Assembly (NCBI GenBank): GCA_003223255.1 | Contig: QHYJ01000137.1 | Span: forward strand, 1 to 64,000 | DNA: 64,000 nt | Reading direction: 5' to 3' | Source of the DNA: Acidobacteriota bacterium | Lineage (GTDB): Bacteria > Acidobacteriota > Terriglobia > Acidiferrales > UBA7541 | Program-made: the position numbers and the translations under genes | Notes under the pieces: generated by a model | The model's database searches: none | Told to the model about the DNA's origin: nothing | Seen by the model: the letters and a program-made list of their open reading frames with translations, nothing else | Part shown: positions 1 through 64,000 of the stretch, one piece after another | Numbering within the stretch: the stretch's first letter is position 1 | Layout: every line of letters begins with the position of its first letter

Positions 1-853
1 TCACCAGCCCGGCCTTCTTCAGATTCGGAAGCTTGGGACTTTCGATTTCGCGATAAACCTGCGCGAGCGATTCCTCGCCGCTCATCGCCAGCACGGAATG
101 GCCGAGGCCGATGAAGATGGCAATGATCCCGGCAAGGTTTGCGAAGTGCACGCCATAGAGCCATCCCATGGCATTGGGCTCGAGCTTCAAGTTTTTGGGA
201 TGGGGCAGCGGGGGCAGCGGGGGATGTCGGAGCGAAATGGTGTACAAACACCAGGCAATCAGGATCACCACCATCACGGTGACGAGCTTCATGATGTGCA
301 GAGCTTTTTCGCTGGACTCCGGAATTCCTTTTGTGTTCTCCCACCAGAAGTAAATCGTGACGGCGACGGCAAAACTGGCGGCAACGAGACCGACTTCTCC
401 CGAAGACAGCGGGCTGGTTACATGGAAATACTGCAAAAGCTCGCTAGTCAGCCCCGCAAGATACCGGCCCGCCGCCACACCGCTGATTGGGCCGGTCAGA
501 ATGTAGTCAAACATCAGCGCGGACACGCTGAATTTCGCCAGCGTTCCGCCGAGGGACTGCTTGACGGCGCGATACACACCACCGCGCACGAACATGCTGC
601 AGCTTTCTACATAGACCGCCCGCACGGCGTACGAAAACAACATAATGGCTAGGATGAACCACGGTGCGGTCTTGCCGATGTAGCCTTCCGCTTCACCGCC
701 TGCGTAGTATGCAGAGGATGCCAAGTCGTTTAGAACGATCGCTGCGGCACGCCAGAACGAAATGAACGTGAGCAGAGCTGTAGTGGCAACAATAACGCGC
801 GGAATTGCATTGCCCCGGCTGCCTGCAGCAGGGTTGTTGGGGATGCTGCTCAT
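1..853 (-). CDS. APC-superfamily amino acid permease, C-terminus cut off by window edge
   Basis: I read this frame directly: it opens at ATG 851-853 on the minus strand with MSSIPNNPAAGSRGNAIPRV and stays open to base 1, so the stop lies outside the window. The visible ~284 residues have several long hydrophobic segments (for example VIVATTALLTFISFW, APWFILAIMLFSYAV and IMKLVTVMVVILIAWCLYTI). Their arrangement recalls APC-superfamily permeases, which exchange or import amino acids across the inner membrane. A proline-rich loop (HPPLPPLPHP) precedes the FANLAGIIAIFIGLGHSVLAM segment. Substrate cannot be inferred. It points away from the iron operon, separated by a small membrane protein. Family call is moderate because the second half is missing. 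Confidence 0.7.
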   Translation of the reverse strand, partial: MSSIPNNPAAGSRGNAIPRVIVATTALLTFISFWRAAAIVLNDLASSAYYAGGEAEGYIGKTAPWFILAIMLFSYAVRAVYVESCSMFVRGGVYRAVKQSLGGTLAKFSVSALMFDYILTGPISGVAAGRYLAGLTSELLQYFHVTSPLSSGEVGLVAASFAVAVTIYFWWENTKGIPESSEKALHIMKLVTVMVVILIAWCLYTISLRHPPLPPLPHPKNLKLEPNAMGWLYGVHFANLAGIIAIFIGLGHSVLAMSGEESLAQVYREIESPKLPNLKKAGLV

Positions 854-992
854 GTGTGGATTAGGCTACCCAGCAGACTAAAATGCTCGCATTTTTCTAG
901 CATGAAGTCTAGCGCAGGGCAAGCGCGTCGCGAAATGGCCCTTGGGACATGGAAAAACATCCCCGCACTCCTTGACCGGCAGGTTGGCTCTT

Positions 993-1430
993 TCATCGGG
1001 GAACTTTGGGACGAGCGGCATTGGCAAAAAAGCCTCGAACCTGCAGGCGCAGAAGAAAGTAAAGGAGGATACCCGCAAGAATCAACCCGATTACGCCCTT
1101 AAATGCGCTTCCCAGGATTGCGTTCATTAGGCTCCCTACGACTTGTATCGTGACGATCGTCACTGCCAGGGCCCAGCCCCAGAAGCGCCGACGGAACCAG
1201 CCTACGCCCGCACTCACAAGAGTTGCAGCCAGCAGCAAGAAGGCCATGCCGGCCGCTTTGCCATAAGGAGCAAGCTGCACGTATGCGCGTGGATTTAGCG
1301 CCCATAGACGGTCGAGTCGGGAGCCGCGCCAAACCAGGGTCACTCCAGCAAGGGAGGCCATGACGGCGCCAAAAAGCAAAAAGATGCCGATAGCCCGGAA
1401 TCCTCGAAAGGAGTTTGTCGGCGCGGGCAT
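993..1430 (-). CDS. Small membrane protein, unknown function
   Basis: This 145-residue protein has four predicted membrane helices: roughly residues 13-33, 56-76, 82-104 and 108-128, followed by a short basic tail ending RPKVPR. I recognise no family or catalytic motif. It is the last minus-strand gene of the run that begins with the iron permease and lies 39 bases downstream of the DUF971 gene, so it may be co-transcribed, but no functional link is visible. The helix pattern and lack of charged residues in the helices make it a plausible integral inner-membrane protein. The function is unassigned. Confidence 0.55.
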   Translation of the reverse strand: MPAPTNSFRGFRAIGIFLLFGAVMASLAGVTLVWRGSRLDRLWALNPRAYVQLAPYGKAAGMAFLLLAATLVSAGVGWFRRRFWGWALAVTIVTIQVVGSLMNAILGSAFKGVIGLILAGILLYFLLRLQVRGFFANAARPKVPR

Positions 1431-1469
1431 ATCGCGAATCCGTGAGGGTTCCTCAAAAGCAAGAAGAAT

Positions 1470-1859
1470 CTAGCCAGCTGCGGTGCGAAATGCTTTGGCG
1501 CACTCCGCGCAGGGGCAGATGCTGCGGAGATGGTCGTAGGCATAGATGCCTGTGGAGTGGCCGTCAGTAAAGGTGATTTGGATGGCGTAATTGCCTACTT
1601 GCGTGGCGGCCTTTGCGCGTGGCTTGGGCTTGAACATGGGCAGCACGGGAGAGGAGGCCATTCCCGGCGCAAGAGACTTGAAGGCTTCTTTCTTACCGCG
1701 CTGGTCATTGCAGGTCGCGCAGGGGCACTCATCCCGCAAATAAGCAAATTCATAGTGGCTCGAATGGCCATCGGCCCAGGTGATGTCTACACCGGCGCCG
1801 CTCGATACGTGAATCTTGACGCTGGTCGGCTTTTTCCGTGGATCGAAGGGAATGGGCAT
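1470..1859 (-). CDS. DUF971 domain protein (gamma-butyrobetaine hydroxylase-like N-terminal domain)
   Basis: The 129-residue protein matches the DUF971 pattern: a W-x-D/DGH-SHYEFAYLRDECPCATC segment near residues 28-51 and a second DGHSTGIYAYDHLRSICPC segment near residues 99-116. Two Cys-rich clusters (CPCATC and CPCAEC) are present; such cysteines are common in this domain and may bind a metal or iron-sulphur cluster. In other bacteria DUF971 proteins are stand-alone small proteins, some linked to Fe-S cluster handling (family knowledge). It lies 105 bases downstream of the ABC ATPase-DtxR fusion on the same strand. A role in iron handling is therefore attractive, but it is inference only. 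Confidence 0.8.
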   Translation of the reverse strand: MPIPFDPRKKPTSVKIHVSSGAGVDITWADGHSSHYEFAYLRDECPCATCNDQRGKKEAFKSLAPGMASSPVLPMFKPKPRAKAATQVGNYAIQITFTDGHSTGIYAYDHLRSICPCAECAKAFRTAAG

Positions 1860-1964
1860 GGCAGAAGTTTACTGTCAACAGCTCACAGTCAAAAGCCGAA
1901 CAAAACAAAAAGAGCAGATGCCTGCAAGAAAGCGTAAGAACAGTGGCAGAGAAGAATCAGAATT

Positions 1965-3173
1965 TCACGACCTCGATTTTCCGTCGCAGCACTCGCCGGG
2001 AGGAATGGGGTTGCCATGCGGGCAGGTTTTGGGGTGGCCAAGGAATGTGCAAATGCGCTGGTCCAGCTCCGGGCTGATGATGTGCTCGAACCGGCAGGCT
2101 TGCGTGTGCGCTTCGGTTTCGTCGACGGAAAAGGTGTCCTTGAACAGGCGCTCTGCCAGACGATGGCGGCGCACCACGTCCCGTGCGCGCTGGCTCCCCT
2201 CGGGAGTGAGTTGAGCCTCCCCGTCATGAAGGGCAACCAAATGCAAATCCGCCATGCGAGAGAGAACACGCGCGGCAGGTTCTTCGGGCACGGTGGAAAG
2301 TTTTCCGGAGGCCCCGGAAGCGCGCAGGCGCGCAACCTCAGCGGGCTTCCCTCCCTCGCCGCAAACCCAAATCTGCTCCAGCAAATGGTCAAAGCGAATC
2401 TCGTCGTCGCCCGAAACGGACTTGCAGCAATCGGAAGTGTTCTCCAGGGGGCAATTCAGTGGATGGCCCGGTCCATGCACCGCCGAGTCGAAATACAAAT
2501 GGCCATGCGCCAACTCGATGCGCCGGTCGGCTTGCCGGGCAATATCCGGATCGTGCGTGACCATCAGAATCGTGTGCCCGGCTTGGTGCAACTTTCGGAA
2601 AATCCTTATGACCATGGTTTCGTTGGCTTCGTCCAGATTGCCGGTGGGCTCGTCAGCGAGAATGAGCTTCGGCTGATTGATGAGCGCGCGCGCAATGGCC
2701 ACGCGCTGCTGTTCGCCGCCGGAAAGCTGCGCGGGCAGATGCGTGAGCCGGTCGCTGAGGCCGACGCGTTTCAGCGCTTCCTGGGCCTCTTTTTCATCGG
2801 TGACGCTGTGAAAATACTGTGCCAGCATCACGTTTTCGAGCGACGTAAGATACGGCACCAGATGAAATTGCTGAAAAACGAAGCCCACTTTTTCTGCGCG
2901 GTAGCGTACCAAATCATTTTCGTCTAGTTTTGCGAGGTCAACTCCGTCAACGACCACGCGACCGGAGGTCAACGTGTCCAAGCCACCGAGAATGTTGATG
3001 AGGGTGGTCTTGCCCGAACCCGAAGGACCCATCAGTGCGACCCACTCGCCGCTGTTGACGGAAAAACTGACGCCGTTGAGCGCGTGGAGAGCGCCGTACT
3101 GCTTGATCAAATTATCGATGACCACTTGCGCCGCAGCGCGCGGCTGCAATTGGACCGGAGCCACTACACTCAC
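1965..3173 (-). CDS. ABC transporter ATPase fused to a DtxR-family metal-sensor domain
   Basis: Residues 1-228 form a MacB/LolD-type ATPase: Walker [10 protein letters not shown] (49-57), signature LSGGEQQ (150-156), Walker B LILADE (170-175) and H-loop THD (206-208). After a Cys-containing linker, residues 259-396 are DtxR/IdeR-like. The known DtxR ligands are all conserved: His337, Glu341 and His356 (DtxR His79, Glu83, His98) and Cys360, Glu363 and His364 (DtxR Cys102, Glu105, His106). The tail is [13 protein letters not shown]. The winged-helix part (260-335) has a loop about nine residues longer than usual, so DNA binding is less certain than metal binding. The start is GTG at 3171-3173, overlapping the upstream permease stop by four bases (GTGA), which implies translational coupling. 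Role inferred: energises the two FtsX-type permeases of an iron system while sensing metal. Confidence 0.88.
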
Positions 3174-4351
3174 GCTTCACCTCGAAACACGGATGCGGGC
3201 CGAATGCTCGCCAGCCGCCGTAGCGGGATGGCGCTCAGGATCGCCACCAGCATCGTCAAACCCACAGCTACAGGATACACAATCAGGCGTGGGCGCGCCG
3301 CTACACCAAAAACCGCTTTGCCCAGACCGATAGAGAGCAGAATGCCAAGGGTCGCGCCGAGTAAGCCGCCCGCAAGGCCGAGCAATGCGGCTTCGGCAAG
3401 GAAAAGGCGAACGACGCGCCGCGTCGCGCCGCCGATCGCTTTCATCAAGCCAACGTCCATTTTGCGCTCGATGGCCACGTTGGTCATCGCGGCCATCACG
3501 CAGAGCGCGGTCAACAACAAAACGATGCCTACCGTTGCCGTCAGCAAACCGCTGATGCGGTTGTAAATCTTCGCCTCGCCTTCGGTGAATTGGCGGATGG
3601 GACGGACCTCGGCGTCGAGGATTTGGTTCTGGAGACTTGCGAGGTAATTTTGGATTTCGCCGGGCGTACCCGGAACGGTCAACTCAACCACGCTGATGCG
3701 ACCGGGCAGGTCAGCCAAGCGTTGCGCTGCTCGCAATCCAATCTCGATGCGATCATCTTCCGACCCGCCGGTCTGGCGAAGTTTGGCAACGCGACACGAC
3801 TCGCGGCGGTGACCGCTGGTAAGGACTAGTTCTGTATTCTGCTGAGCGCCCACCTTCTCCGCAAATCGTGCGCCTGCAACGCATACGTCCTCCGACGATG
3901 AGGCGCGTTCATTCGGGCTGGTTGCGCCATGGGAAGAAAAGGCAGGTGAAACTCGAATAATCCCGAACGGATTGGCGCCGGCGACAACGGCGTTGATAGA
4001 TTTCACCGACTGCGGGACGGAAACGCTGGCGATCATGTAGAGAGCGGATGACACAGTGACGCGCCCGCTAGGGACATTGACAGGCACCAAATGGGTGATG
4101 GATTCAGGCAACGTTACGGAGCTTGCCCCCGAGGGGCCTTGCGGAACAATGAGAACGTTCGGGCCGAAGGCACGGAATTCGGTAGTGAGGCGGCGCTTGG
4201 CGTCGACTTGCAAATTGAGCAGAGCGGAGGTGACCGCGGCGCCGGCTCCTAGGGCAAGCAGCATGACGAAGAGCCGCCCGCGGTTCGCTCCGAGCAAACG
4301 CCGGAGAATGCGCCAGAACATATCACGATTGGCGGAGCGTCGATCAGACAT
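3170..4351 (-). CDS. FtsX/MacB-type ABC permease, second permease of the iron operon
   Basis: The 393-residue protein has one N-terminal helix (about residues 28-46), a large extracytoplasmic domain, and three C-terminal helices (about 266-290, 318-340 and 350-375). This is the FtsX/MacB permease layout. The hallmark ERKMDVGLMKAIGGATRRVV lies between the first two C-terminal helices, and the protein ends [19 protein letters not shown]. It is a paralogue of the next permease upstream and overlaps the ATPase gene by four bases. In the Campylobacter p19/FTR1 locus a similar set of FtsX-like permeases and an ATPase accompanies FTR1 (established knowledge). By that analogy this pair assists iron transfer across the envelope, but the precise substrate is unproven. 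Confidence 0.82.
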   Translation of the reverse strand: MSDRRSANRDMFWRILRRLLGANRGRLFVMLLALGAGAAVTSALLNLQVDAKRRLTTEFRAFGPNVLIVPQGPSGASSVTLPESITHLVPVNVPSGRVTVSSALYMIASVSVPQSVKSINAVVAGANPFGIIRVSPAFSSHGATSPNERASSSEDVCVAGARFAEKVGAQQNTELVLTSGHRRESCRVAKLRQTGGSEDDRIEIGLRAAQRLADLPGRISVVELTVPGTPGEIQNYLASLQNQILDAEVRPIRQFTEGEAKIYNRISGLLTATVGIVLLLTALCVMAAMTNVAIERKMDVGLMKAIGGATRRVVRLFLAEAALLGLAGGLLGATLGILLSIGLGKAVFGVAARPRLIVYPVAVGLTMLVAILSAIPLRRLASIRPASVFRGEA

Positions 4352-4380
4352 GGGAACACACCGAAGCCAAGAAAAAGCAC

Positions 4381-4449
4381 GGACCTAAAGGTCCGCCACT
4401 ACAAAGAAAATGCCGCAAGCGGTGTTGTAGTGGCCGGTCCTCAGACCGG
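4381..4449. repeat. Composite palindromic (REP-like, cloverleaf-shaped) element
   Basis: Three nested or adjacent hairpins can be read here. GGACC-taaa-GGTCC spans 4381-4394. A nine-base stem gccactaca (4395-4403) pairs with tgtagtggc (4426-4434) and encloses CCGC-aa-GCGG (4413-4422). CCGGTC-ctca-GACCGG spans 4434-4449. The element lies in the 132-base gap between the two permease genes of an otherwise tightly packed operon. The folding is directly visible; calling it a REP-type dispersed repeat is inference, because only one copy is evident in this window. Confidence 0.6.
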
Positions 4450-4483
4450 TTCTTTTGCTCTCCTAAGTGTCTGCTAAACATCA

Positions 4484-5800
4484 TCACTCGCCTCGCAGGA
4501 TGGGCGCCGGCTCGATGCGCGAAGCACGGCGCAGCGGAATCGCGCTGCCCAGCAGCGTCACCAGTGCCGCCAACCCGAGCACGACCAGAAACACCAGCAG
4601 CGTTGGCTCTGGCGCGGCGCCGAAAATCTTTTCACCGAGCAGCCGCGCCAGAGCGATTCCCAGCGCGTAGCCGATTCCGCCACCGACAAATGCCAGCAGC
4701 AGCTGCTCCGCCGCGAGCAAGAAACCCACCATGCCAGAGCCAGCACCAAGTGCTTTCATCAAGCCAATCTCCACTTGCCGCTCAATCACCGACGCGGCGG
4801 ACGATGCTCCCACGGCCAGGGCCGCAGCCAACATTGCCGCAATAGTGACAAGCCAAAGCAGGGTTTGCACGCGCGTGAGAATCTGGCCCTCGCCTTCGGC
4901 AACACGGCGGATGACGCGGACGTCCGTTCCCGGCAATTCCTCGCTGATTTGCAGGGCAATCGCGGAAATGTACGGCGTGCAGTACCAGCGGTCGAACTCC
5001 ACCGGCGTCATCGTCTTCGGATCCTTGCGCGCAAACGCGTCTTCCGGCTTGGTTAGCGCACTGACATACAACTTGCGATACTGCCCCGGCTTGCCGACCA
5101 GCTTTTGAACAAGCGATAGCGGCGCAACAATCGCGTCATCCTCCGGGCCCCCGCTATCCAGAATCCCCACAATATCCAGCGTCGGGCCGGGTTTACCGTC
5201 GAGAGTGTACGTGAACAGGCCAGCGGAGGCGGGGCGGCTGATTCGATTCTTCCGGGCAAAGTTCCTGCCTACTATGCACTCATTCTTTCCTTCGACGAAC
5301 CAACGCCCTTGCACATGCCACCACGGATTCGTTTTCTCGATTCCTGTTACAAAGGTGCCGCCATCAGGGAGTTTCACTTCATGATTGACCCAAGTTCCAA
5401 GGACCGCGGTAAATGCCGGGATGCTCCTGTAATCGTGCCGATTGTCCATGGGGTACGTTGTTGCTTTGACCCGGGCCTCCAATGCCGGCGCGAAACCCAT
5501 GATGTTGTTGTGCCAGAAAATGGTCTTGAGTTTTGGCAGGCCGGCTTCCGGCAGATACGCGCCCGCATTCACGGGGCGGTAATCCGCGCCGCCAATTTCG
5601 AGCGGCAGCGAATCGGCCTTCGGCGTGACGACTAGATTTGCCCCCAAACTGCGGAATTCTTTGGCTAGGCGGTCGCCCACATCCAGCGCGACACTGAGCG
5701 CCGCGGTGGCCACGCCCATACCGAGAGCCAGTGCCGCGCCGGTCAGCAGCTTGTGCCGCGGACGCCGCCCGAAAGAATCGGCCACGAGTCGTAGAAACAT
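4484..5800 (-). CDS. FtsX/MacB-type ABC permease, first permease of the iron operon
   Basis: The 438-residue protein has an N-terminal helix (LLTGAALALGMGVATAALSV, about 19-38), a long extracytoplasmic region of about 270 residues, and three C-terminal helices. The FtsX/MacB signature ERQVEIGLMKALGAGSGMVG is clear, as is the terminal IPLRRASRIEPAPILRGE. Its start codon lies directly next to the stop of the FTR1 gene, so the two are almost certainly co-translated. The extracytoplasmic domain is larger than in the second permease, so the two likely form a heterodimer with different periplasmic faces. Family assignment is firm; iron as the cargo is inferred from neighbours. Confidence 0.83.
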   Translation of the reverse strand: MFLRLVADSFGRRPRHKLLTGAALALGMGVATAALSVALDVGDRLAKEFRSLGANLVVTPKADSLPLEIGGADYRPVNAGAYLPEAGLPKLKTIFWHNNIMGFAPALEARVKATTYPMDNRHDYRSIPAFTAVLGTWVNHEVKLPDGGTFVTGIEKTNPWWHVQGRWFVEGKNECIVGRNFARKNRISRPASAGLFTYTLDGKPGPTLDIVGILDSGGPEDDAIVAPLSLVQKLVGKPGQYRKLYVSALTKPEDAFARKDPKTMTPVEFDRWYCTPYISAIALQISEELPGTDVRVIRRVAEGEGQILTRVQTLLWLVTIAAMLAAALAVGASSAASVIERQVEIGLMKALGAGSGMVGFLLAAEQLLLAFVGGGIGYALGIALARLLGEKIFGAAPEPTLLVFLVVLGLAALVTLLGSAIPLRRASRIEPAPILRGE

Positions 5801-7063
5801 CTACTTTGGAATCTCGGTACTCGCCTGGGTGAGCGCGGAAATGTCAATCACAATGTCTCCTCCCTCCACGTGCGCGGGCACGCCGATCGGATTGCAGCCT
5901 CCCTCATCCCCAATCGACGGAATATAAATCGCGGACGCGCAGTGCCTACACATGACGTTCTGGCCTTCCTGGCGGTAGCCTTCCGCGCCGCAAATCCGGC
6001 AGGCGTCGAGCGCCACGCCCCAGCCGTTCGGCTTCTTGATAACCATGAAGCGCAAGGACTGGATGCCCGCGTTCACAGTGAAAAGGTGCATCGTTCCATC
6101 CTGCACTGCGCTGATCGGGACGCGCACAATGTCGCCCATGGGATCAATCGCCTGCGCCGCCGGCGGCGCGGAATTGGCCCGGACGTAGATGAAATCCGCA
6201 GTCAAAACGAGAATCACGGCAAGGGAAGCCGTCGCCCCCGCGATCATCCAGCGGCGTTGGCGCCGGTTCTGCGATTCGAGCAGGCGCTTTTCCGCGTCAT
6301 TCAGCGACTCTTTCCTCGCTTTGGCGTGCGAAGCCGCCTGCCATTCCCGCAAAATCAAAAGCATCGCCGCCCCAAAAATGAAAACGAAGAAGAAAAGCTC
6401 GTTGCGAACGATGGGGCCGAGAATGGCCATCTCACCCTTGCTCGAGGGCAGCCAGCGTGCTTCGCTCAGTTCGTGCAAACCGGTCAGCGCAAGTTGGAAC
6501 GCCACGAGCATGAGAATGATGCTTGTTGCGGCGAAAAAGCGGTGCAGGGGAACGCGCAATGTGCCCTTAAAGAAGAACAATCCCACCGCGACGGCGGCCG
6601 CTATCCCGGCAATCGTCCCAATCCAAGTCTCGAAGCCTTCGGTCGAGAGTTCGACGGCGCGCAGAATCAGCGCCAGCTCCACACCTTCGCGCAGAACCAT
6701 CAGAAACACGAACAGAAAGATTCCCCACCCGGCGGCCTTCCCCGCCCGCCCGGCGTAGGACTCCACTTTTTCCTCAATTTCTTTTCGCAGGTGGCGCGCA
6801 GCGCGGTTCATCCATACAATCATGGTAACAACGAAGACCGCGGCCCCTAAGTACATCAGCCCTTCAAAGCCGTCTTCGCTGATGCGCCAGCGCTCCAGCC
6901 CGACCGCCACAGCCAGGCTCAGTGCAGCGGCTCCCGCCACGCCATACCAGACGAAACGTGTCAAGTGGCTGTGGGCCGTGCGCGAGAGATAGACCAGGAT
7001 GATGCCGACGACGAGCGCCGCTTCTACGCCTTCGCGAAGTGCGATAAGGAATGCTGAGAGCAC
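5801..7063 (-). CDS. FTR1-family iron permease with C-terminal DUF2318 domain
   Basis: The 420-residue protein has the two REGVE (RExxE) iron-binding motifs of FTR1/EfeU permeases in helix 1 (residues 10-14) and helix 4 (125-129), plus about seven membrane helices up to residue 300. The C-terminal ~110 residues form a DUF2318-type domain with Cys355/Cys358, Cys372/Cys375 and a GGCNP motif near residue 390, predicted to bind metal or a cluster. The same fusion occurs in the Campylobacter p19-linked FTR1 permease (family knowledge). The start is GTG at 7061-7063, as the protein begins directly with the first helix (MLSAFLIALREGVEAAL). It is the first gene of the operon. No p19 or thioredoxin gene is seen nearby. 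Confidence 0.9.
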   Translation of the reverse strand: MLSAFLIALREGVEAALVVGIILVYLSRTAHSHLTRFVWYGVAGAAALSLAVAVGLERWRISEDGFEGLMYLGAAVFVVTMIVWMNRAARHLRKEIEEKVESYAGRAGKAAGWGIFLFVFLMVLREGVELALILRAVELSTEGFETWIGTIAGIAAAVAVGLFFFKGTLRVPLHRFFAATSIILMLVAFQLALTGLHELSEARWLPSSKGEMAILGPIVRNELFFFVFIFGAAMLLILREWQAASHAKARKESLNDAEKRLLESQNRRQRRWMIAGATASLAVILVLTADFIYVRANSAPPAAQAIDPMGDIVRVPISAVQDGTMHLFTVNAGIQSLRFMVIKKPNGWGVALDACRICGAEGYRQEGQNVMCRHCASAIYIPSIGDEGGCNPIGVPAHVEGGDIVIDISALTQASTEIPK

Positions 7064-7080
7064 GAGCTGTCCTGCAGGTC

Positions 7081-7103
7081 TAGTTGTAAGTCAGTTGCAA
7101 CTA
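7081..7103. promoter_or_regulatory. 23-bp dyad at the iron-operon start site, candidate metalloregulator operator
   Basis: The arms are TAGTTG-N11-CAACTA and 18 of 23 positions are symmetric. The dyad begins 17 bases upstream of the GTG start of the FTR1 gene and overlaps the predicted transcription start, which is where a repressor would act. Binding by the operon's own DtxR-like domain is inference. Confidence 0.5.
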
Positions 7104-7111
7104 CCAGAGGC

Positions 7112-7141
7112 AGTTTACCCTACCGGAACCCTTTGCGTCAA
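7112..7141 (-). promoter_or_regulatory. Predicted sigma-70 promoter of the iron operon
   Basis: On the minus strand the -35 TTGACG (7136-7141) and -10 TAAACT (7112-7117) are separated by 18 bases. Transcription would start near 7105, just ahead of the dyad at 7081-7103. Confidence 0.55.
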
Positions 7142-7142
7142 C

Positions 7143-7159
7143 CGGACTAATTCAGTCCG
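7143..7159. promoter_or_regulatory. Perfect 6-bp palindrome CGGACT-aattc-AGTCCG in the divergent intergenic region
   Basis: This inverted repeat lies just upstream of the iron-operon -35 box and 56 bases before the start codon of the divergent secretin gene. It could be a regulator site for either gene. Only the symmetry is directly seen. Confidence 0.3.
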
Positions 7160-7214
7160 ATTTCCTCATGAACCGCTTCTGCGCAGGAAGAATAGGCTAT
7201 TCTCTTTCTTGCAA

Positions 7215-10200
7215 ATGGGCGTCCTTCGCCAAGCCTCATCCGTGATTGTGTCGAGTCTCTTTTTGTTTTCCCAAGCCTCTGCCCAATCGCAGCCCCCCGC
7301 TTCTCCATCGCCCGCGCAAGGGTCTGCCGAGCGCGCGAAGCCCGACCCGAAGCGCGCGCGCAAAGCCGCCGAGCAGGGAGAAAGGGCCGAAGCGGCGGGC
7401 CAACTCCAGGAAGCCTTGGCCGCCTACGAGGAAGCCGCGCGCTATGCTCCCGAGGACATACAACTTGCATCTCGCGCGGAGGCCTTGCGCGCGAAGCTGG
7501 TGCGAACTTATGCCGACGCCGCGGAGCGCGACGCCTTAGCGGGAAATTTAGACCAGGCAACCGAAGATCTTGGCGCTGCGCTGGCCATCGACCCCGCGAA
7601 CGCCATGGTCATGGAGCGATTGCGGCAAGTCAAAAGCATGGGGGATGGAAGCACTCCTAAAACTATGCCGGAGATTCCCGGTCTGCCTCGATTGAAGCCG
7701 CAGGAGGGAAAGCGCAACCTCGACCTGCGCGGCGACACAAAGACCGTTTACGAACAACTCGCAAGCATATTTGCTGTGAGAGTCACGTTTGATCCCGATC
7801 TGATCGTCAGAAACGTGCGCTTGAGTCTCAATGACGCGGACTTCCAGAATGCCGTCACCATTCTCGCCGCAGAAACCGGAACGTTCTGGCGCCCAGTGAA
7901 TGCCGGGCTGATGTTCGTTGCTGCCGACACGCCGGATAAACGCAGAGAGTACGACTTGCAAGCAGAGCAGACTTTTCCTCTTTCTTCGGCGGTCAGCCCT
8001 GAGGATGCTACGGAAGTGTTGCGCATCGTGCGCGACATCACCGCCTCCACACACATTGACCTCGACGCGCACAATCACAGCATCACAATGCGCGATACTC
8101 CGGAGCGGCTGGCACTTGCGCGAGCGCTCATTCAGCAAATCGAGAGGGCGCGCGGAGAATTGATGCTCGAAATGGAGTTGTTGGAAGTCGACCGCAACAC
8201 GGCGAGGAAGGTGGGCATCGAACCTCCCACGAGCCAGAGACTCGTCGCCCTCCCCCCCAACCTGATCAACCAATTGACCCAGGCAAACAATCTGATTGCC
8301 CTGCAATCGCTCCTGGCCGGAATTTTTGGCACTGCGGCCACTGGAGCTAGTGCTTCGGTCAGCTCGCTGATCCCTCCGTTCGTCGCCATTGGTGGGGGCA
8401 AATCTACATTTCTCCTGACGCTTCCCTCGGCTGCCGCCGACTTTTCCGATGCACTCTCGCTGGTACAAAGCGGCCGCCAGGTTCTCCTGCGCGCGCAGGA
8501 CGGGAGGCCCGCTACGTTCTTTATAGGGCAGCGGTACCCGGACACTCTTTCCCTGCTTTCCGGCAGCCTGGGAACCCCTGCTTTAGCGCCAAATCCCGGC
8601 GGAGCCAGCAACCCCTTTCCCAGCACACCATACTCCGCCGGGAAGGGGCCTGCCGTGCTCGTGGCGGCGGATTTTCGGAATAACGGGTCCCTCGACCTCG
8701 CCGCTGTCAACGAAATCGATAATTCGGTCACGATTCTGCTAAACCAGGGGAATCAGGGAACATTTGCCCAAGCCGCGGGCTCTCCCGTTTCGCTGGGCAC
8801 CGCGCGCGTAGCGGCGCCGGCAACCCATCCCGGAATCGCTTCGGCAACCTTTACCAACAGCGGATGCCAGGACCTGGTCGCTAGTGATCCCCTTGCGAAC
8901 GAGGTGGACGTCCTCGTCAGCAATTGTGACGGCACGTTCCAGAAGCCGGTGGCCATTCCGGCGGGCTTCAATCCCACTGCGATTGCCACGGCCGACTTCA
9001 ACGGCGATGGGAAACAAGATTTTGCCGTGGCCAACGAAGGAGATAATTCAATTTCCATTTTTCTTGGCGACGGCACGGGGAAATTTACCCCCACGACAAA
9101 TTCTCCGTTCCTTCTCGCGCGGCAACTTGCTATTAGCACAACAACTCTGCCTGACGGGGTTTTGAGTACCGCCTACAATGCCACCCTGCAATCGACCGGA
9201 GGAACCGTGCCGGTTACTTGGGCTCTTGCGACAGGGACGCTTCCGGCGGGCTTAACTCTGAATCCCAGCACTGGGGCCGTCACGGGCACGCCGACGGCGG
9301 CTGGAGCCTCGCCGATCACCGTGAAAGTAACCGATTCCGCCAGTCCTCCGAACTCCGTTACCACGGCGCTCAGCATTACCGTCAACGCCGCTGCTCCAAC
9401 TTTCGCGATCTCCACAACTTCGCTTCCCAATGGCAGCATTAACGCGCCTTACGACCAAATCTTGAGCGTTGCCGGAGGAACCGCCCCGTTTACCTGGAGT
9501 ATTGCATCTGGCTCGCTGCCAACGGGCCTGAGCCTGAACGCCAAGGCCGGCGAAATTACGGGAACTCCGACAACCGCTGCCGCACGTGCGAGTTTCACTT
9601 TTACGGTCACAGTTACAGATTCCAGCGCCACCCCTTTGACCGCACAAAAGCAGTTCACGTTGACGCCCGTCACTGCCGCGGAGCGCGGCCCCGTCGCCAT
9701 GGTCATGAATGATTTCAATTCCGATGGAAACCAGGATCTGGCCATCGTGAACCAAGCAACGGACAACGTAACCATTCTTCTGGGTAACGGCGACGGCGCG
9801 TTTACCGAGGCTACCGGCTCGCCGATTTCGCCGGGCGTTGGCAACGGACCAGTGGCAATTGCCGCCGGCGATTTAAACGGAGACAGTAAGCCCGATCTTG
9901 CGGTTGTAAACCAGACGGATGCCACAGTCAGTGTCCTGCTGAATAACGGCGACGCCACTTTCACGGGGGCCACGGGTTCGCCGTTTGCTACGGCGGCCTC
10001 TCCTACTGGTATTGCCATCGCGGATTTTAATCAAGATGGGATTCCAGACATCGCGGTAACAAACGGGGCCGCCAATACCTTCAGCGTATTCGTGGGGCTT
10101 TCGCGAGGGGTGTTCAGCCAAGCCTTTCAGCCACCGGCAGGCCCCGCCGGTTCTACTCCAACCGCCATCGTCGCTGGTACATTCGCGACCAGCGGATTTC

Positions 10201-10772
10201 CGGACGTGGCCATCACCAATGACGTGTCAGGAGCAGCTGGCGACATCACCGTGGTCTTGAGTCCGGCCAGCCTGTTTACCAGCGGTGTGGCGCCTGGAGT
10301 TGCGCAGCAGCCTTACCCGGCTTCCGAATATGTAGACCTTGGCTTGAAGATCAAAGCCACGCCCACGCTTCATCCGAACTCGGAAGTGACCCTGCAGTTG
10401 GAATTTGAAATTCGCGCGCTCTCCGGTAGCAATGCGAACGGCATTCCCATCCTTTCGAATCGGACGTTGTCGCAAACGGTGCGTGTGAAAGAAAATGAGC
10501 CAACGCTCATTACCGGGATGACGGACACCGAAGAAACTCGCTCCATCGTCGGGTTGCCCGGGTTCGCAGAGGTTCCTGGCCTGAGATATGCATTCAGCTC
10601 AAAAAGTCAGTCCTTGCAGGACACGGAGCTGATCATTGTCATTACTCCTCGCCGGTTGCGGCTGGCAGATCACCTTACGCGGACGATCTACGCGGGCCGC
10701 GGCGATATTGGGCACAGCAGCGCACCTGCATTTCGCGGTACTCCCGCGCCCACACTGCCGCAGCCACCATAA
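7215..10772 (+). CDS. Secretin (GspD/PilQ family) with FG-GAP and Ig-like repeats inserted into the barrel domain
   Basis: I chose ATG 7215 because it opens with a signal peptide (MGVLRQASSVIVSSLFLFSQASAQS). Residues 35-150 are TPR-like helices. Residues 170-320 hold secretin N-domains (LDLRGDTKTVYEQLASIF, then ALARALIQQIERARGELMLE). The secretin core begins at about 330 and reaches RPATFFIGQRYPDTLSLLSG (about 434). Here an outer-membrane ring normally continues, but residues 478-1012 are instead FG-GAP/VCBS repeats (DFNGDGKQDFAVAN and DFNSDGNQDLAIVN types) surrounding two Ig-like He_PIG domains (about 637-725 and 729-820). The barrel resumes at YVDLGLKIKATPTLHPNSEV (1036) and ends QDTELIIVITPRRLRL. 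Secretins form outer-membrane channels for type II secretion or type IV pili; no other pilus or secretion gene is adjacent. The stop TAA interrupts a Pro/Gln-rich tail that stays open in frame to 10844. Confidence 0.85.
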   Translation: MGVLRQASSVIVSSLFLFSQASAQSQPPASPSPAQGSAERAKPDPKRARKAAEQGERAEAAGQLQEALAAYEEAARYAPEDIQLASRAEALRAKLVRTYADAAERDALAGNLDQATEDLGAALAIDPANAMVMERLRQVKSMGDGSTPKTMPEIPGLPRLKPQEGKRNLDLRGDTKTVYEQLASIFAVRVTFDPDLIVRNVRLSLNDADFQNAVTILAAETGTFWRPVNAGLMFVAADTPDKRREYDLQAEQTFPLSSAVSPEDATEVLRIVRDITASTHIDLDAHNHSITMRDTPERLALARALIQQIERARGELMLEMELLEVDRNTARKVGIEPPTSQRLVALPPNLINQLTQANNLIALQSLLAGIFGTAATGASASVSSLIPPFVAIGGGKSTFLLTLPSAAADFSDALSLVQSGRQVLLRAQDGRPATFFIGQRYPDTLSLLSGSLGTPALAPNPGGASNPFPSTPYSAGKGPAVLVAADFRNNGSLDLAAVNEIDNSVTILLNQGNQGTFAQAAGSPVSLGTARVAAPATHPGIASATFTNSGCQDLVASDPLANEVDVLVSNCDGTFQKPVAIPAGFNPTAIATADFNGDGKQDFAVANEGDNSISIFLGDGTGKFTPTTNSPFLLARQLAISTTTLPDGVLSTAYNATLQSTGGTVPVTWALATGTLPAGLTLNPSTGAVTGTPTAAGASPITVKVTDSASPPNSVTTALSITVNAAAPTFAISTTSLPNGSINAPYDQILSVAGGTAPFTWSIASGSLPTGLSLNAKAGEITGTPTTAAARASFTFTVTVTDSSATPLTAQKQFTLTPVTAAERGPVAMVMNDFNSDGNQDLAIVNQATDNVTILLGNGDGAFTEATGSPISPGVGNGPVAIAAGDLNGDSKPDLAVVNQTDATVSVLLNNGDATFTGATGSPFATAASPTGIAIADFNQDGIPDIAVTNGAANTFSVFVGLSRGVFSQAFQPPAGPAGSTPTAIVAGTFATSGFPDVAITNDVSGAAGDITVVLSPASLFTSGVAPGVAQQPYPASEYVDLGLKIKATPTLHPNSEVTLQLEFEIRALSGSNANGIPILSNRTLSQTVRVKENEPTLITGMTDTEETRSIVGLPGFAEVPGLRYAFSSKSQSLQDTELIIVITPRRLRLADHLTRTIYAGRGDIGHSSAPAFRGTPAPTLPQPP

Positions 10773-10928
10773 CCGCAACCCCAGCCACCACTTCAGCAGC
10801 CTCCGCCGCCGGAACAACAGCCGCAGCCGCCGCAGCAGCCATGAGCCAGACGGCAGCGGGCTAAAGTAAGCATCGAGAAGGTGGGGAACGGAATTTCCAT
10901 GTCGCAAGCCGGGTGGCGTTGGAGCTGT

Positions 10929-11903
10929 TTATGGCAGCGGTTCGAACACCACCAGCGGCTGGTAGGTCCGCGGCACGACCGCTTCGGCAATGGCAATCAG
11001 TTTGTCTTGTTGGTTGAACACACGCAGCCGCGGAGCTTTCGGCGGTCCGCCATCGAGTTCGGTCGTCGCCCCCGGAGGCGGCTCGGAGCGTCCAGCCTGC
11101 AGTTGGGAAAGAGAAATATTGAACTTTGAGCCGTGGCGCACGCGCTTCTCGATGACCGGCAGAACATTGATGCGCGGGAAATTGGGCAGCAGGTTTTCGA
11201 GCTTGATCAGGCAGTTGGCGAAGCGGCCCGCGCGGCTTGCTTCCGCTAGCTCTTCGAGAGCGATGGCTTGCTCCAGGGAAAATTCTCCCACCGCCGTGCG
11301 CGTGATTTCCGCGAGATGTGCCCCGCAACCGAGCTTCTGCCCCATTTCATGTGCCAGGGAACGGATATACGTGCCGGAAGAACATTCGATGACAAAACGC
11401 GCGACGCTTCCCTCGATCCGTGTCACTCGGTACTCGTAGATTTCTACCTGGACAGGTTTCAACGCGACTTCCTGTTTTTTTCGCGCCAGCTCGTAGGCAG
11501 GACGACCTCCGACTTTCTTCGCGGAGAAGGCCGGCGGTATCTGTTCGAATGGCCCAATGCGCTCTGCCGCAAGCCTTTTCAGCACGCCAGCGTCGAGTGG
11601 CGGCGCGGCGTCCGAGCCTTGCGCTTCGCCGTCAGAATCATAGGTGTCGGTTGCGAACCCGAAGCGGAAACCGGCCGTGTAGCGCTTCCTCCTGCCCGAG
11701 TAAAACTGCACCAGCCGCGTCGCCCGCCCCAGCAGCAACACTAAAACTCCCGTTCCCATCGGATCCAAAGTGCCTAAGTGTCCAATTTGTCGGAAACCCG
11801 CCAGGTGGCGTACCGCATCGACGACGTCGTGCGACGTTTTTCCTTTGGGTTTGTTGATGACGAGCGCGCCGTCAGACGGCGCCGGTTGTGGCTGGCGTGG
11901 CAT
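10929..11903 (-). CDS. truB: tRNA pseudouridine-55 synthase TruB
   Basis: The enzyme converts U55 to pseudouridine in the T-arm of tRNAs. The 324-residue protein has the family core: LVINKPKGKTSHDVV (14-28), the catalytic motif GHLGTLDPMGTG with nucleophile Asp47, a second motif around residue 116-125 (PPAFSAKKVGGRPAYE), and CSSGTYIRSLAHEMG. The C-terminal ~80 residues resemble a PUA-like extension (ARLRVFNQQDKLIAIAE in the parent pattern). It is the last gene of the rimP-nusA-infB operon and is separated from rbfA by a 168-base gap with inverted repeats, so it may have extra regulation. Assignment is secure. Confidence 0.95.
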   Translation of the reverse strand: MPRQPQPAPSDGALVINKPKGKTSHDVVDAVRHLAGFRQIGHLGTLDPMGTGVLVLLLGRATRLVQFYSGRRKRYTAGFRFGFATDTYDSDGEAQGSDAAPPLDAGVLKRLAAERIGPFEQIPPAFSAKKVGGRPAYELARKKQEVALKPVQVEIYEYRVTRIEGSVARFVIECSSGTYIRSLAHEMGQKLGCGAHLAEITRTAVGEFSLEQAIALEELAEASRAGRFANCLIKLENLLPNFPRINVLPVIEKRVRHGSKFNISLSQLQAGRSEPPPGATTELDGGPPKAPRLRVFNQQDKLIAIAEAVVPRTYQPLVVFEPLP

Positions 11904-11911
11904 GCGATAAG

Positions 11912-12053
11912 TTTTCAGTCTTAAGTTCTAAGTTGCAGGTAACGAAAAACCAAGCAAGAGCTCAACCAACGAAGGTGTATCTGCGAAATAAAAAGCAACC
12001 TGTTCTCAGTCGCAGGTTTTCTTGACTTAGCACTCATGGCTTAGAACTGAAAA
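11912..12053. repeat. Imperfect inverted repeats bounding the truB-rbfA gap
   Basis: The left arm contains ttttcagt plus ttctaag (11912-11932) and the right arm is cttagaactgaaaa (12040-12053), whose complement is ttttcagttctaag. A second small stem aacctg/caggtt is near 11997-12018. The gap of 168 bases between co-oriented genes holds no ORF. It could be a short non-autonomous element or an RNA structure. Confidence 0.4.
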
Positions 12054-12071
12054 TTGACAACGGAATACGGA

Positions 12072-12446
12072 TTACTTCCTCTTTGCGGACGGCTCGTCCT
12101 GCTTCACTTCTCTCAAGAGCTGCTCGATGCGTTCCACGCGCTCCTCGGAAAGGTCCAGAGCAAAGTGTAATTCGGGGAGTCGGCGAAGCTGCAAACGCTC
12201 CATGAGTTCGTGACGAATGAATCCCGCGGCATGCTCCAGCGCTTTGATTGCGTCCGCTTGCTCCTGGCTGGTCCCCTTGACGCTGATAAACACGCGCGCG
12301 TGTTTCATGTCCGGCTGCACGCGCACTTCGCTCGCTACAACGCTGCCTTCCAGCCGCGGGTCTTTCAATTCCCCTGCCAGCATGGCGTTGATTTCGTGAG
12401 CGATTTCCTCGCTTACGCGTTCGTGACGATGGTTGGTGGAACTCAT
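12072..12446 (-). CDS. rbfA: Ribosome-binding factor A
   Basis: RbfA helps 16S rRNA 5'-end maturation and late 30S assembly. The 124-residue length is typical. The family pattern is clear: HRHERVSEEIAHEINAMLAGELKDPRL (6-32), VVASEVRVQPDMKHARVFISV (36-56), and FIRHELMERLQLRRLPELHFALD followed by an acidic/basic C-terminus. It sits 20 bases downstream of the DUF503 gene in the classical nusA-infB-rbfA-truB order, which supports the call. Confidence 0.95.
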   Translation of the reverse strand: MSSTNHRHERVSEEIAHEINAMLAGELKDPRLEGSVVASEVRVQPDMKHARVFISVKGTSQEQADAIKALEHAAGFIRHELMERLQLRRLPELHFALDLSEERVERIEQLLREVKQDEPSAKRK

Positions 12447-12466
12447 CTGCGATTCCGCGATGCTTC

Positions 12467-12748
12467 CTAGATAATTTCTACTGCCTGGTGAATCAAAATT
12501 GAGCCGAGAATACCGTCCGCCTCATCTAAGACTTTTTGTAGGACTTCATTCACGTGCTTCTCTTCATTGGAAATGGTCACCACGCCCACGACCGACCTCT
12601 GCCAAACGTCGTGATGTTCCAATTCGGCCACTGCCACGTTGAAATCCCGCCTCAGCCGGTCCTTCAGGCCGCGCAGCACTTGCCTCTTGTCCTTCAGCGA
12701 TTGCGCGTCGGGAATGTGCAGTTCGAGGGTAAGCAAGCCGACTGGCAT
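12467..12748 (-). CDS. DUF503 family protein (YlxP-like)
   Basis: The product is 93 residues, starting at ATG 12746-12748 (MPVGLLTLELHIPDAQSLKDKRQ). I chose this start because a longer frame would overlap the end of infB, and because a GGAG ribosome-binding site lies about eight bases upstream. The motif SLKDKRQVLRGLKDRLRRDFNVAVAE is the DUF503 signature, and VVGVVTISNEEKHVNEVL follows. Family members often lie between infB and rbfA in other bacteria, as here, suggesting a role in ribosome or RNA metabolism, though the biochemical function is unestablished. Confidence 0.88.
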   Translation of the reverse strand: MPVGLLTLELHIPDAQSLKDKRQVLRGLKDRLRRDFNVAVAELEHHDVWQRSVVGVVTISNEEKHVNEVLQKVLDEADGILGSILIHQAVEII

Positions 12749-12776
12749 CTGCGGCTCCGAGGAAAAGCTTAGCGGA

Positions 12777-15665
12777 CTATCTCTTACCGGAAGGCCCACC
12801 GGCCTGTACGGCGGCTTCCGCGGCGCTCATTTTCGTGACGCTGAAGCATTCCAGGACGTCACCGACCTTGATATCGTTAAAGTTGGCGACACCCGCGCCG
12901 CACTCAAAGCCCGTGCGCACTTCGCTGGCATCATCCTTGAAGCGCTTCAGCGAGCTGAGCTTCGACGTATAAATCACGGTGCCGTCGCGGATCACGCGCA
13001 CTTGCGCGTCGCGCTTCAGAATGCCGTCCACGACATAGCAGCCTGCCACTGTGCCCGCGCCTTTCACGCGGAAGGTATTCCGCACTTCCGCGCGGCCTAG
13101 ATAAGTCTCCGTAATGACCGGCTCGAGCAGGCCTTCCATGGCTTTTTTAATTTCGTCGGAGATTTCGTAAATGATGTTGTGTGTGCGGATGTCCACATGC
13201 TCCTGCTGCGCCAGGTCCGCCGCTTTGCGGTCCGGACGCACGCCAAACGCGATGATAATTGCGCCTGACGCGGACGCCAGTAGCACGTCGTTTTCCGTGA
13301 CCGCGCCTACGCCCGACCCGATAATTTTCAGCTTCACCTGCTCGGTGGAGAGTTTTGGCAGCATCTCGCTGAGCACTTCGACCGAGCCCTGCACGTCCGC
13401 CTTGATGACAATCGGCAGCTCTTTGACTTCGCCGGCCTTAAGCTGTTCATGCAACTGATCCAGCGTGATGCGCCCGCCGCTGCTCCGCGCCATCGCTGCG
13501 TCGCGCTGCTTACTCTGGCGGTATTCCACAATGTGGCGCGCCTTCGCTTCGTCAGCCACCTGAAAGTGATCGCCCGCTTCCGGGATTCCCTGCAAACCCA
13601 ATACCTCGACGGCCGTGGATGGTGGAGCGTTCTTGGCCGAACGGCCGCGGTCGTCGAACATCGCGCGCACTTTGCCGAACACCGAGCCGCAAATGAAGAA
13701 GTCGCCCGGGTTGAGCGTACCGTTCTGTACCAAGACCGTAGCGACCGGCCCGCGCCCTTTGTCCACGCGAGATTCCAGCACCGTGCCGCTTGCCGGCGCA
13801 TCGGGATTCGCCTTGAGATCGCGAAGCTCCGCAATGACCAGAATCGTCTCCAACAGTTTGTCGATGCCCGTCTTCTTCTTGGCAGAAACTTCGACAAATT
13901 CCGTGTTCCCACCCCACTCCGCAGGCATCAAACCCAGATCCGACAACTGGCGCTTCACGCGCTCCGGCTGTGCTTCGGGCTTATCAATTTTGTTAATCGC
14001 CACGACGATCGGCACATTCGCGGCTTTCGCATGGTCGATGGCTTCTTTTGTTTGTGGCATCACACCGTCATCGGCAGCCACCACCAGCACTACGATATCC
14101 GTCACTTTCGCGCCGCGCGCGCGCATCCGCGTGAACGCTTCGTGGCCTGGCGTGTCCACAAAAACCACGCTGCGATCGTTTACCACGACTTTGTACGCGC
14201 CGATGTGCTGCGTGATTCCGCCGGCTTCGCCTGCCGCCACTTCCGCCTCGCGAATCGCGTCCAGCAGGCTCGTTTTCCCGTGGTCTACGTGTCCCATCAC
14301 CGTCACTACTGGCGGACGCGCCTTCAAACTCTCTTTGGTCTCTTCTTTCGCAACTTCCAGGACCATTTCTTCTTCGAGTGACACGATGCTCACGATGCCG
14401 CTGAACGATTCCGCCAGCGTTGTGGCGGTGGGCACATCCAAGGCCTGGTTGATGCTGGCGAAAACGCCGCGGTCCAGCAGCGTCTTCAGCAGGTCCTTGG
14501 CGCGAACGTCAAGTTTTTCCGCAAGTTCGCGAATGGTGATGCCTTCGGTGATGGTTACTTCGCGCGGCGGGCGCGGTTCGGGAGGCGCAATTACCGCCGC
14601 GGCAGCCGTGCCGCGACCTGCTCCCTGACGCAGGCGCGTCGGGTGCAGCTTACGCTCTCCCTCGATCTCTCTCTTGTCAATCGCCGGCCGCTGGCGCGGT
14701 GGAGTCTTGCGCGCGTAAAGCGGCTTTCCAGGCTCCGCCTTGGGCGGCATCTTGTCCGGCGGTGGCGGTAACATTCCCGGACGGCCGGGGGTGCGCGGTC
14801 CAGGACGTGTTCCGGTCGGCAGTGGACCGCGTCGGTGCTCGAATGGCCGCGCAGGTTCTGCACCGGAAGCACCGGGCCGCATTGGTCTGCCTTGCCCAGG
14901 CTGCTGCGGACGAATGGGCTGCCCGGGCCGGGGGCCACTTGGACGCTCACGAGAAATATCGGGCAGCGGCCCGCGATTCCCCGTCGGCAGAGGACCTCGC
15001 TTCCCCGTGGGCCGTAGGGGCCCCGAGGGTCGAGCAGGGGCTCCGGGGCGCGCGGGCGCGGCGCCCGCCGCAGCCGCTGCTGGCCGTGCTGCAGCAGGTG
15101 ATTTGGCTGCAGGTGTTGCAGCCGCTGGTCGCGCCGGTGCTGCTCCGGGCTGCGTGGGCGCAGCCGCGGGACGAATGGGTGTCGGCGGCGCTGCCGGTGC
15201 GGCGGGCTTCGCGGCCGCCGGGACGCCTTCGGGAGCGGGGGCCGGGGCCTTTGGCACAGTCTTCGGAGCTTGAGGCGCCGCCGGGGGCGCAGCCGCGTGG
15301 GTTGCTGGAGCGACAGGCTTGGCAACAGGAGCGACAGGTGCACCGGCAGCAGCCGGTTTTGCAGCTGGAGGAGCCTCACGCGTCTGAGGAGGCGCTGGGG
15401 GTGCGGCAGGTCTCATTCGCGTTGCTTTCGACGCAGCTTCCTTGGCTTCTTTCTCCGCTTTGGCAGCCGCTACCGCCTGAGCTTCTGCCTCTGCAACTCC
15501 CTGAATCTTCTTTCTTACTTTATCGGCGACGTCGACGGGAATCGAACTCGAGTGGGTCTTTTTTTCGGTGACACCAAAGCCGGGCAGAAGGTCAATGATC
15601 GCCTTGGCCTTGACCTCCAGTTCGCGGGCTAACTCATTGATTCGAACTTGATTCGCTTCGCTCAT
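12777..15665 (-). CDS. infB: Translation initiation factor IF-2
   Basis: This 962-residue GTPase delivers fMet-tRNA to the 30S initiation complex. The N-terminal IF2_N motif RINELARELEVKAKAIIDLLPGFG opens the protein. A long Pro/Ala/Arg-rich linker follows (about 85-340), then a second IF2_N motif (IRELAEKLDVRAKDLLKTLL). The G domain is complete: GHVDHGKTSLLD, GGITQHIGAY, DTPGHEAF, NKID and SAKK. Domains II to IV follow, with RTHNIIYEISDEIKKAMEG and EVRNTFRVKGAGTVAGCYV near the C-terminus. The linker is repetitive and rich in PxRP and APxAP patterns. It is placed directly downstream of nusA. Confidence 0.97.
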   Translation of the reverse strand: MSEANQVRINELARELEVKAKAIIDLLPGFGVTEKKTHSSSIPVDVADKVRKKIQGVAEAEAQAVAAAKAEKEAKEAASKATRMRPAAPPAPPQTREAPPAAKPAAAGAPVAPVAKPVAPATHAAAPPAAPQAPKTVPKAPAPAPEGVPAAAKPAAPAAPPTPIRPAAAPTQPGAAPARPAAATPAAKSPAAARPAAAAAGAAPARPGAPARPSGPLRPTGKRGPLPTGNRGPLPDISRERPSGPRPGQPIRPQQPGQGRPMRPGASGAEPARPFEHRRGPLPTGTRPGPRTPGRPGMLPPPPDKMPPKAEPGKPLYARKTPPRQRPAIDKREIEGERKLHPTRLRQGAGRGTAAAAVIAPPEPRPPREVTITEGITIRELAEKLDVRAKDLLKTLLDRGVFASINQALDVPTATTLAESFSGIVSIVSLEEEMVLEVAKEETKESLKARPPVVTVMGHVDHGKTSLLDAIREAEVAAGEAGGITQHIGAYKVVVNDRSVVFVDTPGHEAFTRMRARGAKVTDIVVLVVAADDGVMPQTKEAIDHAKAANVPIVVAINKIDKPEAQPERVKRQLSDLGLMPAEWGGNTEFVEVSAKKKTGIDKLLETILVIAELRDLKANPDAPASGTVLESRVDKGRGPVATVLVQNGTLNPGDFFICGSVFGKVRAMFDDRGRSAKNAPPSTAVEVLGLQGIPEAGDHFQVADEAKARHIVEYRQSKQRDAAMARSSGGRITLDQLHEQLKAGEVKELPIVIKADVQGSVEVLSEMLPKLSTEQVKLKIIGSGVGAVTENDVLLASASGAIIIAFGVRPDRKAADLAQQEHVDIRTHNIIYEISDEIKKAMEGLLEPVITETYLGRAEVRNTFRVKGAGTVAGCYVVDGILKRDAQVRVIRDGTVIYTSKLSSLKRFKDDASEVRTGFECGAGVANFNDIKVGDVLECFSVTKMSAAEAAVQAGGPSGKR

Positions 15666-15691
15666 GCGCTCCGTTGGTTACTCGACCGCTG

Positions 15692-17224
15692 TTACTCCGA
15701 CTTTGCCTCTTCCCGCTGGTTTTCTTTGCTCTCCTTCTCTGCGGGCGACACTTCCTCTTGCAGATCTTTCGCTGCCGCCGGCGCTTCTTCCTCCGTTGCT
15801 GCTTTCTGCGCCGCCGAGGTTTCCTCTGTCGCTTCTATAGTCTCCGCGGTTTCAGCCGAGCCTTCCTCAGCCGCTGCCGCTCCCTGCTGTCCAGCTTCGG
15901 CAGCGAGTTCCCCTTCCGTCGTCTCAGCGCTCGCGGCACCTTCATCGGCAGCGCCTGCTTCCGTGCCGCTCTCATAGAAGCGGTTCACGGCCTGGTAGAT
16001 CTTGTCCACCATCTTTTCGCCGATTCCCGGAATCTCCATCAACTGTTCCGGAGTCATCGACGCAAGCTTTTCCACAGAATTAATTCCTGCGGCTTCCATC
16101 TTCTCGATGGTTTTGGCACCCATACCTGCGAGCGAAGTTAACGGCGTGACGGGAGCCGTGAGCGCGGTCATCTCTGCTTCAATCTCTTGGCGCTTCTCTT
16201 CTTCGCTCTTGATGTCGATGTCCCAGCCGATGAGCTTGCTCGCCAAACGAACGTTTTGCCCCTTCTTGCCAATCGCCAGCGAAAGCTGCGAATCCTCGAC
16301 GATGACTTCCAGCTTTTTGTTTTCCGCGTCGGTAATCTGCACGCGCGTCACTTTTGCCGGGCTGAGCGCCTTCTGCGCGAACGCCACGGTCTCTTCGCTG
16401 TAGGGAATGATGTCGATTTTTTCGCCACGCAGTTCGCGGATGATCGACTGCACGCGCATCCCTTTCATGCCCACGCACGCACCTACTGGGTCCACGTCCT
16501 TGTCGCGGCTCATTACCGCCACCTTGGTGCGTTCTCCCGCTTCGCGCGCCGCATGCCGGATTTGCACCGTGCCGTCGTAAATCTCCGGCACTTCCATTTC
16601 GAAAAGCCGCTGCACCAAACTCGCGTCCGCGCGGGACACGATCACCTGCGGGCCTTTGGCGGCGCGATCCACGGCTTTAATCACCACGCGCAGCCGCTCG
16701 CCGATGTTGTACGTCTCCAGCCTCGATTGCTCGCGCTTCGGCAGCCGCGCTTCCGTGCGCCCCATGTCCACAATCAGATCCGGGCCTTCGGCGCGTTTCA
16801 CGATCACGGTCACCAGTTCACCGACGCGCCCGTTGTATTCGTTGAAAATCGTGTCGCGCTCGGCCTCGCGCACTTTCTGCAGGATTACCTGCTTCGCGGT
16901 CTGGGCGGCGATGCGTCCGAGCACATCCGTCGGCTTCGGCGTCAGAATTTCTGTTCCGACCTCTGCGGAAGGATTCTTCTTTTTTGCCTCCGCCAGCGTA
17001 ATTTCTTTCTTCGGGTCGGTCACTTCCTCGACTACGGTAAGCACAGAGTACACGTCTACTTGGCCGGTTTCCGGGTTGAGCTTGCCGCGCAGGTCTTCTT
17101 CGGTCTTGTAGAATTTGCGCGCCGCCACGACCATCGCGTCTTCGATCGCTGACACCACCACTTCGGGCTCGATGTGCTTCTCGCGGCTCAGCATCTCGAT
17201 TTGTTGGTAAAGCAAATTCGCCAT
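15692..17224 (-). CDS. nusA: Transcription termination/antitermination protein NusA
   Basis: NusA binds RNA polymerase and modulates pausing, intrinsic termination and antitermination. The 510-residue protein shows the N-terminal domain (about 1-125), the S1 domain (RVGELVTVIVKRAEGPDLIVDMGRTEA, about 129-200), and two KH domains (VGACVGMKGMRVQSIIRELRGEKIDII; LSLAIGKKGQNVRLASKLIGWDIDI). A helix-hairpin-helix region follows (LAGMGAKTIEKMEAAGINSVEKLASMTPEQL, about 366-400). The final ~85 residues form an acidic Ala/Glu tail. It overlaps no gene and lies 26 bases upstream of infB, in the usual order. Confidence 0.97.
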   Translation of the reverse strand: MANLLYQQIEMLSREKHIEPEVVVSAIEDAMVVAARKFYKTEEDLRGKLNPETGQVDVYSVLTVVEEVTDPKKEITLAEAKKKNPSAEVGTEILTPKPTDVLGRIAAQTAKQVILQKVREAERDTIFNEYNGRVGELVTVIVKRAEGPDLIVDMGRTEARLPKREQSRLETYNIGERLRVVIKAVDRAAKGPQVIVSRADASLVQRLFEMEVPEIYDGTVQIRHAAREAGERTKVAVMSRDKDVDPVGACVGMKGMRVQSIIRELRGEKIDIIPYSEETVAFAQKALSPAKVTRVQITDAENKKLEVIVEDSQLSLAIGKKGQNVRLASKLIGWDIDIKSEEEKRQEIEAEMTALTAPVTPLTSLAGMGAKTIEKMEAAGINSVEKLASMTPEQLMEIPGIGEKMVDKIYQAVNRFYESGTEAGAADEGAASAETTEGELAAEAGQQGAAAAEEGSAETAETIEATEETSAAQKAATEEEAPAAAKDLQEEVSPAEKESKENQREEAKSE

Positions 17225-17252
17225 AAGTCCCCTGAATCCCCTGCCCTCAGCC

Positions 17253-17776
17253 CTAAAATTCCACGACCAGATTCGCTTTGCGAATGGCCTCCAGCGGGAG
17301 CTCCACGGTCCGCGCTTCTTTCCCTTTCAACTCCATCCGCACTTTCCCGCCCGCAAGTCCCGCTAGACGCCCTTCAAAGAACTTCGCGTCTCCCACTGGC
17401 TCCGTCGTGGTAATCTTCGCCAGCCGACCACGGAACCGCTCGAAGTCCGCGGCCTTCTTGAGCGCCCGATCCATCCCCGGGGAGCTGACCTCCAAGATGT
17501 AGCCGGGCCCGGGAACCAGTTCTTCCACGTCCAGAATCACGCTGAGTTGCTGGCTGACCCGCTCGCAATCCGCGTGGCTGATCTTTGGAAACGGGTCGTT
17601 CACCACCTTGCCGGCCCCAAGTGTCCCGCCGGCATCGCTAATCACCGCCGCCGGCTTCGCCACGCGGTCGATGTACACGCGCAGGAACCGCTGCTTGCCG
17701 ATTTTCCATTCGACATCAACGACTTCCAAGCCTTCCGAACGCGCTCGGCGGCCGCGCGGATTTTCTCCAAATCCAC
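17253..17776 (-). CDS. rimP: Ribosome maturation factor RimP, N-terminus displaced by a frameshift
   Basis: RimP assists 30S assembly and normally precedes nusA, as here. From residue SEGLEVVDVEWKIGKQRFLRVYID to LVVEF the frame matches RimP, including LEVSSPGMDRAL. The true N-terminus is in another frame: GTG 17774-17776, preceded by GGAG eight bases upstream, reads MDLEKIRAAAERV, exactly the expected RimP start. The two frames must be joined near 17738-17745 by adding one base. The in-frame upstream extension to 17852 is therefore unlikely to be real. Because rimP is nearly universal, a sequencing or assembly error is plausible, but a real lesion cannot be excluded. Confidence 0.85.
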
Positions 17777-17830
17777 TGCAGAGACTCCACGACCGTAGCC
17801 GGTTCGCACTGCACTCCGCCCGGCCCCAAC

Positions 17831-17854
17831 AAAAAAGTGGGCTCGCGCCCACTT
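17831..17854 (-). terminator. Intrinsic terminator in the rimP-nusA leader, candidate attenuator
   Basis: On the minus strand the stem AAGTGGGC-gcga-GCCCACTT runs straight into a T-tract (17831-17836). It lies between the predicted promoter (start near 17879) and the rimP start (17776), so it would end transcription before rimP unless antitermination occurs. NusA-dependent leader termination is known for the Bacillus subtilis rimP-nusA operon; the parallel is inference. Confidence 0.65.
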
Positions 17855-17885
17855 AACCGTTCGACCCGTTTCAGAGCGAAGCTAA

Positions 17886-17914
17886 AGTATATTCCCCCCT
17901 TAAATCAAAAGCAA
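17886..17914 (-). promoter_or_regulatory. Predicted promoter of the rimP-nusA-infB operon
   Basis: The -35 TTGCTT (17909-17914) and -10 TATACT (17886-17891), on the minus strand, are spaced by 17 bases. This is one of the best sigma-70-like matches in the window and sits about 110 bases ahead of rimP. Confidence 0.65.
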
Positions 17915-18081
17915 GATACGCTCCTCCCGAATCCCGTATCAGCAAAGGTGGCTAACTCTTCGTGTATCCCCCTCGGTTTCAGAATCTTGGAACGGGGCCG
18001 AACTTGCCTCTACCTAAGCCTTTGGAAGCCAAGGGATTAGGAAGAAAGCGAAGGGCCTGATTGCGCGGAGAGTCTCGCCCT

Positions 18082-19026
18082 TTACTCCAACACGTAGATG
18101 TTCTTCCGTGCGTAGATGCGCTTCCGTGCGCACATCTCCTTCCGGATCTTCGGCCAGACGCTTACGCTCACCTCTCCCAGGTGCGCTTTTCGCAACAACA
18201 GCATCAGCGTCCGCGATTGCCCGATGCCTCCGCCGATACTGAGCGGTATTTCATTCTCCAGAATGGCCTGGTGATAGGGGTACTTCAAAAATCCCACTGC
18301 CCGGCCATCTCGAGTTGTTTCTGCAGCGTTTGCCGGTTCACGCGGATACCCATGGAGCTCAGTTCGTGCCTTCTCTTGGTCACGTGATTCCATACCAGGA
18401 TGTCTCCGTTCAGCCCCATGGATGGAATGCCGGCCGTCCCCGTTTCGGTTACCCAATCATCGTAGTCCGCGGCGCGCATCTCGTGGGGTTAACCGTCCGC
18501 CAGCGGATACCCGATTCCCACGATGAACCGGGCCGGGCACTCCTGCAAGATCGCCGTCTCTCGTGCTTTTCGGGGCATGTCCGGATACATCTTCAGCAGC
18601 TCTTCCGCGTGCAAGAACGTCTGCTTATTGGGAAGGTTCGGCACTCGGTTCGTTTTGAGTTCCGGGAACAATTCCTGGGCGTACAGCTCCGCATCCGCCA
18701 GGACTTTCCAGATCTTCCCGACGATCTTCTTCAAAAACTCCAGGTTTCTTTGCCGAGGAAATCACGCGTTCCCAATCCCACTGATCCACGTACACGCTGT
18801 GATCGTGGTCCAAGAAGTAGTACTTGCGCACGGCGCGCATGTCCGTGCACCAGCCCTCGCCCAGGTCCATGCCAAACTGCTTCAGCGCCATCCTCTTCCA
18901 CTTCGTGGCCGCCTGTACAATTTGTGCGTCGACGGGATGCTCGGCGTAATCGCTTGGCAGGATTTTTTCCAGTTCCGCGTAATTTCCAATGCCGGGTCCC
19001 GCTAGGTCCGCTGTTTTGCTGCCCAT
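18082..19026 (-). pseudogene. asnA: Aspartate-ammonia ligase (AsnA), disrupted by two frameshifts and a stop
   Basis: AsnA makes asparagine from aspartate, ammonia and ATP. Fragments in successive frames cover the whole family. They run from MGSKTADLAGPGIGNYAELE at ATG 19026 through KYYFLDHDHSVYVDQWDWERVI to the frameshift near 18740-18760. Next is KIWKVLADAELYAQELFPEL to GIGYPLADG, then a TAA stop where the family has Lys (DGKPH; E. coli has the same). After the stop come [27 protein letters not shown] and [18 protein letters not shown] second frameshift near 18288 precedes [28 protein letters not shown]. The C-terminus carries an 18-base near-perfect tandem duplication (18093-18128). The nonsense change argues for genuine decay. 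Confidence 0.82.
18093..18128. repeat. 18-bp tandem duplication in the asnA 3' end
   Basis: Units 18093-18110 and 18111-18128 differ at only two bases and encode two copies of an RK-x-IYA-like stretch near the AsnA C-terminus. It is an in-frame slippage product. Confidence 0.7.
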
Positions 19027-19231
19027 GGCCACACCTCCACTTGTGCACCCTCGCACGCCAGCGACGTGGGGCCAGCACATGCGTCACAGGCCGGGTGTGC
19101 CCCTCATCACCCATTCCTGCCAGGCACCCTGAGTAGACCGTAGCGCATCGTCGAAGCTCTCGCTGTTCAACGGCAGAGTTATCGAGTCCGTTCTTTTTTG
19201 ATCACGGGGAACTAGCTGAAATAGAAGGAAA

Positions 19232-19927
19232 TTACTGCAGGGATTGACAAAGCTCGGTGCTGTGCAGAAATGGACTCCCATCCAGGTGGCCCGCTTCGGG
19301 GCCTGGCAATCCTGGCGAGCCTTTCCCGGCTTCGTTGCGGTCCATCTCTGGCCGCAAGAGCTTCCGCAGCCGCACGCGCGCCTTGTGCAACTGGGATTTT
19401 GCATTCCCGACCGAGCATCCCAGCAGTTTGGCAATCTCGCTGTGTGCGTAGCCCTGAATATCGTAAAGCACAAACATCAGCTTGCAGCGCGGCGGCAGTT
19501 GCTTGATGGCATTCTCTATGGCCACACGATCGATGTACCCCTCCAAATGCAAATCCGGCGCTCCCAGTTCGCGCCTTCGCATGCCAGTTTCTTCGTCGCT
19601 TTCCGGGTTCTCGACCAAGGTAGCCTTCGCCAATTTCGATCCGCGAATCCGCATCAGCACCGTGTTCACCGCCACGCGGTGCAGCCAGGTGGAAAACGCC
19701 GAAGCACCTCGAAAGCCCTGAATCTTGCGGAACACATGCAGAAAGACTTCCTGAGTTGAATCTTCAGCTTCGTCGGGATTCCTCAGCATGCGCATGCACA
19801 AGGCGTAGACTCGCCCGCTATGGAGCGTATAAAGCCGCTCAAAGGCTCCCTCGTCGCCTCGCTGCGCCATCCGTATGACCTTGGACTCGGGCAACTCACA
19901 AAGTTCTGCAGTTCTCTGACGATGCAC
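19232..19927 (-). CDS. ECF-type RNA polymerase sigma factor
   Basis: Extracytoplasmic-function sigma factors direct RNA polymerase to stress promoters. Region 2 is seen as GAFERLYTLHSGRVYALCMRMLRNPDEAEDSTQEVFLHVFRKI and HRVAVNTVLMRIR. Region 4 is AIKQLPPRCKLMFVLYDIQGYAHSEIAKLLGCSVGNAKSQLHKARVRLRKLL. I chose GTG 19925-19927 because AGGAGGT lies five bases upstream; the open frame extends to 19966 without an SD. The tail of ~35 residues after region 4 is Gly/Pro-rich. No anti-sigma gene follows on the same strand, since the next downstream genes are the broken asnA and the rimP operon. Control may instead be by another mechanism. Confidence 0.85.
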   Translation of the reverse strand: MHRQRTAELCELPESKVIRMAQRGDEGAFERLYTLHSGRVYALCMRMLRNPDEAEDSTQEVFLHVFRKIQGFRGASAFSTWLHRVAVNTVLMRIRGSKLAKATLVENPESDEETGMRRRELGAPDLHLEGYIDRVAIENAIKQLPPRCKLMFVLYDIQGYAHSEIAKLLGCSVGNAKSQLHKARVRLRKLLRPEMDRNEAGKGSPGLPGPEAGHLDGSPFLHSTELCQSLQ

Positions 19928-20344
19928 CGCGTACCTCCTCATCCTCAGGCGCACATCCCTGCGCACTTTTTTGGAGATTCCAGTTGTAGGCAGATAGCCC
20001 CGCCGGCTAACGCCTGGGCTTGAACGAATCGACTCTTGCTTTTTTCGTAGGCAATCTCGCTGCCATGTCGTAAAATTTTTGTAAATGCGTGGGACAGGCT
20101 AACTTAGTTGGCTTTTATCATTCATTTTGCGGATCGTAGTAAAGTACTAGTCCTCGCAAACCTTCCCCAACTTGGTTCCTTTCTTCACAGAGAAGTTTCC
20201 CTCATGCTTTTGCAGCAGTATTCACCTTAAGCATGGTGGTAGCGTGACAGAGAATTCCGCCGTTGCTTCCGGCGAGCAGGCACCGCAGGTTGCAGTTCGA
20301 AGGTATTGCCAATCGCTGCGGCCACGCCGCTGGGCGATTCCCGA
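19928..20344 (-). promoter_or_regulatory. Leader/upstream region of the ECF sigma gene, contains an RNA hairpin
   Basis: This ~400-base stretch has no convincing gene. On the minus strand a hairpin can be drawn at 19988-20015 from AGGC, TAGCC, GGCTA and GCCT arms. I recognise no riboswitch class. It also holds the downstream end of the two-component response regulator's neighbourhood. No strong sigma-70 promoter is evident. Confidence 0.25.
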
Positions 20345-21010
20345 TTAGGAATGATCGATGAGGCGATGATGGATGGCGTAAAGAGCCAGTTCGAGGCGGT
20401 CGGAAACACCGAGCTTGTCGAAAATGTTGTGGAGATGATTCTTGACGGTTTGCTCGGAGATAAAAAGCTTTTCCCCAATTTCTTTGTTGCGGAAACCCTG
20501 CGCGACGAGTTGAACGATTTCTTTTTCACGGTCACTAAGCAGCGGCTTTTCGCGGCGCGGCCCCGCTTCGGAGGATTTCGAGAACGCTTTCATGACTTCC
20601 GCAGTCATGCGATTGTCGAGCCAAATTTCGCCAGCGTGCACGCGATGAATGCTCTTGACCAAAAGATCCGTTGCCGACTGTTTCAAGACCACGCCGCGCG
20701 CGCCTAGGCGCATGGCTCGAACGACATCGCGATCGTCCTCGGCAGCCGTGAGGACCACAACGCGCGTGGGCAGCGTATCGAAATTGACTTCTTCGAGGAC
20801 CGCCAGACCGTCTTTATCGGGCATGCGCAGATCGAGCAGAAGGATATCGGGCTTCAGTTTGGTAAGGAGCTTGATGCACTCCACACCATTCTGAGCTTCG
20901 CCAACGATGGAGATATCTTCGTCAGATTCGAGGAGTTTGCGTAGACCATCGCGGAAGATGGCGTGGTCATCGGCTAGTAGTACTCGTATTTGCTGTTTTG
21001 TTTTTGGCAT
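20345..21010 (-). CDS. NarL/FixJ-family response regulator
   Basis: The receiver domain (residues 8-120) has the phosphoacceptor Asp60 in LLLDLRMPDKDG and the acidic pair Asp14-Asp15. The C-terminal LuxR-type helix-turn-helix (about 150-215) reads LSDREKEIVQLVAQGFRNKEIGEKLFISEQTVKNHLHNIFDKLGVSDRLELALYA. It binds DNA as a dimer on phosphorylation. The preceding histidine kinase gene ends two bases upstream of its start codon, so the pair is translationally coupled. Target genes are not apparent from the sequence. Confidence 0.93.
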   Translation of the reverse strand: MPKTKQQIRVLLADDHAIFRDGLRKLLESDEDISIVGEAQNGVECIKLLTKLKPDILLLDLRMPDKDGLAVLEEVNFDTLPTRVVVLTAAEDDRDVVRAMRLGARGVVLKQSATDLLVKSIHRVHAGEIWLDNRMTAEVMKAFSKSSEAGPRREKPLLSDREKEIVQLVAQGFRNKEIGEKLFISEQTVKNHLHNIFDKLGVSDRLELALYAIHHRLIDHS

Positions 21011-21011
21011 A

Positions 21012-22697
21012 TTACCCGAGCGGCACTTCGATTGTTAAACGCGCCCCATGGCCCGGATTTGACTCTACAGTCAAAATCCCACCCACCGTTCGAGAACGTT
21101 CCTTTATGGAAATGGGTCCCAACCGCAAGCGATCCAGTTCGTCGGCTGTAAATCTGCCGGCAAAGCTAAAACCCTCGCCGTTGTCGTCTACTACAAGTAC
21201 TAGACGGCTGTCATCCTGCGACAGTTTTACCACGACATGGGAAGCCTTGGCATGCTTTTTTATGTTGTTGAGTGCTTCACGGTAAATCTGGAAAATCTCG
21301 CGGCAAACACGGTCCGGGGCCCGCAATTGTGTCGAATCAACCAGCAGGTCGAGGGCAATCGTGGACTCGTTCCGGTACCGTTCTGCAAAGCCGCGCATGA
21401 GGTCCACGAGGTCTGCGCTCTGGACGCGGAGGGGGCGGAGGTCGGTTACGGTCTGGCGCAGGTCGGCAGCTTCGTTCTTGACCGTCTGCTGAAGGTTGGC
21501 GAGGGCGTTAACGGCCTGTTCCGTTCCAGCTCCAAGGACCTTGCGGCGGAGTACGTCCAGCTGGATTTCGATGCTGAGAAGGGTCTGGAGAATGCCGTCG
21601 TGGAGGTCGCGGGCAATGCGGCTGCGCTCGGCCTCGATCGCGCGCGCGCGTAAGTGCCTCAAAAGAAAGATGTTCTCCAAGGCTGGGCCAATGTGCTGGG
21701 CAATGCTTTCGAGCCCAGCCAAGTCTTGCTTTTGGAAAGGCTTACGGCCGTTCAAAAGGAAAATCCGGCCGGTGGGCTGCCCACGCTGGTCGAAGGAGAC
21801 GGTCAACAGAGAGTAGATCTTGAACTCCTGCAAAACCGGACCTGGAAGGCGGGGCAAGTTCTTGATGGTTCCACCATCCCGGCGGTCCCAGCCAAAACCC
21901 GAGCCTGGACCAACCAGGGAATTCCAACAGAGCGTAGCGTCCATATCGTCCAGCAAAAAACCGTCCGTCCGAGAAAACGGCAAGCTTTCGGGAATGAGGC
22001 GGTCATTTTGACCTGTCTTCATGCGCCACAGGAAGATGCGCTCCAAATCTGCGTCCCGGTACAAGAGCAGAGCTTGTTCCGCATCAAAGGTCGCGCCCAG
22101 TTCCTCGAGAAAAAGACGCAAGGACTCGGCCAGCCCCTGATCGACCTGCATGGTGGCGTTGATTCGGGAGAAGAAATCAATTTGTGAAGCAAAACGTTTG
22201 TTGCGATCACCCAGAAAAGCCAGACCTGCGCCGCCCGCAAAAGTGGCGGCCGTGAGGCCGAGCCAGGCGACTACACGCATCCAGTGAATTTCGCCTTTTA
22301 CCGCGGTGAGCAAAACCAGAGTCAGAGACAGAGCTCCCGCCAATGGCAGCGTCAGGTCAAAACCCCAGCGAATGCCCGCGGCGTAACAGATGAACATGTA
22401 GGGAAACCACACGGGAACGGTCGAGGGACTGATGAACATAAAATAACCGAGGGCCAAAAGATCAAACGCTAAAGGCAGATGCCAGGAACGGCGTCGGAGC
22501 AGGCGCTCGATTTGCGTGATTACGAGGGCTAGGACGAGATAGGCGATCAAGAACGAAACGGAACGGCGTTCCTGACGGGAAGAAGGCTGTTCCAGAGCGG
22601 CAAGAAGCGCGAGCAAAACAAATATGGGGCGCGCAAATAGGATTTGCCGCTCGAAATGACTGCGGTCGGTTTGATAAGCACTCATGCGCGGGGACAC
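21012..22697 (-). CDS. Membrane sensor histidine kinase of the NarX/DesK type
   Basis: The 561-residue protein has about six N-terminal membrane helices (residues 20-165), a GAF-like sensor region (about 180-340), a HisKA_3 dimerisation helix with phosphoacceptor His366 in SRIARDLHDGILQTLLSIEIQL, and an HATPase domain (EALNNIKKHAKASHVVVKL; VVDDNGEGFSF). The cognate response regulator follows immediately. The GTG start at 22697 is preceded by weak SD-like bases; ATG 22685 is an alternative that removes four residues. The ligand is unknown; a soluble or membrane-fluidity signal is possible but not shown. Confidence 0.9.
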   Translation of the reverse strand: MSPRMSAYQTDRSHFERQILFARPIFVLLALLAALEQPSSRQERRSVSFLIAYLVLALVITQIERLLRRRSWHLPLAFDLLALGYFMFISPSTVPVWFPYMFICYAAGIRWGFDLTLPLAGALSLTLVLLTAVKGEIHWMRVVAWLGLTAATFAGGAGLAFLGDRNKRFASQIDFFSRINATMQVDQGLAESLRLFLEELGATFDAEQALLLYRDADLERIFLWRMKTGQNDRLIPESLPFSRTDGFLLDDMDATLCWNSLVGPGSGFGWDRRDGGTIKNLPRLPGPVLQEFKIYSLLTVSFDQRGQPTGRIFLLNGRKPFQKQDLAGLESIAQHIGPALENIFLLRHLRARAIEAERSRIARDLHDGILQTLLSIEIQLDVLRRKVLGAGTEQAVNALANLQQTVKNEAADLRQTVTDLRPLRVQSADLVDLMRGFAERYRNESTIALDLLVDSTQLRAPDRVCREIFQIYREALNNIKKHAKASHVVVKLSQDDSRLVLVVDDNGEGFSFAGRFTADELDRLRLGPISIKERSRTVGGILTVESNPGHGARLTIEVPLG

Positions 22698-22826
22698 AGG
22701 CCCTGTCTATTTAGTCTAGCAAGATGCGTCCTCTCAGCGGTGCGGCGCGCGCAACGCTGCCACGTAGCAATTACTGGCGCGGCGCCACGAGCGCAATTAT
22801 GTGCGCTCAGAGCGCCGAAGGGACGC

Positions 22827-22855
22827 TTTCCGCTGCCGCCGATTTAGCGTAAAAT
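22827..22855 (+). promoter_or_regulatory. Possible promoter of the tRNA-His gene
   Basis: TTTCCG (22827-22832) and TAAAAT (22850-22855) are spaced by 17 bases and end 18 bases before the tRNA. The -35 box is weak. Confidence 0.35.
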
Positions 22856-22873
22856 GAAAAGCATTCTAGAGTG

Positions 22874-22949
22874 GTGGGAGTAGCTCAGCTGGTAGAGCGT
22901 CGGACTGTGGCTCCGAATGTCGTGGGTTCAAATCCCATCTCCCACCCCA
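22874..22949 (+). tRNA. tRNA-His (anticodon GTG)
   Basis: The cloverleaf folds fully: acceptor GTGGGAG (22874-22880) with CTCCCAC (22939-22945), D-arm GCTC-agctggta-GAGC, anticodon arm CGGAC-TGTGGCT-CCG with anticodon GTG, and TpsiC arm GTGGG-TTCAAAT-CCCAT. G at 22873 is the required G-1, pairing with C73 (22946), and CCA is encoded (22947-22949). The toxin gene of the adjacent toxin-antitoxin pair ends only four bases away. Confidence 0.95.
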
Positions 22950-22953
22950 ATTC

Positions 22954-23349
22954 TCATTTTCCGCAGAAAACCTGCTCGACTCTGTATTTCTCGAAAATGC
23001 GATCCGCAGTGAGAAGCACCATTTGTTCCGTGTTCGCTTGTGCAACCAACATTCTGTCAAACGGGTCTCGATGATGTTGCGGTAGCTTTCCAGCATCGAT
23101 GGCGTGGACGAGACTGATGCCCAAGGCGTGAATGTCCATCGCGCTTAGGACTTCAGGAATATACAATTCCGGCGAAGCATGTAATTTCAGAATGCCCAGG
23201 GCGTATTTGATCGCGATTTCCCAGGCCGAGGCGGCAGACAAGAAAAGCTCGGAAGACTGTGACGATAGCAATTCCTTTGCACGCGGGTTAAGTTTGTGTT
23301 CCTCGGCCGTGCTCCACAGCAAGACGCTGGTGTCGACCAGAAACCTCAC
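22954..23349 (-). CDS. VapC-type PIN-domain toxin
   Basis: PIN-domain toxins are ribonucleases that cleave tRNA or rRNA when free of their antitoxin. The 131-residue protein keeps the acidic active site: Asp6 (FLVDTSVLLW), Glu in SAASAWEIAIKYALGIL, and two aspartates in HHRDPFDRMLVAQA, followed by LLTADRIFEKY. The gene overlaps the antitoxin by four bases (ATGA) and ends just downstream of, and convergent with, tRNA-His. Read-through transcription would therefore be antisense to the tRNA. Confidence 0.9.
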   Translation of the reverse strand: MRFLVDTSVLLWSTAEEHKLNPRAKELLSSQSSELFLSAASAWEIAIKYALGILKLHASPELYIPEVLSAMDIHALGISLVHAIDAGKLPQHHRDPFDRMLVAQANTEQMVLLTADRIFEKYRVEQVFCGK

Positions 23350-23609
23350 GTTTTTTTCCGTGGCCGCTTCTCTTTGCCCTCAAAGGCATCCAGGATTTCA
23401 TCCGGCAGAGGCGCATCGAAATCATCAGGAACGGCAAACTTCCCACGAAACATCCCTAGTCTCCGGCGGGCCCCTTTGCCAGCGCGAACCGGCACAAGGC
23501 GCGCTACCGGGACGCCGCGGTTGGCGATGGTGATTTCCTCGCCGGCGGCAACACGGCGGAGCAGCCGGGAGAATTGGGTTTTCGCTTCGTAGGTGTTCAC
23601 TTCCTTCAT
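23346..23609 (-). CDS. VapB/Phd-type antitoxin
   Basis: The 87-residue protein starts MKEVNTYEAKTQFSRLLRRVAAGEEITIANRGVPVARLVPV, the Phd/YefM DNA-binding fold, and ends with a Lys/Arg-rich tail that would contact the toxin. It is upstream of and overlaps the PIN toxin gene, the normal order. The start codon lies seven bases after a predicted -10 box (TAGTAT) with no ribosome-binding site, suggesting a leaderless message. Confidence 0.88.
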   Translation of the reverse strand: MKEVNTYEAKTQFSRLLRRVAAGEEITIANRGVPVARLVPVRAGKGARRRLGMFRGKFAVPDDFDAPLPDEILDAFEGKEKRPRKKT

Positions 23610-23610
23610 A

Positions 23611-23645
23611 AGGCTATACTAGGCTAGGTCAGAAGACCAGGTCAA
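23611..23645 (-). promoter_or_regulatory. Promoter and direct-repeat operator of the toxin-antitoxin operon
   Basis: TTGACC (23640-23645) and TAGTAT (23616-23621) are spaced by 18 bases on the minus strand. Two TAGCCT direct repeats (23611-23616 and 23621-23626) are one helical turn apart and overlap the -10, where the antitoxin could autoregulate. Confidence 0.55.
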
Positions 23646-23683
23646 GTAGGGCCAGAGACTGGAAGAGACTGGACAGAAACTTT

Positions 23684-23958
23684 GCATCGAGGCGCACTTC
23701 CTCACGAGCGAAGTCCATGTCGACAAGCGATACACCGAACCTGTACTGAAGCACGATGCGTCTTCAGTGACCGGCACTGAACGGCTCGAAGTTGAAGCAA
23801 ATCAGTTTGCTGCAGCTCTTTTGATGCCCGCCGACATCCTGAACGAAATGGTCGAAGAATCGCCGATGGACATTGAAGATGAGGGCTCAATTGAAGAGCT
23901 GGCAAAAGACGTTCTTGTCAGCAAGGCTGCTCTCCAATACCGACTCAGAAATCTTTAA
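23684..23958 (+). pseudogene. C-terminal remnant of an ImmA/IrrE-type metallopeptidase
   Basis: In this frame the codons read HFLTSEVHVDKRYTEPVL, then ERLEVEANQFAAALLMPADILNEMVEE and ELAKDVLVSKAALQYRLRNL. This matches the C-terminal half of ImmA/IrrE-like peptidases that accompany mobile elements and toxin-antitoxin systems (family knowledge). The HEXXH zinc motif that should lie upstream is absent. The fragment begins soon after the antitoxin promoter, so it appears truncated at its 5' end. No functional product is expected. Confidence 0.6.
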
Positions 23959-24401
23959 TTGCTATCGCAAGGAATTTCGCAGACCGACCTCCGCATGAGC
24001 CTGCTAGCTATCGCGCGCATCTACATCCACCGCCTCAGGCCGCGCGCGCAGGCCGAGATCGATTGGTTTGCGCACCAGCCCACGCTTCAAGCGGCGATTA
24101 CGAAGGCGGCCATGGCCGTTAACAGCCGTGGCGCACGGGCTTTGGGCCTCGACGCCGGTGCAAAGACCCCCGCCACGAAAGATTCCCCTCACGACGGTTG
24201 CGCAAGGCGAGAGTAGAAGCCGCGCGAGTTTGCTTCTTTCTGCCATAAGGCTGCAAGGACAATACCGCTTTCCCGCTTTCCGCCGGAAATGCAAGTGCGA
24301 ATCTCCTATTTCGAATTTCCCCCTATCTCATTGAGGGCCTTCGGAATAAAGTCGCTGTGCGAAGTTTCTGCGAGACTGGTGGTCCCGGTTACACTGAGGG
24401 G
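23959..24401. other. Gap after the ImmA remnant, small frames of doubtful status
   Basis: An ATG at 23995 opens MSLLAIARIYIHRLRPRAQAEIDWFAHQPTLQAAI and runs to 24216. The first ~35 residues look like a conserved protein start, but the later half is dissimilar in character, so the unit may be a fused fragment of a deleted gene. I cannot name a family. The rest of the stretch to 24401 shows nothing recognisable. Confidence 0.25.
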
Positions 24402-25070
24402 ATGAACTCCCTCGACTGCCGCGGCTTGCTCTGCGATCTGGATGGCGTGCTGGTAGATTCGACTCCCGCGGTAACGCGCGTGTGGACCTGGTGGGCGCGC
24501 AAGCACGGGTTCGACCCGGACAGAACCGTAAGGGAGGCGCACGGAAAGCCCAGCATCGCGACGATTCGCGAACTCCTGCCCGACGCCGACCACGAAGCAG
24601 AGAATCGCGAAGTCGAGCGGCGGGAAATTGAGGACGTGGAAGGCGTAATTCCCTTGCCCGGCGCAATCGGACTGCTCCAGGCTATTCCTCCTGAGAGGTG
24701 GGCCATTGTAACCTCCTGCACGCGGCGGTTGGCCGAGGTGCGCATCCGCGCGGCGGGACTTCCGAGTCCAAAACACTTGGTCACTTCGAGCGACGTGACC
24801 AACGGCAAACCACACCCCGAGCCGTACCTAAAAGGTGCGCGCGTTCTCGGCGTGGCGGCAACGGATTGCGTGGTTATCGAAGATGCTCCTGCCGGAGTCC
24901 GCGCCGGCAAGGCTGCGGGGGCGCACGTGGTCGCATTGCGAACCACGGCGGACGACTCCGAACTGCGGGAAGCGGGCGCCGACTGGATTATGAATGACTG
25001 CGCGGAATTATTTGTGGATCTGGACGGCCGCAGTAAAGAGTTTTTGCTTTTGCGTCGCCGAAGAAAATAG
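24402..25070 (+). CDS. HAD-superfamily phosphatase (phosphoglycolate/sugar phosphatase-like)
   Basis: The 222-residue enzyme starts at ATG 24402 (MNSLDCRGLLCDLDGVLVDSTP). HAD motif I is LCDLDGVLVDS, motif II is IVTSCTRRLAEVR, motif III is the Lys in TNGKPHPEPYL, and motif IV is VIEDAPAGVRAGKAAGAHVV. The cap is the small helical type (CaPP subclass). Such enzymes dephosphorylate sugar phosphates or phosphoglycolate; substrate cannot be fixed by sequence. It stands alone on its strand. Confidence 0.85.
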   Translation: MNSLDCRGLLCDLDGVLVDSTPAVTRVWTWWARKHGFDPDRTVREAHGKPSIATIRELLPDADHEAENREVERREIEDVEGVIPLPGAIGLLQAIPPERWAIVTSCTRRLAEVRIRAAGLPSPKHLVTSSDVTNGKPHPEPYLKGARVLGVAATDCVVIEDAPAGVRAGKAAGAHVVALRTTADDSELREAGADWIMNDCAELFVDLDGRSKEFLLLRRRRK

Positions 25071-25146
25071 TCCTATACCTCGTAGAAACAGTTAGAATCC
25101 CAAGTTTCACTGAATCAGAAATAAGCATACTTTCAGGAGAAAGTCC

Positions 25147-26688
25147 ATGATCCGTGCGAAGAACCTAGTTGTGTTGCTTGTGCTCCTAACGGCGCAGAGC
25201 CTCACCACCACCAAAATTCGGGCCCAGGAGTCCAAACGCGGGGAGAAGCCAGCCGAGGCGCCTTCAACGCCACCCAAAGAAGAATCTTCCGTTACCGACC
25301 ACACGATCAAGATCGGTGGCCAAACGATTCCCTACCAAGCGACGGCCGCAACGATTCTCATTAAAAATGACAAGGACGAGCCGGCCGCGCTGATTTATTA
25401 CACCGCGTACACTCGGGCGAGGTGAAGGACATGAGCCAGCGTCCCGTTTCGTTTTTGCGGCCCGGGCTCGTCGTCGGTGTGGTTGCACATGGGCTCGATG
25501 GGGCCACGACGGGTCATGACCATCAATGCCGGCTTAACGCCTCCGGCGCCATACAAGCTGATGGACAATCCGGATTGCCTGCTCGACAAGTCCGACCTTG
25601 TGTTCATTGATCCCGTTGGCACTGGTTTCAGCCACGCGGTGGGAAAGGCCCAGGACAAGGATTTCTGGGGAGTGGGTCCGGATGTGAAATCCCTCGCGCA
25701 ATTTATCACCACCTACATCAGCCGCAACAACCGATGGAACTCGCCCAAGTTTCTGATAGGCGAAAGTTATGGCATGTTTCGTAACGCGGCGCTTGCGAAT
25801 TACCTGCAAGGTCGCGACAACTTGTACCTGAACGGAATCGTCATGGTCTCTTCGGTGCTGGACCTGGGCACGATTTCTTTCTATCCTGGGCAGGATCTTG
25901 CCTACATTCTCTTCTTGCCGAGCTATGCAGCGACAGCTTGGTTCCACAAAACGCTGAAGGATCGCCCGGAGAATTTGAACACTTTCCTCGACGAAGCGCG
26001 CAAATTTGCGCGCGGGAATACGCGGATGCCCTCATGAAGGGCGATGCGATCGGCAAGGCAGAAAAAGCGGAGATCGTCAAAAAAGTGGCGCGTTTCACGG
26101 GACTCGGTGAAGACTATCTCGACAAAGCCAACCTGCGCCTGCGTTTGTTTCAGTTGATGCAGGAACTGCAGCGCAACCGCGGGTTGACCACGAGCCGTCT
26201 GGACGCGCGCTTTGCCGGGCCGACCTACAACCTGATCGGCGAAGCCGCGGATTATGACCCGCAGGATACGGCCATTAGTGGAGCGTTTGTTGGGGCTTTC
26301 AACACCTACATTCGTGAAGAGCGGAAGTTTGGCCAGGACAAAAAATACAAGCCGGCGCAGACTTTGACGGAAATCGCTGGGACTGGAAGCACGAGGGCAA
26401 CGATTTGGCTGTTTCCCCGGCTCCCCAAGCGTCGTGCTGGACCTGGTGCAAGCCCTGATTTCCAATCCGTGCCTGAAAGTGGAAGTCGAAGACGGTATCT
26501 ACGATCTGGCAACACCGTTTATGGAAGCGGAATACACGGTAGACCACATGGGCTTGCCGGAAAACATCCGAAAGAACATTTGGCGCCAGTATTACGAAGC
26601 GGGCCACATGATGTACCTGCATGACGAGGACCTGGCCAAGCTCAAGAAAAACGTGGCCAACTTCATCGATACGGCCTCCAAACGGTAA
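25147..26688 (+). pseudogene. Secreted S10 serine carboxypeptidase, disrupted by at least five frameshifts
   Basis: Signal peptide MIRAKNLVVLLVLLTAQSL opens the frame. The S10 core appears in pieces: VWLHMGSMGPRRV (oxyanion region), FIDPVGTGFSHA, the catalytic Ser in LIGESYGMFRNAALANYL, Asp in IYDLATPFMEAEYT, and His in YEAGHMMYLHD. The pieces lie in frames 1, 3, 1, 3, 2 and 1. Lesions include a frameshift near 25417, a missing five bases in the GGPGSSS region (near 25456), one lost base near 26018, and two further shifts between 26350 and 26430. All three catalytic residues survive, which argues for recent loss or assembly error. Confidence 0.75.
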
Positions 26689-26845
26689 AGGCCGTTACTC
26701 TCAGGCAATCACACACAAAAAGCTTGATGGCGGGGGATTTGCCGGGGCATCTAGAATGGGAATCGTCCGGCAGACGAACGCTCGACTCTTATGAGACGAC
26801 GGCTCCGCTTCCTCTCATCGGGCCTCGCAACGGTCACACTACAAC

Positions 26846-28081
26846 ATGGGAGCACCTACACACACGATGCCACCTCAGTCTTTGCCGGAGCCATCACCGC
26901 CGCAGACTGCTGCGCCACAAAGGAAGATTCACACGGCTCAGTTGGTCGCGGCCATGCTCAAGGCCAGCCCGCATGTCAGTGACCTGATTTTTTCCCCTGG
27001 CCGCGCGCCACAAGTTGAAGTCAGCGGCCAACTCGTCGAACTGAAATACAAGGGGCTGGAGTGCCTCACTTCGCAAGACACCAACCTCATCGCTAGCGAC
27101 ATCATGGGCAAAAACGAAACGCCCATCCGCAAGCTGGAACAGGACGGATCTGCGGACCTTTCCTATGGCCTTACGGGAGTTGCGCGCTTTCGCGTGAATA
27201 TTTTCAAGCAACGCGGAAGCTGCGCCATCGTCATGCGCGTGATTCCCGACAAAATCCCTGGATTCGAGGAGCTGAACTTGCCCGCGGCCCTGCGCGAAAT
27301 TGTGGACCTGCGCAACGGCATCGTCCTGGTAACCGGCCCGACGGGATCGGGGAAATCGTCCACGCTCGCGGCCATCATCGACAAAATGAACAAAGAAAAG
27401 TCCTACCACATTCTTACCATCGAAGATCCCATCGAATTTCTGCACCGCCACAAGAAGGCGACCATTCACCAGCGCGAGCTGCATTCGGACACGCCCAGCT
27501 TTGCGCTGGCCCTGCGCGCGGCTCTAAGGCAAGCGCCGAAAGTTATCCTCGTCGGCGAAATGCGTGACCGGGAGACCATCGAGATTGCTCTCGAAGCCTC
27601 GGAGACAGGCCATCTGGTGCTGTCCACGCTGCATACCATTGATGCTCCCAAAACGATCGAGCGTATCGTGGGAGTTTTTCCCCTCGGGGACCAGCAAGCC
27701 ATCCGCACGCGCATGGCCAAGGCATTTCGCTTTATCGTTTCGCAGCGCCTCCTTCCCAAGAAGGGTGGTAGCGGACGCATCGCGGCGGTCGAGATTCTGA
27801 AATCCACGATGCGCACGCGCGAATACATCGAAAAAGGAGAAGGCGAAGGCAAGACCCTGCTGGATGCCATGCGTGACGGAACCACCGAGGGCATGCAGCA
27901 TTTCGACGGAGAAATCGAAAGGTTGATTCGCGCCGGAGTCGTCGAGTTCGAAACCGGCATGTCCTACGCGACGAATGCGGGAAATCTTCGCTTGGAAATG
28001 GCCGATTTTCCCGACGACAACCGGAGCGGCACTCCTTCCGCTGGCTCGGGTGGAACCACGGAAATCGAGATTGAACGATAA
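26846..28081 (+). CDS. PilT-type type IV pilus retraction ATPase (PilT/PilU family)
   Basis: This hexameric ATPase powers pilus retraction. The 411-residue protein has Walker A GPTGSGKSS (164-172), the Asp box ILTIEDPIEF, Walker B VILVGEMRDRETI, and the His box GHLVLSTLHTIDA. The AIRTRMAKAFRFIVSQRLL segment is the PilT C-terminal region. About 25 Pro/Gln-rich residues precede the conserved start. No other pilus gene is adjacent, so the partner apparatus is elsewhere; the secretin at 7215 is too far to be an operon partner. PilU-type function is also possible. Confidence 0.92.
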   Translation: MGAPTHTMPPQSLPEPSPPQTAAPQRKIHTAQLVAAMLKASPHVSDLIFSPGRAPQVEVSGQLVELKYKGLECLTSQDTNLIASDIMGKNETPIRKLEQDGSADLSYGLTGVARFRVNIFKQRGSCAIVMRVIPDKIPGFEELNLPAALREIVDLRNGIVLVTGPTGSGKSSTLAAIIDKMNKEKSYHILTIEDPIEFLHRHKKATIHQRELHSDTPSFALALRAALRQAPKVILVGEMRDRETIEIALEASETGHLVLSTLHTIDAPKTIERIVGVFPLGDQQAIRTRMAKAFRFIVSQRLLPKKGGSGRIAAVEILKSTMRTREYIEKGEGEGKTLLDAMRDGTTEGMQHFDGEIERLIRAGVVEFETGMSYATNAGNLRLEMADFPDDNRSGTPSAGSGGTTEIEIER

Positions 28082-28177
28082 GCGGTCAACAAAACACGGC
28101 TCACTGGCCCCAAATCAGTTATCCTGTAGCGGCTCCGGCGTCATGCCGGCAGTCTCGGTCGAAGATTCTTCCTTGAA

Positions 28178-29881
28178 ATGAATCTTTCTGGCAGCGACAC
28201 GATGCTGCAATTTCCCGGCGAATTTTGCGCGCTTCTTGGCGTCGCGCTTCTGTTCGTTTTGCTTGCAGTGCTTGCGCCGCGGTGGAGCGACGATGCGTTC
28301 GACGCCGTCGCTCGGCCATTTACAAAGCTGGCTCAGAGAAGAGTTCTCGTCCTCTGGCTTCTGTTTTTCGCCGTGGTCAGCGTTCGGCTTGCCATTCTCC
28401 CGTTGCTGCCCATCCCTGTGCCCGGCATCCATGACGAATACAGCTACTTGCTGCTCGGCGACACACTGGCGCATGGGAGGCTCACGAATCCCACCCACCC
28501 GATGTGGATGAGTTTCGAATCGTTTCACATCAATTGGTTTCCAACTTATTGCTCAAAATATCCGCCGGGTCAGGGTGCTGTTCTTGCACTCGGGGAGTTG
28601 CTCGGACGGCCATGGATTGGGGTGATCTTGAGCGTCGGGGCGATGTGTGCCGCAATCGTGTGGATGCTGCAAGCGTGGTTGCCGGCGAGGTGGGCGCTGC
28701 TGGGCGCCGCGCTGGTGGCGCTGAAGTTTGGAATTGCCAGCTATTGGATGAACAGCTATTGGGGTGGAGCGGTTGCGGCCGCTGGCGGCGCGCTGGTGCT
28801 GGGCGCGATGCCCCGCATCGTGTGTCATGCGCGGACACGCGATGCGTTGCTGCTCGGCTTGGGACTCGCAATTCTCGCGAACACGAGACCTTACGAAGGC
28901 TTTCTGTTCTCTATTCCTGTGGCGGCCTGGTTTCTCCGGTGGCTTGCGGGAAAGACAAAATGGACGGCGAACAAACGCACTCGTTTGACTCGCGTGCTCA
29001 CTCCCTTGGCCGTTATTCTGGTATTGACGCTTGTTTTCATGGGCTACTACAACTGGCGGCTCACCGGAAACGCTCTGCTCTTCCCGCATGTATTGAACTC
29101 GCGCACTTACCGCACCATGGGGCTCTTCCTGTGGGACCATCCCAAGCCTCCCATGCATTACCACAACCAGCAGTTCGAAGATTTCTACAACGGCTGGGAA
29201 CGCGAGGATTATCAAAACACCTGGCTGGATGTGTGGAGAGTCTCGGCAGAGAAACTGACAAGGAGCGGCAGCACTTACTTCTGGTGGGGCGCTCTGCTGC
29301 TATGGCCAGGACTTGCCCTTGCGTTCCGCGATCGGAAGATGCGCCTGCCTCTTCTTACCCTGCTACTGGTCTGTGCCGGCTTTTTTGCTTCGATTTGGTC
29401 CTTCCCTCACTATGCCGCGCCGGTAACCTGCGTAGTTTTCCTGCTGCTCGTTCAAGCGATCCGTCATCTGCGCATCATGCGCCTCGCGGCGCGGCCCATC
29501 GGCGTTGCGCTTTCCTGCGCCGTGGTCTGTTTACTTGCAATCGAAGTTTCTTTGCGGGTCGCAGACCGGTGCTGCGATCCACTGGAATGGACGTGCCAGG
29601 GAGATCCCAGCCGGGCGGTCATTCAGGAAAAGCTTTCTCATACTCCCGGCAAGCATCTCATCCTCGTGCGCTACGAAGACAACCACAACATCCATGACGA
29701 ATGGGTCTACAACGGTGCGGAAATCGATTCGGCCAAGGTTCTCTGGGCGCGCGAACTCGATGCGCAACAAAATGCGAAGCTTTTAGCCTATTTCAAGGAC
29801 CGCCGCGTCTGGCTGGTGGAACCCGACAAAGACAACACCGAATTAATTCCTTACCAGCCGCCATCGCGAGAACAGCAATAG
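28178..29881 (+). CDS. GT-C-like integral membrane glycosyltransferase, unknown substrate
   Basis: The 567-residue protein has ten or more membrane helices and a soluble C-terminal segment of ~90 residues. An early loop, IPGIHDEYSYLLLGDTLAHG and CSKYPPGQG, resembles the acidic first loop of GT-C glycosyltransferases (ArnT/PMT class), where an Asp or Glu is catalytic. No donor can be named. The neighbour at 29939 is a GT2 enzyme that makes polyprenyl-phosphate sugars, a natural partner: it would supply the lipid-linked sugar that GT-C enzymes use. The order is convergent. A downstream ATG at 28202 is an alternative start. Confidence 0.6.
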   Translation: MNLSGSDTMLQFPGEFCALLGVALLFVLLAVLAPRWSDDAFDAVARPFTKLAQRRVLVLWLLFFAVVSVRLAILPLLPIPVPGIHDEYSYLLLGDTLAHGRLTNPTHPMWMSFESFHINWFPTYCSKYPPGQGAVLALGELLGRPWIGVILSVGAMCAAIVWMLQAWLPARWALLGAALVALKFGIASYWMNSYWGGAVAAAGGALVLGAMPRIVCHARTRDALLLGLGLAILANTRPYEGFLFSIPVAAWFLRWLAGKTKWTANKRTRLTRVLTPLAVILVLTLVFMGYYNWRLTGNALLFPHVLNSRTYRTMGLFLWDHPKPPMHYHNQQFEDFYNGWEREDYQNTWLDVWRVSAEKLTRSGSTYFWWGALLLWPGLALAFRDRKMRLPLLTLLLVCAGFFASIWSFPHYAAPVTCVVFLLLVQAIRHLRIMRLAARPIGVALSCAVVCLLAIEVSLRVADRCCDPLEWTCQGDPSRAVIQEKLSHTPGKHLILVRYEDNHNIHDEWVYNGAEIDSAKVLWARELDAQQNAKLLAYFKDRRVWLVEPDKDNTELIPYQPPSREQQ

Positions 29882-29938
29882 CGGTTCGCTTCCGCGGGCA
29901 TAAATCGCCACGCGAGGAGACGACTCTCGCGGGATGTC

Positions 29939-31123
29939 TCACTTCAAATCGTAGTCGCCGATGTAGGTACCGCGGCTGATGCCCAACATGCTGAGGAAAA
30001 ACGAAGCAAAAATCACCTGGATCCCGAGGAACAGCCACATGGCCCAGAAAAGCACCTGACGCACCTCGTGGAGCGGACCAAACCCACTTGCGGCCCAATG
30101 CCAGGTGATCCACGCGCAACCTGCAAACCCGGTGAGGAATAGCGCCCCGCCAAGCAACAACCCGGATTCAAGAGTGACGCGCTTCAACACGCGCTTCAGA
30201 GAAACGGAGCCGTGCCGATCAAACCGCTCCGCGTAACTGAACAGCTTCGCGAAGGCGCCGATGGATAGCGTTTGCACTCCGAGCAAAGTGAAGATTACGC
30301 CGAAAATCATGGTGTGAACATCCAGGGTCACACGCGGCGAGATCTGGCGCGGCCCGGGAAGCAGCCAAAATACGAGAAAAAGTCCAACCGCCACAAGGGC
30401 GGCACCCGGCAAAAGAAAGAGCCAGTTCGGCGCATACAGCAACATGAACCGCAGGCTGCGCCAGCCATCGCGAAAACTACGCAAATGTGGCGGACGCCCG
30501 CGCTTATCGGGCCACAGAATGATGGGAATTTCCGAGATGCGCGCGCCGATTTGCGCCGCTTTGATAATCATCTCCAGCGCAAATTCCATTCCCGTGCTGC
30601 GCACGTCCAATCGGTCATAGAGAGCACGCGTGAATCCGCGCATGCCGCAATAGCTGTCCCCAATATGCGCGCGGAAGAAGATATTAAGCAGCGCCGTTAG
30701 CCCCGGATTGCCCAAATATTTATGGGAAGGCGGCATCGCTCCGGGCTTGATTCCGCCGCGGAAGCGATTGCCCATCACCATGTCGTAGCCTTCGCGCAGT
30801 TTCTCGACGAAGCGCGGCACGTCGGTAAAATCATAGCTGTCGTCCGCGTCGCCCATGATGATGAGCGGACCGCGCGCCGCGGCGATTCCCGCGCGTAACG
30901 CCGAGCCGTAACCGCGCTCCGGCACCTGCACCACACGTGCGCCGTGTTCTTCCGCGATTTGAATGGAACCGTCCGTCGAGCCGTTGTCGGCGACGACCAC
31001 TTCGCCAGATAGACCTGAAGCGCGGAACGCCTTCACCGCTTTGTCTACGCAAAAGGCCAGCGAATTGGCTTCGTTGAGGCAGGGGATCACCACCGACACT
31101 TCTACGGGCAGTGACGTGTCCAT
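29939..31123 (-). CDS. GT2-family glycosyltransferase with C-terminal membrane helices (dolichyl-phosphate mannose synthase-like)
   Basis: The GT-A domain has SVVIPCLNEANSL, ADNGSTDGSIQIAEEHGARVVQVPERGYGSALRAGI and the metal-binding GDADDSYDF motif. The SYCGMRGFTRALYDRL and FALEMIIKAAQIGARISEIPI segments complete the polyprenyl-P sugar synthase fold. Four C-terminal helices (about 225-395) anchor it. I chose ATG 31123 (MDTSLPVEVSVVIP) because it begins just before the fold; in-frame starts exist up to 31204. It probably transfers a sugar to a polyprenyl phosphate for the adjacent GT-C-like protein; this link is inference. Confidence 0.85.
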   Translation of the reverse strand: MDTSLPVEVSVVIPCLNEANSLAFCVDKAVKAFRASGLSGEVVVADNGSTDGSIQIAEEHGARVVQVPERGYGSALRAGIAAARGPLIIMGDADDSYDFTDVPRFVEKLREGYDMVMGNRFRGGIKPGAMPPSHKYLGNPGLTALLNIFFRAHIGDSYCGMRGFTRALYDRLDVRSTGMEFALEMIIKAAQIGARISEIPIILWPDKRGRPPHLRSFRDGWRSLRFMLLYAPNWLFLLPGAALVAVGLFLVFWLLPGPRQISPRVTLDVHTMIFGVIFTLLGVQTLSIGAFAKLFSYAERFDRHGSVSLKRVLKRVTLESGLLLGGALFLTGFAGCAWITWHWAASGFGPLHEVRQVLFWAMWLFLGIQVIFASFFLSMLGISRGTYIGDYDLK

Positions 31124-31314
31124 CCGGTCCGACTGCGACCTCTCGGACGCCAAGGTCGTACACATAGACGGCAACATCATAGCGCGCCCTGCCGGACATT
31201 TCACGCCAGCGGCTCCCGGCCATGTGGGTTAGGCTCAGCGAGCAATCCACCGCTCGCCTTGAATTGCGTATCCATCTGTGGGAACCTTCGATGGTTCTTT
31301 TGGATTGCCCAAGA

Positions 31315-32016
31315 ATGGCGACCGCTTCGACGAAAATGCCCGAACCTCACGCCAAATCCGAAGCGCGGGAAGCGTCCACTCCCGATCCATGGGAAGCCGC
31401 TTACTTGCGGTTCGAAACGCCGGAAGAGGAGATAGATAAGTTTATCGGGCGCCTCAAGCGACTCGGCGCGCGCCAGTGGCCTCGCGATGCAGAGATTGTC
31501 GAGCTTTTTTGCGGGCGCGGAAACGGCTTAATTGCATTGCAACGCCTTGGATTCACGCGCCTGGAAGGGGTGGACCTTTCTCCCCGATTGATTGCGCAGT
31601 ACCAAGGCTCCAATTGCATCGTTGCCGATTGCCGCGAACTTCCTTTCGCAGACCGCAGCAAGGATGTGCTCATTGTGCAAGGCGGCTTGCATCACCTGCC
31701 GAATTTGCCGGGAGACCTGGATCAGACTTTTTCGGAAATGCAGCGCGTCCTGCGAAAAGGCGGCCGCGTCATGTTTGTGGAACCCTGGCTTACACCATTC
31801 CTGATGTTCGTTCACTTCGTTTCCGAAATCCCGCTTGTCCGCCGCCTTTCCAATAAGATGGATGCGCTTGCAACCATGACCGAGCATGAAATCCGCACCT
31901 ACACACAATGGCTCGGCCAACCGGAACTCATCAAGAAAGTGGCTCGCGCGCACTTCGTTCCGGTTCATGAGTCCTTCGCCTGGGGTAAGTGGAATTTTGT
32001 GGGCACACCGCGTTGA
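31315..32016 (+). CDS. Class I SAM-dependent methyltransferase
   Basis: The fold shows motif I VELFCGRGNGLIALQRLG, the acidic motif LEGVDLSPRLIAQ, motif post-I CIVADCRELPFADRS, and motif IV VLIVQGGLHHLPNLPG. The C-terminal half (MEAL-type helix, VFVHFVSEIPLV) binds the substrate. I chose ATG 31315 because it precedes the conserved PDPWEAAYLRF segment; starts at 31222, 31291 and 31336 are also in frame and no SD separates them clearly. The substrate is unknown. The divergent GT2 gene may share its promoter region. Confidence 0.78.
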   Translation: MATASTKMPEPHAKSEAREASTPDPWEAAYLRFETPEEEIDKFIGRLKRLGARQWPRDAEIVELFCGRGNGLIALQRLGFTRLEGVDLSPRLIAQYQGSNCIVADCRELPFADRSKDVLIVQGGLHHLPNLPGDLDQTFSEMQRVLRKGGRVMFVEPWLTPFLMFVHFVSEIPLVRRLSNKMDALATMTEHEIRTYTQWLGQPELIKKVARAHFVPVHESFAWGKWNFVGTPR

Positions 32017-32146
32017 CGCCGTGATCCTGAAAACACTCCCTTCCTCCGTGCACGAATCCACGTCGTCCGGAGCTTGCAATTTCCGCTCCGCCAGTTATGA
32101 TGGCCGCCTTGTTGATCCCACATGGACTTTTTTTTAGCGGGGAAAA

Positions 32147-33526
32147 TTGACGACCAGCTCTTTGGCGTCTTCCACTCAGCCTTTCAGCCGCGGCCGGCTG
32201 CTGAAAGTTCTTGGCATGTGGTTTGGAATTGCTGCCGCGGTCGGTAACGCCATCTCCGCGGGAATCGTACGCACGCCCGGCAACATCGCCAGCGGCCTTC
32301 CGAATGCCTGGCTCTTCCTCAGCGTCTGGATCGTAGGCGGTCTCTATGCATTCTTCAGTGCTCCCGCAATGGCCGAATTGGGTGCGGCCATCCCACGCAG
32401 CGGTGGGCAGTACAATTTCTCCCGCCGCGCGATGGGAGAATATGCCGGTTTCGTCGTGGGCTGGAGTGATTGGCTTTCCACCTGTGGCACGGCCGCTGCC
32501 GTTGCCATCGTCATCAGCGAATATAGCGGGCATTTCTTTTCCCTCCTGGCTGGGCCGGAAAAAGTAAAAATCATCTCGGTGTCTATCATTGTGGGATTTG
32601 GGATTTTGCAATGGCGCGGCATCCGATGGGGTGGCAACACTCAGCTTTTTACGGCAGTGGTCAAAACAATAGGCTTCCTGATTCTCGCTCTCGCCTGCTT
32701 TCTGAAAGGAGGCGCAGCTCATCAAGCCGCCATCGAATCCACGGTCTCCCTTCCGGCACTTCCTTTAGGATGGCCGCTCGCGGTGGCTTTTATGCTGGGC
32801 CTGCAGGCTGTTTTCTACACGATCGACGGTTGGGATGGCGTCATTTACTTTGGCGAAGAAGTTCGCGAGCCAGGCCATGATGTTCCCCGCGCCATTTTCG
32901 GCAGCGTTTTCTCGATCATGGGAATCTATCTCCTCCTGAACCTTTTGCCGCTGTACCTTCTTCCTATGAATGAAATCGCCGGAAACACGTTCGTGCTTGG
33001 CACCGTAGCTGACCGTATCTTCGGCAGCCTGGGCGATCCCATCATTCGCTCCATCATGGTCATTTCCATGCTCAGCTGCCTCAATGCCAATCAGCTTTTT
33101 TGCTCACGAACTCTTTATGCCATGAGCGCGGACGGTTTGTTCTTCCGCCAAGCCGCAAAAGTAAACAAAGGCGGCACGCCGACGATTGCCCTGCTGCTCA
33201 GCACCCTTGCCGGCGTGATCTTCGTGATCTGGCCATTCGAACGCGTGATTGCCATGCTTTCGTTTTTCTTCGTTGCGAATTACACGCTTACCTACACTTC
33301 CCTTTTCGTTCTGCGTAAGAGCGAACCGCAGATGAATCGGCCTTACCGCGCGTGGGGCTATCCGTGGACCACCGCAATTGCGCTCGGCGGTTCCGTACTA
33401 TTTCTGATCGGCTCCATTGTGACCGACCGCGAAAACGCGCCGTGGGCCCTGGCCATCCTGATTTTGAGCTATCCGGTGTATCGCCTGATGAAGTTCGCGT
33501 CGCGTCGCGAGGCCGTGTCCGTTTAA
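32147..33526 (+). CDS. APC-family amino acid permease
   Basis: The 459-residue protein has about twelve helices. Helix 1 carries the hallmark GMWFGIAAAVGNAISAGIVRTPG, and the mid-protein IDGWDGVIYFGEEVREPGHDVPRAI loop is the LAT-type signature of eukaryotic-like APC exchangers. The start is TTG 32147 after AGCGGGGA, since no ATG is in frame close by; the assigned start is less certain than the protein. The P5C dehydrogenase remnant follows convergently, so amino-acid uptake plus proline or arginine catabolism fits this corner. Confidence 0.9.
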   Translation: MTTSSLASSTQPFSRGRLLKVLGMWFGIAAAVGNAISAGIVRTPGNIASGLPNAWLFLSVWIVGGLYAFFSAPAMAELGAAIPRSGGQYNFSRRAMGEYAGFVVGWSDWLSTCGTAAAVAIVISEYSGHFFSLLAGPEKVKIISVSIIVGFGILQWRGIRWGGNTQLFTAVVKTIGFLILALACFLKGGAAHQAAIESTVSLPALPLGWPLAVAFMLGLQAVFYTIDGWDGVIYFGEEVREPGHDVPRAIFGSVFSIMGIYLLLNLLPLYLLPMNEIAGNTFVLGTVADRIFGSLGDPIIRSIMVISMLSCLNANQLFCSRTLYAMSADGLFFRQAAKVNKGGTPTIALLLSTLAGVIFVIWPFERVIAMLSFFFVANYTLTYTSLFVLRKSEPQMNRPYRAWGYPWTTAIALGGSVLFLIGSIVTDRENAPWALAILILSYPVYRLMKFASRREAVSV

Positions 33527-33541
33527 AGGCGGCGCTCTGGT

Positions 33542-35088
33542 CTAGTTCACTTTTTCTGCGATGGATTTCGCTTGAAGGAACAGCAGCAAATAATCTTTCC
33601 CACCGGTCTTGGAATCCGTTCCCGACATGTTAAAGCCGCCGAACGGGTGCGCACCAACCATCGCGCCAGTGCACTTGCGGTTCAAATACAAATTGCCGAC
33701 GTGGAACATCTCCTCGGCCTTGCGGATCTTTTCCGGATTTTTCGTAAACACGGAACCGGTCAAACCAAATTCTGTGTTGTTGGCGATTTCCAGCGCCTCG
33801 TCGTAATTCTTTGCTTTGATGACGGCTAGCACGGGGCCGAACACTTCTTCTTGCGCCAGCCGCGCTTTCGGAGGCACATCGGCGATAATCGTCGGCTCGA
33901 TGAAATAGCCGTGGCCGGCAGCGCGCTTTCCTCCTGCGACCAGCCGCCCTTCCTTCTTGCCCACTTCGATGTAGTCCAAAATCGACTTCATTGCCGACTC
34001 GTTGATTACCGGCCCCATGTAGTTGCTGGGATCGTCGCTCGGCCCGACGGTGATCTTTTTTGTGCGGTCGACGAGTTTTTGCAGGAACGTGTCGTAAACC
34101 TTCTGGGAAACAATGGCTCGCGAGCAGGCCGAGCACTTCTGCCCTTGATAGCCAAACGCCGCCGCCACCGTTCCTTCCACGGCCGAATCAATGTCCGCTT
34201 CCTCATCGACCACAATCGCGTCCTTGCCACCCATCTCCAGCACGGTCCGCTTGATCCAAACTCGCTGATGCGCAAGCCAACTTCTTTCGAGCCGGTAAAT
34301 CCGACGTAGCGCGTCTTTGCGTGCGTCACCAGCGTATCGCCGACGGCGCCGCCCGACCCCGTAATGAAATTCACCGCTTCCTTGGGAACGCCCGCTTCAT
34401 AAAGGATGTCAATGAATTTCGCCGCGATTGTCGGCGAATCGCTTGCCGGTTTCAGAACCACGGTGTTGCCGGTCACAAGCGAAGCGACCACAAGGCCAGC
34501 CATGATTGCACAGGGGAAATTCCACGGCGGAACCACTACGCCAACTCCGAGCGGTATATACACCAGGTAGTTGCGTTCCCCACGCATGGGGGTCAATTTT
34601 TGCGGCTCCGCCAAGCGCAGCATTTCGCGCCCGTAAAATTCGCAGAAATCAATCGTCTCCGCGATGTCCGCGTCCGCTTCCACCCAGGTTTTTCCAACTT
34701 CGTAGCAAACCAGCGCATTTAATTCAAATTTTCGTTCGCGGACCATCTGCGCCGCACGGAACAGGGACTTCACGCGCTCCTGCGCCGGCACCTTTTTCCA
34801 CGTGTCGAAATATTTGTTGGCGGCTTCCACCGCCTGCTTGGCCATGTCTGCCGTGGCATTTTGAAAGATACCGATCACTTCCGCAGGCCGCGACGGGTTG
34901 GTCGAATTGCGCTTGCTTGGCGTGGTCACCTTCTGCCCGCCCAGCCACATCGGATACTCGCGGCCAAATTCGGACTTCACCTTTTTCAACGCGTCTTCCA
35001 TGCGTTTGCGGTTTTCGGGTTTCGAAAAATCAATAAACGGCTCGTTGGTGAACTCCGTCAGGTGTAGTTTCTGTTCAGCGGTGGCCAC
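33542..35088 (-). pseudogene. 1-pyrroline-5-carboxylate dehydrogenase (P5CDH), broken by a ~28-base deletion
   Basis: The enzyme oxidises P5C to glutamate in proline/arginine catabolism. N-terminal piece (34264-35088): PWNFPCAIMAGLVVASLVTGNTVVLKPAS and GFTGSKEVGLRISE. C-terminal piece (33542-34260): WIKRTVLEMGGKDAIVVDE, the catalytic Cys in GQKCSACSR, and EEVFGPVLAVI. Family members have about ten residues (AAGRLAPGQT in Thermus) between LRISE and WIKR. Only two bases remain here, so about 28 bases are missing and the frame is broken near 34260. It could be real loss or assembly error. The nearest relative is the stand-alone type (RocA/PruA), not the bifunctional PutA. Confidence 0.85.
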
Positions 35089-35213
35089 GGCGCATTCCTC
35101 CTCAAGCGAAGTACAAATCGTTCATTGGCCAAAACATTGTACAGCGCCTACAAAGTCACCCACAAGCAGGCGGGCTTTAGGCGTCTTGGACGGCGAACAG
35201 AGGATATGGACGA

Positions 35214-36920
35214 TTATTCCACAAAGTGGAACTGGATTTTGACGGTGACACGCGCGGCGACCGGCCTGCCGTTCTCCCTTGCGGGCTCGTATTTGTAGTT
35301 TTTCACTGCACGCAACGCTGGCCAGCGCAACGAGGGAGGCCCTGACAGCACTCTCGGAGAGGTAACGTTTCCTTCCGTGTCAATGATCGCGTCGATCACT
35401 ACGCTTCCGGTTTCAAAGTCCCGCAAATCATCGAGCGAAGCAATCGCTCGCTCCGATTGAATCAGCTTCGGTGGCACAAGGCCGGGAGTCGAGGACGGGG
35501 TGGAGATGGAATTGACCGGCTTTGTCGGCAAAGAACGGACGGGCGAGGACCTCTCTATGGAATCCGACGCCGCGCTTCTTTCTTTGACCACGGGCTTCTC
35601 TATGGTTCCGGCAGGCAAGGAGGAGCCCGTGACCCTACCGTTCCCAGCCGTACTCTTTATGGCAACTTCACTCGACGAAGTCGTACGAGGGGAGATCTCT
35701 TTCACAGTAATGGAAGGATTGTTTCCGGGATTCGCTGTTGCGGTTTGCGTCTCCGCCGACACCGGACGGCGCGGAGATACGGTAGTGGTGACTCCGCCTG
35801 CCCAGGAAGAGACCGGTAACTTTCTTGATCGTTGTAGCCAAGGAACCCACCTTTGGTACCAGGCCGTTCCCATCAACGCCACCAGAATGCTGCTCAGAAT
35901 TGCGATCCGCAGAATTCCTGCTCGAAACCCGGGAGTGAGTTGCCCGCGTGCCCGGAAAGACCGCTTGCGGCCTGGCAGCGCCTTGCGGAAAACCAGCGCC
36001 GGCTTGGGCGCCAGATTCTGACTCGGCGCGGCTACCTGGTCGGGCTTTGGCCCACTCTCCGTGGGAAATGCATCAGCCGTTAGTTCCGCCCAGGGAATTC
36101 TTTCCGTTTGATAACCAGGTGCCTCAGCCTGTGATGTGTCTGTATCGGAAGGCGCTCGAATAGTTTTCGGAATTGCGGCAGGCTCAGCCTGCACCGACTC
36201 CGGTTGTGTTTGAAGCTGTTGCAATTGGCTGCGCAGCGCTTCAATTTCTCTCTTCAGCGATTCCACTTCCTCCGCACTCGGAGGCGGGGCAGTCTCATCG
36301 AGCTCATCATCCGTGGTTTCCGCGGATGAGATCATCTCAACGGCTGCAATCACCGTTGCATCTTTGGGCAGCAATGCCGTGGCTGCCGAAAACTCTATGC
36401 CCCAAAATCCAGGCGCCGGCTCGGTAAATTCCAGCTCTACGTAGCATTCGGTGGGGCGGTACGCGCGCTTTCGAATTACTTGCGTGACGACTTCACGCCT
36501 GGATTCTTCGTTGCTTAAGAAAAGGAGTTGGCCAGGGGTTACCGCGGCGGTTAGCCGGATCACTGCGCCCTTTTCAAAAACCAGCATTGTCGAAGCGGAT
36601 TCGGAAAAGAGTTCACGTTCTCCCGAAACGTCGCCGCCACGCGCGCCGGTCACCCGCACCCGCACTTCGCGGGCCAGGCCGTTGACTTTGGGAAGGGGTT
36701 TCGTTTTCAGCGGGGTGACGGCATCTGCCCCAAGCTCTGCCGACGATGGCTCGGGGGAAGCGCTTGCCTTCGACTCGGTGGAATGGAGTCCCTCGGGCAA
36801 AGGGCCATGCTCTGTTCTATCTGCGCCCTGCGGATCGACCGAAAACTCTTCTGGGGCAGAATTCGAAGACGCCCGGGAAGGCAATGCCGTCGAAGAGGTT
36901 CTGTCCTCTGCGGAAGACAA
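35214..36920 (-). CDS. PilZ-like domain, membrane helix and TonB C-terminal domain in one protein
   Basis: The 568-residue protein begins with a low-complexity stretch (1-75). A PilZ-like region follows (about 80-176; PGQLLFLSNEES, EFTEPAPGFWGIEF), then a coiled-coil (VESLKREIEALRSQLQQLQTQ, about 215-235). One helix (AILSSILVALMGTAWYQRW, near residue 335) precedes a long Ser/Thr/Pro linker and a TonB-type C-terminus (about 490-568; VVIDAIIDTEGNVTSPRVLS, AVKNYKYEPARENGRPV). The TonB part would be periplasmic and the PilZ-like part cytoplasmic. The start is TTG at 36920, eight bases after AAAGGA. Domain calls are moderate; TonB is firm. No ExbBD neighbour is present. Confidence 0.75.
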   Translation of the reverse strand: MSSAEDRTSSTALPSRASSNSAPEEFSVDPQGADRTEHGPLPEGLHSTESKASASPEPSSAELGADAVTPLKTKPLPKVNGLAREVRVRVTGARGGDVSGERELFSESASTMLVFEKGAVIRLTAAVTPGQLLFLSNEESRREVVTQVIRKRAYRPTECYVELEFTEPAPGFWGIEFSAATALLPKDATVIAAVEMISSAETTDDELDETAPPPSAEEVESLKREIEALRSQLQQLQTQPESVQAEPAAIPKTIRAPSDTDTSQAEAPGYQTERIPWAELTADAFPTESGPKPDQVAAPSQNLAPKPALVFRKALPGRKRSFRARGQLTPGFRAGILRIAILSSILVALMGTAWYQRWVPWLQRSRKLPVSSWAGGVTTTVSPRRPVSAETQTATANPGNNPSITVKEISPRTTSSSEVAIKSTAGNGRVTGSSLPAGTIEKPVVKERSAASDSIERSSPVRSLPTKPVNSISTPSSTPGLVPPKLIQSERAIASLDDLRDFETGSVVIDAIIDTEGNVTSPRVLSGPPSLRWPALRAVKNYKYEPARENGRPVAARVTVKIQFHFVE

Positions 36921-37122
36921 ATCCGCCGTCCTTTATGCGCTGGGTGTGCGAGGGGGCACCCCTGCGAATGAGATTCTAGACCGTATCTAGCCGTCCAATG
37001 ACCAGGGCAGCCAAACTAAGCATACTATGCTTTCATCCCGCCTAGCCTACTCGCTAACGTACTGTCGTGCGCAAACTACATACAGGAGACTGCGGGAATA
37101 TCGCGTAATAAATGCAGCCACT
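36921..37122. other. Intergenic region between the TonB-like gene and the SUMF1-domain gene
   Basis: This stretch of ~200 bases holds no recognisable gene. Upstream (minus-strand) of the TonB-like gene no good promoter was seen, and no terminator hairpin with a T-tract stands out for the SUMF1 gene. Confidence 0.3.
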
Positions 37123-37803
37123 TCAGGTTGTCAAACAGCGGGCAACACGAAAGCCATAGTCTGCGTATTGGAACTCCGGCGGAATGCTGGAACGCGCTGC
37201 GTTGCGGCTCACTTTGATGTGGTGCCGCCAGGCGCCGCCGCGCGACGCGCGCCGTTTACCGCCGGCTGGCCCTTGCGGATTACGCTTGGGCGAATAGCGG
37301 TAGTAAGCCGCGTCGTACCAGTCCGCGCACCATTCGTGGACATTGTCTCCCATATTATAGAGACCGTAAGAATTGGGAGCATACAGGCCTACCGGCTCCG
37401 GCCCGCTCACCCAGCGGTTCGCATAGTCGGGGAGCGACTCCGGCGGCGAATCTCCCCAGGAATAATCCGAGCCCTCCGTCCCGCCACGGGCCGCGCACTC
37501 CCATTCGGCTTCCGTCGGCAAGCGATAACGCTTGCCCGCTATCTTGCTTAGCCAATCGCAATAGGCCGTAGCTTCATGCCAAGAAACCGCGACCACCGGC
37601 ATTTTGGGGTGACCGAAATTCGAGTCAGTCCAACAAGGAGGCGGGGAAGCGCTTGTCCCATCAAGAAAGTGTCGATACTCGGCATTCGTTACTTGGTATG
37701 CGGCCAATGCAAAGGAGTCGACCCAGACGCGATGGGTGGGCTTTTCATCATCGCGCCCGGTTTCGCATCCCATGCAAAACCACTGCTCCGGGATGCGAAC
37801 CAT
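37123..37803 (-). CDS. SUMF1/FGE-domain protein, lacks the FGE active-site cysteines
   Basis: The 226-residue protein has the formylglycine-generating-enzyme-type fold: MGCETGRDDEKPTHRVWVDSF, YQVTNAEYRHFL, VVAVSWHEATAYCDWLS, RLPTEAEWECAARGG, NVHEWCADWY and RGGAWRHHIKVSRNAARSS. In true FGEs the last block carries two cysteines; here the block is HHIKVSRNAARSS without Cys. It is probably not a sulphatase activator but a SUMF1-type protein of other role. Its 5' end overlaps the 3' end of the fhs frame by 56 bases. Confidence 0.82.
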   Translation of the reverse strand: MVRIPEQWFCMGCETGRDDEKPTHRVWVDSFALAAYQVTNAEYRHFLDGTSASPPPCWTDSNFGHPKMPVVAVSWHEATAYCDWLSKIAGKRYRLPTEAEWECAARGGTEGSDYSWGDSPPESLPDYANRWVSGPEPVGLYAPNSYGLYNMGDNVHEWCADWYDAAYYRYSPKRNPQGPAGGKRRASRGGAWRHHIKVSRNAARSSIPPEFQYADYGFRVARCLTT

Positions 37804-39445
37804 GACGGGCTCGATGAATTGCGCCTCCGCGCCCCCCTCTCCCCTCCTTCTTGTAGTCGTCCACGTCGATCGAGGCGGCGCGAGAAATCTTTGGCAGGCC
37901 GGGCATCAGCATCATGCTGCCCGAGATCGCCACGACGAAACCGGCGCCGGCGGAAAGCGATGCGTTGTTTACGTTCAGGGTCCAGCCCGTGGGTACGCCG
38001 AGACGTTTGGGGTCGTCGGATAGCGAGTATTGCGTCTTCGCGATACAAACCGGCAGCTTTCCATAGCCCCAGTCCGAGAACTGCCGCAGCTTGGCGGCAG
38101 CTTGTTCCGAGAATTTCACGTCGCTGGCACCGTAGATGTTCTGCGCCACTTTCTTGATCTTGTCCTCGAGCGGTGCATCGAACGTGTAGAGCGGATGCAC
38201 ACCAGGGGACGGGTTTTTGGCGATGGCCTCGACCACCTTTTCCGCCAGTTCTTTCGCGCCGGACCCGCCTTTCGCAAAACCTTCGGAAAGCGCACTGACA
38301 ACGTCACGCTCCGCGCAATATTCTGCCAGTCGCTTCAATTCGGACTCGGAATCGTCGGGAAAGCGATTGATGGCCGCGACAATGGGCACAGCGAAATTCT
38401 TCAGGATCTCGATATGCTTGGCAAGATTGGGCAACCCGCGTTCAAAGTCACCTTCCCCTTGGTTTTTCATGCTCCGCACCGTTGTGACCAAGACTGCCGC
38501 GGCCGGCTCGATGCCCGATTGTTGCATGACGATGTCGAAATATTTTTCTGCTCCCAAATCAGAAGCAAAACCGCACTCATTCACGACGTAATCCGCAAGC
38601 CGCAACCCCATCTCCTGGCAAACCACACTGCTCGTGCCGTGGGCGATGTTTCCAAAAGGGCCCGCGTGAACAAAAGCGGGAGTGCCGTCCGTAGTTTGCA
38701 CGAGATTAGGAAGAATCGCTTCATTCAGGAGCGCCATCATGCCGCCCGTTGCGGACAAGTCCTTCGCGCAGACGGGTTTCCCCTCCCGCGTGACCCCGAC
38801 AACGACGGCATCCAGCCGCTTGCGAAGACCTTTGCGGTCCTTGGCAAGAGCAATGATGGCCATGATTTCTGAAGCCGCAGTAATGATGAAACCGGTCTGG
38901 CGTTTGGCGTCTTCTTTCTTGCTATCGAGCGAGACCAGGATGTGGCGCAAAGCGCGATCGTTCATGTCCATCGTGCGCGGCCAGGTAATCTGTCCGGGAT
39001 CGAGTTGCAGCCCGTTGCCGTGAAAGAGATGCGCGTCCACCAGCGCCGCAAGCAGATTGTGCGCGGAAGCAATGGCATGAAAATCGCCATTGAAATGAAG
39101 ATTGATTTTGGAGCTGGGCTCGATTTGTGAGAGACCACCGCCTGCCGCGCCTCCTTTCATCCCAAAAACAGGGCCGAGCGACGGCTCACGCGAGGTGATA
39201 ATGACTTTCTTTCCGATATGTGCAAGACCCTGCGTCAGGCTGATTGCCGTGACCGTCTTGCCTTCTCCGGCAGCGGTGGGGGTGGTCGCCGTGACCAGGA
39301 TGACCTTGCCGCGCCGCTTGAACGCGGGATCGGAGAGGAGCTCAAGCCGGACTTTGCCGCTGTCCGACCCAATTTGCTCGAAGGATCTTTCAGGGAGTTC
39401 GAGCTTGCGGGCTACCGCTTGAATCGGAAGAAGAGTGTTTGCCAT
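37748..39445 (-). CDS. fhs: Formate-tetrahydrofolate ligase, C-terminus abnormal
   Basis: The enzyme makes 10-formyl-THF from formate, THF and ATP. The start is ATG 39445 (MANTLLPIQAVARKLEL). The P-loop is VTATTPTAAGEGKTV; SREPSLGPVFGMKGGAAGGG, HFNGDFHAIASAHNL and TGGMMALLNEAILPNLVQT are family blocks. The family ends MPGLPK-x-PAAE-IDVD-x-DGRIVGLF; here the last part after IDVDDYKKEG runs into an unrelated, Gly/Arg-rich 30-residue tail. A deletion joining the end of fhs to the start of the next gene would explain it. Catalytic parts are intact, so activity may remain. Confidence 0.9.
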   Translation of the reverse strand: MANTLLPIQAVARKLELPERSFEQIGSDSGKVRLELLSDPAFKRRGKVILVTATTPTAAGEGKTVTAISLTQGLAHIGKKVIITSREPSLGPVFGMKGGAAGGGLSQIEPSSKINLHFNGDFHAIASAHNLLAALVDAHLFHGNGLQLDPGQITWPRTMDMNDRALRHILVSLDSKKEDAKRQTGFIITAASEIMAIIALAKDRKGLRKRLDAVVVGVTREGKPVCAKDLSATGGMMALLNEAILPNLVQTTDGTPAFVHAGPFGNIAHGTSSVVCQEMGLRLADYVVNECGFASDLGAEKYFDIVMQQSGIEPAAAVLVTTVRSMKNQGEGDFERGLPNLAKHIEILKNFAVPIVAAINRFPDDSESELKRLAEYCAERDVVSALSEGFAKGGSGAKELAEKVVEAIAKNPSPGVHPLYTFDAPLEDKIKKVAQNIYGASDVKFSEQAAAKLRQFSDWGYGKLPVCIAKTQYSLSDDPKRLGVPTGWTLNVNNASLSAGAGFVVAISGSMMLMPGLPKISRAASIDVDDYKKEGRGGRGGAIHRARHGSHPGAVVLHGMRNRAR

Positions 39446-39562
39446 GAAAGTTGTGGGGCTATTGGGCGCCAAAGGATTCTGAGCGCGGGAAAAAAGATTA
39501 TCACAAATTCTGGCGCGAAGAGCGATTGCGCCCGGCAAGTGTTGCTCTGCAAGACGACCCTG

Positions 39563-40627
39563 CTAATCGGTGGAATCCAGGCTCAGCTTCTGGATGCGCC
39601 AATTGAGCAGCTCCGCGACGAAAAGCTCGTTCTCACTCGGGCAGGCGATTTCGTGGATCCAGCCAAACTGGCCAAGCTGCTTGCCGGATTTGCCCAGGAC
39701 GCCGACGACCTTGCCCTCAAGAGTCATCTTGTAAATGCGACCTGGAAAAGCATCCGAGGCGTAAAGAACCTGACGGGGTCCGGGCGCGATGCAGATGGCC
39801 CAGGGCGCGCCGGGCGCCATCGTGCCCGTAGTGGCGGTAGGCTTATTGCCGATGGCCGGGCGGGCATCGGCAGGAGCAGCCACGTCGATGGTGAACTGCC
39901 GAAGAAATTTCCCAGTCGTGTCGAAAACTTGGATGCGGCGGTTGCCGCGGTCGGCGACATAGATATGGTCATGCGCATCTACTGCGATGCTGTGCGGCGT
40001 GTTGAATTGGCCAGGTCCGCCACCGGGCTCGCCGAAGGACATCAGCCAGTTGCCGTCCTTATCCACTTTTGCGACCCGCGAATTGATATAGCCGTCGCTG
40101 ATGTACGTGTTTCCCGCAGAGTCCCACGCGACATCGGTCACTTGACGAAACATCCCGTCCACCGGCGGCAGTGGGGGCCTCACATGCTTTAGCGGCTCGG
40201 TGCCTTCGTCCGAAGCTTCCTGCTTGCGGCCGAACACCAGAGCGACGCGGCCTTCGGGATTGAATTTGATCACCATGTCCGAGCCCTTGTCGGTGACCCA
40301 AATGTTATCTTCCTTGTCGACTTTTACCATGTGGGCAAAGGACCAGGCATAGAGATGGTGGCCAATCTCGCGGACAAATTTTCCATCGGGAGCGAACTCG
40401 AGCAGTTGCGCGGCGGCCGCGGCATAAGCGGGGCCCGTCGTGCTCCCGCGCGAGAACACAAAGATGTGGCCCTTCGAATTCACCGCCACGCCGGTGGCTT
40501 CACCAAGATAGAGGTCAGAGGGGAGCTGGAGAAAATCCGGCGCAGAATGGAAGCGGATTTCCGGCGGCTCCTGAGCGAACACGGGAGCAGCGAGCCACAG
40601 GACGAGGAGCAATAAAAAGTGTTTCAT
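39563..40627 (-). CDS. Secreted six-bladed propeller protein with NHL-type repeats
   Basis: A signal peptide (MKHFLLLLVLWLAAPVFAQ) leads into repeats of the NHL type: GVAVNSKGHIFVFSRG, VKVDKEDNIWVTDKGSD, DVAWDSAGNTYISDG and SIAVDAHDHIYVADRGNRRIQVFD. This layout recalls the beta-propeller of peptidyl-alpha-hydroxyglycine alpha-amidating lyase, but the known Zn and Ca ligands are not certain here. It is probably an exported binding or lyase protein; function is not fixed. It follows the fhs gene at 117 bases on the same strand. Confidence 0.75.
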   Translation of the reverse strand: MKHFLLLLVLWLAAPVFAQEPPEIRFHSAPDFLQLPSDLYLGEATGVAVNSKGHIFVFSRGSTTGPAYAAAAAQLLEFAPDGKFVREIGHHLYAWSFAHMVKVDKEDNIWVTDKGSDMVIKFNPEGRVALVFGRKQEASDEGTEPLKHVRPPLPPVDGMFRQVTDVAWDSAGNTYISDGYINSRVAKVDKDGNWLMSFGEPGGGPGQFNTPHSIAVDAHDHIYVADRGNRRIQVFDTTGKFLRQFTIDVAAPADARPAIGNKPTATTGTMAPGAPWAICIAPGPRQVLYASDAFPGRIYKMTLEGKVVGVLGKSGKQLGQFGWIHEIACPSENELFVAELLNWRIQKLSLDSTD

Positions 40628-40675
40628 CGGAACCGGCCTCCTTGGCCGCTCGGCATCATACGCGGATTTGCGACG

Positions 40676-41062
40676 TCAGTCGCCGGTTAATGCCTTGTAC
40701 TGCGCTACGGTTAAGGGAACCACGGAGAGACGGCCTTGCCGGACCAGCGGCGAATCGGTGAAGAGTTTGTTCGACTTGATTTGCGCCAGGGTCGTAGGCT
40801 TCGCGAGGGGTTTCCCTGCCTTGATGGTGACCACAGGATTCTTGGGGTTCGAAGCGTCCACGGAGACGACGGTCGCGGTGCCGACCGCGGTCTTTTGGTC
40901 GCCGGTTTCGTAAATAATGAGCCGTGTCCCCGGCGTCATCTCGCGAAGGTTTCTCCGTGCGACGGGATTGGAGACGCCATCCCACTCCGTGACCTTGTCG
41001 CGCTGCAAATCGGCAAAAGAATATTCGGAAGGTTCAGTTTTGAGCAGATAGTCCGGGGGCAT
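40676..41062 (-). CDS. EVE-domain protein
   Basis: The 128-residue product starts at ATG 41062 (MPPDYLLKTEPSEYSFADLQ), nine codons inside the longer frame and at the conserved start. The EVE pattern is complete: WDGVSNPVARRNLREMTPGTRLIIYETGDQKTAVGTATVVSV. EVE domains bind modified bases in DNA or RNA (PUA-like superfamily); function here is unassigned. It is 49 bases upstream (minus strand) of the propeller gene. Confidence 0.87.
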   Translation of the reverse strand: MPPDYLLKTEPSEYSFADLQRDKVTEWDGVSNPVARRNLREMTPGTRLIIYETGDQKTAVGTATVVSVDASNPKNPVVTIKAGKPLAKPTTLAQIKSNKLFTDSPLVRQGRLSVVPLTVAQYKALTGD

Positions 41063-41235
41063 AAATTGTGTACCTCCACAAATCAAGGCCCATTATTCTA
41101 CACAAGAAGACCGAACTAAGCGCCAAGCGGCAGGTCCTCCTTGCTGATTTCTCTTGAAGAGGCTGGCAGGGCAGCTAGTTGTAGTTGTAGAAGAGCTCGG
41201 TCACTGCCATCCGAGCAGGTATTCCACCGGAAGTC

Positions 41236-42825
41236 CTATCGAAGTTCGCGGATGATTTCGCGGGCGGCATTGGCACCGCTTGCGCCCGTCAGTCCATTGC
41301 CGGGATGGGTGCCGGACCCGCAGAGGAAGAGCCCGCGAATGGGCGTCTTGTAGCGCGCCCAATCCAGAACCGGGCGCATGGTGAAAAGCTGGTCCAGCGC
41401 TAGCTCGCCGTGAAAAATGTGGCCGCCCGTGAATCCGTAACAGGTTTCCAAATCTTCGGGCGTGATGACTTGCACGCCTTCCACTAGGCTCGAAACGTTG
41501 GGTGCATAGGCGCCAAGCGTGTTGATCACCGTGAGGCCAAGTTCCCGCCGTCGTGAATCCCAATTGCCTTCCATCAGTTTAAGTGGAGCGAACTGCACGT
41601 AAGCGGATAGCACATGCTTGCCGTCGGGTGCGAGGGCCGGGTCGAGAATCGTGGGAATCGTGACGTCTAAGTACGGCGCTTTGGAAATCCCTCCGTACTT
41701 GGAATCATCGAAGGCGCGCTCGAGATAATCAATGTCCGGACCAATATGGATTCGTCCGGAAAGCGCACGGAGCGCATGCTCGTTGCTCTCGAGCGCCGAA
41801 AAACTGGGCAGACCACCTAGCGCAAGATTCACCTTGGCCACGTTGCCCTTCGCGCGGAAATTCTTGATGCGATTCGCAAAGACAGGATCGAGCAGCGAAG
41901 GATCGATGAGATGAAAGAACGTGCGCTTTGGATCGACGCCTGACACAACCGCCTCCACGGCGATTTCTTCTCCGCCCTTGAGCACGACGCCGGTGACCGC
42001 ACCATCTTTGATGCGAATTTGCTCGACCTCCGCGTCCGTGCGAATTTCCGCACCTGCTTCCTTGGCGGATTCGGCAAGCACGCGCGTGAGGGAGCCAAGG
42101 CCGCCGCGCGGAAAAGACGCGGAACCAACGGGATGAGCATCGGCTGCCGCTCGGAGAAGAAGGACCGCAGTAGACCCGGCGGACCAAGGGCCCAGAACAT
42201 TGCCGAAGATTCCGCGCGCCGCAATTACCGCGCGCAACAACTCCGTCTCAAAAAACTCGGCGACAAAATCCGCAACCGCCATGGGAGACCATCGGAAAAG
42301 ATTGAAGATGCCTTCTTTGCCTAGCCGGCGAACCCCGCGCCCCGTTTTGAACAGATTCCAGAAATCTTCGGGACTGGGCTTATCAATCGCGGGCGGCGTC
42401 ATGGAAGTAAGCTGCGTGAGAACTTCGGAAATGGATTCAAGAGACTCCGCGAATTCGGTATATTTCGCCGCATCTTTTTGCGAAAAATCCGCGATGCCCG
42501 CCGCAGTTTTGGCGGTGTCGTTGTAGAAAAAGAGTGCTTTGCCTTCCGGCGCAGGAGCGAAAACGCGGGGGTCAGGAGAAAAAATCTCACAGCTAAAACG
42601 GTAAAGCTGCATGTCGCGGACGATATCCGCCCGCAACGGGCCGAGCGTATGCGCCAGCGTGGAAGCACGAAAGCCGGGATAGAATTCTTCGGTGATGGCG
42701 CCGCCGCCGACCATTTCGCGGCGTTCGAGAACGAGCGGCTTGAATCCGCCCTTGGCCACATAGAAAGCGGCGATCAGGGCGTTGTGACCGCCGCCAATGA
42801 GAACCACACGCTGTCCGAGCGGCAT
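41236..42825 (-). CDS. FAD-dependent oxidoreductase of the PYROXD2 type, second of a tandem pair
   Basis: The 529-residue protein opens with VVLIGGGHNALIAAFYVAKGGFKPLVLERREMVGGGAI, a dinucleotide-binding Rossmann motif for FAD. LVPRG-type SFPRGGLGSLTRVLAESAKEAGAEI and the C-terminal LFLCGSGTHPGNGLTGASGANAAREI are typical of CrtI/PYROXD2-like enzymes. It is a paralogue of the upstream gene (42827-44362), starting one base after the stop of that gene. No carotenoid genes are near, so a desaturase role in carotenoids is unlikely. A function in amine or amino-acid oxidation is possible. Confidence 0.83.
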   Translation of the reverse strand: MPLGQRVVLIGGGHNALIAAFYVAKGGFKPLVLERREMVGGGAITEEFYPGFRASTLAHTLGPLRADIVRDMQLYRFSCEIFSPDPRVFAPAPEGKALFFYNDTAKTAAGIADFSQKDAAKYTEFAESLESISEVLTQLTSMTPPAIDKPSPEDFWNLFKTGRGVRRLGKEGIFNLFRWSPMAVADFVAEFFETELLRAVIAARGIFGNVLGPWSAGSTAVLLLRAAADAHPVGSASFPRGGLGSLTRVLAESAKEAGAEIRTDAEVEQIRIKDGAVTGVVLKGGEEIAVEAVVSGVDPKRTFFHLIDPSLLDPVFANRIKNFRAKGNVAKVNLALGGLPSFSALESNEHALRALSGRIHIGPDIDYLERAFDDSKYGGISKAPYLDVTIPTILDPALAPDGKHVLSAYVQFAPLKLMEGNWDSRRRELGLTVINTLGAYAPNVSSLVEGVQVITPEDLETCYGFTGGHIFHGELALDQLFTMRPVLDWARYKTPIRGLFLCGSGTHPGNGLTGASGANAAREIIRELR

Positions 42826-42826
42826 A

Positions 42827-44362
42827 TCAGTTCGCCGCCTTCGAACGAAATGCGCCCCTCTTCCAGTCTTTCAAAATGACTTGGCTGGCCAGGCGGCCGT
42901 TCGCGCCCATGATGCCGCCGCCGGGATGCGTGGCCGAGCCACACATGTACAGGTTGTCGACGGGAGTGCGGTAATATGCCCATCCGGCAACAGGCCTTAA
43001 AAAGAAAAGCTGTTCGAGCGACAGCTCCCCCTGAAAAATGTTTCCCTGCGTGAGGCCGAATTCGCGTTCCAAGTCGAGCGGCGTAAGCACTTGTTTGCCG
43101 ATAATGATGCCTTTAATGTTCGGCGCATACTCGGCAATCGTTTCAATGACGTTATTGCCGAAAGCTTCGCGCTGCTCGTCCCACGTGCCCGCAGCCAGTT
43201 TGTACGGCGCGTATTGCACGAAACAGGAAAGAACGTGTTTGCCCGGAGGCGCCACGCTCGGGTCCGTCAAGCTCGGAATCACCATGTCGATGTACGGGCG
43301 GCGCGAGTACTGTCCGTACTTGGCGTCGTCATACGCGCGCTCCATGTAGTTCATCGCAGGAGAGATGGAAATCGCCCCGCGAAGATGCGCGCCAGCACCA
43401 GGCAGGCATTTGAAATTGGGAAGCGCGTCAAGCGCGAGGTTCACTTTGCCGGAGGAGCCGCGAAATTTGTAGTGTCGCACGCTTTCGAGAAAATCCGAGG
43501 GCAGATCGCTGGGATCGAGAAATTTTTCAAATGTGAGATGCGGGTCGACGCCCGACGAAATCACTCCCGCGGAAATTTCTTCGCCCGACTGCAGCACTAC
43601 TCCGCAGGCCCGGCCATTCTTCGTAAGAATTTTCGCAACCGGTGCTTTGGTGCGAATTTCCGCGCCAAGTTCGCGTGCGGCAGAGGCGATGGCGTTCGAA
43701 ATGGCGCCCGTGCCCCCGCGGCTAAAGCCCCAGGAGCGAAACGCCCCGTCAATTTCGCCCATGTAATGATGGAGCAAAACATACGCGGTTGCCGGCGAGC
43801 GAATGCCCAGAAACGTGCCAATGATTCCTGAAGCCGACATCGTGGCCTTCAGCACATCGGTTTCGAACCACTGGTCGAGAAAGTCCGCAGAGCTCATGGT
43901 CATGAGCTGCACTAGCGTGTACCGCTCGTCGGAAGAGAGTTCGCGAAAGCGCTGCAGCAAAAAAAGAAACTGCTTGAGGTCGCGCGGGTTCAGCGTCGTC
44001 GGATCGGGCGGAATCATTGAGAGGATGGGCTTCACGAACCGGCACATGGGCACCATCATCTTCGAAAACTCTTCGTACGCTTCGGCGTCCACGCGCGAAT
44101 GCCGGCGAATTTCCCGGATGGTCTCCAATCCGTGCCGTGGCAGATCGAGTTCCCGGATGATTTCCGGCCGCAGCAGCGAAACCACGTAAGAGTATTCCGA
44201 AAACAGGAACCCGGGAAAGATTTCCTCCGTCACTGCTGCTCCCCCCAGCACGTGCCGCCGCTCCAAAACGACGACTCTCTTCCCCGCTTTGGCCAGGTAC
44301 GCGGCGTTTACCAGGCCGTTGTGGCCGCCGCCGATGACAATGACGTCGTAGTGCTGCCCCAT
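42827..44362 (-). CDS. FAD-dependent oxidoreductase of the PYROXD2 type, first of a tandem pair
   Basis: The 511-residue protein opens MGQHYDVIVIGGGHNGLVNAAYLAKAGKRVVVLERR, a classic FAD-binding motif. GGTGAISNAIASAARELGAEI and a C-terminal CGSATHPGGGIMGANGRLASQVI match the companion gene block for block. The pair may form a complex. It faces a divergent GcvT-like gene across a 305-base region with a good promoter for the latter. Confidence 0.85.
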   Translation of the reverse strand: MGQHYDVIVIGGGHNGLVNAAYLAKAGKRVVVLERRHVLGGAAVTEEIFPGFLFSEYSYVVSLLRPEIIRELDLPRHGLETIREIRRHSRVDAEAYEEFSKMMVPMCRFVKPILSMIPPDPTTLNPRDLKQFLFLLQRFRELSSDERYTLVQLMTMSSADFLDQWFETDVLKATMSASGIIGTFLGIRSPATAYVLLHHYMGEIDGAFRSWGFSRGGTGAISNAIASAARELGAEIRTKAPVAKILTKNGRACGVVLQSGEEISAGVISSGVDPHLTFEKFLDPSDLPSDFLESVRHYKFRGSSGKVNLALDALPNFKCLPGAGAHLRGAISISPAMNYMERAYDDAKYGQYSRRPYIDMVIPSLTDPSVAPPGKHVLSCFVQYAPYKLAAGTWDEQREAFGNNVIETIAEYAPNIKGIIIGKQVLTPLDLEREFGLTQGNIFQGELSLEQLFFLRPVAGWAYYRTPVDNLYMCGSATHPGGGIMGANGRLASQVILKDWKRGAFRSKAAN

Positions 44363-44667
44363 GCAGTCAGGCTCCGGTTTGACTCAATAGAAAAATGCGG
44401 GACGCAAAACAAAGCATTTTACAGAGACCAGCAATACCGCACAAGAAGCCTGAGGCGGATCGTGAGGAGAGAGTCGCCAAGATTTTCCTGGCAACAACGC
44501 CACCCTCGAGCTCGCATAGGTTCGAATTCCCAGAACGAAAACCAACGGTTTCCAGCTCGCCAGCCCATCCCCCTCACCGCTTCCTCGCGTCTTGCGACCG
44601 TACTCGCCTCGCACCTATAATTCGGTGTTCTTGCAGCTATTTCTGCGACGTTTAGAACGGAGGAATC
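44363..44667. promoter_or_regulatory. Divergent regulatory region of the oxidoreductase pair and the GcvT-like gene
   Basis: The region has no gene. On the plus strand TTGCGA (44592-44597) and TATAAT (44616-44621) are spaced by 18 bases and lie 46 bases before the GTG start of the GcvT-like gene, next to an SD of GGAGGA. It is one of the best promoters in the window. Nothing comparable was found for the minus-strand side. Confidence 0.6.
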
Positions 44668-45867
44668 GTGCCGGTCGGAACTGCCTTTCATGAGCGCACT
44701 TTGGCGCTGTGCGAAAGCCTGAGCTATCGCGAGTGGTCGGGCTATTACACCGTCAGCGTCTACGAAATGCACCACGAGCACGAGTACCATGCCATCCGCA
44801 ATTCGGCCTCGCTCATCGACATTTCCCCGCTCTTCAAATACCGCGTGACCGGCCGCGATGCCACCAAGTTCGTCAACCGCGTCATCTGCCGCGACATCAA
44901 CAAAGTCGCCGTCGATCAGGTCATCTACTGCTGCTGGTGTGATCCGGAAGGCAAAGTCATCGACGATGGCACCATCACGCGGCTCGGCGAAAACGAATAC
45001 CGCTGGACCGCCGCCGATCCCAGCCTGCGCTGGTTTCAGCAAAACGCCCTCGCCCTCGACGCAAAGATCGAAGACATTTCCGAGCAAACTGCGGCGCTCG
45101 CGCTTCAAGGCCCCATGTCCGGCCGCGTCCTCCGCGCCGTGACCGACGCTCCCATCGACAACCTGAAATATTTCCGTGTCACACACGGAAAAATCGCCGG
45201 AGTCCCCCTAGACATCTCCCGCACCGGTTACACCGGCGACCTTGGCTTCGAAATCTGGATGCCCTGGATTGACGCTGTGAAAGTCTGGGACGCGCTTGTC
45301 GCCAAAGGCAAAGCTTTCGACATTCATCCGGCGGGCATGATCGCATTGGACATCGCCCGCATCGAAGCCGGACTTATCCTCATCGAAGTCGACTACATTT
45401 CCAGCAAAAAAGCGCTCACAGCATCGCAAAAGTATTCGCCGTTTGAAATTGGGCTGGGCAAGCTGGTTGATTTGAAAAAGGAAAATTTCGTCGGTCGCGA
45501 AGCGCTGGCGCAAGAAGCAAAGAAAGGCGCGGAGCGCGCGCTCGTCGGGCTGGAAATCAATTGGAATGAGGTGGAAGCTCTTTATGACAAGCTGAAAATG
45601 GCTCCGCAAGTGCCGGGCATGGCCTCGCGCGTGGCCGTGCCCGTGTATCGCGGCGGGCGCCAAGTGGGCAAAGCTACCTCCACCACCTGGTCTCCCACCT
45701 TGAAAAAAATGATCGCTCTTGCCTCCGTGAGCCGCGAAAGCTCCGGAAAGGGCACATCGCTCAGCATGGAAATGACCGTCGAAGCCGTGCGCCACACCGT
45801 CTCCGCGAAAGTCGTCCCGCTCCCCTTCTTCAATCCCCCGCGCAAAGCTGCCGTCCCGGTGCTTTAG
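44668..45867 (+). CDS. GcvT-family aminomethyltransferase-like protein
   Basis: The start is GTG 44668, six bases after GGAGGA. The 399-residue protein keeps the GcvT core: ASLIDISPLFKYRVTGRDATKFVNRV, ALQGPMSGRVL, and ISRTGYTGDLGFEIWMP; the C-terminal domain ends with VRHTVSAKVVPLPFF. GcvT proteins bind THF and transfer one-carbon units. No gcvP or gcvH lies nearby, so a role in the glycine cleavage system itself is unlikely. The divergent FAD oxidoreductases suggest an amine-demethylating or amino-acid-degrading set (inference). Confidence 0.85.
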   Translation: MPVGTAFHERTLALCESLSYREWSGYYTVSVYEMHHEHEYHAIRNSASLIDISPLFKYRVTGRDATKFVNRVICRDINKVAVDQVIYCCWCDPEGKVIDDGTITRLGENEYRWTAADPSLRWFQQNALALDAKIEDISEQTAALALQGPMSGRVLRAVTDAPIDNLKYFRVTHGKIAGVPLDISRTGYTGDLGFEIWMPWIDAVKVWDALVAKGKAFDIHPAGMIALDIARIEAGLILIEVDYISSKKALTASQKYSPFEIGLGKLVDLKKENFVGREALAQEAKKGAERALVGLEINWNEVEALYDKLKMAPQVPGMASRVAVPVYRGGRQVGKATSTTWSPTLKKMIALASVSRESSGKGTSLSMEMTVEAVRHTVSAKVVPLPFFNPPRKAAVPVL

Positions 45868-45901
45868 CAGCCTTCCCTGCTGTTTCGTGAAAGAGCATGA
45901 T

Positions 45902-47092
45902 TCATTGCACCAGACGGTTGTATTTCCTGAGCACCGCGCGCAGTTTGTCGTGCGGCAGCGCAATCGCCTTGTGATTCTCGATCCCCGTCATCGTCTCCGC
46001 CGCCACCATCGCGTTGATAATCGCTTCTTCCGTCGCCTCCACGGTGGCGGCAAACACCGGATTCATCTGGTCGTTCGGCAGCATCGCGAGGTGTACAAGA
46101 CCATCCGGCTGCGCCGCTCCGGAGTTCGCCGTCGAGAAGGCAATAAAAATATCTCCTGAGCCGTTCCCTGAGATACTGCCGTTTCGCCCTAAGCCGAGCG
46201 AAACACGCCGTGACAGCCGTTTCAGTTGATGCGCCACGAGCGGAGCATCCGTAGCTACCACCACAATAATCGAACCGTGATCCGCCTCTGCGAACGCTGA
46301 ATCCGCGAAGGCATCATCCTCAGGAATCTCCCGTCCCACCGGCGCTCCCGCAATTCGTAAATTCCGCCTTGAGCCGTAATTGCACTGCACCAGCACTCCC
46401 ACCGCGTAGCTGCCGAGCTTCGTATCCACTTTTCTCGACGATGTGCCGATGCCACCTTTGAAACCATTGCAAATCATTCCCGTTCCGCCGCCCACGCTGC
46501 CTTCTTCCACAGGACCGCGATGCGCGGAATCAATCGCATGAAACGCGTGCTCGGGCTTCACGTGAAACCCGTTGATGTCGTTCAGCCAGCCATCCCAGGT
46601 CTCCGCCACCACCGGCAGCGACCACCAGTAGCCCGTCGGATCCGGCTGCCCGCGCTGCACACGCCATTCGATCACCGCATCGCGCACCACGCCCACGCTG
46701 TGCGTGTTGGTAATCATCACCGGCCCTTCCAGAAATCCCGACTCCTCCACCCAAGTCGTGCCGGTCATTTCCCCGTTGCCGTTGAGCGACCACCAACCTG
46801 CAAACACGGGATTCATCATCGAATCTTTTCCGCGCGGAAGAACCGCCGTTACACCCGTTCGCACTGGGCCTCTGCCGATCTGCAGTTTACCTTCGCCGGA
46901 AATCAGCGTCGTATGACCGACGGTGACCCCCATAACGTCGGTAATCGCATTCAGCGGCCCCGGCGTTCCGTCAAACGGTACGCCCAGATCGCGCGCACGC
47001 GGCTTCGTGCGGCCTTCTTGCTGCGCGAACGCCGGTGAAATCAAAAAAGCTAAACAAAACATCGGCACGAGACAACGTGAAAAACGATCCAT
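45902..47092 (-). CDS. Secreted S58-family aminopeptidase (DmpA/P1 type)
   Basis: The DmpA family removes N-terminal residues, including beta- and D-residues. The start is ATG 47092, with signal peptide MDRFSRCLVPMFCLAFLISPAFAQ. Blocks NAITDVMGVTVGHTTLI, PVFAGWWSLNGNGEMTGTTWVEESGFL, and SVGGGTGMICNGFKGGIGTSSRKV (self-cleaving region, with Gly-Thr/Ser) are visible. The C-terminal half shows GDIFIAFSTANSGA. The start overlaps the M28 peptidase stop by one base (TGATG), so the two are coupled. Confidence 0.88.
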   Translation of the reverse strand: MDRFSRCLVPMFCLAFLISPAFAQQEGRTKPRARDLGVPFDGTPGPLNAITDVMGVTVGHTTLISGEGKLQIGRGPVRTGVTAVLPRGKDSMMNPVFAGWWSLNGNGEMTGTTWVEESGFLEGPVMITNTHSVGVVRDAVIEWRVQRGQPDPTGYWWSLPVVAETWDGWLNDINGFHVKPEHAFHAIDSAHRGPVEEGSVGGGTGMICNGFKGGIGTSSRKVDTKLGSYAVGVLVQCNYGSRRNLRIAGAPVGREIPEDDAFADSAFAEADHGSIIVVVATDAPLVAHQLKRLSRRVSLGLGRNGSISGNGSGDIFIAFSTANSGAAQPDGLVHLAMLPNDQMNPVFAATVEATEEAIINAMVAAETMTGIENHKAIALPHDKLRAVLRKYNRLVQ

Positions 47093-49290
47093 CAATTGTT
47101 CTTCTCCCAGGAATTCTTTGCCATCCGCAGCAATGCGATGTTCTTTTCGAGCGCCCGTTCGATCAACGCCTCTTGCTCGGCCGCCAGCTTCCAATCGCCC
47201 TTTTCCACTGCTTCGGTCAGCCCTGGAAACTCCAGGTGCGCGTACGTGTAGCGAGCCGCATAAAGCAAATGCTGGAACCACGGCCGCCCCGGAATCCCGC
47301 CCGGGTCGAGCCAATTCGATTCCACTTGCAAAAGCTCCTGATTCAGCCGCTGCATCTTCTCCGCAGAATCCCCGCCGGCAGCCAGACCTTTTTCGACCGC
47401 CTCCCGCAGCTCATTTCCCGCCTTCTGAAATTCCGCGATGCGTTCATGGAGCTTTTTCAACTTCAGCTTATGCGCATCCGGCTTGTTCTTCAGTTCCAGG
47501 TCCGTCAGAAAATGCTCCAGCACCATAGCGTTGAAACCGAAGTCATACGGCAGCACATCCGCGTTGGCCAGCCGCAGCGCCACCAATCCCCAGATGTCGG
47601 TCAGCGCGACGTGATATTCGAAGGTGGGATCGCCGATGTGCTCCATCCAGTAATGATCGTCGTACATCGAGTGATACACGCCGTAATCACCAGTAAACCC
47701 GAGGTTGATCACCGGCCAGCCCAGATGATTCAGAAACACCGTGTGGTCTGAACCGCTGCCGATGCGCGTCTCGACCAGCCCGCTGTCGTGCGGTTGCGCG
47801 CTGGCCTTTTCATCGCGCTTGCTCGTCGCCCGCCAAGCTTCATACAACGATTTCCCGGAAGGCGCGCGCGCATCTTTCGAAGCTTCCACAAGCATCGGCG
47901 CCAGCGAAGCCACCGCCGAAGGCGAAAAGCTCAGCCCTTCGTCGCCCGCGGTCGTGGCCGCTCCCGCCACGGATTCGTCTACGTTCAGATACGCCACCAG
48001 CTTTTTCTTCAAATCTTCCGCGAACTGCTCGCCCCATTCCGTCGAGCCCGTCAGCGCGTACTCTTCTCCATCCCAACTGCAGGCGATCACCGTGCGCCGC
48101 GTCCACATGCCGCGCTGCTTCAGTTCGCCGAGCGCCCGCGTCAGCTCCATCATCGAAGCCGTGCCGCTTGAAGGATCGACGCCGCCAAAAACCCATGCGT
48201 CGCGATGATTCCCGACCAGCACCCATTCGTCCGGCGACTCACTTCCGCGAATGCGCGCTTCCACCACGGCGTACGGTTGCAAACTCGTATCCATGTCCAC
48301 TTTCACGTGCGCGGTCACCGCGCCCGTGAGCCGGTACTTGATAGGCAACGCGCCTTGCCAATCTCTCGGCGCCTGCGGGCCGTTCATCTTTTCGAGCAAT
48401 GGTTTCGCGTCGCGCCAAGAAAGCGGAAGCGCCGGGATTTTCGGCAGCGACCACGCTTCTTCCGGCTTGATGTGCCGTGCGCCCGGAACCGAAGCCCAGC
48501 CTGGCGTTGTAGGGTCGCCTGGCACGATATAGTCGTAAGTAATCGCGCCGCGCTGAATGTGGCCTTCTGGCCCCCACGGTCCGTCGGGAAAAACTTTTCC
48601 CCGCGCGTAGCCATCCTCCGCAGGATCGGAATAAATCAGCAGCGCCGCTGCGCCTTCGCGTTCCGCCGTCAGCGCTTTGAACCCACGATAGCTGTACGGA
48701 TTCGAATAGCGCACCAAGACGATTTTCCCTTTGACGCCGATGCCGTTTTTGCGCAGCAAATCATAGTCTTCAGGATTCCCGCTGTGCGCGTAGACCACTT
48801 CCGCCGTGACGTCGCCCGAAGCCGAATATCCAAAGTATGCACCGGAAACCGCGGAATTCTTCGTGTCTGGATCCGCGTCAACCGGATCTTCGCGCAGCGA
48901 CGCCGTGTAATGCGCCGGCGCGGTCATTTCCAGCGAAACGCTGCGCGGGCGCGAATGCAGAACTTCGTAGCGTCGCAACGTCACATCTTCCCAGCCCTGC
49001 TTTCGCCACTCATTCGCGATGTAATCCGCGAGTTGGTTGTTGCGCTCGGATGCCGCGGGATGCGGCTCTGCCGTGAACGTCCGGTGCCACTCCCGCGTCT
49101 TTTCTGGCGAAGGAATCGCCTGAAATTCTGTTTCGAGCTTGTGCTCTAAAACTGCATGGGGCGGTGTAAAACCTAAAATCGGCGCTGAGGCAGAAGAGGG
49201 CGGAGTTTCCTGATGTTGCGCAAGAAGAACGGTGGAAACAAACAGAAGTGTGAGGAAGCTAGCGGGGGGTACAACAGAACATTTTCGCAT
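47092..49290 (-). CDS. Secreted M28-family peptidase, glutamate carboxypeptidase II-like
   Basis: The 732-residue protein has a signal peptide (SFLTLLFVSTVLLAQ), a PA-domain insert (VYAHSGNPEDYDLLRKNGIGVKGKIVLVRY), and an M28 zinc core. The zinc ligands and catalytic Glu are in GNHRDAWVFGGVDPSSG, CSWDGEEYALTGSTEWGE, LVAYLNVDESV and VYHSMYDDHYWME. A TFR-dimer-type C-terminus follows. It resembles human PSMA/GCPII in layout; substrate specificity is not implied. With the adjacent S58 enzyme it forms a peptide-trimming set. Confidence 0.9.
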   Translation of the reverse strand: MRKCSVVPPASFLTLLFVSTVLLAQHQETPPSSASAPILGFTPPHAVLEHKLETEFQAIPSPEKTREWHRTFTAEPHPAASERNNQLADYIANEWRKQGWEDVTLRRYEVLHSRPRSVSLEMTAPAHYTASLREDPVDADPDTKNSAVSGAYFGYSASGDVTAEVVYAHSGNPEDYDLLRKNGIGVKGKIVLVRYSNPYSYRGFKALTAEREGAAALLIYSDPAEDGYARGKVFPDGPWGPEGHIQRGAITYDYIVPGDPTTPGWASVPGARHIKPEEAWSLPKIPALPLSWRDAKPLLEKMNGPQAPRDWQGALPIKYRLTGAVTAHVKVDMDTSLQPYAVVEARIRGSESPDEWVLVGNHRDAWVFGGVDPSSGTASMMELTRALGELKQRGMWTRRTVIACSWDGEEYALTGSTEWGEQFAEDLKKKLVAYLNVDESVAGAATTAGDEGLSFSPSAVASLAPMLVEASKDARAPSGKSLYEAWRATSKRDEKASAQPHDSGLVETRIGSGSDHTVFLNHLGWPVINLGFTGDYGVYHSMYDDHYWMEHIGDPTFEYHVALTDIWGLVALRLANADVLPYDFGFNAMVLEHFLTDLELKNKPDAHKLKLKKLHERIAEFQKAGNELREAVEKGLAAGGDSAEKMQRLNQELLQVESNWLDPGGIPGRPWFQHLLYAARYTYAHLEFPGLTEAVEKGDWKLAAEQEALIERALEKNIALLRMAKNSWEKNN

Positions 49291-49331
49291 TCGTAGTTAC
49301 TCTCCACGAACCGATCAGACCATCTAGCGAA

Positions 49332-50666
49332 TCAAGAAGGAAACACTTTTTTCAGCGCTGATGCCAGAGCGCTCCCAATAAGCGCGCACTCTTCCTCGGA
49401 AATAATGAACGGCGGCGCCAGCAGGAGGTGATCGCCGCGATGGCCATCGACGCAGCCCTGCGTCGGATAGGTCAGCACGCCTTCGCCAGCCGCGACTTGG
49501 CGGATTTTCTCCGCAACGTTCTCGGATTTTGGAAACGGCTCACGCGTGGCCTTGTCCTTCACGAATTCCATTCCCAGCAGCAATCCCATCCCCCGGATGT
49601 CGCCGACGTGCGGATGTGCAAGCAACGGAGCGAGCGCCTCGCGCAAACTCTTCCCCGCCGGGTTCACACGCTCGAAAAGCCGATGGGTATCCAGATAGTC
49701 CAGGACGGCGTTGCCCGCCGCCGTGCACACCGGATGCGCCTGATACGTAAAACCGTGCATGAACGCGCCCGATCCTCCTTCGATGGCCCCCACCACGCGT
49801 GCCGAAGCGAGCACGCCGCCTAGCGGTGCGTATCCGCTCGCCACTCCCTTCCCTACTAAAATAATGTCCGGCTCGATTCCCCAATGCTGCACCGCGAAAG
49901 CTTTTCCCGTGCGGCCCATCCCGGTCATGACTTCGTCGGCAATCAGTAAAATGCCGTGCTTGCGGCAGATTTCTGCAATGCGCGCGACGTAGCCTTCAGG
50001 AGGCGTGGCCGCGCCAAGCGTCGCGCCAACCACCGGCTCGAAAATAAACGCGGCCGCGGTCTCTGTCCGGTGTTCGCCCACAAACGTTTCAAGGTCATCC
50101 GCGCACGCGAGCTCGCATTGCGGAAAAGTCTTGTTGAATGGGCAGTGCCGGCAGAAACAAGGAGCAATATGCCCCCACTCCGGAATCAACGGCGCATACG
50201 GCGCGCGCCGCGCCACGTTTCCGCTGACGGTCATCGCGCCCAGCGTGCTTCCGTGATAACTCTGCCGCCGCGAAATCACGCGGTAGCGCTCCGCTTGTCC
50301 GGTTTCCACGTGATACTGGCGCACCATTTTGATTGCGGTTTCCGTCGCTTCGGAGCCGCCGCACGTGAAATAAACGCGCCCGCCGTTGCGAAAATTCGCC
50401 GGCGCGAGCGCCAGCAGCCGTGCCGCAAGCTTTTCGGCCGGCTCACTATGAAACTGCGAAGTGTGCGCGAACGCAATTTGCGCGGATTGCTCCGCCATCG
50501 CGTGACCAATTTCCGCGACGCCGTGGCCGATGCTCACCACTGCAGCCTGACCCGCGGCGTCCAGAAAGCGGCGGCCGTTTTCGTCCACAATCCAGCAGCC
50601 TTCCCCGCGCGCCGCGAGGGGAAACATCTTCTTGAGATTTCGGGAAAAAAGTACGGTCGTCGGCAT
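49332..50666 (-). CDS. Class III PLP-dependent aminotransferase
   Basis: The start is ATG 50666 (MPTTVLFSRNLKKMFPLAARGEGCWIVDENG); a longer frame exists but overlaps the divergent permease. The core has YFTCGGSEATETAIKMVRQYH, LLIADEVMTGMGRTGKAFAVQ (cofactor-binding Asp), and the PLP Lys in LVGKGVASGYAPLGGV. Fold type I omega-aminotransferases of this sort act on diamines, GABA-like or beta-amino substrates. An APC permease starts divergently 80 bases away. The two could form an uptake plus degradation pair. Confidence 0.9.
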   Translation of the reverse strand: MPTTVLFSRNLKKMFPLAARGEGCWIVDENGRRFLDAAGQAAVVSIGHGVAEIGHAMAEQSAQIAFAHTSQFHSEPAEKLAARLLALAPANFRNGGRVYFTCGGSEATETAIKMVRQYHVETGQAERYRVISRRQSYHGSTLGAMTVSGNVARRAPYAPLIPEWGHIAPCFCRHCPFNKTFPQCELACADDLETFVGEHRTETAAAFIFEPVVGATLGAATPPEGYVARIAEICRKHGILLIADEVMTGMGRTGKAFAVQHWGIEPDIILVGKGVASGYAPLGGVLASARVVGAIEGGSGAFMHGFTYQAHPVCTAAGNAVLDYLDTHRLFERVNPAGKSLREALAPLLAHPHVGDIRGMGLLLGMEFVKDKATREPFPKSENVAEKIRQVAAGEGVLTYPTQGCVDGHRGDHLLLAPPFIISEEECALIGSALASALKKVFPS

Positions 50667-50747
50667 GGCTGGTCCGGGGAAGATTGTAGCAGACTCGCTT
50701 CCCTCGTCGTCGGGATACAATGCGCGGATGACCGGTCGGAAGCACAA

Positions 50748-52058
50748 TTGATAGCACCCTCTAGCGAGCTCGTTCGCACCATCGGCCGCTGGAGCCTCGC
50801 GGCGCTCATGGTCAACACCATGGTGGGCGCCAGCATTTTTGGTCTTCCCGCGCTGATCGCGGCCCGGCTCGGCAAATGGAGCCCCTTCGGTTTCCTCGTG
50901 GCCTTCGCGGTCATCGCCGTCATCGCCGCGTGCATGGCCGAAGTCGCTTCGCAATTTCAGGACGCCGGCGGCCCGTATCTCTACACGCGCGTGGCTTTCG
51001 GCCGTTTTCTCGCCATTCAAAACGGCTGGTTGACCTGGCTGACGCGCATCGCCGCCGTTTCCGCGGTCGCCAATCTCTTCATCACTTATCTAGCTGAATT
51101 TTTGCCTGCGGTCACGAAACCATTTGCCCGTGCAAGCGTCCTAACAATTCTCATTGGCTTCCTTGCAGCCGTGAACTATCGCGGCGTCTCTGGCGGCAAC
51201 CAACTCAGCAATTTTCTCACCGTCACCAAAATCGGTTTGCTCGGCTTCTTCGTCATCGCAGGTCTTGCCGCTCTGGCCTTCCATCCCGACATTCGCGTGA
51301 ATCCGGCCTCTGTCGTTACCACTTCGTCTGCCTGGTTCGAAGCCGTGCTTCTGATGATGTATTCCTACGCCGGCTTTGACGCGGCCCTCATCGCTTCCGG
51401 TGAGGCTCGCAACACGCGCAAAGACATCCCGGTTGCGCTTTTCTTAGCCATCGCGGGAATAACGATCGTTTACATCGCCGTCCAATATCTGGTGATCCAT
51501 ACCATTCCCAGCGCTGGCGCGTCTTCCGCTCCCGTAGTCGACTCCGCTCGCCGGTTTCTGCCGCACTGGGCCGTGCGCACCGTGGCCGCGGGCACGCTAA
51601 TCTCGGCTTACGGCTATCTCAGCGCCAACATGCTCCATACCCCGCGTGTCACCTTAGCCATGGGCGAGCGTGGCGATTTCCCCGCGTTTTTTGCAAGGAT
51701 TCATCCTCGCTTCCGAACCCCGCACATTTCCATTGTGATTTTCGCTGTGCTGCTCCTGATCTTTTCCATCGCGGGAGATTTTCCCGGCAACGCCATGCTT
51801 TCCATCGTCTCGCGCCTGTTCGTCTATGGCTCCATCGCTGCCGCTTTGCCCGTGCTTCGCAAAAAGCGCCCGAGTGCCGACGCTTTCCGCATCCCAGGAG
51901 GAGTTTTCATTTCCGCGCTCGCGCTCCTGGTTACTGCCGTGCTCGTCACGCGCATGCACCGCGGGGAATTTCTTGTGATCGCCCTAACGGCGGCCCTCGC
52001 GCTCGTCAACTGGCTGTGGGCCCGCAATCGCACTATTGGATTCGTTCCGGAAACGTGA
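50748..52058 (+). CDS. APC-family amino acid permease
   Basis: The start is TTG 50748 (MIAPSSELVRTIGRWSLAALM), because no ATG is in frame near the first helix. About twelve helices follow: VNTMVGASIFGLPALIAARLG is helix 1, with the family GxG-like break, and MMYSYAGFDAALIASGEARNTRKDIPVAL is the helix 6 loop. It exchanges or imports amino acids. It lies divergent to the aminotransferase and 56 bases upstream of the S9 peptidase. The start codon is the uncertain part. Confidence 0.87.
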   Translation: MIAPSSELVRTIGRWSLAALMVNTMVGASIFGLPALIAARLGKWSPFGFLVAFAVIAVIAACMAEVASQFQDAGGPYLYTRVAFGRFLAIQNGWLTWLTRIAAVSAVANLFITYLAEFLPAVTKPFARASVLTILIGFLAAVNYRGVSGGNQLSNFLTVTKIGLLGFFVIAGLAALAFHPDIRVNPASVVTTSSAWFEAVLLMMYSYAGFDAALIASGEARNTRKDIPVALFLAIAGITIVYIAVQYLVIHTIPSAGASSAPVVDSARRFLPHWAVRTVAAGTLISAYGYLSANMLHTPRVTLAMGERGDFPAFFARIHPRFRTPHISIVIFAVLLLIFSIAGDFPGNAMLSIVSRLFVYGSIAAALPVLRKKRPSADAFRIPGGVFISALALLVTAVLVTRMHRGEFLVIALTAALALVNWLWARNRTIGFVPET

Positions 52059-52114
52059 CATCATGCAAAGTTTCACAGAACCCTTCACACTTGCAATCTC
52101 ACGGGAGAGAGAAA

Positions 52115-54093
52115 ATGAACGGCATTTTTCGGCGAAGCGTTGTCGCTGGCGCAACCATTCTTGCGTGCGGTCTGGCACTCGCCGCTCAGGAAGCGCTGAA
52201 GCGCTCCATCACCTTCGAGGACATGATCAAAATGCATCGTATCGCCGAACCGCAAATCTCTCCCGACGGGAAATGGATCGTTTACACCGTTGCCACTCCG
52301 GACATGGAAGCCAACCGCAACGCCAGTGACATTTGGCTCGTTCCCACCTCCGGCGGAGCGCCCTCGCAGCTCACGCAAAGCGGGCATGATTCCTCGCCCG
52401 TCTGGTCGCCCGACGGAAAAACCATCGCGTTTCTTTCTTCGCGCAGCGGCGAATCCCAGGTTTACTTGCTCTCGCTCGCGGGCGGCGAAGCGCAGCGCCT
52501 TACCAAATCGTCGACCGGGGCCGACCTCGTGAAGTGGTCGCCCGACGGAAAAACGATCGCCTTCACGTCCTCCGTCTATCCCGACTGCAAAGACGACGAC
52601 TGCAACAGCCGGCGCGACGCCGGCAAAGAAAAGAACAAAGTGAAAGCCCACGTCGCCGAGCATCTCCTCTACCGTCGCTGGATGCACTGGAATGACGGCA
52701 AGCGCGCCCATTTATTCGTCGTTCCCGCGGATGGCAGCGCCGCTCCGCGCGACCTCACTCCAGGCGCGGACTACGACGTTCCTCCCGACGAGCGCGGCGG
52801 CCCGGGCGACATCAACTTCTCTCCCGACAGCAAAGAGCTTTGCTTCACTGCCGTAACGGACAAGATGGAAGCCATCAGCACCAACGGTGATTTGTTCACC
52901 GTTCCTGTGGCAGGTGGCGAAATCAAGCGCATCACCACGCAGCCGGGCTTCGACGGCGAGCCCTTTACGACCGCCAGACGGGCAAGATCGCAAATCTCTC
53001 CGAAGGCTTCGACCGCAGCGCCGACGAACTCGCCTGGTCCGCCGACAGCAAAACGATTTATTTCACTGCCGAAAACGAAACGCAAAAGCCCGTCTACGCC
53101 ATGGCCGCGCGCGCTGGCGCGGAGCCAAAGAAAATCATCGCCGATACTTACAACGCCGCAATTTCGTTTAGCGCTGACGGAAAAGCCATGGCCTTCGAAC
53201 GCACCAGCTTGACCATGCCCGCCGAAGTTTTTGCCGCTTCCAGCGACGGCTCCAACACGCGCCAGCTCACCCATCACAACGAGCCGACTCGCGCTGCTCT
53301 AGAAATGAATCCGCCGGAAACTTTCTGGTTTGCTGGCGCCGAAGGCACGGAAGTAGAAGCCATGCTGATTCGCCCGCCGAAATTCGATGCCGCGAAAAAA
53401 TATCCACTTCTCGTTTTGCTTCACGGCGGGCCGCAAACCATGTGGTCCAACGCCTGGGGCTATCGCTGGAACGCGGAAGTGTTTTCCGGCGCGGGCTACG
53501 TCACGCTGATGATCAACCGCCGCGGCTCCACCGGCTATGGCCAGAAATTCACCGACGAAATCACCAACGACTGGGGCGGCAAAGCCTATGTCGATGTGAT
53601 GAACGGCGTGGACTATGTGCTGAAAAAATATCCGTTCATCGATGGCACGCGCATGGCCGCAGCCGGTGGCTCTTATGGCGGCTACCTGGCCGACTGGATC
53701 GCCGCGCACAACGGGCGCTTCAAAGCCATCATTAGCCACGCCGGCGTGTACGACAAAGTGTCCATGTACGCGACCGAGGAATTGTGGTTCGAGGAGCACG
53801 ACATGCAGGGCACGCCGTGGACGAATCCAGAGAGCTACCGCAAGTGGGCTCCCGTCACCTACGCCGGCGAACTTGGAAAATTCAAAACGCCCACGCTCGT
53901 CATTTGCGGCGAGCGCGACTACCGCGTCCCCTACACGCAATCACTCGAATTCTTCAGCGCGCTCCAGCGCCAGGGCGTGCCCTCCAAGCTCGTGGTTTTC
54001 CCCGATGAAGGTCACTGGATCCTGAAGCCGCAAAACGCGCAGTTTTGGTACAAAACATTTCTCGACTGGCTCGCGCTTTATCTTCTGAAGTAG
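52115..54093 (+). pseudogene. Secreted S9-family prolyl oligopeptidase-like peptidase, disrupted by an ~82-base deletion
   Basis: The signal peptide MNGIFRRSVVAGATILACGLALAAQ starts at ATG 52115 (SD GGGAGAGA). WD40-like propeller repeats follow (ISPDGKWIVYTV, WSPDGKTIAFLSSR). After FDGEP, near 52970, the frame changes. Relative to family members about 28 residues are missing before YDRQTGKIANLSEGFDRS. The catalytic domain after that is complete: nucleophile Ser in AAGGSYGGYLADW, Asp in CGERDYRVPYTQS, His in FPDEGHWIL. The loss is in the propeller, and the active site is intact in the new frame. Confidence 0.85.
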
Positions 54094-54674
54094 TAGTCAA
54101 CCATACGGCTCATCGCGCGCCGGGCAAACCGAAAAAGGTGGTAGATCAGAAACACACAGAGTACCAATAGCGCGGCAACAAGAATCGTTGTGACCATCGG
54201 GCGAACCGTGGCCATCCACGACAACCACACCGCGAGGATATCCTCGCCAAGACTCAACACCCAGTTGCTGAACGGTTCCGGGCTCAAATTGACGGCCGCT
54301 CGCGTGCTCGCTTTTGTTCCATGCGAAGTCAGCGCCACGCCGCCGGCAAGCAGCGCCGCTCCCCAGCGCCACGGGGCTTCCGCGCCAGCCCCAGCCGCGT
54401 ACGCAAGGAAAGCCGCGGCGGGCGGACGTATGAACGTGTGCATGAAATCCCAGATGGTGTCGAAGTATTGAATTTTGTCAGCGAAAAATTCGGCCACATA
54501 CAGGGCTGCGGCAACGCCGATGACCCAGGGATTCGCCACCGGCTGCAGCGACGCGGGCAGATGGATTACGCCATAACGCTCCAGCAGCCCAAGGGTCGCC
54601 ACCGTGGCGTACAGATTCAGTCCGGAAGAAAATCCGGCGCCGAGCGCGAGGCCTAGCGTCTGAATTGGGTTCAC
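54078..54674 (-). CDS. DUF4126 membrane protein
   Basis: The 198-residue protein has about four helices and the family opening MNPIQTLGLALGAGFSSGLNLYATVATLGLLERYG. Blocks VAEFFADKIQYFDTIWDF and GGVALTSHGTKASTRAAVNLSPEPFSNW are DUF4126 signatures. Function is unknown. Its 3' end overlaps the end of the S9 gene by 16 bases (convergent). Confidence 0.88.
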   Translation of the reverse strand: MNPIQTLGLALGAGFSSGLNLYATVATLGLLERYGVIHLPASLQPVANPWVIGVAAALYVAEFFADKIQYFDTIWDFMHTFIRPPAAAFLAYAAGAGAEAPWRWGAALLAGGVALTSHGTKASTRAAVNLSPEPFSNWVLSLGEDILAVWLSWMATVRPMVTTILVAALLVLCVFLIYHLFRFARRAMSRMVDYYFRR

Positions 54675-54739
54675 GCAACCCCATCATAGCAGCCGTCGCT
54701 ACACGCGTCGAAACGCAACAGGCCCCAAACACCTCAGTA

Positions 54740-54761
54740 CGGGCGGGGCTTGCACCGCCCG
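54740..54761. repeat. GC-rich hairpin CGGGCGG-N8-CCGCCCG
   Basis: A seven-base perfect stem with an eight-base loop lies in the gap between the divergent DUF4126 and TPR genes. There is no T-tract, so an intrinsic terminator is unlikely. It could be a REP-like palindrome or a regulator site; only the symmetry is seen. Confidence 0.35.
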
Positions 54762-54909
54762 CTCATGTGAAATTAAAGGGCTCTGCCCGCACCGGCACGT
54801 AACTCCTGCACAGAAAGGCACCGAGGTTCCGTTTGACCGTCGCGGAAAAGCAAGCGATGCTGTTCTTTCCTGGCGGTGCTGAACGAGGCTAGCCAAGGGA
54901 CGGTCGTCC

Positions 54910-55650
54910 ATGTCCGAGCTGAGACACCTTTTTCCTTCGTGGGGATTTCTCTTGCAGATCCTGGCGATCGTGCACTTCTTCCGGCGCCGCCCCGAGGGCT
55001 ATTGGTTCTTCGTCATTTTCTTTGGCGGCTTCCTCGGTGCCAGCGTGTACATCCTCGCGGAAATGGTTCCCGACCTCGGCCTCCTTCGTGACACCATGCA
55101 AGGATTCGGCCGGCGCTCGCGCATCCAAAAGGTTGAGACTAATATCCTCGATAACCCTTCGCCCGCCAATTACGAAGAGTTGGGGGAGCTGTATAAAGAT
55201 CAGGGCCAGTACGCGAAGGGCCGCGAAGCATTCACCCACGCCATCGAGGCGCGCAGCGATTCCATCTACACGTTTTATTCGCGCGCGCTGTGTTCTCTGG
55301 CAATGGACGATCTCCCCGCGGCGATTCCCGACCTCGAGCGGGTCGTCGCCGGCGACCGCAAGTTCGATTACTACCGCGCCGCGGGATTGCTGGCGGACGC
55401 TTACGCGCGCACCGGCGATTTGCAGCGTGCCGAGCCCCTGTTCGCCGAAGTCACGCAAATCTCCACCACGCCCGAGACGCTCTACAACTACTCGAGCTTC
55501 CTGAAAACCGCGAACCGCCGCGACGAAGCCCGCGAATGGGCGCAAAAACTCTTGGCAAAGAAGCGTACGCTTCCGCGTTACATGCAGCGCCGCGAACGCC
55601 CCTGGTTCCGCAAAGGCAAAAGCCTGCTCAAAGAACTTGCCGCCAGCTAA
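54910..55650 (+). CDS. Membrane-anchored TPR-repeat protein
   Basis: Two N-terminal helices (WGFLLQILAIVHFF; GYWFFVIFFGGFLGASVYILAE) anchor a cytoplasmic or periplasmic TPR array from residue ~80: NYEELGELYKDQGQYAKGREAFTHAIEARSDS, YRAAGLLADAYARTGDLQRAEPLF, and TLYNYSSFLKTANRRDEAREWAQKLL. TPRs mediate protein contacts. No partner is suggested by neighbours. The N-terminus has a PLDc_N-like look. Confidence 0.82.
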   Translation: MSELRHLFPSWGFLLQILAIVHFFRRRPEGYWFFVIFFGGFLGASVYILAEMVPDLGLLRDTMQGFGRRSRIQKVETNILDNPSPANYEELGELYKDQGQYAKGREAFTHAIEARSDSIYTFYSRALCSLAMDDLPAAIPDLERVVAGDRKFDYYRAAGLLADAYARTGDLQRAEPLFAEVTQISTTPETLYNYSSFLKTANRRDEAREWAQKLLAKKRTLPRYMQRRERPWFRKGKSLLKELAAS

Positions 55651-55666
55651 AACATTCCTCGCCGAC

Positions 55667-56069
55667 TCGCAAAAAACAAACACGGCTGGTCGCCGGACGG
55701 CACAAAAGTCGTCTTCGAGTCTGCTGCGAGCAACCTGGTCCCCACCGGCACCAACGGCCGCCAGCACATCTTCTCAAGGACTTGACGGCGGGCGCAGTCA
55801 CCCTCGTATCCGCAGACGGAAACGGCCAGCTGGGTAACGGTTCGAACTCCTTTCCTGCGTTCTCGCCCGATGGCACCGAAGTGGCGTTCGTTTCTACTTC
55901 GATTAAAAAACGCTTGGTTCGCGTGAAGCGAGGACGCCTGGCTCTCGCCAAGTTCGCGAGGCCAGGTCCCACTAGACTCACGAACGGATCCGCCTTGGTG
56001 ATACTGGATCTTCAGACCTATGCCTTTCTCCGGAATCACTCTTTCCCCTCGCCTTTTCCTGCGGCATAA
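55667..56069 (+). pseudogene. Remnant of a TolB/PD40-repeat protein
   Basis: Pieces in two frames read HGWSPDGTKVVFESAASNLVPTGTNG and LTAGAVTLVSADGNGQLGNGSNSFPAFSPDGTEVAFVSTS, the typical PD40/TolB-like propeller repeat found in secreted Acidobacterial proteins. No start or complete propeller is present, and the downstream part is non-repetitive. It is a fragment within the 509-base gap between the TPR protein and the OPT transporter; the remainder of the gap shows nothing else. Confidence 0.5.
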
Positions 56070-56159
56070 TCCCCCACACAGCTGCAGCCAATTTGGCAGG
56101 GATCCGGGGGTAAGAAACGCCGGACTGCGACCGGCGCCACACAATCGAAGGAGGATTCG

Positions 56160-58382
56160 GTGAGCGAACAAACGGCAGTTCGCGAACGGCCATGGAGTTC
56201 CACGGCGCCGCCGGGAGAATTTCAGACTTACATTTCCGCGGAGGAAACGCTCAAGGAATTCACGATTCGCGCGGTGATTCTTGGCGCGCTGTTTGGCCTG
56301 CTGTTTGGCGCAGTCAGCGTCTACGTCGGCCTGCGTGCGGGACTCACGGTTTCCGCTTCGATTCCCATAGCCGTGCTATCGATCAGCATCCTGCGGGCGT
56401 TTGGCCGCTCGACCATCCTCGAGAACAACATCGTGCAGACCACAGGCTCGGCCGGAGAATCGCTTGCCGCCGGCGTGATGTTCACGCTGCCCGCGCTCAT
56501 CTTTCTGGGCTTCGGCTCGGAATTTACCTTCTGGCGCATTTTCCCGCTGGCTTTGCTGGGCGGATGGCTGGGCGTCCTGTTCATGATTCCGCTGCGCCGC
56601 CAACTCATCGTCAAGGAGCACGGCAATCTGACTTTCCCCGAGGGCACAGCCTGCGCCGACGTTTTGGTTGCTGGGGAGCGCGGCGGTTCGTTTGCCGGAC
56701 GCGTGTTTTGGGGCCTTGGCCTCGGCGGCGCGTACACCTTCATGATGAACACCATGCAGGCGTGGACCGGCCAGCCGGAAGCGCGACCGCGCTGGTTTCC
56801 AGGAGCCTCCTTTCGCGCCACCATCACGTCGGAATATTTGGGAGTCGGCTACATCATCGGTCCCAGAGTGGCGGGCATCCTCTTTGCAGGCGGTGTAATC
56901 TCCTGGTTGCTGGTCATGCCGGCGATTCAATTTTTCGGTCAGCTCGCGGGCAATACACCGATCTATCCCTCCACCATTCCCATACCGAAAATGACGCCGG
57001 ACGATATGTGGCGCCAGTACATCCGGCCAATGGCAGCGGGAGCCGTGGCCGCAGCCGGATTAATCACTTTGATTCGCACGATGCCCACCATCATTTCCGC
57101 CCTGGGCGCAGGCTTGAAAGATGTGCGCGCGGAAGGAAATAACCCAACCGCCGCGAATGCTGCCAGCCGCATTGAGCGCGACATGCCCATGAGCTGGGTC
57201 ATTGCCGGCTCCGCAGTGATCATTCTCTTGCTGTTCGTGCTGCTGACGGTTGCACCCGTCAAGGGCGCAAACACTGCGTGGTATCAGAATCTTCTTGCGG
57301 GCATTCTCGTGGTGATCTTTGGATTTCTCTTTGTCACCGTGGCCTCGCGCATTAGCGGATTGCTCGGCAATTCCTCCAACCCGGTTAGCGGCATGAGCAT
57401 CGGCACACTCATGGCCACCTGCGCTATTTTTCTCCTGGCCGGTTGGACCGCACCAAGCTACGGCGTCCTTGCGCTCACCATTGGCGGATCGGTATGCATC
57501 GCCGCGGCCATCGCGGGCGCGACTTCGCAGGATTTGAAGACCGGCTATCTCGTTGGCGCCACGCCGGCGCGCCAGCAGTGGGGCCTGCTGGTGGGCGTAA
57601 CCGTCTCCACTTTCGCCATCGGCATCACGCTCGGCCTGATGAATAAAGGCCTCGAAAAGTACATCCCCACGCAAATTCCCATCCATCTGCAAGCCTTGCC
57701 AACCGGAGTGAAAGTGGAAAGAGCAACCTTCGAACATCTGGGAAAAAACTACGTGCTCATCAATGCCCTCGGTTCCGCTCAGGTTCCGGATGGCGAATAT
57801 CTCTACGACCCCGATTCCGAGCGGATTGAACTCCAGTGGGCACCAGGGATCGGAAGCGATAAAGCGCCGGCTCCGCAAGCGCGTCTGATGGCGACCGTGA
57901 TCAACGGCATCCTCAGCCAGCGCTTGCCGTGGCGCCTGGTCTTGATGGGCGTGGCCTTGGTGATTGCAGTTGAAATTCTCGGTATCCGCTCACTCGCTTT
58001 TGCGGTCGGCGCTTACCTCTCCATTGGAACCACCGCAACCATGTTTGCGGGCGGACTTGTCCGTGTGCTTGTCGAAGCGACCACGAAGAAAAAGGAAGAA
58101 AGCGAAGCCAGCCCCGGAGCGCTCTATTCCAGCGGGTTGATTGCGGCCGGAGGTGTCTTCGGCTTGCTGGGGATTGTCATCAACTTGCTGCAGGATCCGG
58201 AGATTCCCGCGCACGTGCCCCATTGGCTTACGACTGTTCTGCGGCTGCCGTGGCGGACAGATCTTTTTGCTTTTGGCCCAAAGATTTTCGGCTCGCTTGC
58301 GACCAGCAACCTCTTCGGCTTAATCATGTTCCTGATTCTTGCAGCATCTCTTTTTTATTTCGCCCGCAAGAAACTGGATTGA
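56160..58382 (+). CDS. OPT-family oligopeptide transporter
   Basis: The start is GTG 56160 after a strong GAAGGAGG ribosome-binding site. The 740-residue protein has about sixteen helices, with an N-terminal AVSVYVGLRAGLTVSASIPIAVLSISILRAFG and NNIVQTTGSAGESLAAGVMFTLPALI, the OPT family signature. The C-terminal part includes RLPWRLVLMGVALVIAVEILGIRSLAFAVGAYL. It should import peptides or metal-peptide complexes. It fits with the many secreted peptidases in the window. Confidence 0.93.
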   Translation: MSEQTAVRERPWSSTAPPGEFQTYISAEETLKEFTIRAVILGALFGLLFGAVSVYVGLRAGLTVSASIPIAVLSISILRAFGRSTILENNIVQTTGSAGESLAAGVMFTLPALIFLGFGSEFTFWRIFPLALLGGWLGVLFMIPLRRQLIVKEHGNLTFPEGTACADVLVAGERGGSFAGRVFWGLGLGGAYTFMMNTMQAWTGQPEARPRWFPGASFRATITSEYLGVGYIIGPRVAGILFAGGVISWLLVMPAIQFFGQLAGNTPIYPSTIPIPKMTPDDMWRQYIRPMAAGAVAAAGLITLIRTMPTIISALGAGLKDVRAEGNNPTAANAASRIERDMPMSWVIAGSAVIILLLFVLLTVAPVKGANTAWYQNLLAGILVVIFGFLFVTVASRISGLLGNSSNPVSGMSIGTLMATCAIFLLAGWTAPSYGVLALTIGGSVCIAAAIAGATSQDLKTGYLVGATPARQQWGLLVGVTVSTFAIGITLGLMNKGLEKYIPTQIPIHLQALPTGVKVERATFEHLGKNYVLINALGSAQVPDGEYLYDPDSERIELQWAPGIGSDKAPAPQARLMATVINGILSQRLPWRLVLMGVALVIAVEILGIRSLAFAVGAYLSIGTTATMFAGGLVRVLVEATTKKKEESEASPGALYSSGLIAAGGVFGLLGIVINLLQDPEIPAHVPHWLTTVLRLPWRTDLFAFGPKIFGSLATSNLFGLIMFLILAASLFYFARKKLD

Positions 58383-58384
58383 AG

Positions 58385-58411
58385 AAAAGTTCAGGGACCC
58401 AAAAGTTCAGG
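58385..58411 (+). repeat. Short direct repeat between the OPT and rhomboid genes
   Basis: The 11-mer aaaagttcagg occurs at 58385-58395 and 58401-58411 (16-base period). A function is not apparent. Confidence 0.35.
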
Positions 58412-58478
58412 AGTCCATCGCCTCTCTTCTGCCCCCGTCTCTTTGACGGAAAGCGTCCTCTCACCGTAGACTTTGTTT

Positions 58479-59273
58479 ATGTATTCTCGGTCGGGAATCA
58501 GGAGCTATCGCCTCAGCTTCGACTTTTACGTAACTTCGGCTGTCAAGTTTCTCCTGATCGCCAATGTTGCGGTTTTCATCTTGGAAGCCCTGCTTTTCCG
58601 CTTTTCTGGAAGGCTAGCTTATGAAGACTTGCTGAAGCTGTTCGGCCTTGTGCCTGCCGGGGTCTTTCCTGGCCTGCGCATCTGGCAGCCTTTCACGTAT
58701 TTGTTCCTGCACGACGTCGGCAGCATCTGGCACATCCTCATGAACATGTTCATGCTGTGGATGTTTGGCCGCGAATTGGAACTCGTCTGGGGAAGAAGTC
58801 GGTTCTTGCGTTATTACTTCATGACGGGCGTTGGCGCGGGACTCATCAACGTCATTGTAAAAATGGTTCCGGCGCTTTTCGGTCAGGGAATTCCAACCTC
58901 GGCATACATTTCTACCATCGGCGCTTCCGGCGCCATTTTCGGAATTTTGGTGGCCTGCGCCATGCTCTTTCCTGACCGGCGCGTCTATGTCTTCCCCCTC
59001 CCTGTGCCCCTGAGCATGCGCACGGTTGTGATTCTCATGACCGTCGTCACGTTTTTGGGAACCTTTGGGTTAGGCGCCGACCGAGTAAGCCACCTCTGTC
59101 ATCTCGGCGGATTATTGGTGGGCTACATTTATTTGCGACGCGGATCTTTTCTTTACAGTTTGCGCAACAGCGTCTCGGATTGGCAACAACGTCGCAATCG
59201 CCGGCGCTTTCAAGTTTACATGAGCAAACACCGCAAGGACCCGCCCTCGCGCCCCGACAACTGGGTCAATTAA
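58479..59273 (+). CDS. Rhomboid-family intramembrane serine protease
   Basis: Rhomboids cleave substrate helices in the membrane. About six helices are seen. WQPFTYLFLHDVGSIWHILMNMFMLWMFG carries the L1-loop and HxxxN pair; nucleophile Ser is in ISTIGASGAIFGILVACAM, and the catalytic His in VSHLCHLGGLLVGYIYL. The basic C-tail (QQRRNRRRFQVYMSKHRKD) is cytoplasmic. I chose ATG 58479 over a TTG two codons upstream. It overlaps the pyruvate kinase end by 8 bases (convergent). Confidence 0.92.
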   Translation: MYSRSGIRSYRLSFDFYVTSAVKFLLIANVAVFILEALLFRFSGRLAYEDLLKLFGLVPAGVFPGLRIWQPFTYLFLHDVGSIWHILMNMFMLWMFGRELELVWGRSRFLRYYFMTGVGAGLINVIVKMVPALFGQGIPTSAYISTIGASGAIFGILVACAMLFPDRRVYVFPLPVPLSMRTVVILMTVVTFLGTFGLGADRVSHLCHLGGLLVGYIYLRRGSFLYSLRNSVSDWQQRRNRRRFQVYMSKHRKDPPSRPDNWVN

Positions 59274-60705
59274 GGGCCCTTCGCGCCGGCCCGCCGATCA
59301 CGTGAAACTTCATGAAGTTCGTCGTGCCCCGGATTCCCATGGGCGTTCCCGCTACGATTCCGATGACGTCGCCTTTGCGCACCAATCGTTCCTCCAGCAA
59401 CCGCTTCTCCGCAACCGCCGCCAAGCCATCGATTTTCCGCACATCCTGAATATTTCGAGGATACACGCCCCAAATTAGCCCCAAGCGCCTTCGCGTTTCC
59501 TGTTCGGGAGAAAATGCCACGATGGGCACCAGCGGGCGGTACCGCGAAATCAGCCGTGCCGTGAATCCGCTGTGCGTGAATACGGCAATCACTTTCATGT
59601 GCAATTCGCGCGAGGCGTGGCACACCAGCTCGGCCACGGTCCCCGGCACTTCGAGCTGCTCCTGCCGCGCGGGCCGTGGAAACTCCCGCACGCTCCCTTC
59701 CGCCTCTTCGATGATACGCGCCATCATGCCTACGGCCTCGATTGGGTACTTTACCGTGGCTGTTTCGGCAGAAAGCATCACCGCATCCGAGCCGTCGAAA
59801 ATGGCGTTGGCCACGTCGGAGGCCTCCGCGCGCGTTGGCCGCGGATTCTCCGTCATGGATTCGAGCATTTGCGTCGCGGTGATTACCGGCCGCCGCAGCT
59901 CTCGCGCCCTGGCAATGATCATCTTCTGCACCACCGGCACGCGCTCTGGACTCATTTCCACGCCGAGATCGCCGCGCGCGATCATCACGGCGTCGGCGGC
60001 GCGCAAGATCGCGTCCAGATTTTCGATCGCCTGAGGTTTTTCCAGCTTGGCAATCACCGGCGTATCTTTTCCCGCGTGACGGATCAATTGTTTCGCCAGT
60101 TGAATGTCTTCGGGCCGCCTCACAAAGCTCACCGCGATGTAATTTGCCCCATGCTTTAACGCAAACGCCAAGTCCGCGCGGTCTTTTGGCGTTAGTGCCG
60201 GAACACGAAGCTTCAAACCGGGCAAATTGATGCCTTTATGCTGGCCCAGCGCGCCGCCGTTGACGATTTCACATACGATTTCTCGCTCGCGCACCTGCTC
60301 GACGCGCAGTTCGATGAGGCCATCCGAAAGCAAGACGCGGTCGCCCCGGTGTACTTCCCGAGGCAGCGCGGTAAATGTAGTGCTGACCCGCGTGGAATCG
60401 CCCAGCACTTTGGCAGCCGTGATGATGAACCGCCGGCCTGCGCGCAGCATGACCGGCCCCCCACCTGCCAGCGCACCCGTCCGGATTTTCGGCCCCTGCA
60501 AATCCGCCAGAATCGCAACTGGCTTTTCGTGCTTCCCGGAGGCGGCACGAATCATCGTGATGCTTTGCGCGTGTTCTTCGTACGTGGCGTGCGAAAAATT
60601 CAAACGCGCAACGTCCATTCCCGCCGCAAACAGGCGGTCGATCATCCCCGGAGAGCAAGTTGCTGGGCCGATCGTGCACACAATCTTCGAGTGACGAAAG
60701 CTCAT
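59266..60705 (-). CDS. pyk: Pyruvate kinase
   Basis: This enzyme makes pyruvate and ATP in the last glycolytic step. The 479-residue protein has MSFRHSKIVCTIGPATCSP, VARLNFSHATYEEH (substrate Asn/Arg region), ILADLQGPKIRTG, ARGDLGVEMSPERVPVVQKMII (metal ligands Glu/Asp region), and TATQMLESMTENPRPTRAEASDVANAIFDGSDAVMLSAETA. The C-terminal allosteric domain runs from about 355. Standard length. A likely promoter lies upstream. Confidence 0.97.
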   Translation of the reverse strand: MSFRHSKIVCTIGPATCSPGMIDRLFAAGMDVARLNFSHATYEEHAQSITMIRAASGKHEKPVAILADLQGPKIRTGALAGGGPVMLRAGRRFIITAAKVLGDSTRVSTTFTALPREVHRGDRVLLSDGLIELRVEQVREREIVCEIVNGGALGQHKGINLPGLKLRVPALTPKDRADLAFALKHGANYIAVSFVRRPEDIQLAKQLIRHAGKDTPVIAKLEKPQAIENLDAILRAADAVMIARGDLGVEMSPERVPVVQKMIIARARELRRPVITATQMLESMTENPRPTRAEASDVANAIFDGSDAVMLSAETATVKYPIEAVGMMARIIEEAEGSVREFPRPARQEQLEVPGTVAELVCHASRELHMKVIAVFTHSGFTARLISRYRPLVPIVAFSPEQETRRRLGLIWGVYPRNIQDVRKIDGLAAVAEKRLLEERLVRKGDVIGIVAGTPMGIRGTTNFMKFHVIGGPARRALN

Positions 60706-60742
60706 GTTTTTTCCGAGGACGGCCTGAACTTTCCGGCTGTCT

Positions 60743-60771
60743 ATTATTCAACCGGAAGCTTTGTTATGTAA
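60743..60771 (-). promoter_or_regulatory. Possible promoter of the pyruvate kinase gene
   Basis: TTACAT (60766-60771) and AATAAT (60743-60748) on the minus strand are 17 bases apart, about 38 bases ahead of the ATG. The match is fair but not strong. Confidence 0.4.
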
Positions 60772-60806
60772 TTTTCTTCTCGGATGGTTGCCAGCGACTT
60801 TTTGCT

Positions 60807-62279
60807 CTAGTAACGCGTGACCGCGAATTCCGTCACAATTTTCGTCAGCACATCCACACCCTTGTCGAACGCAGTCAGAGGAATGCGCTCGTCATCGCCA
60901 TGCATGCGCTTCAAATCGTCATCGGACAACGGAAACGGCACCAGCCCGTATGCCTGCACATTGTGCAGCCGCAACTGGGCAGAGTCCGTTAACCACGTCG
61001 ATTGAAATGGCAGAGCCGGAGCGCCGCCAAATTCCCGCGAAGCCACGCGGCAAATCTGGTTAAAAAAGTCGGATTCCAGCGATGATGGCGGTGCCGCCAG
61101 CCCGGCGTTCGGTTGGATTTCCAGCTTCACTGCCGGGTCATTCACAAGCTTGTTCAGGTCATTTACAACTGTGTTGATCGAATCTCCGGGCAAGAGCCGC
61201 ACATTCAGGTTCGCGCGTGCTTCCGCGGGAATCACGTTGTTAGCTACGCCCGCCGACAGAACCGTCGGCGCAATCGTGTCGCGCATCATCGCATTCCAGA
61301 GCGGGCTGGCATCGGATACCACGCGCTGCGCATGTTCGCCGCGGTCTGGTGTGTCCATCGAGCGAATCCACTTCGCGATTTCGTCGTCTTCCAGTGGCGT
61401 AATGCCCTCGAAATACCGCCGCACAATTGCAGGGAAGTGTACGGGCGCGGAATATGCCCCAATCTTCGCGATGGCGGCAGCCAAATGGACCACGGGATTG
61501 TCCTTTGTGGGTTGCGAAGCATGGCCCGAAGTTCCGCGAGCGATGACCGAGATATTTACAGCCACTTTCTCGCTTGCTTGCACGCCGATGTATTGTGCTT
61601 TGCCATTTTTCATGAAGACGTTGCCGCCTTCATTGATCGCAAAGCCCGCCGCAAACTTGTCCCAGTATTTCGCGATGAGCATCCGGATGCTGGCGTCGCC
61701 GCCTCCTTCTTCATCCGCCGTCGCCAGGAAAATCACATCGCGGTTGATGTGCGCATTCCTGCGCTTCAGGTCAATGAACACTGCCAGGTTCGCCGCAAGC
61801 ATGCCTTTATCATCAATCGCTCCCCGGCCGTACAAATACCCGTCTTTGATTACCGCGCCGAACGGGTCGACCGTCCAGCGAGACCTGTCCACGGGCACGG
61901 TGTCCAGGTGCGCTACCAGCAGCAGAGCTTTCGAGGGGTCCGGCACCACGGAACTGCGCAGGCGCGCCACCACGGCGCTTCGACCCGGCGCCAAATCCAG
62001 AATTTCCGGTTTGATGCCTTCTTTCTGCAGCACCCCGGCCACGTACCTGGCCGCAAGCTGCTCGTTTCCCGGTGGATTGGACGTGTTGATCTTGATCAGG
62101 TCTGCAAGCCAGACGAGCGCTTCTCTGCGAACCGCCGTGGCGTCAGCGACCGGCGATATGCTGGCCGTGTTCACCGGTGTAGCCTGCGGGATTCCTTGCG
62201 CCGCTGCGGGGACGCTCGCGGCTAAGTGCAAGGCCGCTGCGGCTGCAATCGCTTGCCCCACCACCCAATTCCGATTCAC
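60807..62279 (-). CDS. Secreted M20-family metallopeptidase
   Basis: I chose GTG 62277-62279 because GGAGGAGGG lies upstream and it opens a signal peptide (VNRNWVVGQAIAAAAALHLAASVPAAAQ). The M20 core is clear: LLLVAHLDTVPVD, YGRGAIDDKGMLAANL (bridging Asp), and FLATADEEGGGDASIRML (catalytic Glu pair). RMHGDDERIPL supplies the last His ligand. SGHASQPTKDNPVVHLA is the dimerisation (lid) domain. Such enzymes are carboxypeptidase, deacetylase or dipeptidase-like; which one is uncertain. Confidence 0.9.
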   Translation of the reverse strand: MNRNWVVGQAIAAAAALHLAASVPAAAQGIPQATPVNTASISPVADATAVRREALVWLADLIKINTSNPPGNEQLAARYVAGVLQKEGIKPEILDLAPGRSAVVARLRSSVVPDPSKALLLVAHLDTVPVDRSRWTVDPFGAVIKDGYLYGRGAIDDKGMLAANLAVFIDLKRRNAHINRDVIFLATADEEGGGDASIRMLIAKYWDKFAAGFAINEGGNVFMKNGKAQYIGVQASEKVAVNISVIARGTSGHASQPTKDNPVVHLAAAIAKIGAYSAPVHFPAIVRRYFEGITPLEDDEIAKWIRSMDTPDRGEHAQRVVSDASPLWNAMMRDTIAPTVLSAGVANNVIPAEARANLNVRLLPGDSINTVVNDLNKLVNDPAVKLEIQPNAGLAAPPSSLESDFFNQICRVASREFGGAPALPFQSTWLTDSAQLRLHNVQAYGLVPFPLSDDDLKRMHGDDERIPLTAFDKGVDVLTKIVTEFAVTRY

Positions 62280-62544
62280 CAATCCACCCTCCTCCGCAAA
62301 TGGCCTGCATCCGGCCAAGGTGCGGTGTAGGGAGCACTGTTTACAGCAGCGCCTTGACCGCAGAACCCGACCAGCTAACGTTTTGCTTGTAACGTGCTTC
62401 ATACTAACATGCAGGTATGGGGACCCGGCCCGCTGATTGCCGGCGCATTGCTTAAACTCAACCCGCGGTTCCGAGCCGTGGGTTGCAAGAACACAGAAAT
62501 CTTGGCGGGCTACATTTCTCCGCCCGTCAACGAGGTTAGGAACG
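62280..62544. other. Divergent intergenic region, no gene recognised
   Basis: This 265-base stretch lies between the M20 peptidase and the VWFA gene. It shows no conserved frame that I recognise and no clear promoter pair. Confidence 0.3.
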
Positions 62545-63648
62545 ATGAGACGAATTGCTTCCATGCTTTTATTCGCGGCTTTGGCGGCCGCTTTGACGAC
62601 GTCGTTCGCAGCACGGCCCGCCCTTGCTCAGGCTCCCACAGGCCCTCAGGGCGGCCCCCCTCCGTCTCAACAGCAACAGAAGCCCACGCCCCAGCAGACC
62701 CCGCCCCCGGGGCAACAACCGCCCCAGTCCGACGTCAGCATCAGCGTCGATGTGCCCGTCGTGACTCTCGACGTAGTAGCCGCTACGCAGCACGGCGATC
62801 TCATTCCCAACCTTAAAAAGGAAAATTTTCGAGTCCTCGACGACGGCGTTCCCCAAGCCATAACCAACTTTGCGCCCACCGAAGCACCCATTACCATGGT
62901 TGTGCTCATGCAATTCAGCGGAAATGCCTACGGCTGGTTCGCCGCTTACGCCAGGTACTGGGCGGACGCTCTTTTCCCGAACCTGCAACAAAAAGATTGG
63001 GTCGCTCTGGAAACTTTCGACATGAAAACCCGCATCGAGGTTGATTTTACCCAGGACAAGGAGGAGGTCCGCAACGCCATCTACCATCTCTACTTCCCGG
63101 GTTTCAGCGAATCCAATGTCTTCGATGCGCTCATCGAGACCACGGAACGCCTTAAGGACGTGAAGGGCAAAAAATCCATTCTCCTCCTTGCTAGCGGCGT
63201 GGACACTTTCTCCAAACACACTCTCGATCAAACCATGAAAGCGCTTCGCGGAAGCGACGTGCCCATTTTCTGCGTCGGCTTGGGCAAAACCTGGACCAAC
63301 TTTCTCGAATCGCGCGGCTCTCTCGGCGCGCATATGGATTATCTGCAGGCGGAAAATCAGCTTCGCACCTTTGCTCAGGAAACCGGCGGATACGCGTGGT
63401 TCCCGCAATTCGACGGCGAAATTCCCGACATCTTCCGCAGCGTTGCCGCTTTTCTCCGTCACCAGTACAGCATTTCCTTCACGCCCTCCGGCGGCGGAAA
63501 AGACGGGAAATTCCACAAAGTGAAGGTGGAATTGGTCGCTCCCGACGGAGGTGCGCTGAGCATCGTGGACCAGAAAGGCAAAAAGCAAAAATACCAGGTT
63601 TACGCGCGTGAGGGTTATCAGGCCACCAAACCTGGCGTTGGCGACTGA
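62545..63648 (+). CDS. Secreted VWFA-related protein of the Acidobacterial type
   Basis: A signal peptide (MRRIASMLLFAALAAALTTSFAARPALAQ) and a Pro/Gln-rich spacer (residues ~30-62) lead to a von Willebrand A-like domain: VVTLDVVAATQHGDLIPNLKKENFRVLDDGVPQAITNFAP, MVVLMQFSGNAYG, SILLLASGVDTFSKHTLDQTMKAL. The MIDAS-type DxSxS motif is not intact (QFSGN), so metal coordination may be weak. This matches the VWFA-related domain described for Acidobacteria and is the best lineage marker here. Function is unknown. Confidence 0.85.
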   Translation: MRRIASMLLFAALAAALTTSFAARPALAQAPTGPQGGPPPSQQQQKPTPQQTPPPGQQPPQSDVSISVDVPVVTLDVVAATQHGDLIPNLKKENFRVLDDGVPQAITNFAPTEAPITMVVLMQFSGNAYGWFAAYARYWADALFPNLQQKDWVALETFDMKTRIEVDFTQDKEEVRNAIYHLYFPGFSESNVFDALIETTERLKDVKGKKSILLLASGVDTFSKHTLDQTMKALRGSDVPIFCVGLGKTWTNFLESRGSLGAHMDYLQAENQLRTFAQETGGYAWFPQFDGEIPDIFRSVAAFLRHQYSISFTPSGGGKDGKFHKVKVELVAPDGGALSIVDQKGKKQKYQVYAREGYQATKPGVGD

Positions 63649-63735
63649 GAGACTTCGAAGCACGAAAATCCGCAACGGAAACGCGAAGCTTGCGCCATTG
63701 GAGCCGAGTTTCGCATTTCGAATTTGGCGTTTCCT

Positions 63736-64000
63736 TTAGTATCCCCGTTTCAAATCCACGCGATTGGACATGTCCCTCCCATCGAACCACCGCTCCAGCA
63801 ATTCCACAAGCAGCGACGTCTGCCGCTTCCAGAGCCGGTCACTTAAAGCACTCGTATGCGGTGTAATAAAGAGGTTCGGCGCTTTCCACAGCGGGCTGTC
63901 CCCTGGCAGCGGCTCCGTTTGCGCTACGTCGATCGCCGCCCCGCCCAACGTTCCGCTTTCCAAAGCACGGATCAACGCCTCCTCATCTAACAGGGACCCG
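63736..64000 (-). CDS. D-isomer-specific 2-hydroxyacid dehydrogenase, N-terminus cut off by window edge
   Basis: The visible ~87 residues read LLDEEALIRALESGTLGGAAIDVAQTEPLPGDSPLWKAPNLFITPHTSALSDRLW. This is the C-terminal part of the NAD-binding domain of the family (catalytic His in ITPHTS). It probably reduces or oxidises an alpha-hydroxy acid. The start codon and the nucleotide-binding motif lie beyond base 64000. Confidence 0.85.
   Translation of the reverse strand, partial: GSLLDEEALIRALESGTLGGAAIDVAQTEPLPGDSPLWKAPNLFITPHTSALSDRLWKRQTSLLVELLERWFDGRDMSNRVDLKRGY

Follow-up and report, generated by a model that had tools for sequence, protein, structure and literature searches.

How can a secretin close its pore when a large folded domain has been inserted into it, and where in the channel does that domain lie? 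The question is raised by one gene in the window analysed here (64,000 nucleotides of contig QHYJ01000137.1 from an Acidobacteriota bacterium), whose product has 589 unaligned residues within its secretin region. To our knowledge, short gate loops, with about 30 residues from pivot to pivot, seal the pore in the known secretins, which differ from one another solely in their apical loop and N-domains. The longest open reading frame of the gene (6999-10772, plus strand) has 1257 amino acids, and its numbering is followed in this text. Translation is likely to start at Met73, at position 7215, since the longer frame overlaps the divergent FTR1 gene and Met73 begins a signal-peptide-like stretch; this start also gives the numbering of the preliminary description of the locus. 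The parts of the protein and the features beside it are given in Table 1. The Secretin_N match (E 2.5e-6, 28.0 bits) falls marginally below the Pfam cut-off of 28.2, and an N1-like fold appears in the full-length model.

Table 1. Features of the secretin gene and its divergent neighbour (positions in the window; aa, residues of the longest reading frame).
Feature	Position	Strand	Remarks
FTR1 iron permease with FtrD-like domain	5801..7063	-	Divergent neighbour, first of the FTR1-FtsX-FtsX-ABC/DtxR genes, synteny partner
Conserved near-perfect palindrome AGTTGTAAGTCAGTTGCAACT (AGTTGYAANTNANTTRCAACT)	7082..7102	.	Divergent FTR1-secretin intergenic region
Gate-propeller secretin CDS	7215..10772	+	1185 aa counted from Met73 of the longest ORF
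Probable signal peptide MGVLRQASSVIVSSLFLFSQASAQ	7215..7286	+	Judged by eye, no predictor
N-terminal TPR-like helical region, aa 117-214	7347..7640	+	Weak TPR matches; helices in model
Probable periplasmic N-domains: N1-like fold aa 239-309, Secretin_N aa 332-385	7713..8153	+	Pfam and model
Secretin core, first part, and apical/lip region, up to gate pivot glycine G510 (FFIGQRYP)	8160..8528	+	
N-terminal gate arm, aa 511-546	8529..8636	+	Low-confidence linker in model; propeller closing strand aa 542-549
Propeller blades 1-3 (FG-GAP)	8637..9113	+	Pfam, motifs, alignment, model
Two He_PIG Ig-like domains nested between blades 3 and 4	9114..9683	+	Pfam, alignment, model
Propeller blades 4-7 (FG-GAP)	9684..10268	+	Pfam, motifs, alignment, model
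C-terminal gate arm, aa 1091-1114 QQPYPASEYVDLG, and second pivot glycine G1115	10269..10343	+	
Secretin core, second part	10314..10673	+	PF00263 HMM 51-166 at aa 1106-1218; aligned region to aa 1225

The two parts of the secretin core belong to one domain, because both align to the insert-free orthologs L035 and L036 (620 and 618 aa), at 38% and 52% identity and with only 25 aa between them, and because L035 gives a single continuous PF00263 match (HMM positions 16-167); in the query this Pfam match has an E-value of 5e-24. Whether the two halves fit one secretin had been a point to check in the preliminary description, whose break points, near residues 440 and 1036, agree to within a few residues with ours (about 512 and 1108 in the numbering of the reading frame). 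We regard the protein as a secretin by homology with, as far as we found, an unprecedented site for a large domain. It does not reach the curated cut-offs of the GspD equivalog TIGR02517 (61.6 bits against 351) or of PilQ TIGR02515 (56.8 bits against 284), and the PF00263 match that adjoins pilM/pilP genes in this genome is a different gene, on contig C109.

The genome is a draft of 428 contigs, a circumstance in which a join between unrelated sequences, by misassembly or as a chimera, might be suspected. Such an artefact has practically no probability here: 60 loci from other, independent assemblies, with conserved synteny, have inserts of 369-681 aa at this very site, the frame is intact, GC content stays between 0.54 and 0.60 across the parts of the gene, and composition is even over the junctions. 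The insertion is thus conserved in related genomes, a check that the preliminary description had proposed, and is not an assembly join, which by that description would have refuted it.

By alignment, the insertion belongs to the central gate (Gate 1), where a pivot glycine stands on either side of it. In f1 pIV this gate is bounded by Gly267 and Gly297, 30 residues apart, with the lip region upstream at residues 199-234 (PMC8563730), and in the central gate of XcpD G466 is a proven pivot and T477 and S480 are tip residues (PMC10550240). When L035 is aligned to XcpD (5wln), the glycine of its FFLGERFP motif falls on G466 and a second glycine on G496, the four XcpD positions mapping onto the L035 loop between FFLGERFP and QFEDLG; through this ortholog, the insert of the query corresponds to the gate tip, T477/S480. 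The VcGspD entry 5wq9 reads IVAEEVPVITG from residue 451, with an alanine at 453 that falls on the same first pivot, and G453A is a hinge mutation described for VcGspD (PMC7545093). The equivalents of G466 and G496 in the query are G510 and G1115, which are 605 residues apart, and both glycines are kept in 38 of the 38 orthologs printed. The outer-face region (apical, β-lip and cap-gate) lies upstream of the insertion and is of ordinary size. The earlier placement of the insertion in the outer-face loop of PulD/PilQ therefore gives way to one at the tip of Gate 1, inside the channel.

Members of the GspD/XcpD type of type II secretion (TIGR02517, PF00263, including those with a Vibrio-type 'top gate') share with the query the core, a probable Secretin_N domain, the pivot glycines of the central gate and the pre-gate apical region, but have 30 residues between the pivots where the query has 605. 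The optional top gate of Vibrio-type secretins resides in the apical loop, upstream of the gate, whereas the query has its extra domain in the central gate, after the first pivot, and we have rejected a top-gate assignment on these grounds (PMC10550240). Insert-free orthologs (L167-L169, L035 and L036) are the same gene, with 33-42% identity over the secretin halves and 51-52% for the C-terminal half of L035/L036, but, unlike the query, they have a gate loop of 25-26 aa without propeller. These natural short gates offer a ready comparison for studying how secretins seal and open. Like the query, the TPR-secretin-cohesin paralogs (L077 in the same genome, L183-L186 in the class) combine TPR, secretin and an extra domain of extracellular type; their cohesin is C-terminal and their gate loops are short, whereas the extra domain of the query is in the gate. 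L183-L186 were also the four loci checked among the long secretin frames (889-1057 aa) of other Terriglobia families as candidates for similar inserts, and they have ordinary gates, the extra length being C-terminal or an unrelated upstream frame.

Within the insert, Pfam detects seven FG-GAP_3 stretches (E 1e-38) and two He_PIG domains (E 1e-24), and three of the seven blade motifs precede the He_PIG pair while four follow it. Two He_PIG domains between FG-GAP blocks had been recognized correctly at the outset; the blocks themselves, described as two sets of repeats, are three and four blades of a single seven-bladed propeller, and the motifs and the model rule out two separate FG-GAP domains. 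In orthologs without Ig domains, blade 3 passes directly to blade 4 in the alignment to leave an unbroken propeller of about 370-435 residues; one of them (L047) has a 369-aa insert with seven motifs at an even spacing of 48-51 aa. The model of the insert alone has a pLDDT of 86, with blade residues mostly at 90-98. A strand at residues 542-549 precedes blade 1 and the last three strands end near residue 1086, an order which, read from the succession of strands and not from coordinates, suggests that strands from the two ends of the insert jointly close blade 7. Closure of this kind would bring the termini of the propeller together and make insertion into a hairpin loop possible. The propellers among the best Foldseek matches of the insert model include CRTAC1, PVL lectin and LGI1 EPTP with a TMt of 0.74; integrin alpha, CRTAC1 (9etn) and Psathyrella velutina lectin (2bwm) share with the query the repeat family, the predicted seven-bladed fold and DxNxDG-type motifs, but the query propeller differs from them in sitting inside the gate of a secretin and in being interrupted by a pair of Ig domains. 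Of 38 orthologs, 32 have a complete calcium-type motif in blade 3, 23 in blade 4 and 20 in blade 5, and most do not have it in blades 1, 2, 6 and 7. The full-length model is weaker (pTM 0.48, with low confidence for the secretin half and the gate arms), and its Foldseek matches, mostly propellers and cadherin-like chains, include nothing informative on the secretin part.

Propeller and Ig domains often serve in adhesion, and the Foldseek list for the insert also contains cadherin or Ig-like chains, the SraP adhesin and lectins. The secretin part could then do no more than anchor and present the propeller/Ig module, which would be an adhesin, with no functional large channel, and the gain and loss of Ig-type domains between close relatives is what a display surface predicts. 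We consider this improbable, since conservation is higher in the secretin core, at both pivot glycines and in the lip region than in the insert: between the query and L064, for instance, identity is 77% over the C-terminal half and 45-52% in the blades. The difference suggests selection on the channel itself.

Relatives of the N-terminal half are found in 87 of the 89 genomes of the family, in 13 genera, and the propeller extends through the family. In 299 genomes of the class, the closest full-length matches outside the family (in f2, f3, f11 and others) are frames of about 520-890 aa, and the gate gaps of the outgroup matches inspected have 20-26 residues, with 56 in one distant row; in the related Acidoferrales families f2 and f3, to which L167-L169 belong, the gap is 26 aa. 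From these short gaps, a single gain of the propeller, at the base of the family or close to it, is most likely. L035 and L036 (genus g3 of f1; the same as L142 and L143) come from two hot-spring genomes, G041 and G042, which the tree nests inside the propeller clade with their gates of 25 residues. Placing them outside this clade is not rejected by the AU test (p 0.10), and either a loss or a late gain of the propeller would fit the sequences. The record of L143 is labelled 'Bacillota' and is probably a misnamed bin. A search of viral contigs for relatives found none.

Among the orthologs the propeller is a platform for nested domains. Three Big_2 domains occupy the blade 1-2 region in L070, L101 and L102; L064 and L090, in a separate branch, carry a He_PIG pair at the blade 3-4 site of the query while their tree neighbour L095 does not; and the second He_PIG is partly deleted in L060 and L082. 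The query genome has about 150 FG-GAP_3 matches across many reading frames, a strongly expanded family and a ready source of the inserted domain.

The preliminary description had proposed a new secretin architecture. The insertion is indeed real, conserved, large and folded, and no relevant paper on a secretin with FG-GAP, VCBS or propeller repeats was found in the largely open-access literature searched; an earlier automatic annotation of the combination is likely. In one lineage of soil Acidobacteria the very tip of the gate holds, in each subunit, a folded domain of 40-60 kDa that is tolerated and retained, and with such a domain in place either the gate cannot close in the known way or sealing is done otherwise.

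Known secretin rings have 12 to 15 subunits. For a ring of this size with the dimensions of pIV, the propellers would amount to 500-630 kDa, or to 780-970 kDa with the Ig domains, and we compute that 15 propellers (about 627 kDa), perfectly packed, would occupy 119 Å of a channel 90 Å wide. If the usual ring forms, 12-15 propellers are suspended from the gate tips; 13-15 of them are too bulky for the closed pore and cannot pack in it, and the usual convergence of the tips is prevented. pIV measures 96 Å from the extracellular face to N3 (PMC8563730), and secretin gates open by an upward flip towards the outside (PMC10550240, PMC7545093, PMC8563730). Because the mass cannot pack in a closed lumen and known gates flip outward, we favour an arrangement in which the arms are held up and the propellers lie outside.

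The protein would then be an orphan outer-membrane secretin whose Gate 1 hairpin has opened to hold a closed, seven-bladed, integrin-type FG-GAP propeller, with two Ig domains projecting from between blades 3 and 4 in the clade of the query. Every subunit of the ring may carry one propeller on two gate arms that remain swung to the cell exterior and no longer meet, and the mouth of the pore could be covered on the outside by a crown or plug of propellers and Ig domains. Such a crown would take over the barrier role from the converging gate tips and present a repeated, partly calcium-dependent binding surface. We infer the ring, the side of the membrane and the role in sealing or binding, and hold the arrangement as a whole to be about evenly poised between right and wrong. 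A surface cap, as the preliminary description had suggested, accordingly is still the picture that we favour as a possibility, but it would be borne by the gate arms, and the grounds for it are steric. A further proposal is a ligand-gated secretin, in which the propeller/Ig crown would be a receptor, and its ligand, whether calcium, a glycan or the surface of a mineral or matrix, would move the arms to open or seal the giant pore. Ligand-driven gating is a mode that we do not know from any secretin, and the idea must count as a long shot.

The propellers could instead lie on the periplasmic side, within the vestibule of the N-domains or beneath it, where they would receive substrate or form a ring on which an inner-membrane platform docks, with the gate still closing above them. 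Secretin N-modules do dock inner-membrane partners (PMC10550240), and propellers may fold in the periplasm ahead of ring assembly. Contig C150 carries both T2SSF proteins found in the genome, together with pilB/T/C/S/R-like genes and a second T2SSE/T2SSF/PilO-like cluster, and none of the four PF00263 matches of the genome lies on that contig. However, known gates swing outwards and not inwards, a vestibule of about 74-90 Å would accommodate 13-15 propellers no more easily (PMC8563730), and no platform gene adjoins the query secretin at its locus. We consider a periplasmic location unlikely, albeit with an appreciable chance of being correct, and retain the extracellular crown.

In most of the family the gene is flanked by truB (convergent) and by the FTR1-FtsX-FtsX-ABC/DtxR set (divergent). 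This set is not next door in the insert-free G041 and G042; truB neighbours four of the five insert-free orthologs, and FTR1 is also present at L167, and at L168 without truB in view. A simple functional link between the propeller and the FTR1 operon was discarded, as f2 and f3 have FTR1 yet no propeller. The neighbours of outgroup secretins (in f11 and other families of the class) include no consistent functional partner. The palindrome in Table 1 lies 19 bases ahead of the FTR1 start and has a single zero-mismatch occurrence in the genome; of 39 regions upstream of orthologs, 35 contain it with at most four mismatches (the reversed pattern in 0 of 39), and it is not present where FTR1 is missing (L035, L036). 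It is probably the operator of a metal regulator. Within the FTR1-FtsX-FtsX set, the gene at 1965-3173 (minus strand) of the window encodes an ABC-transporter ATPase fused to the metal-binding C-terminal domain of a DtxR-type iron-dependent repressor, and looks like a metal-sensing ATPase.

The genome has four PF00263 matches: the query, the PilQ-like gene by pilM/pilP, the gene of the TPR-secretin-cohesin paralog, and L075 (G000:C30; frames at 7468-9432 and 10157-12160, both minus strand). At L075 a secretin of 654 aa adjoins a multihaem cytochrome (MtrC/MtrF-like match), a Crp-type regulator and a multicopper oxidase, a neighbourhood that is possibly an outer-membrane electron-transfer locus.
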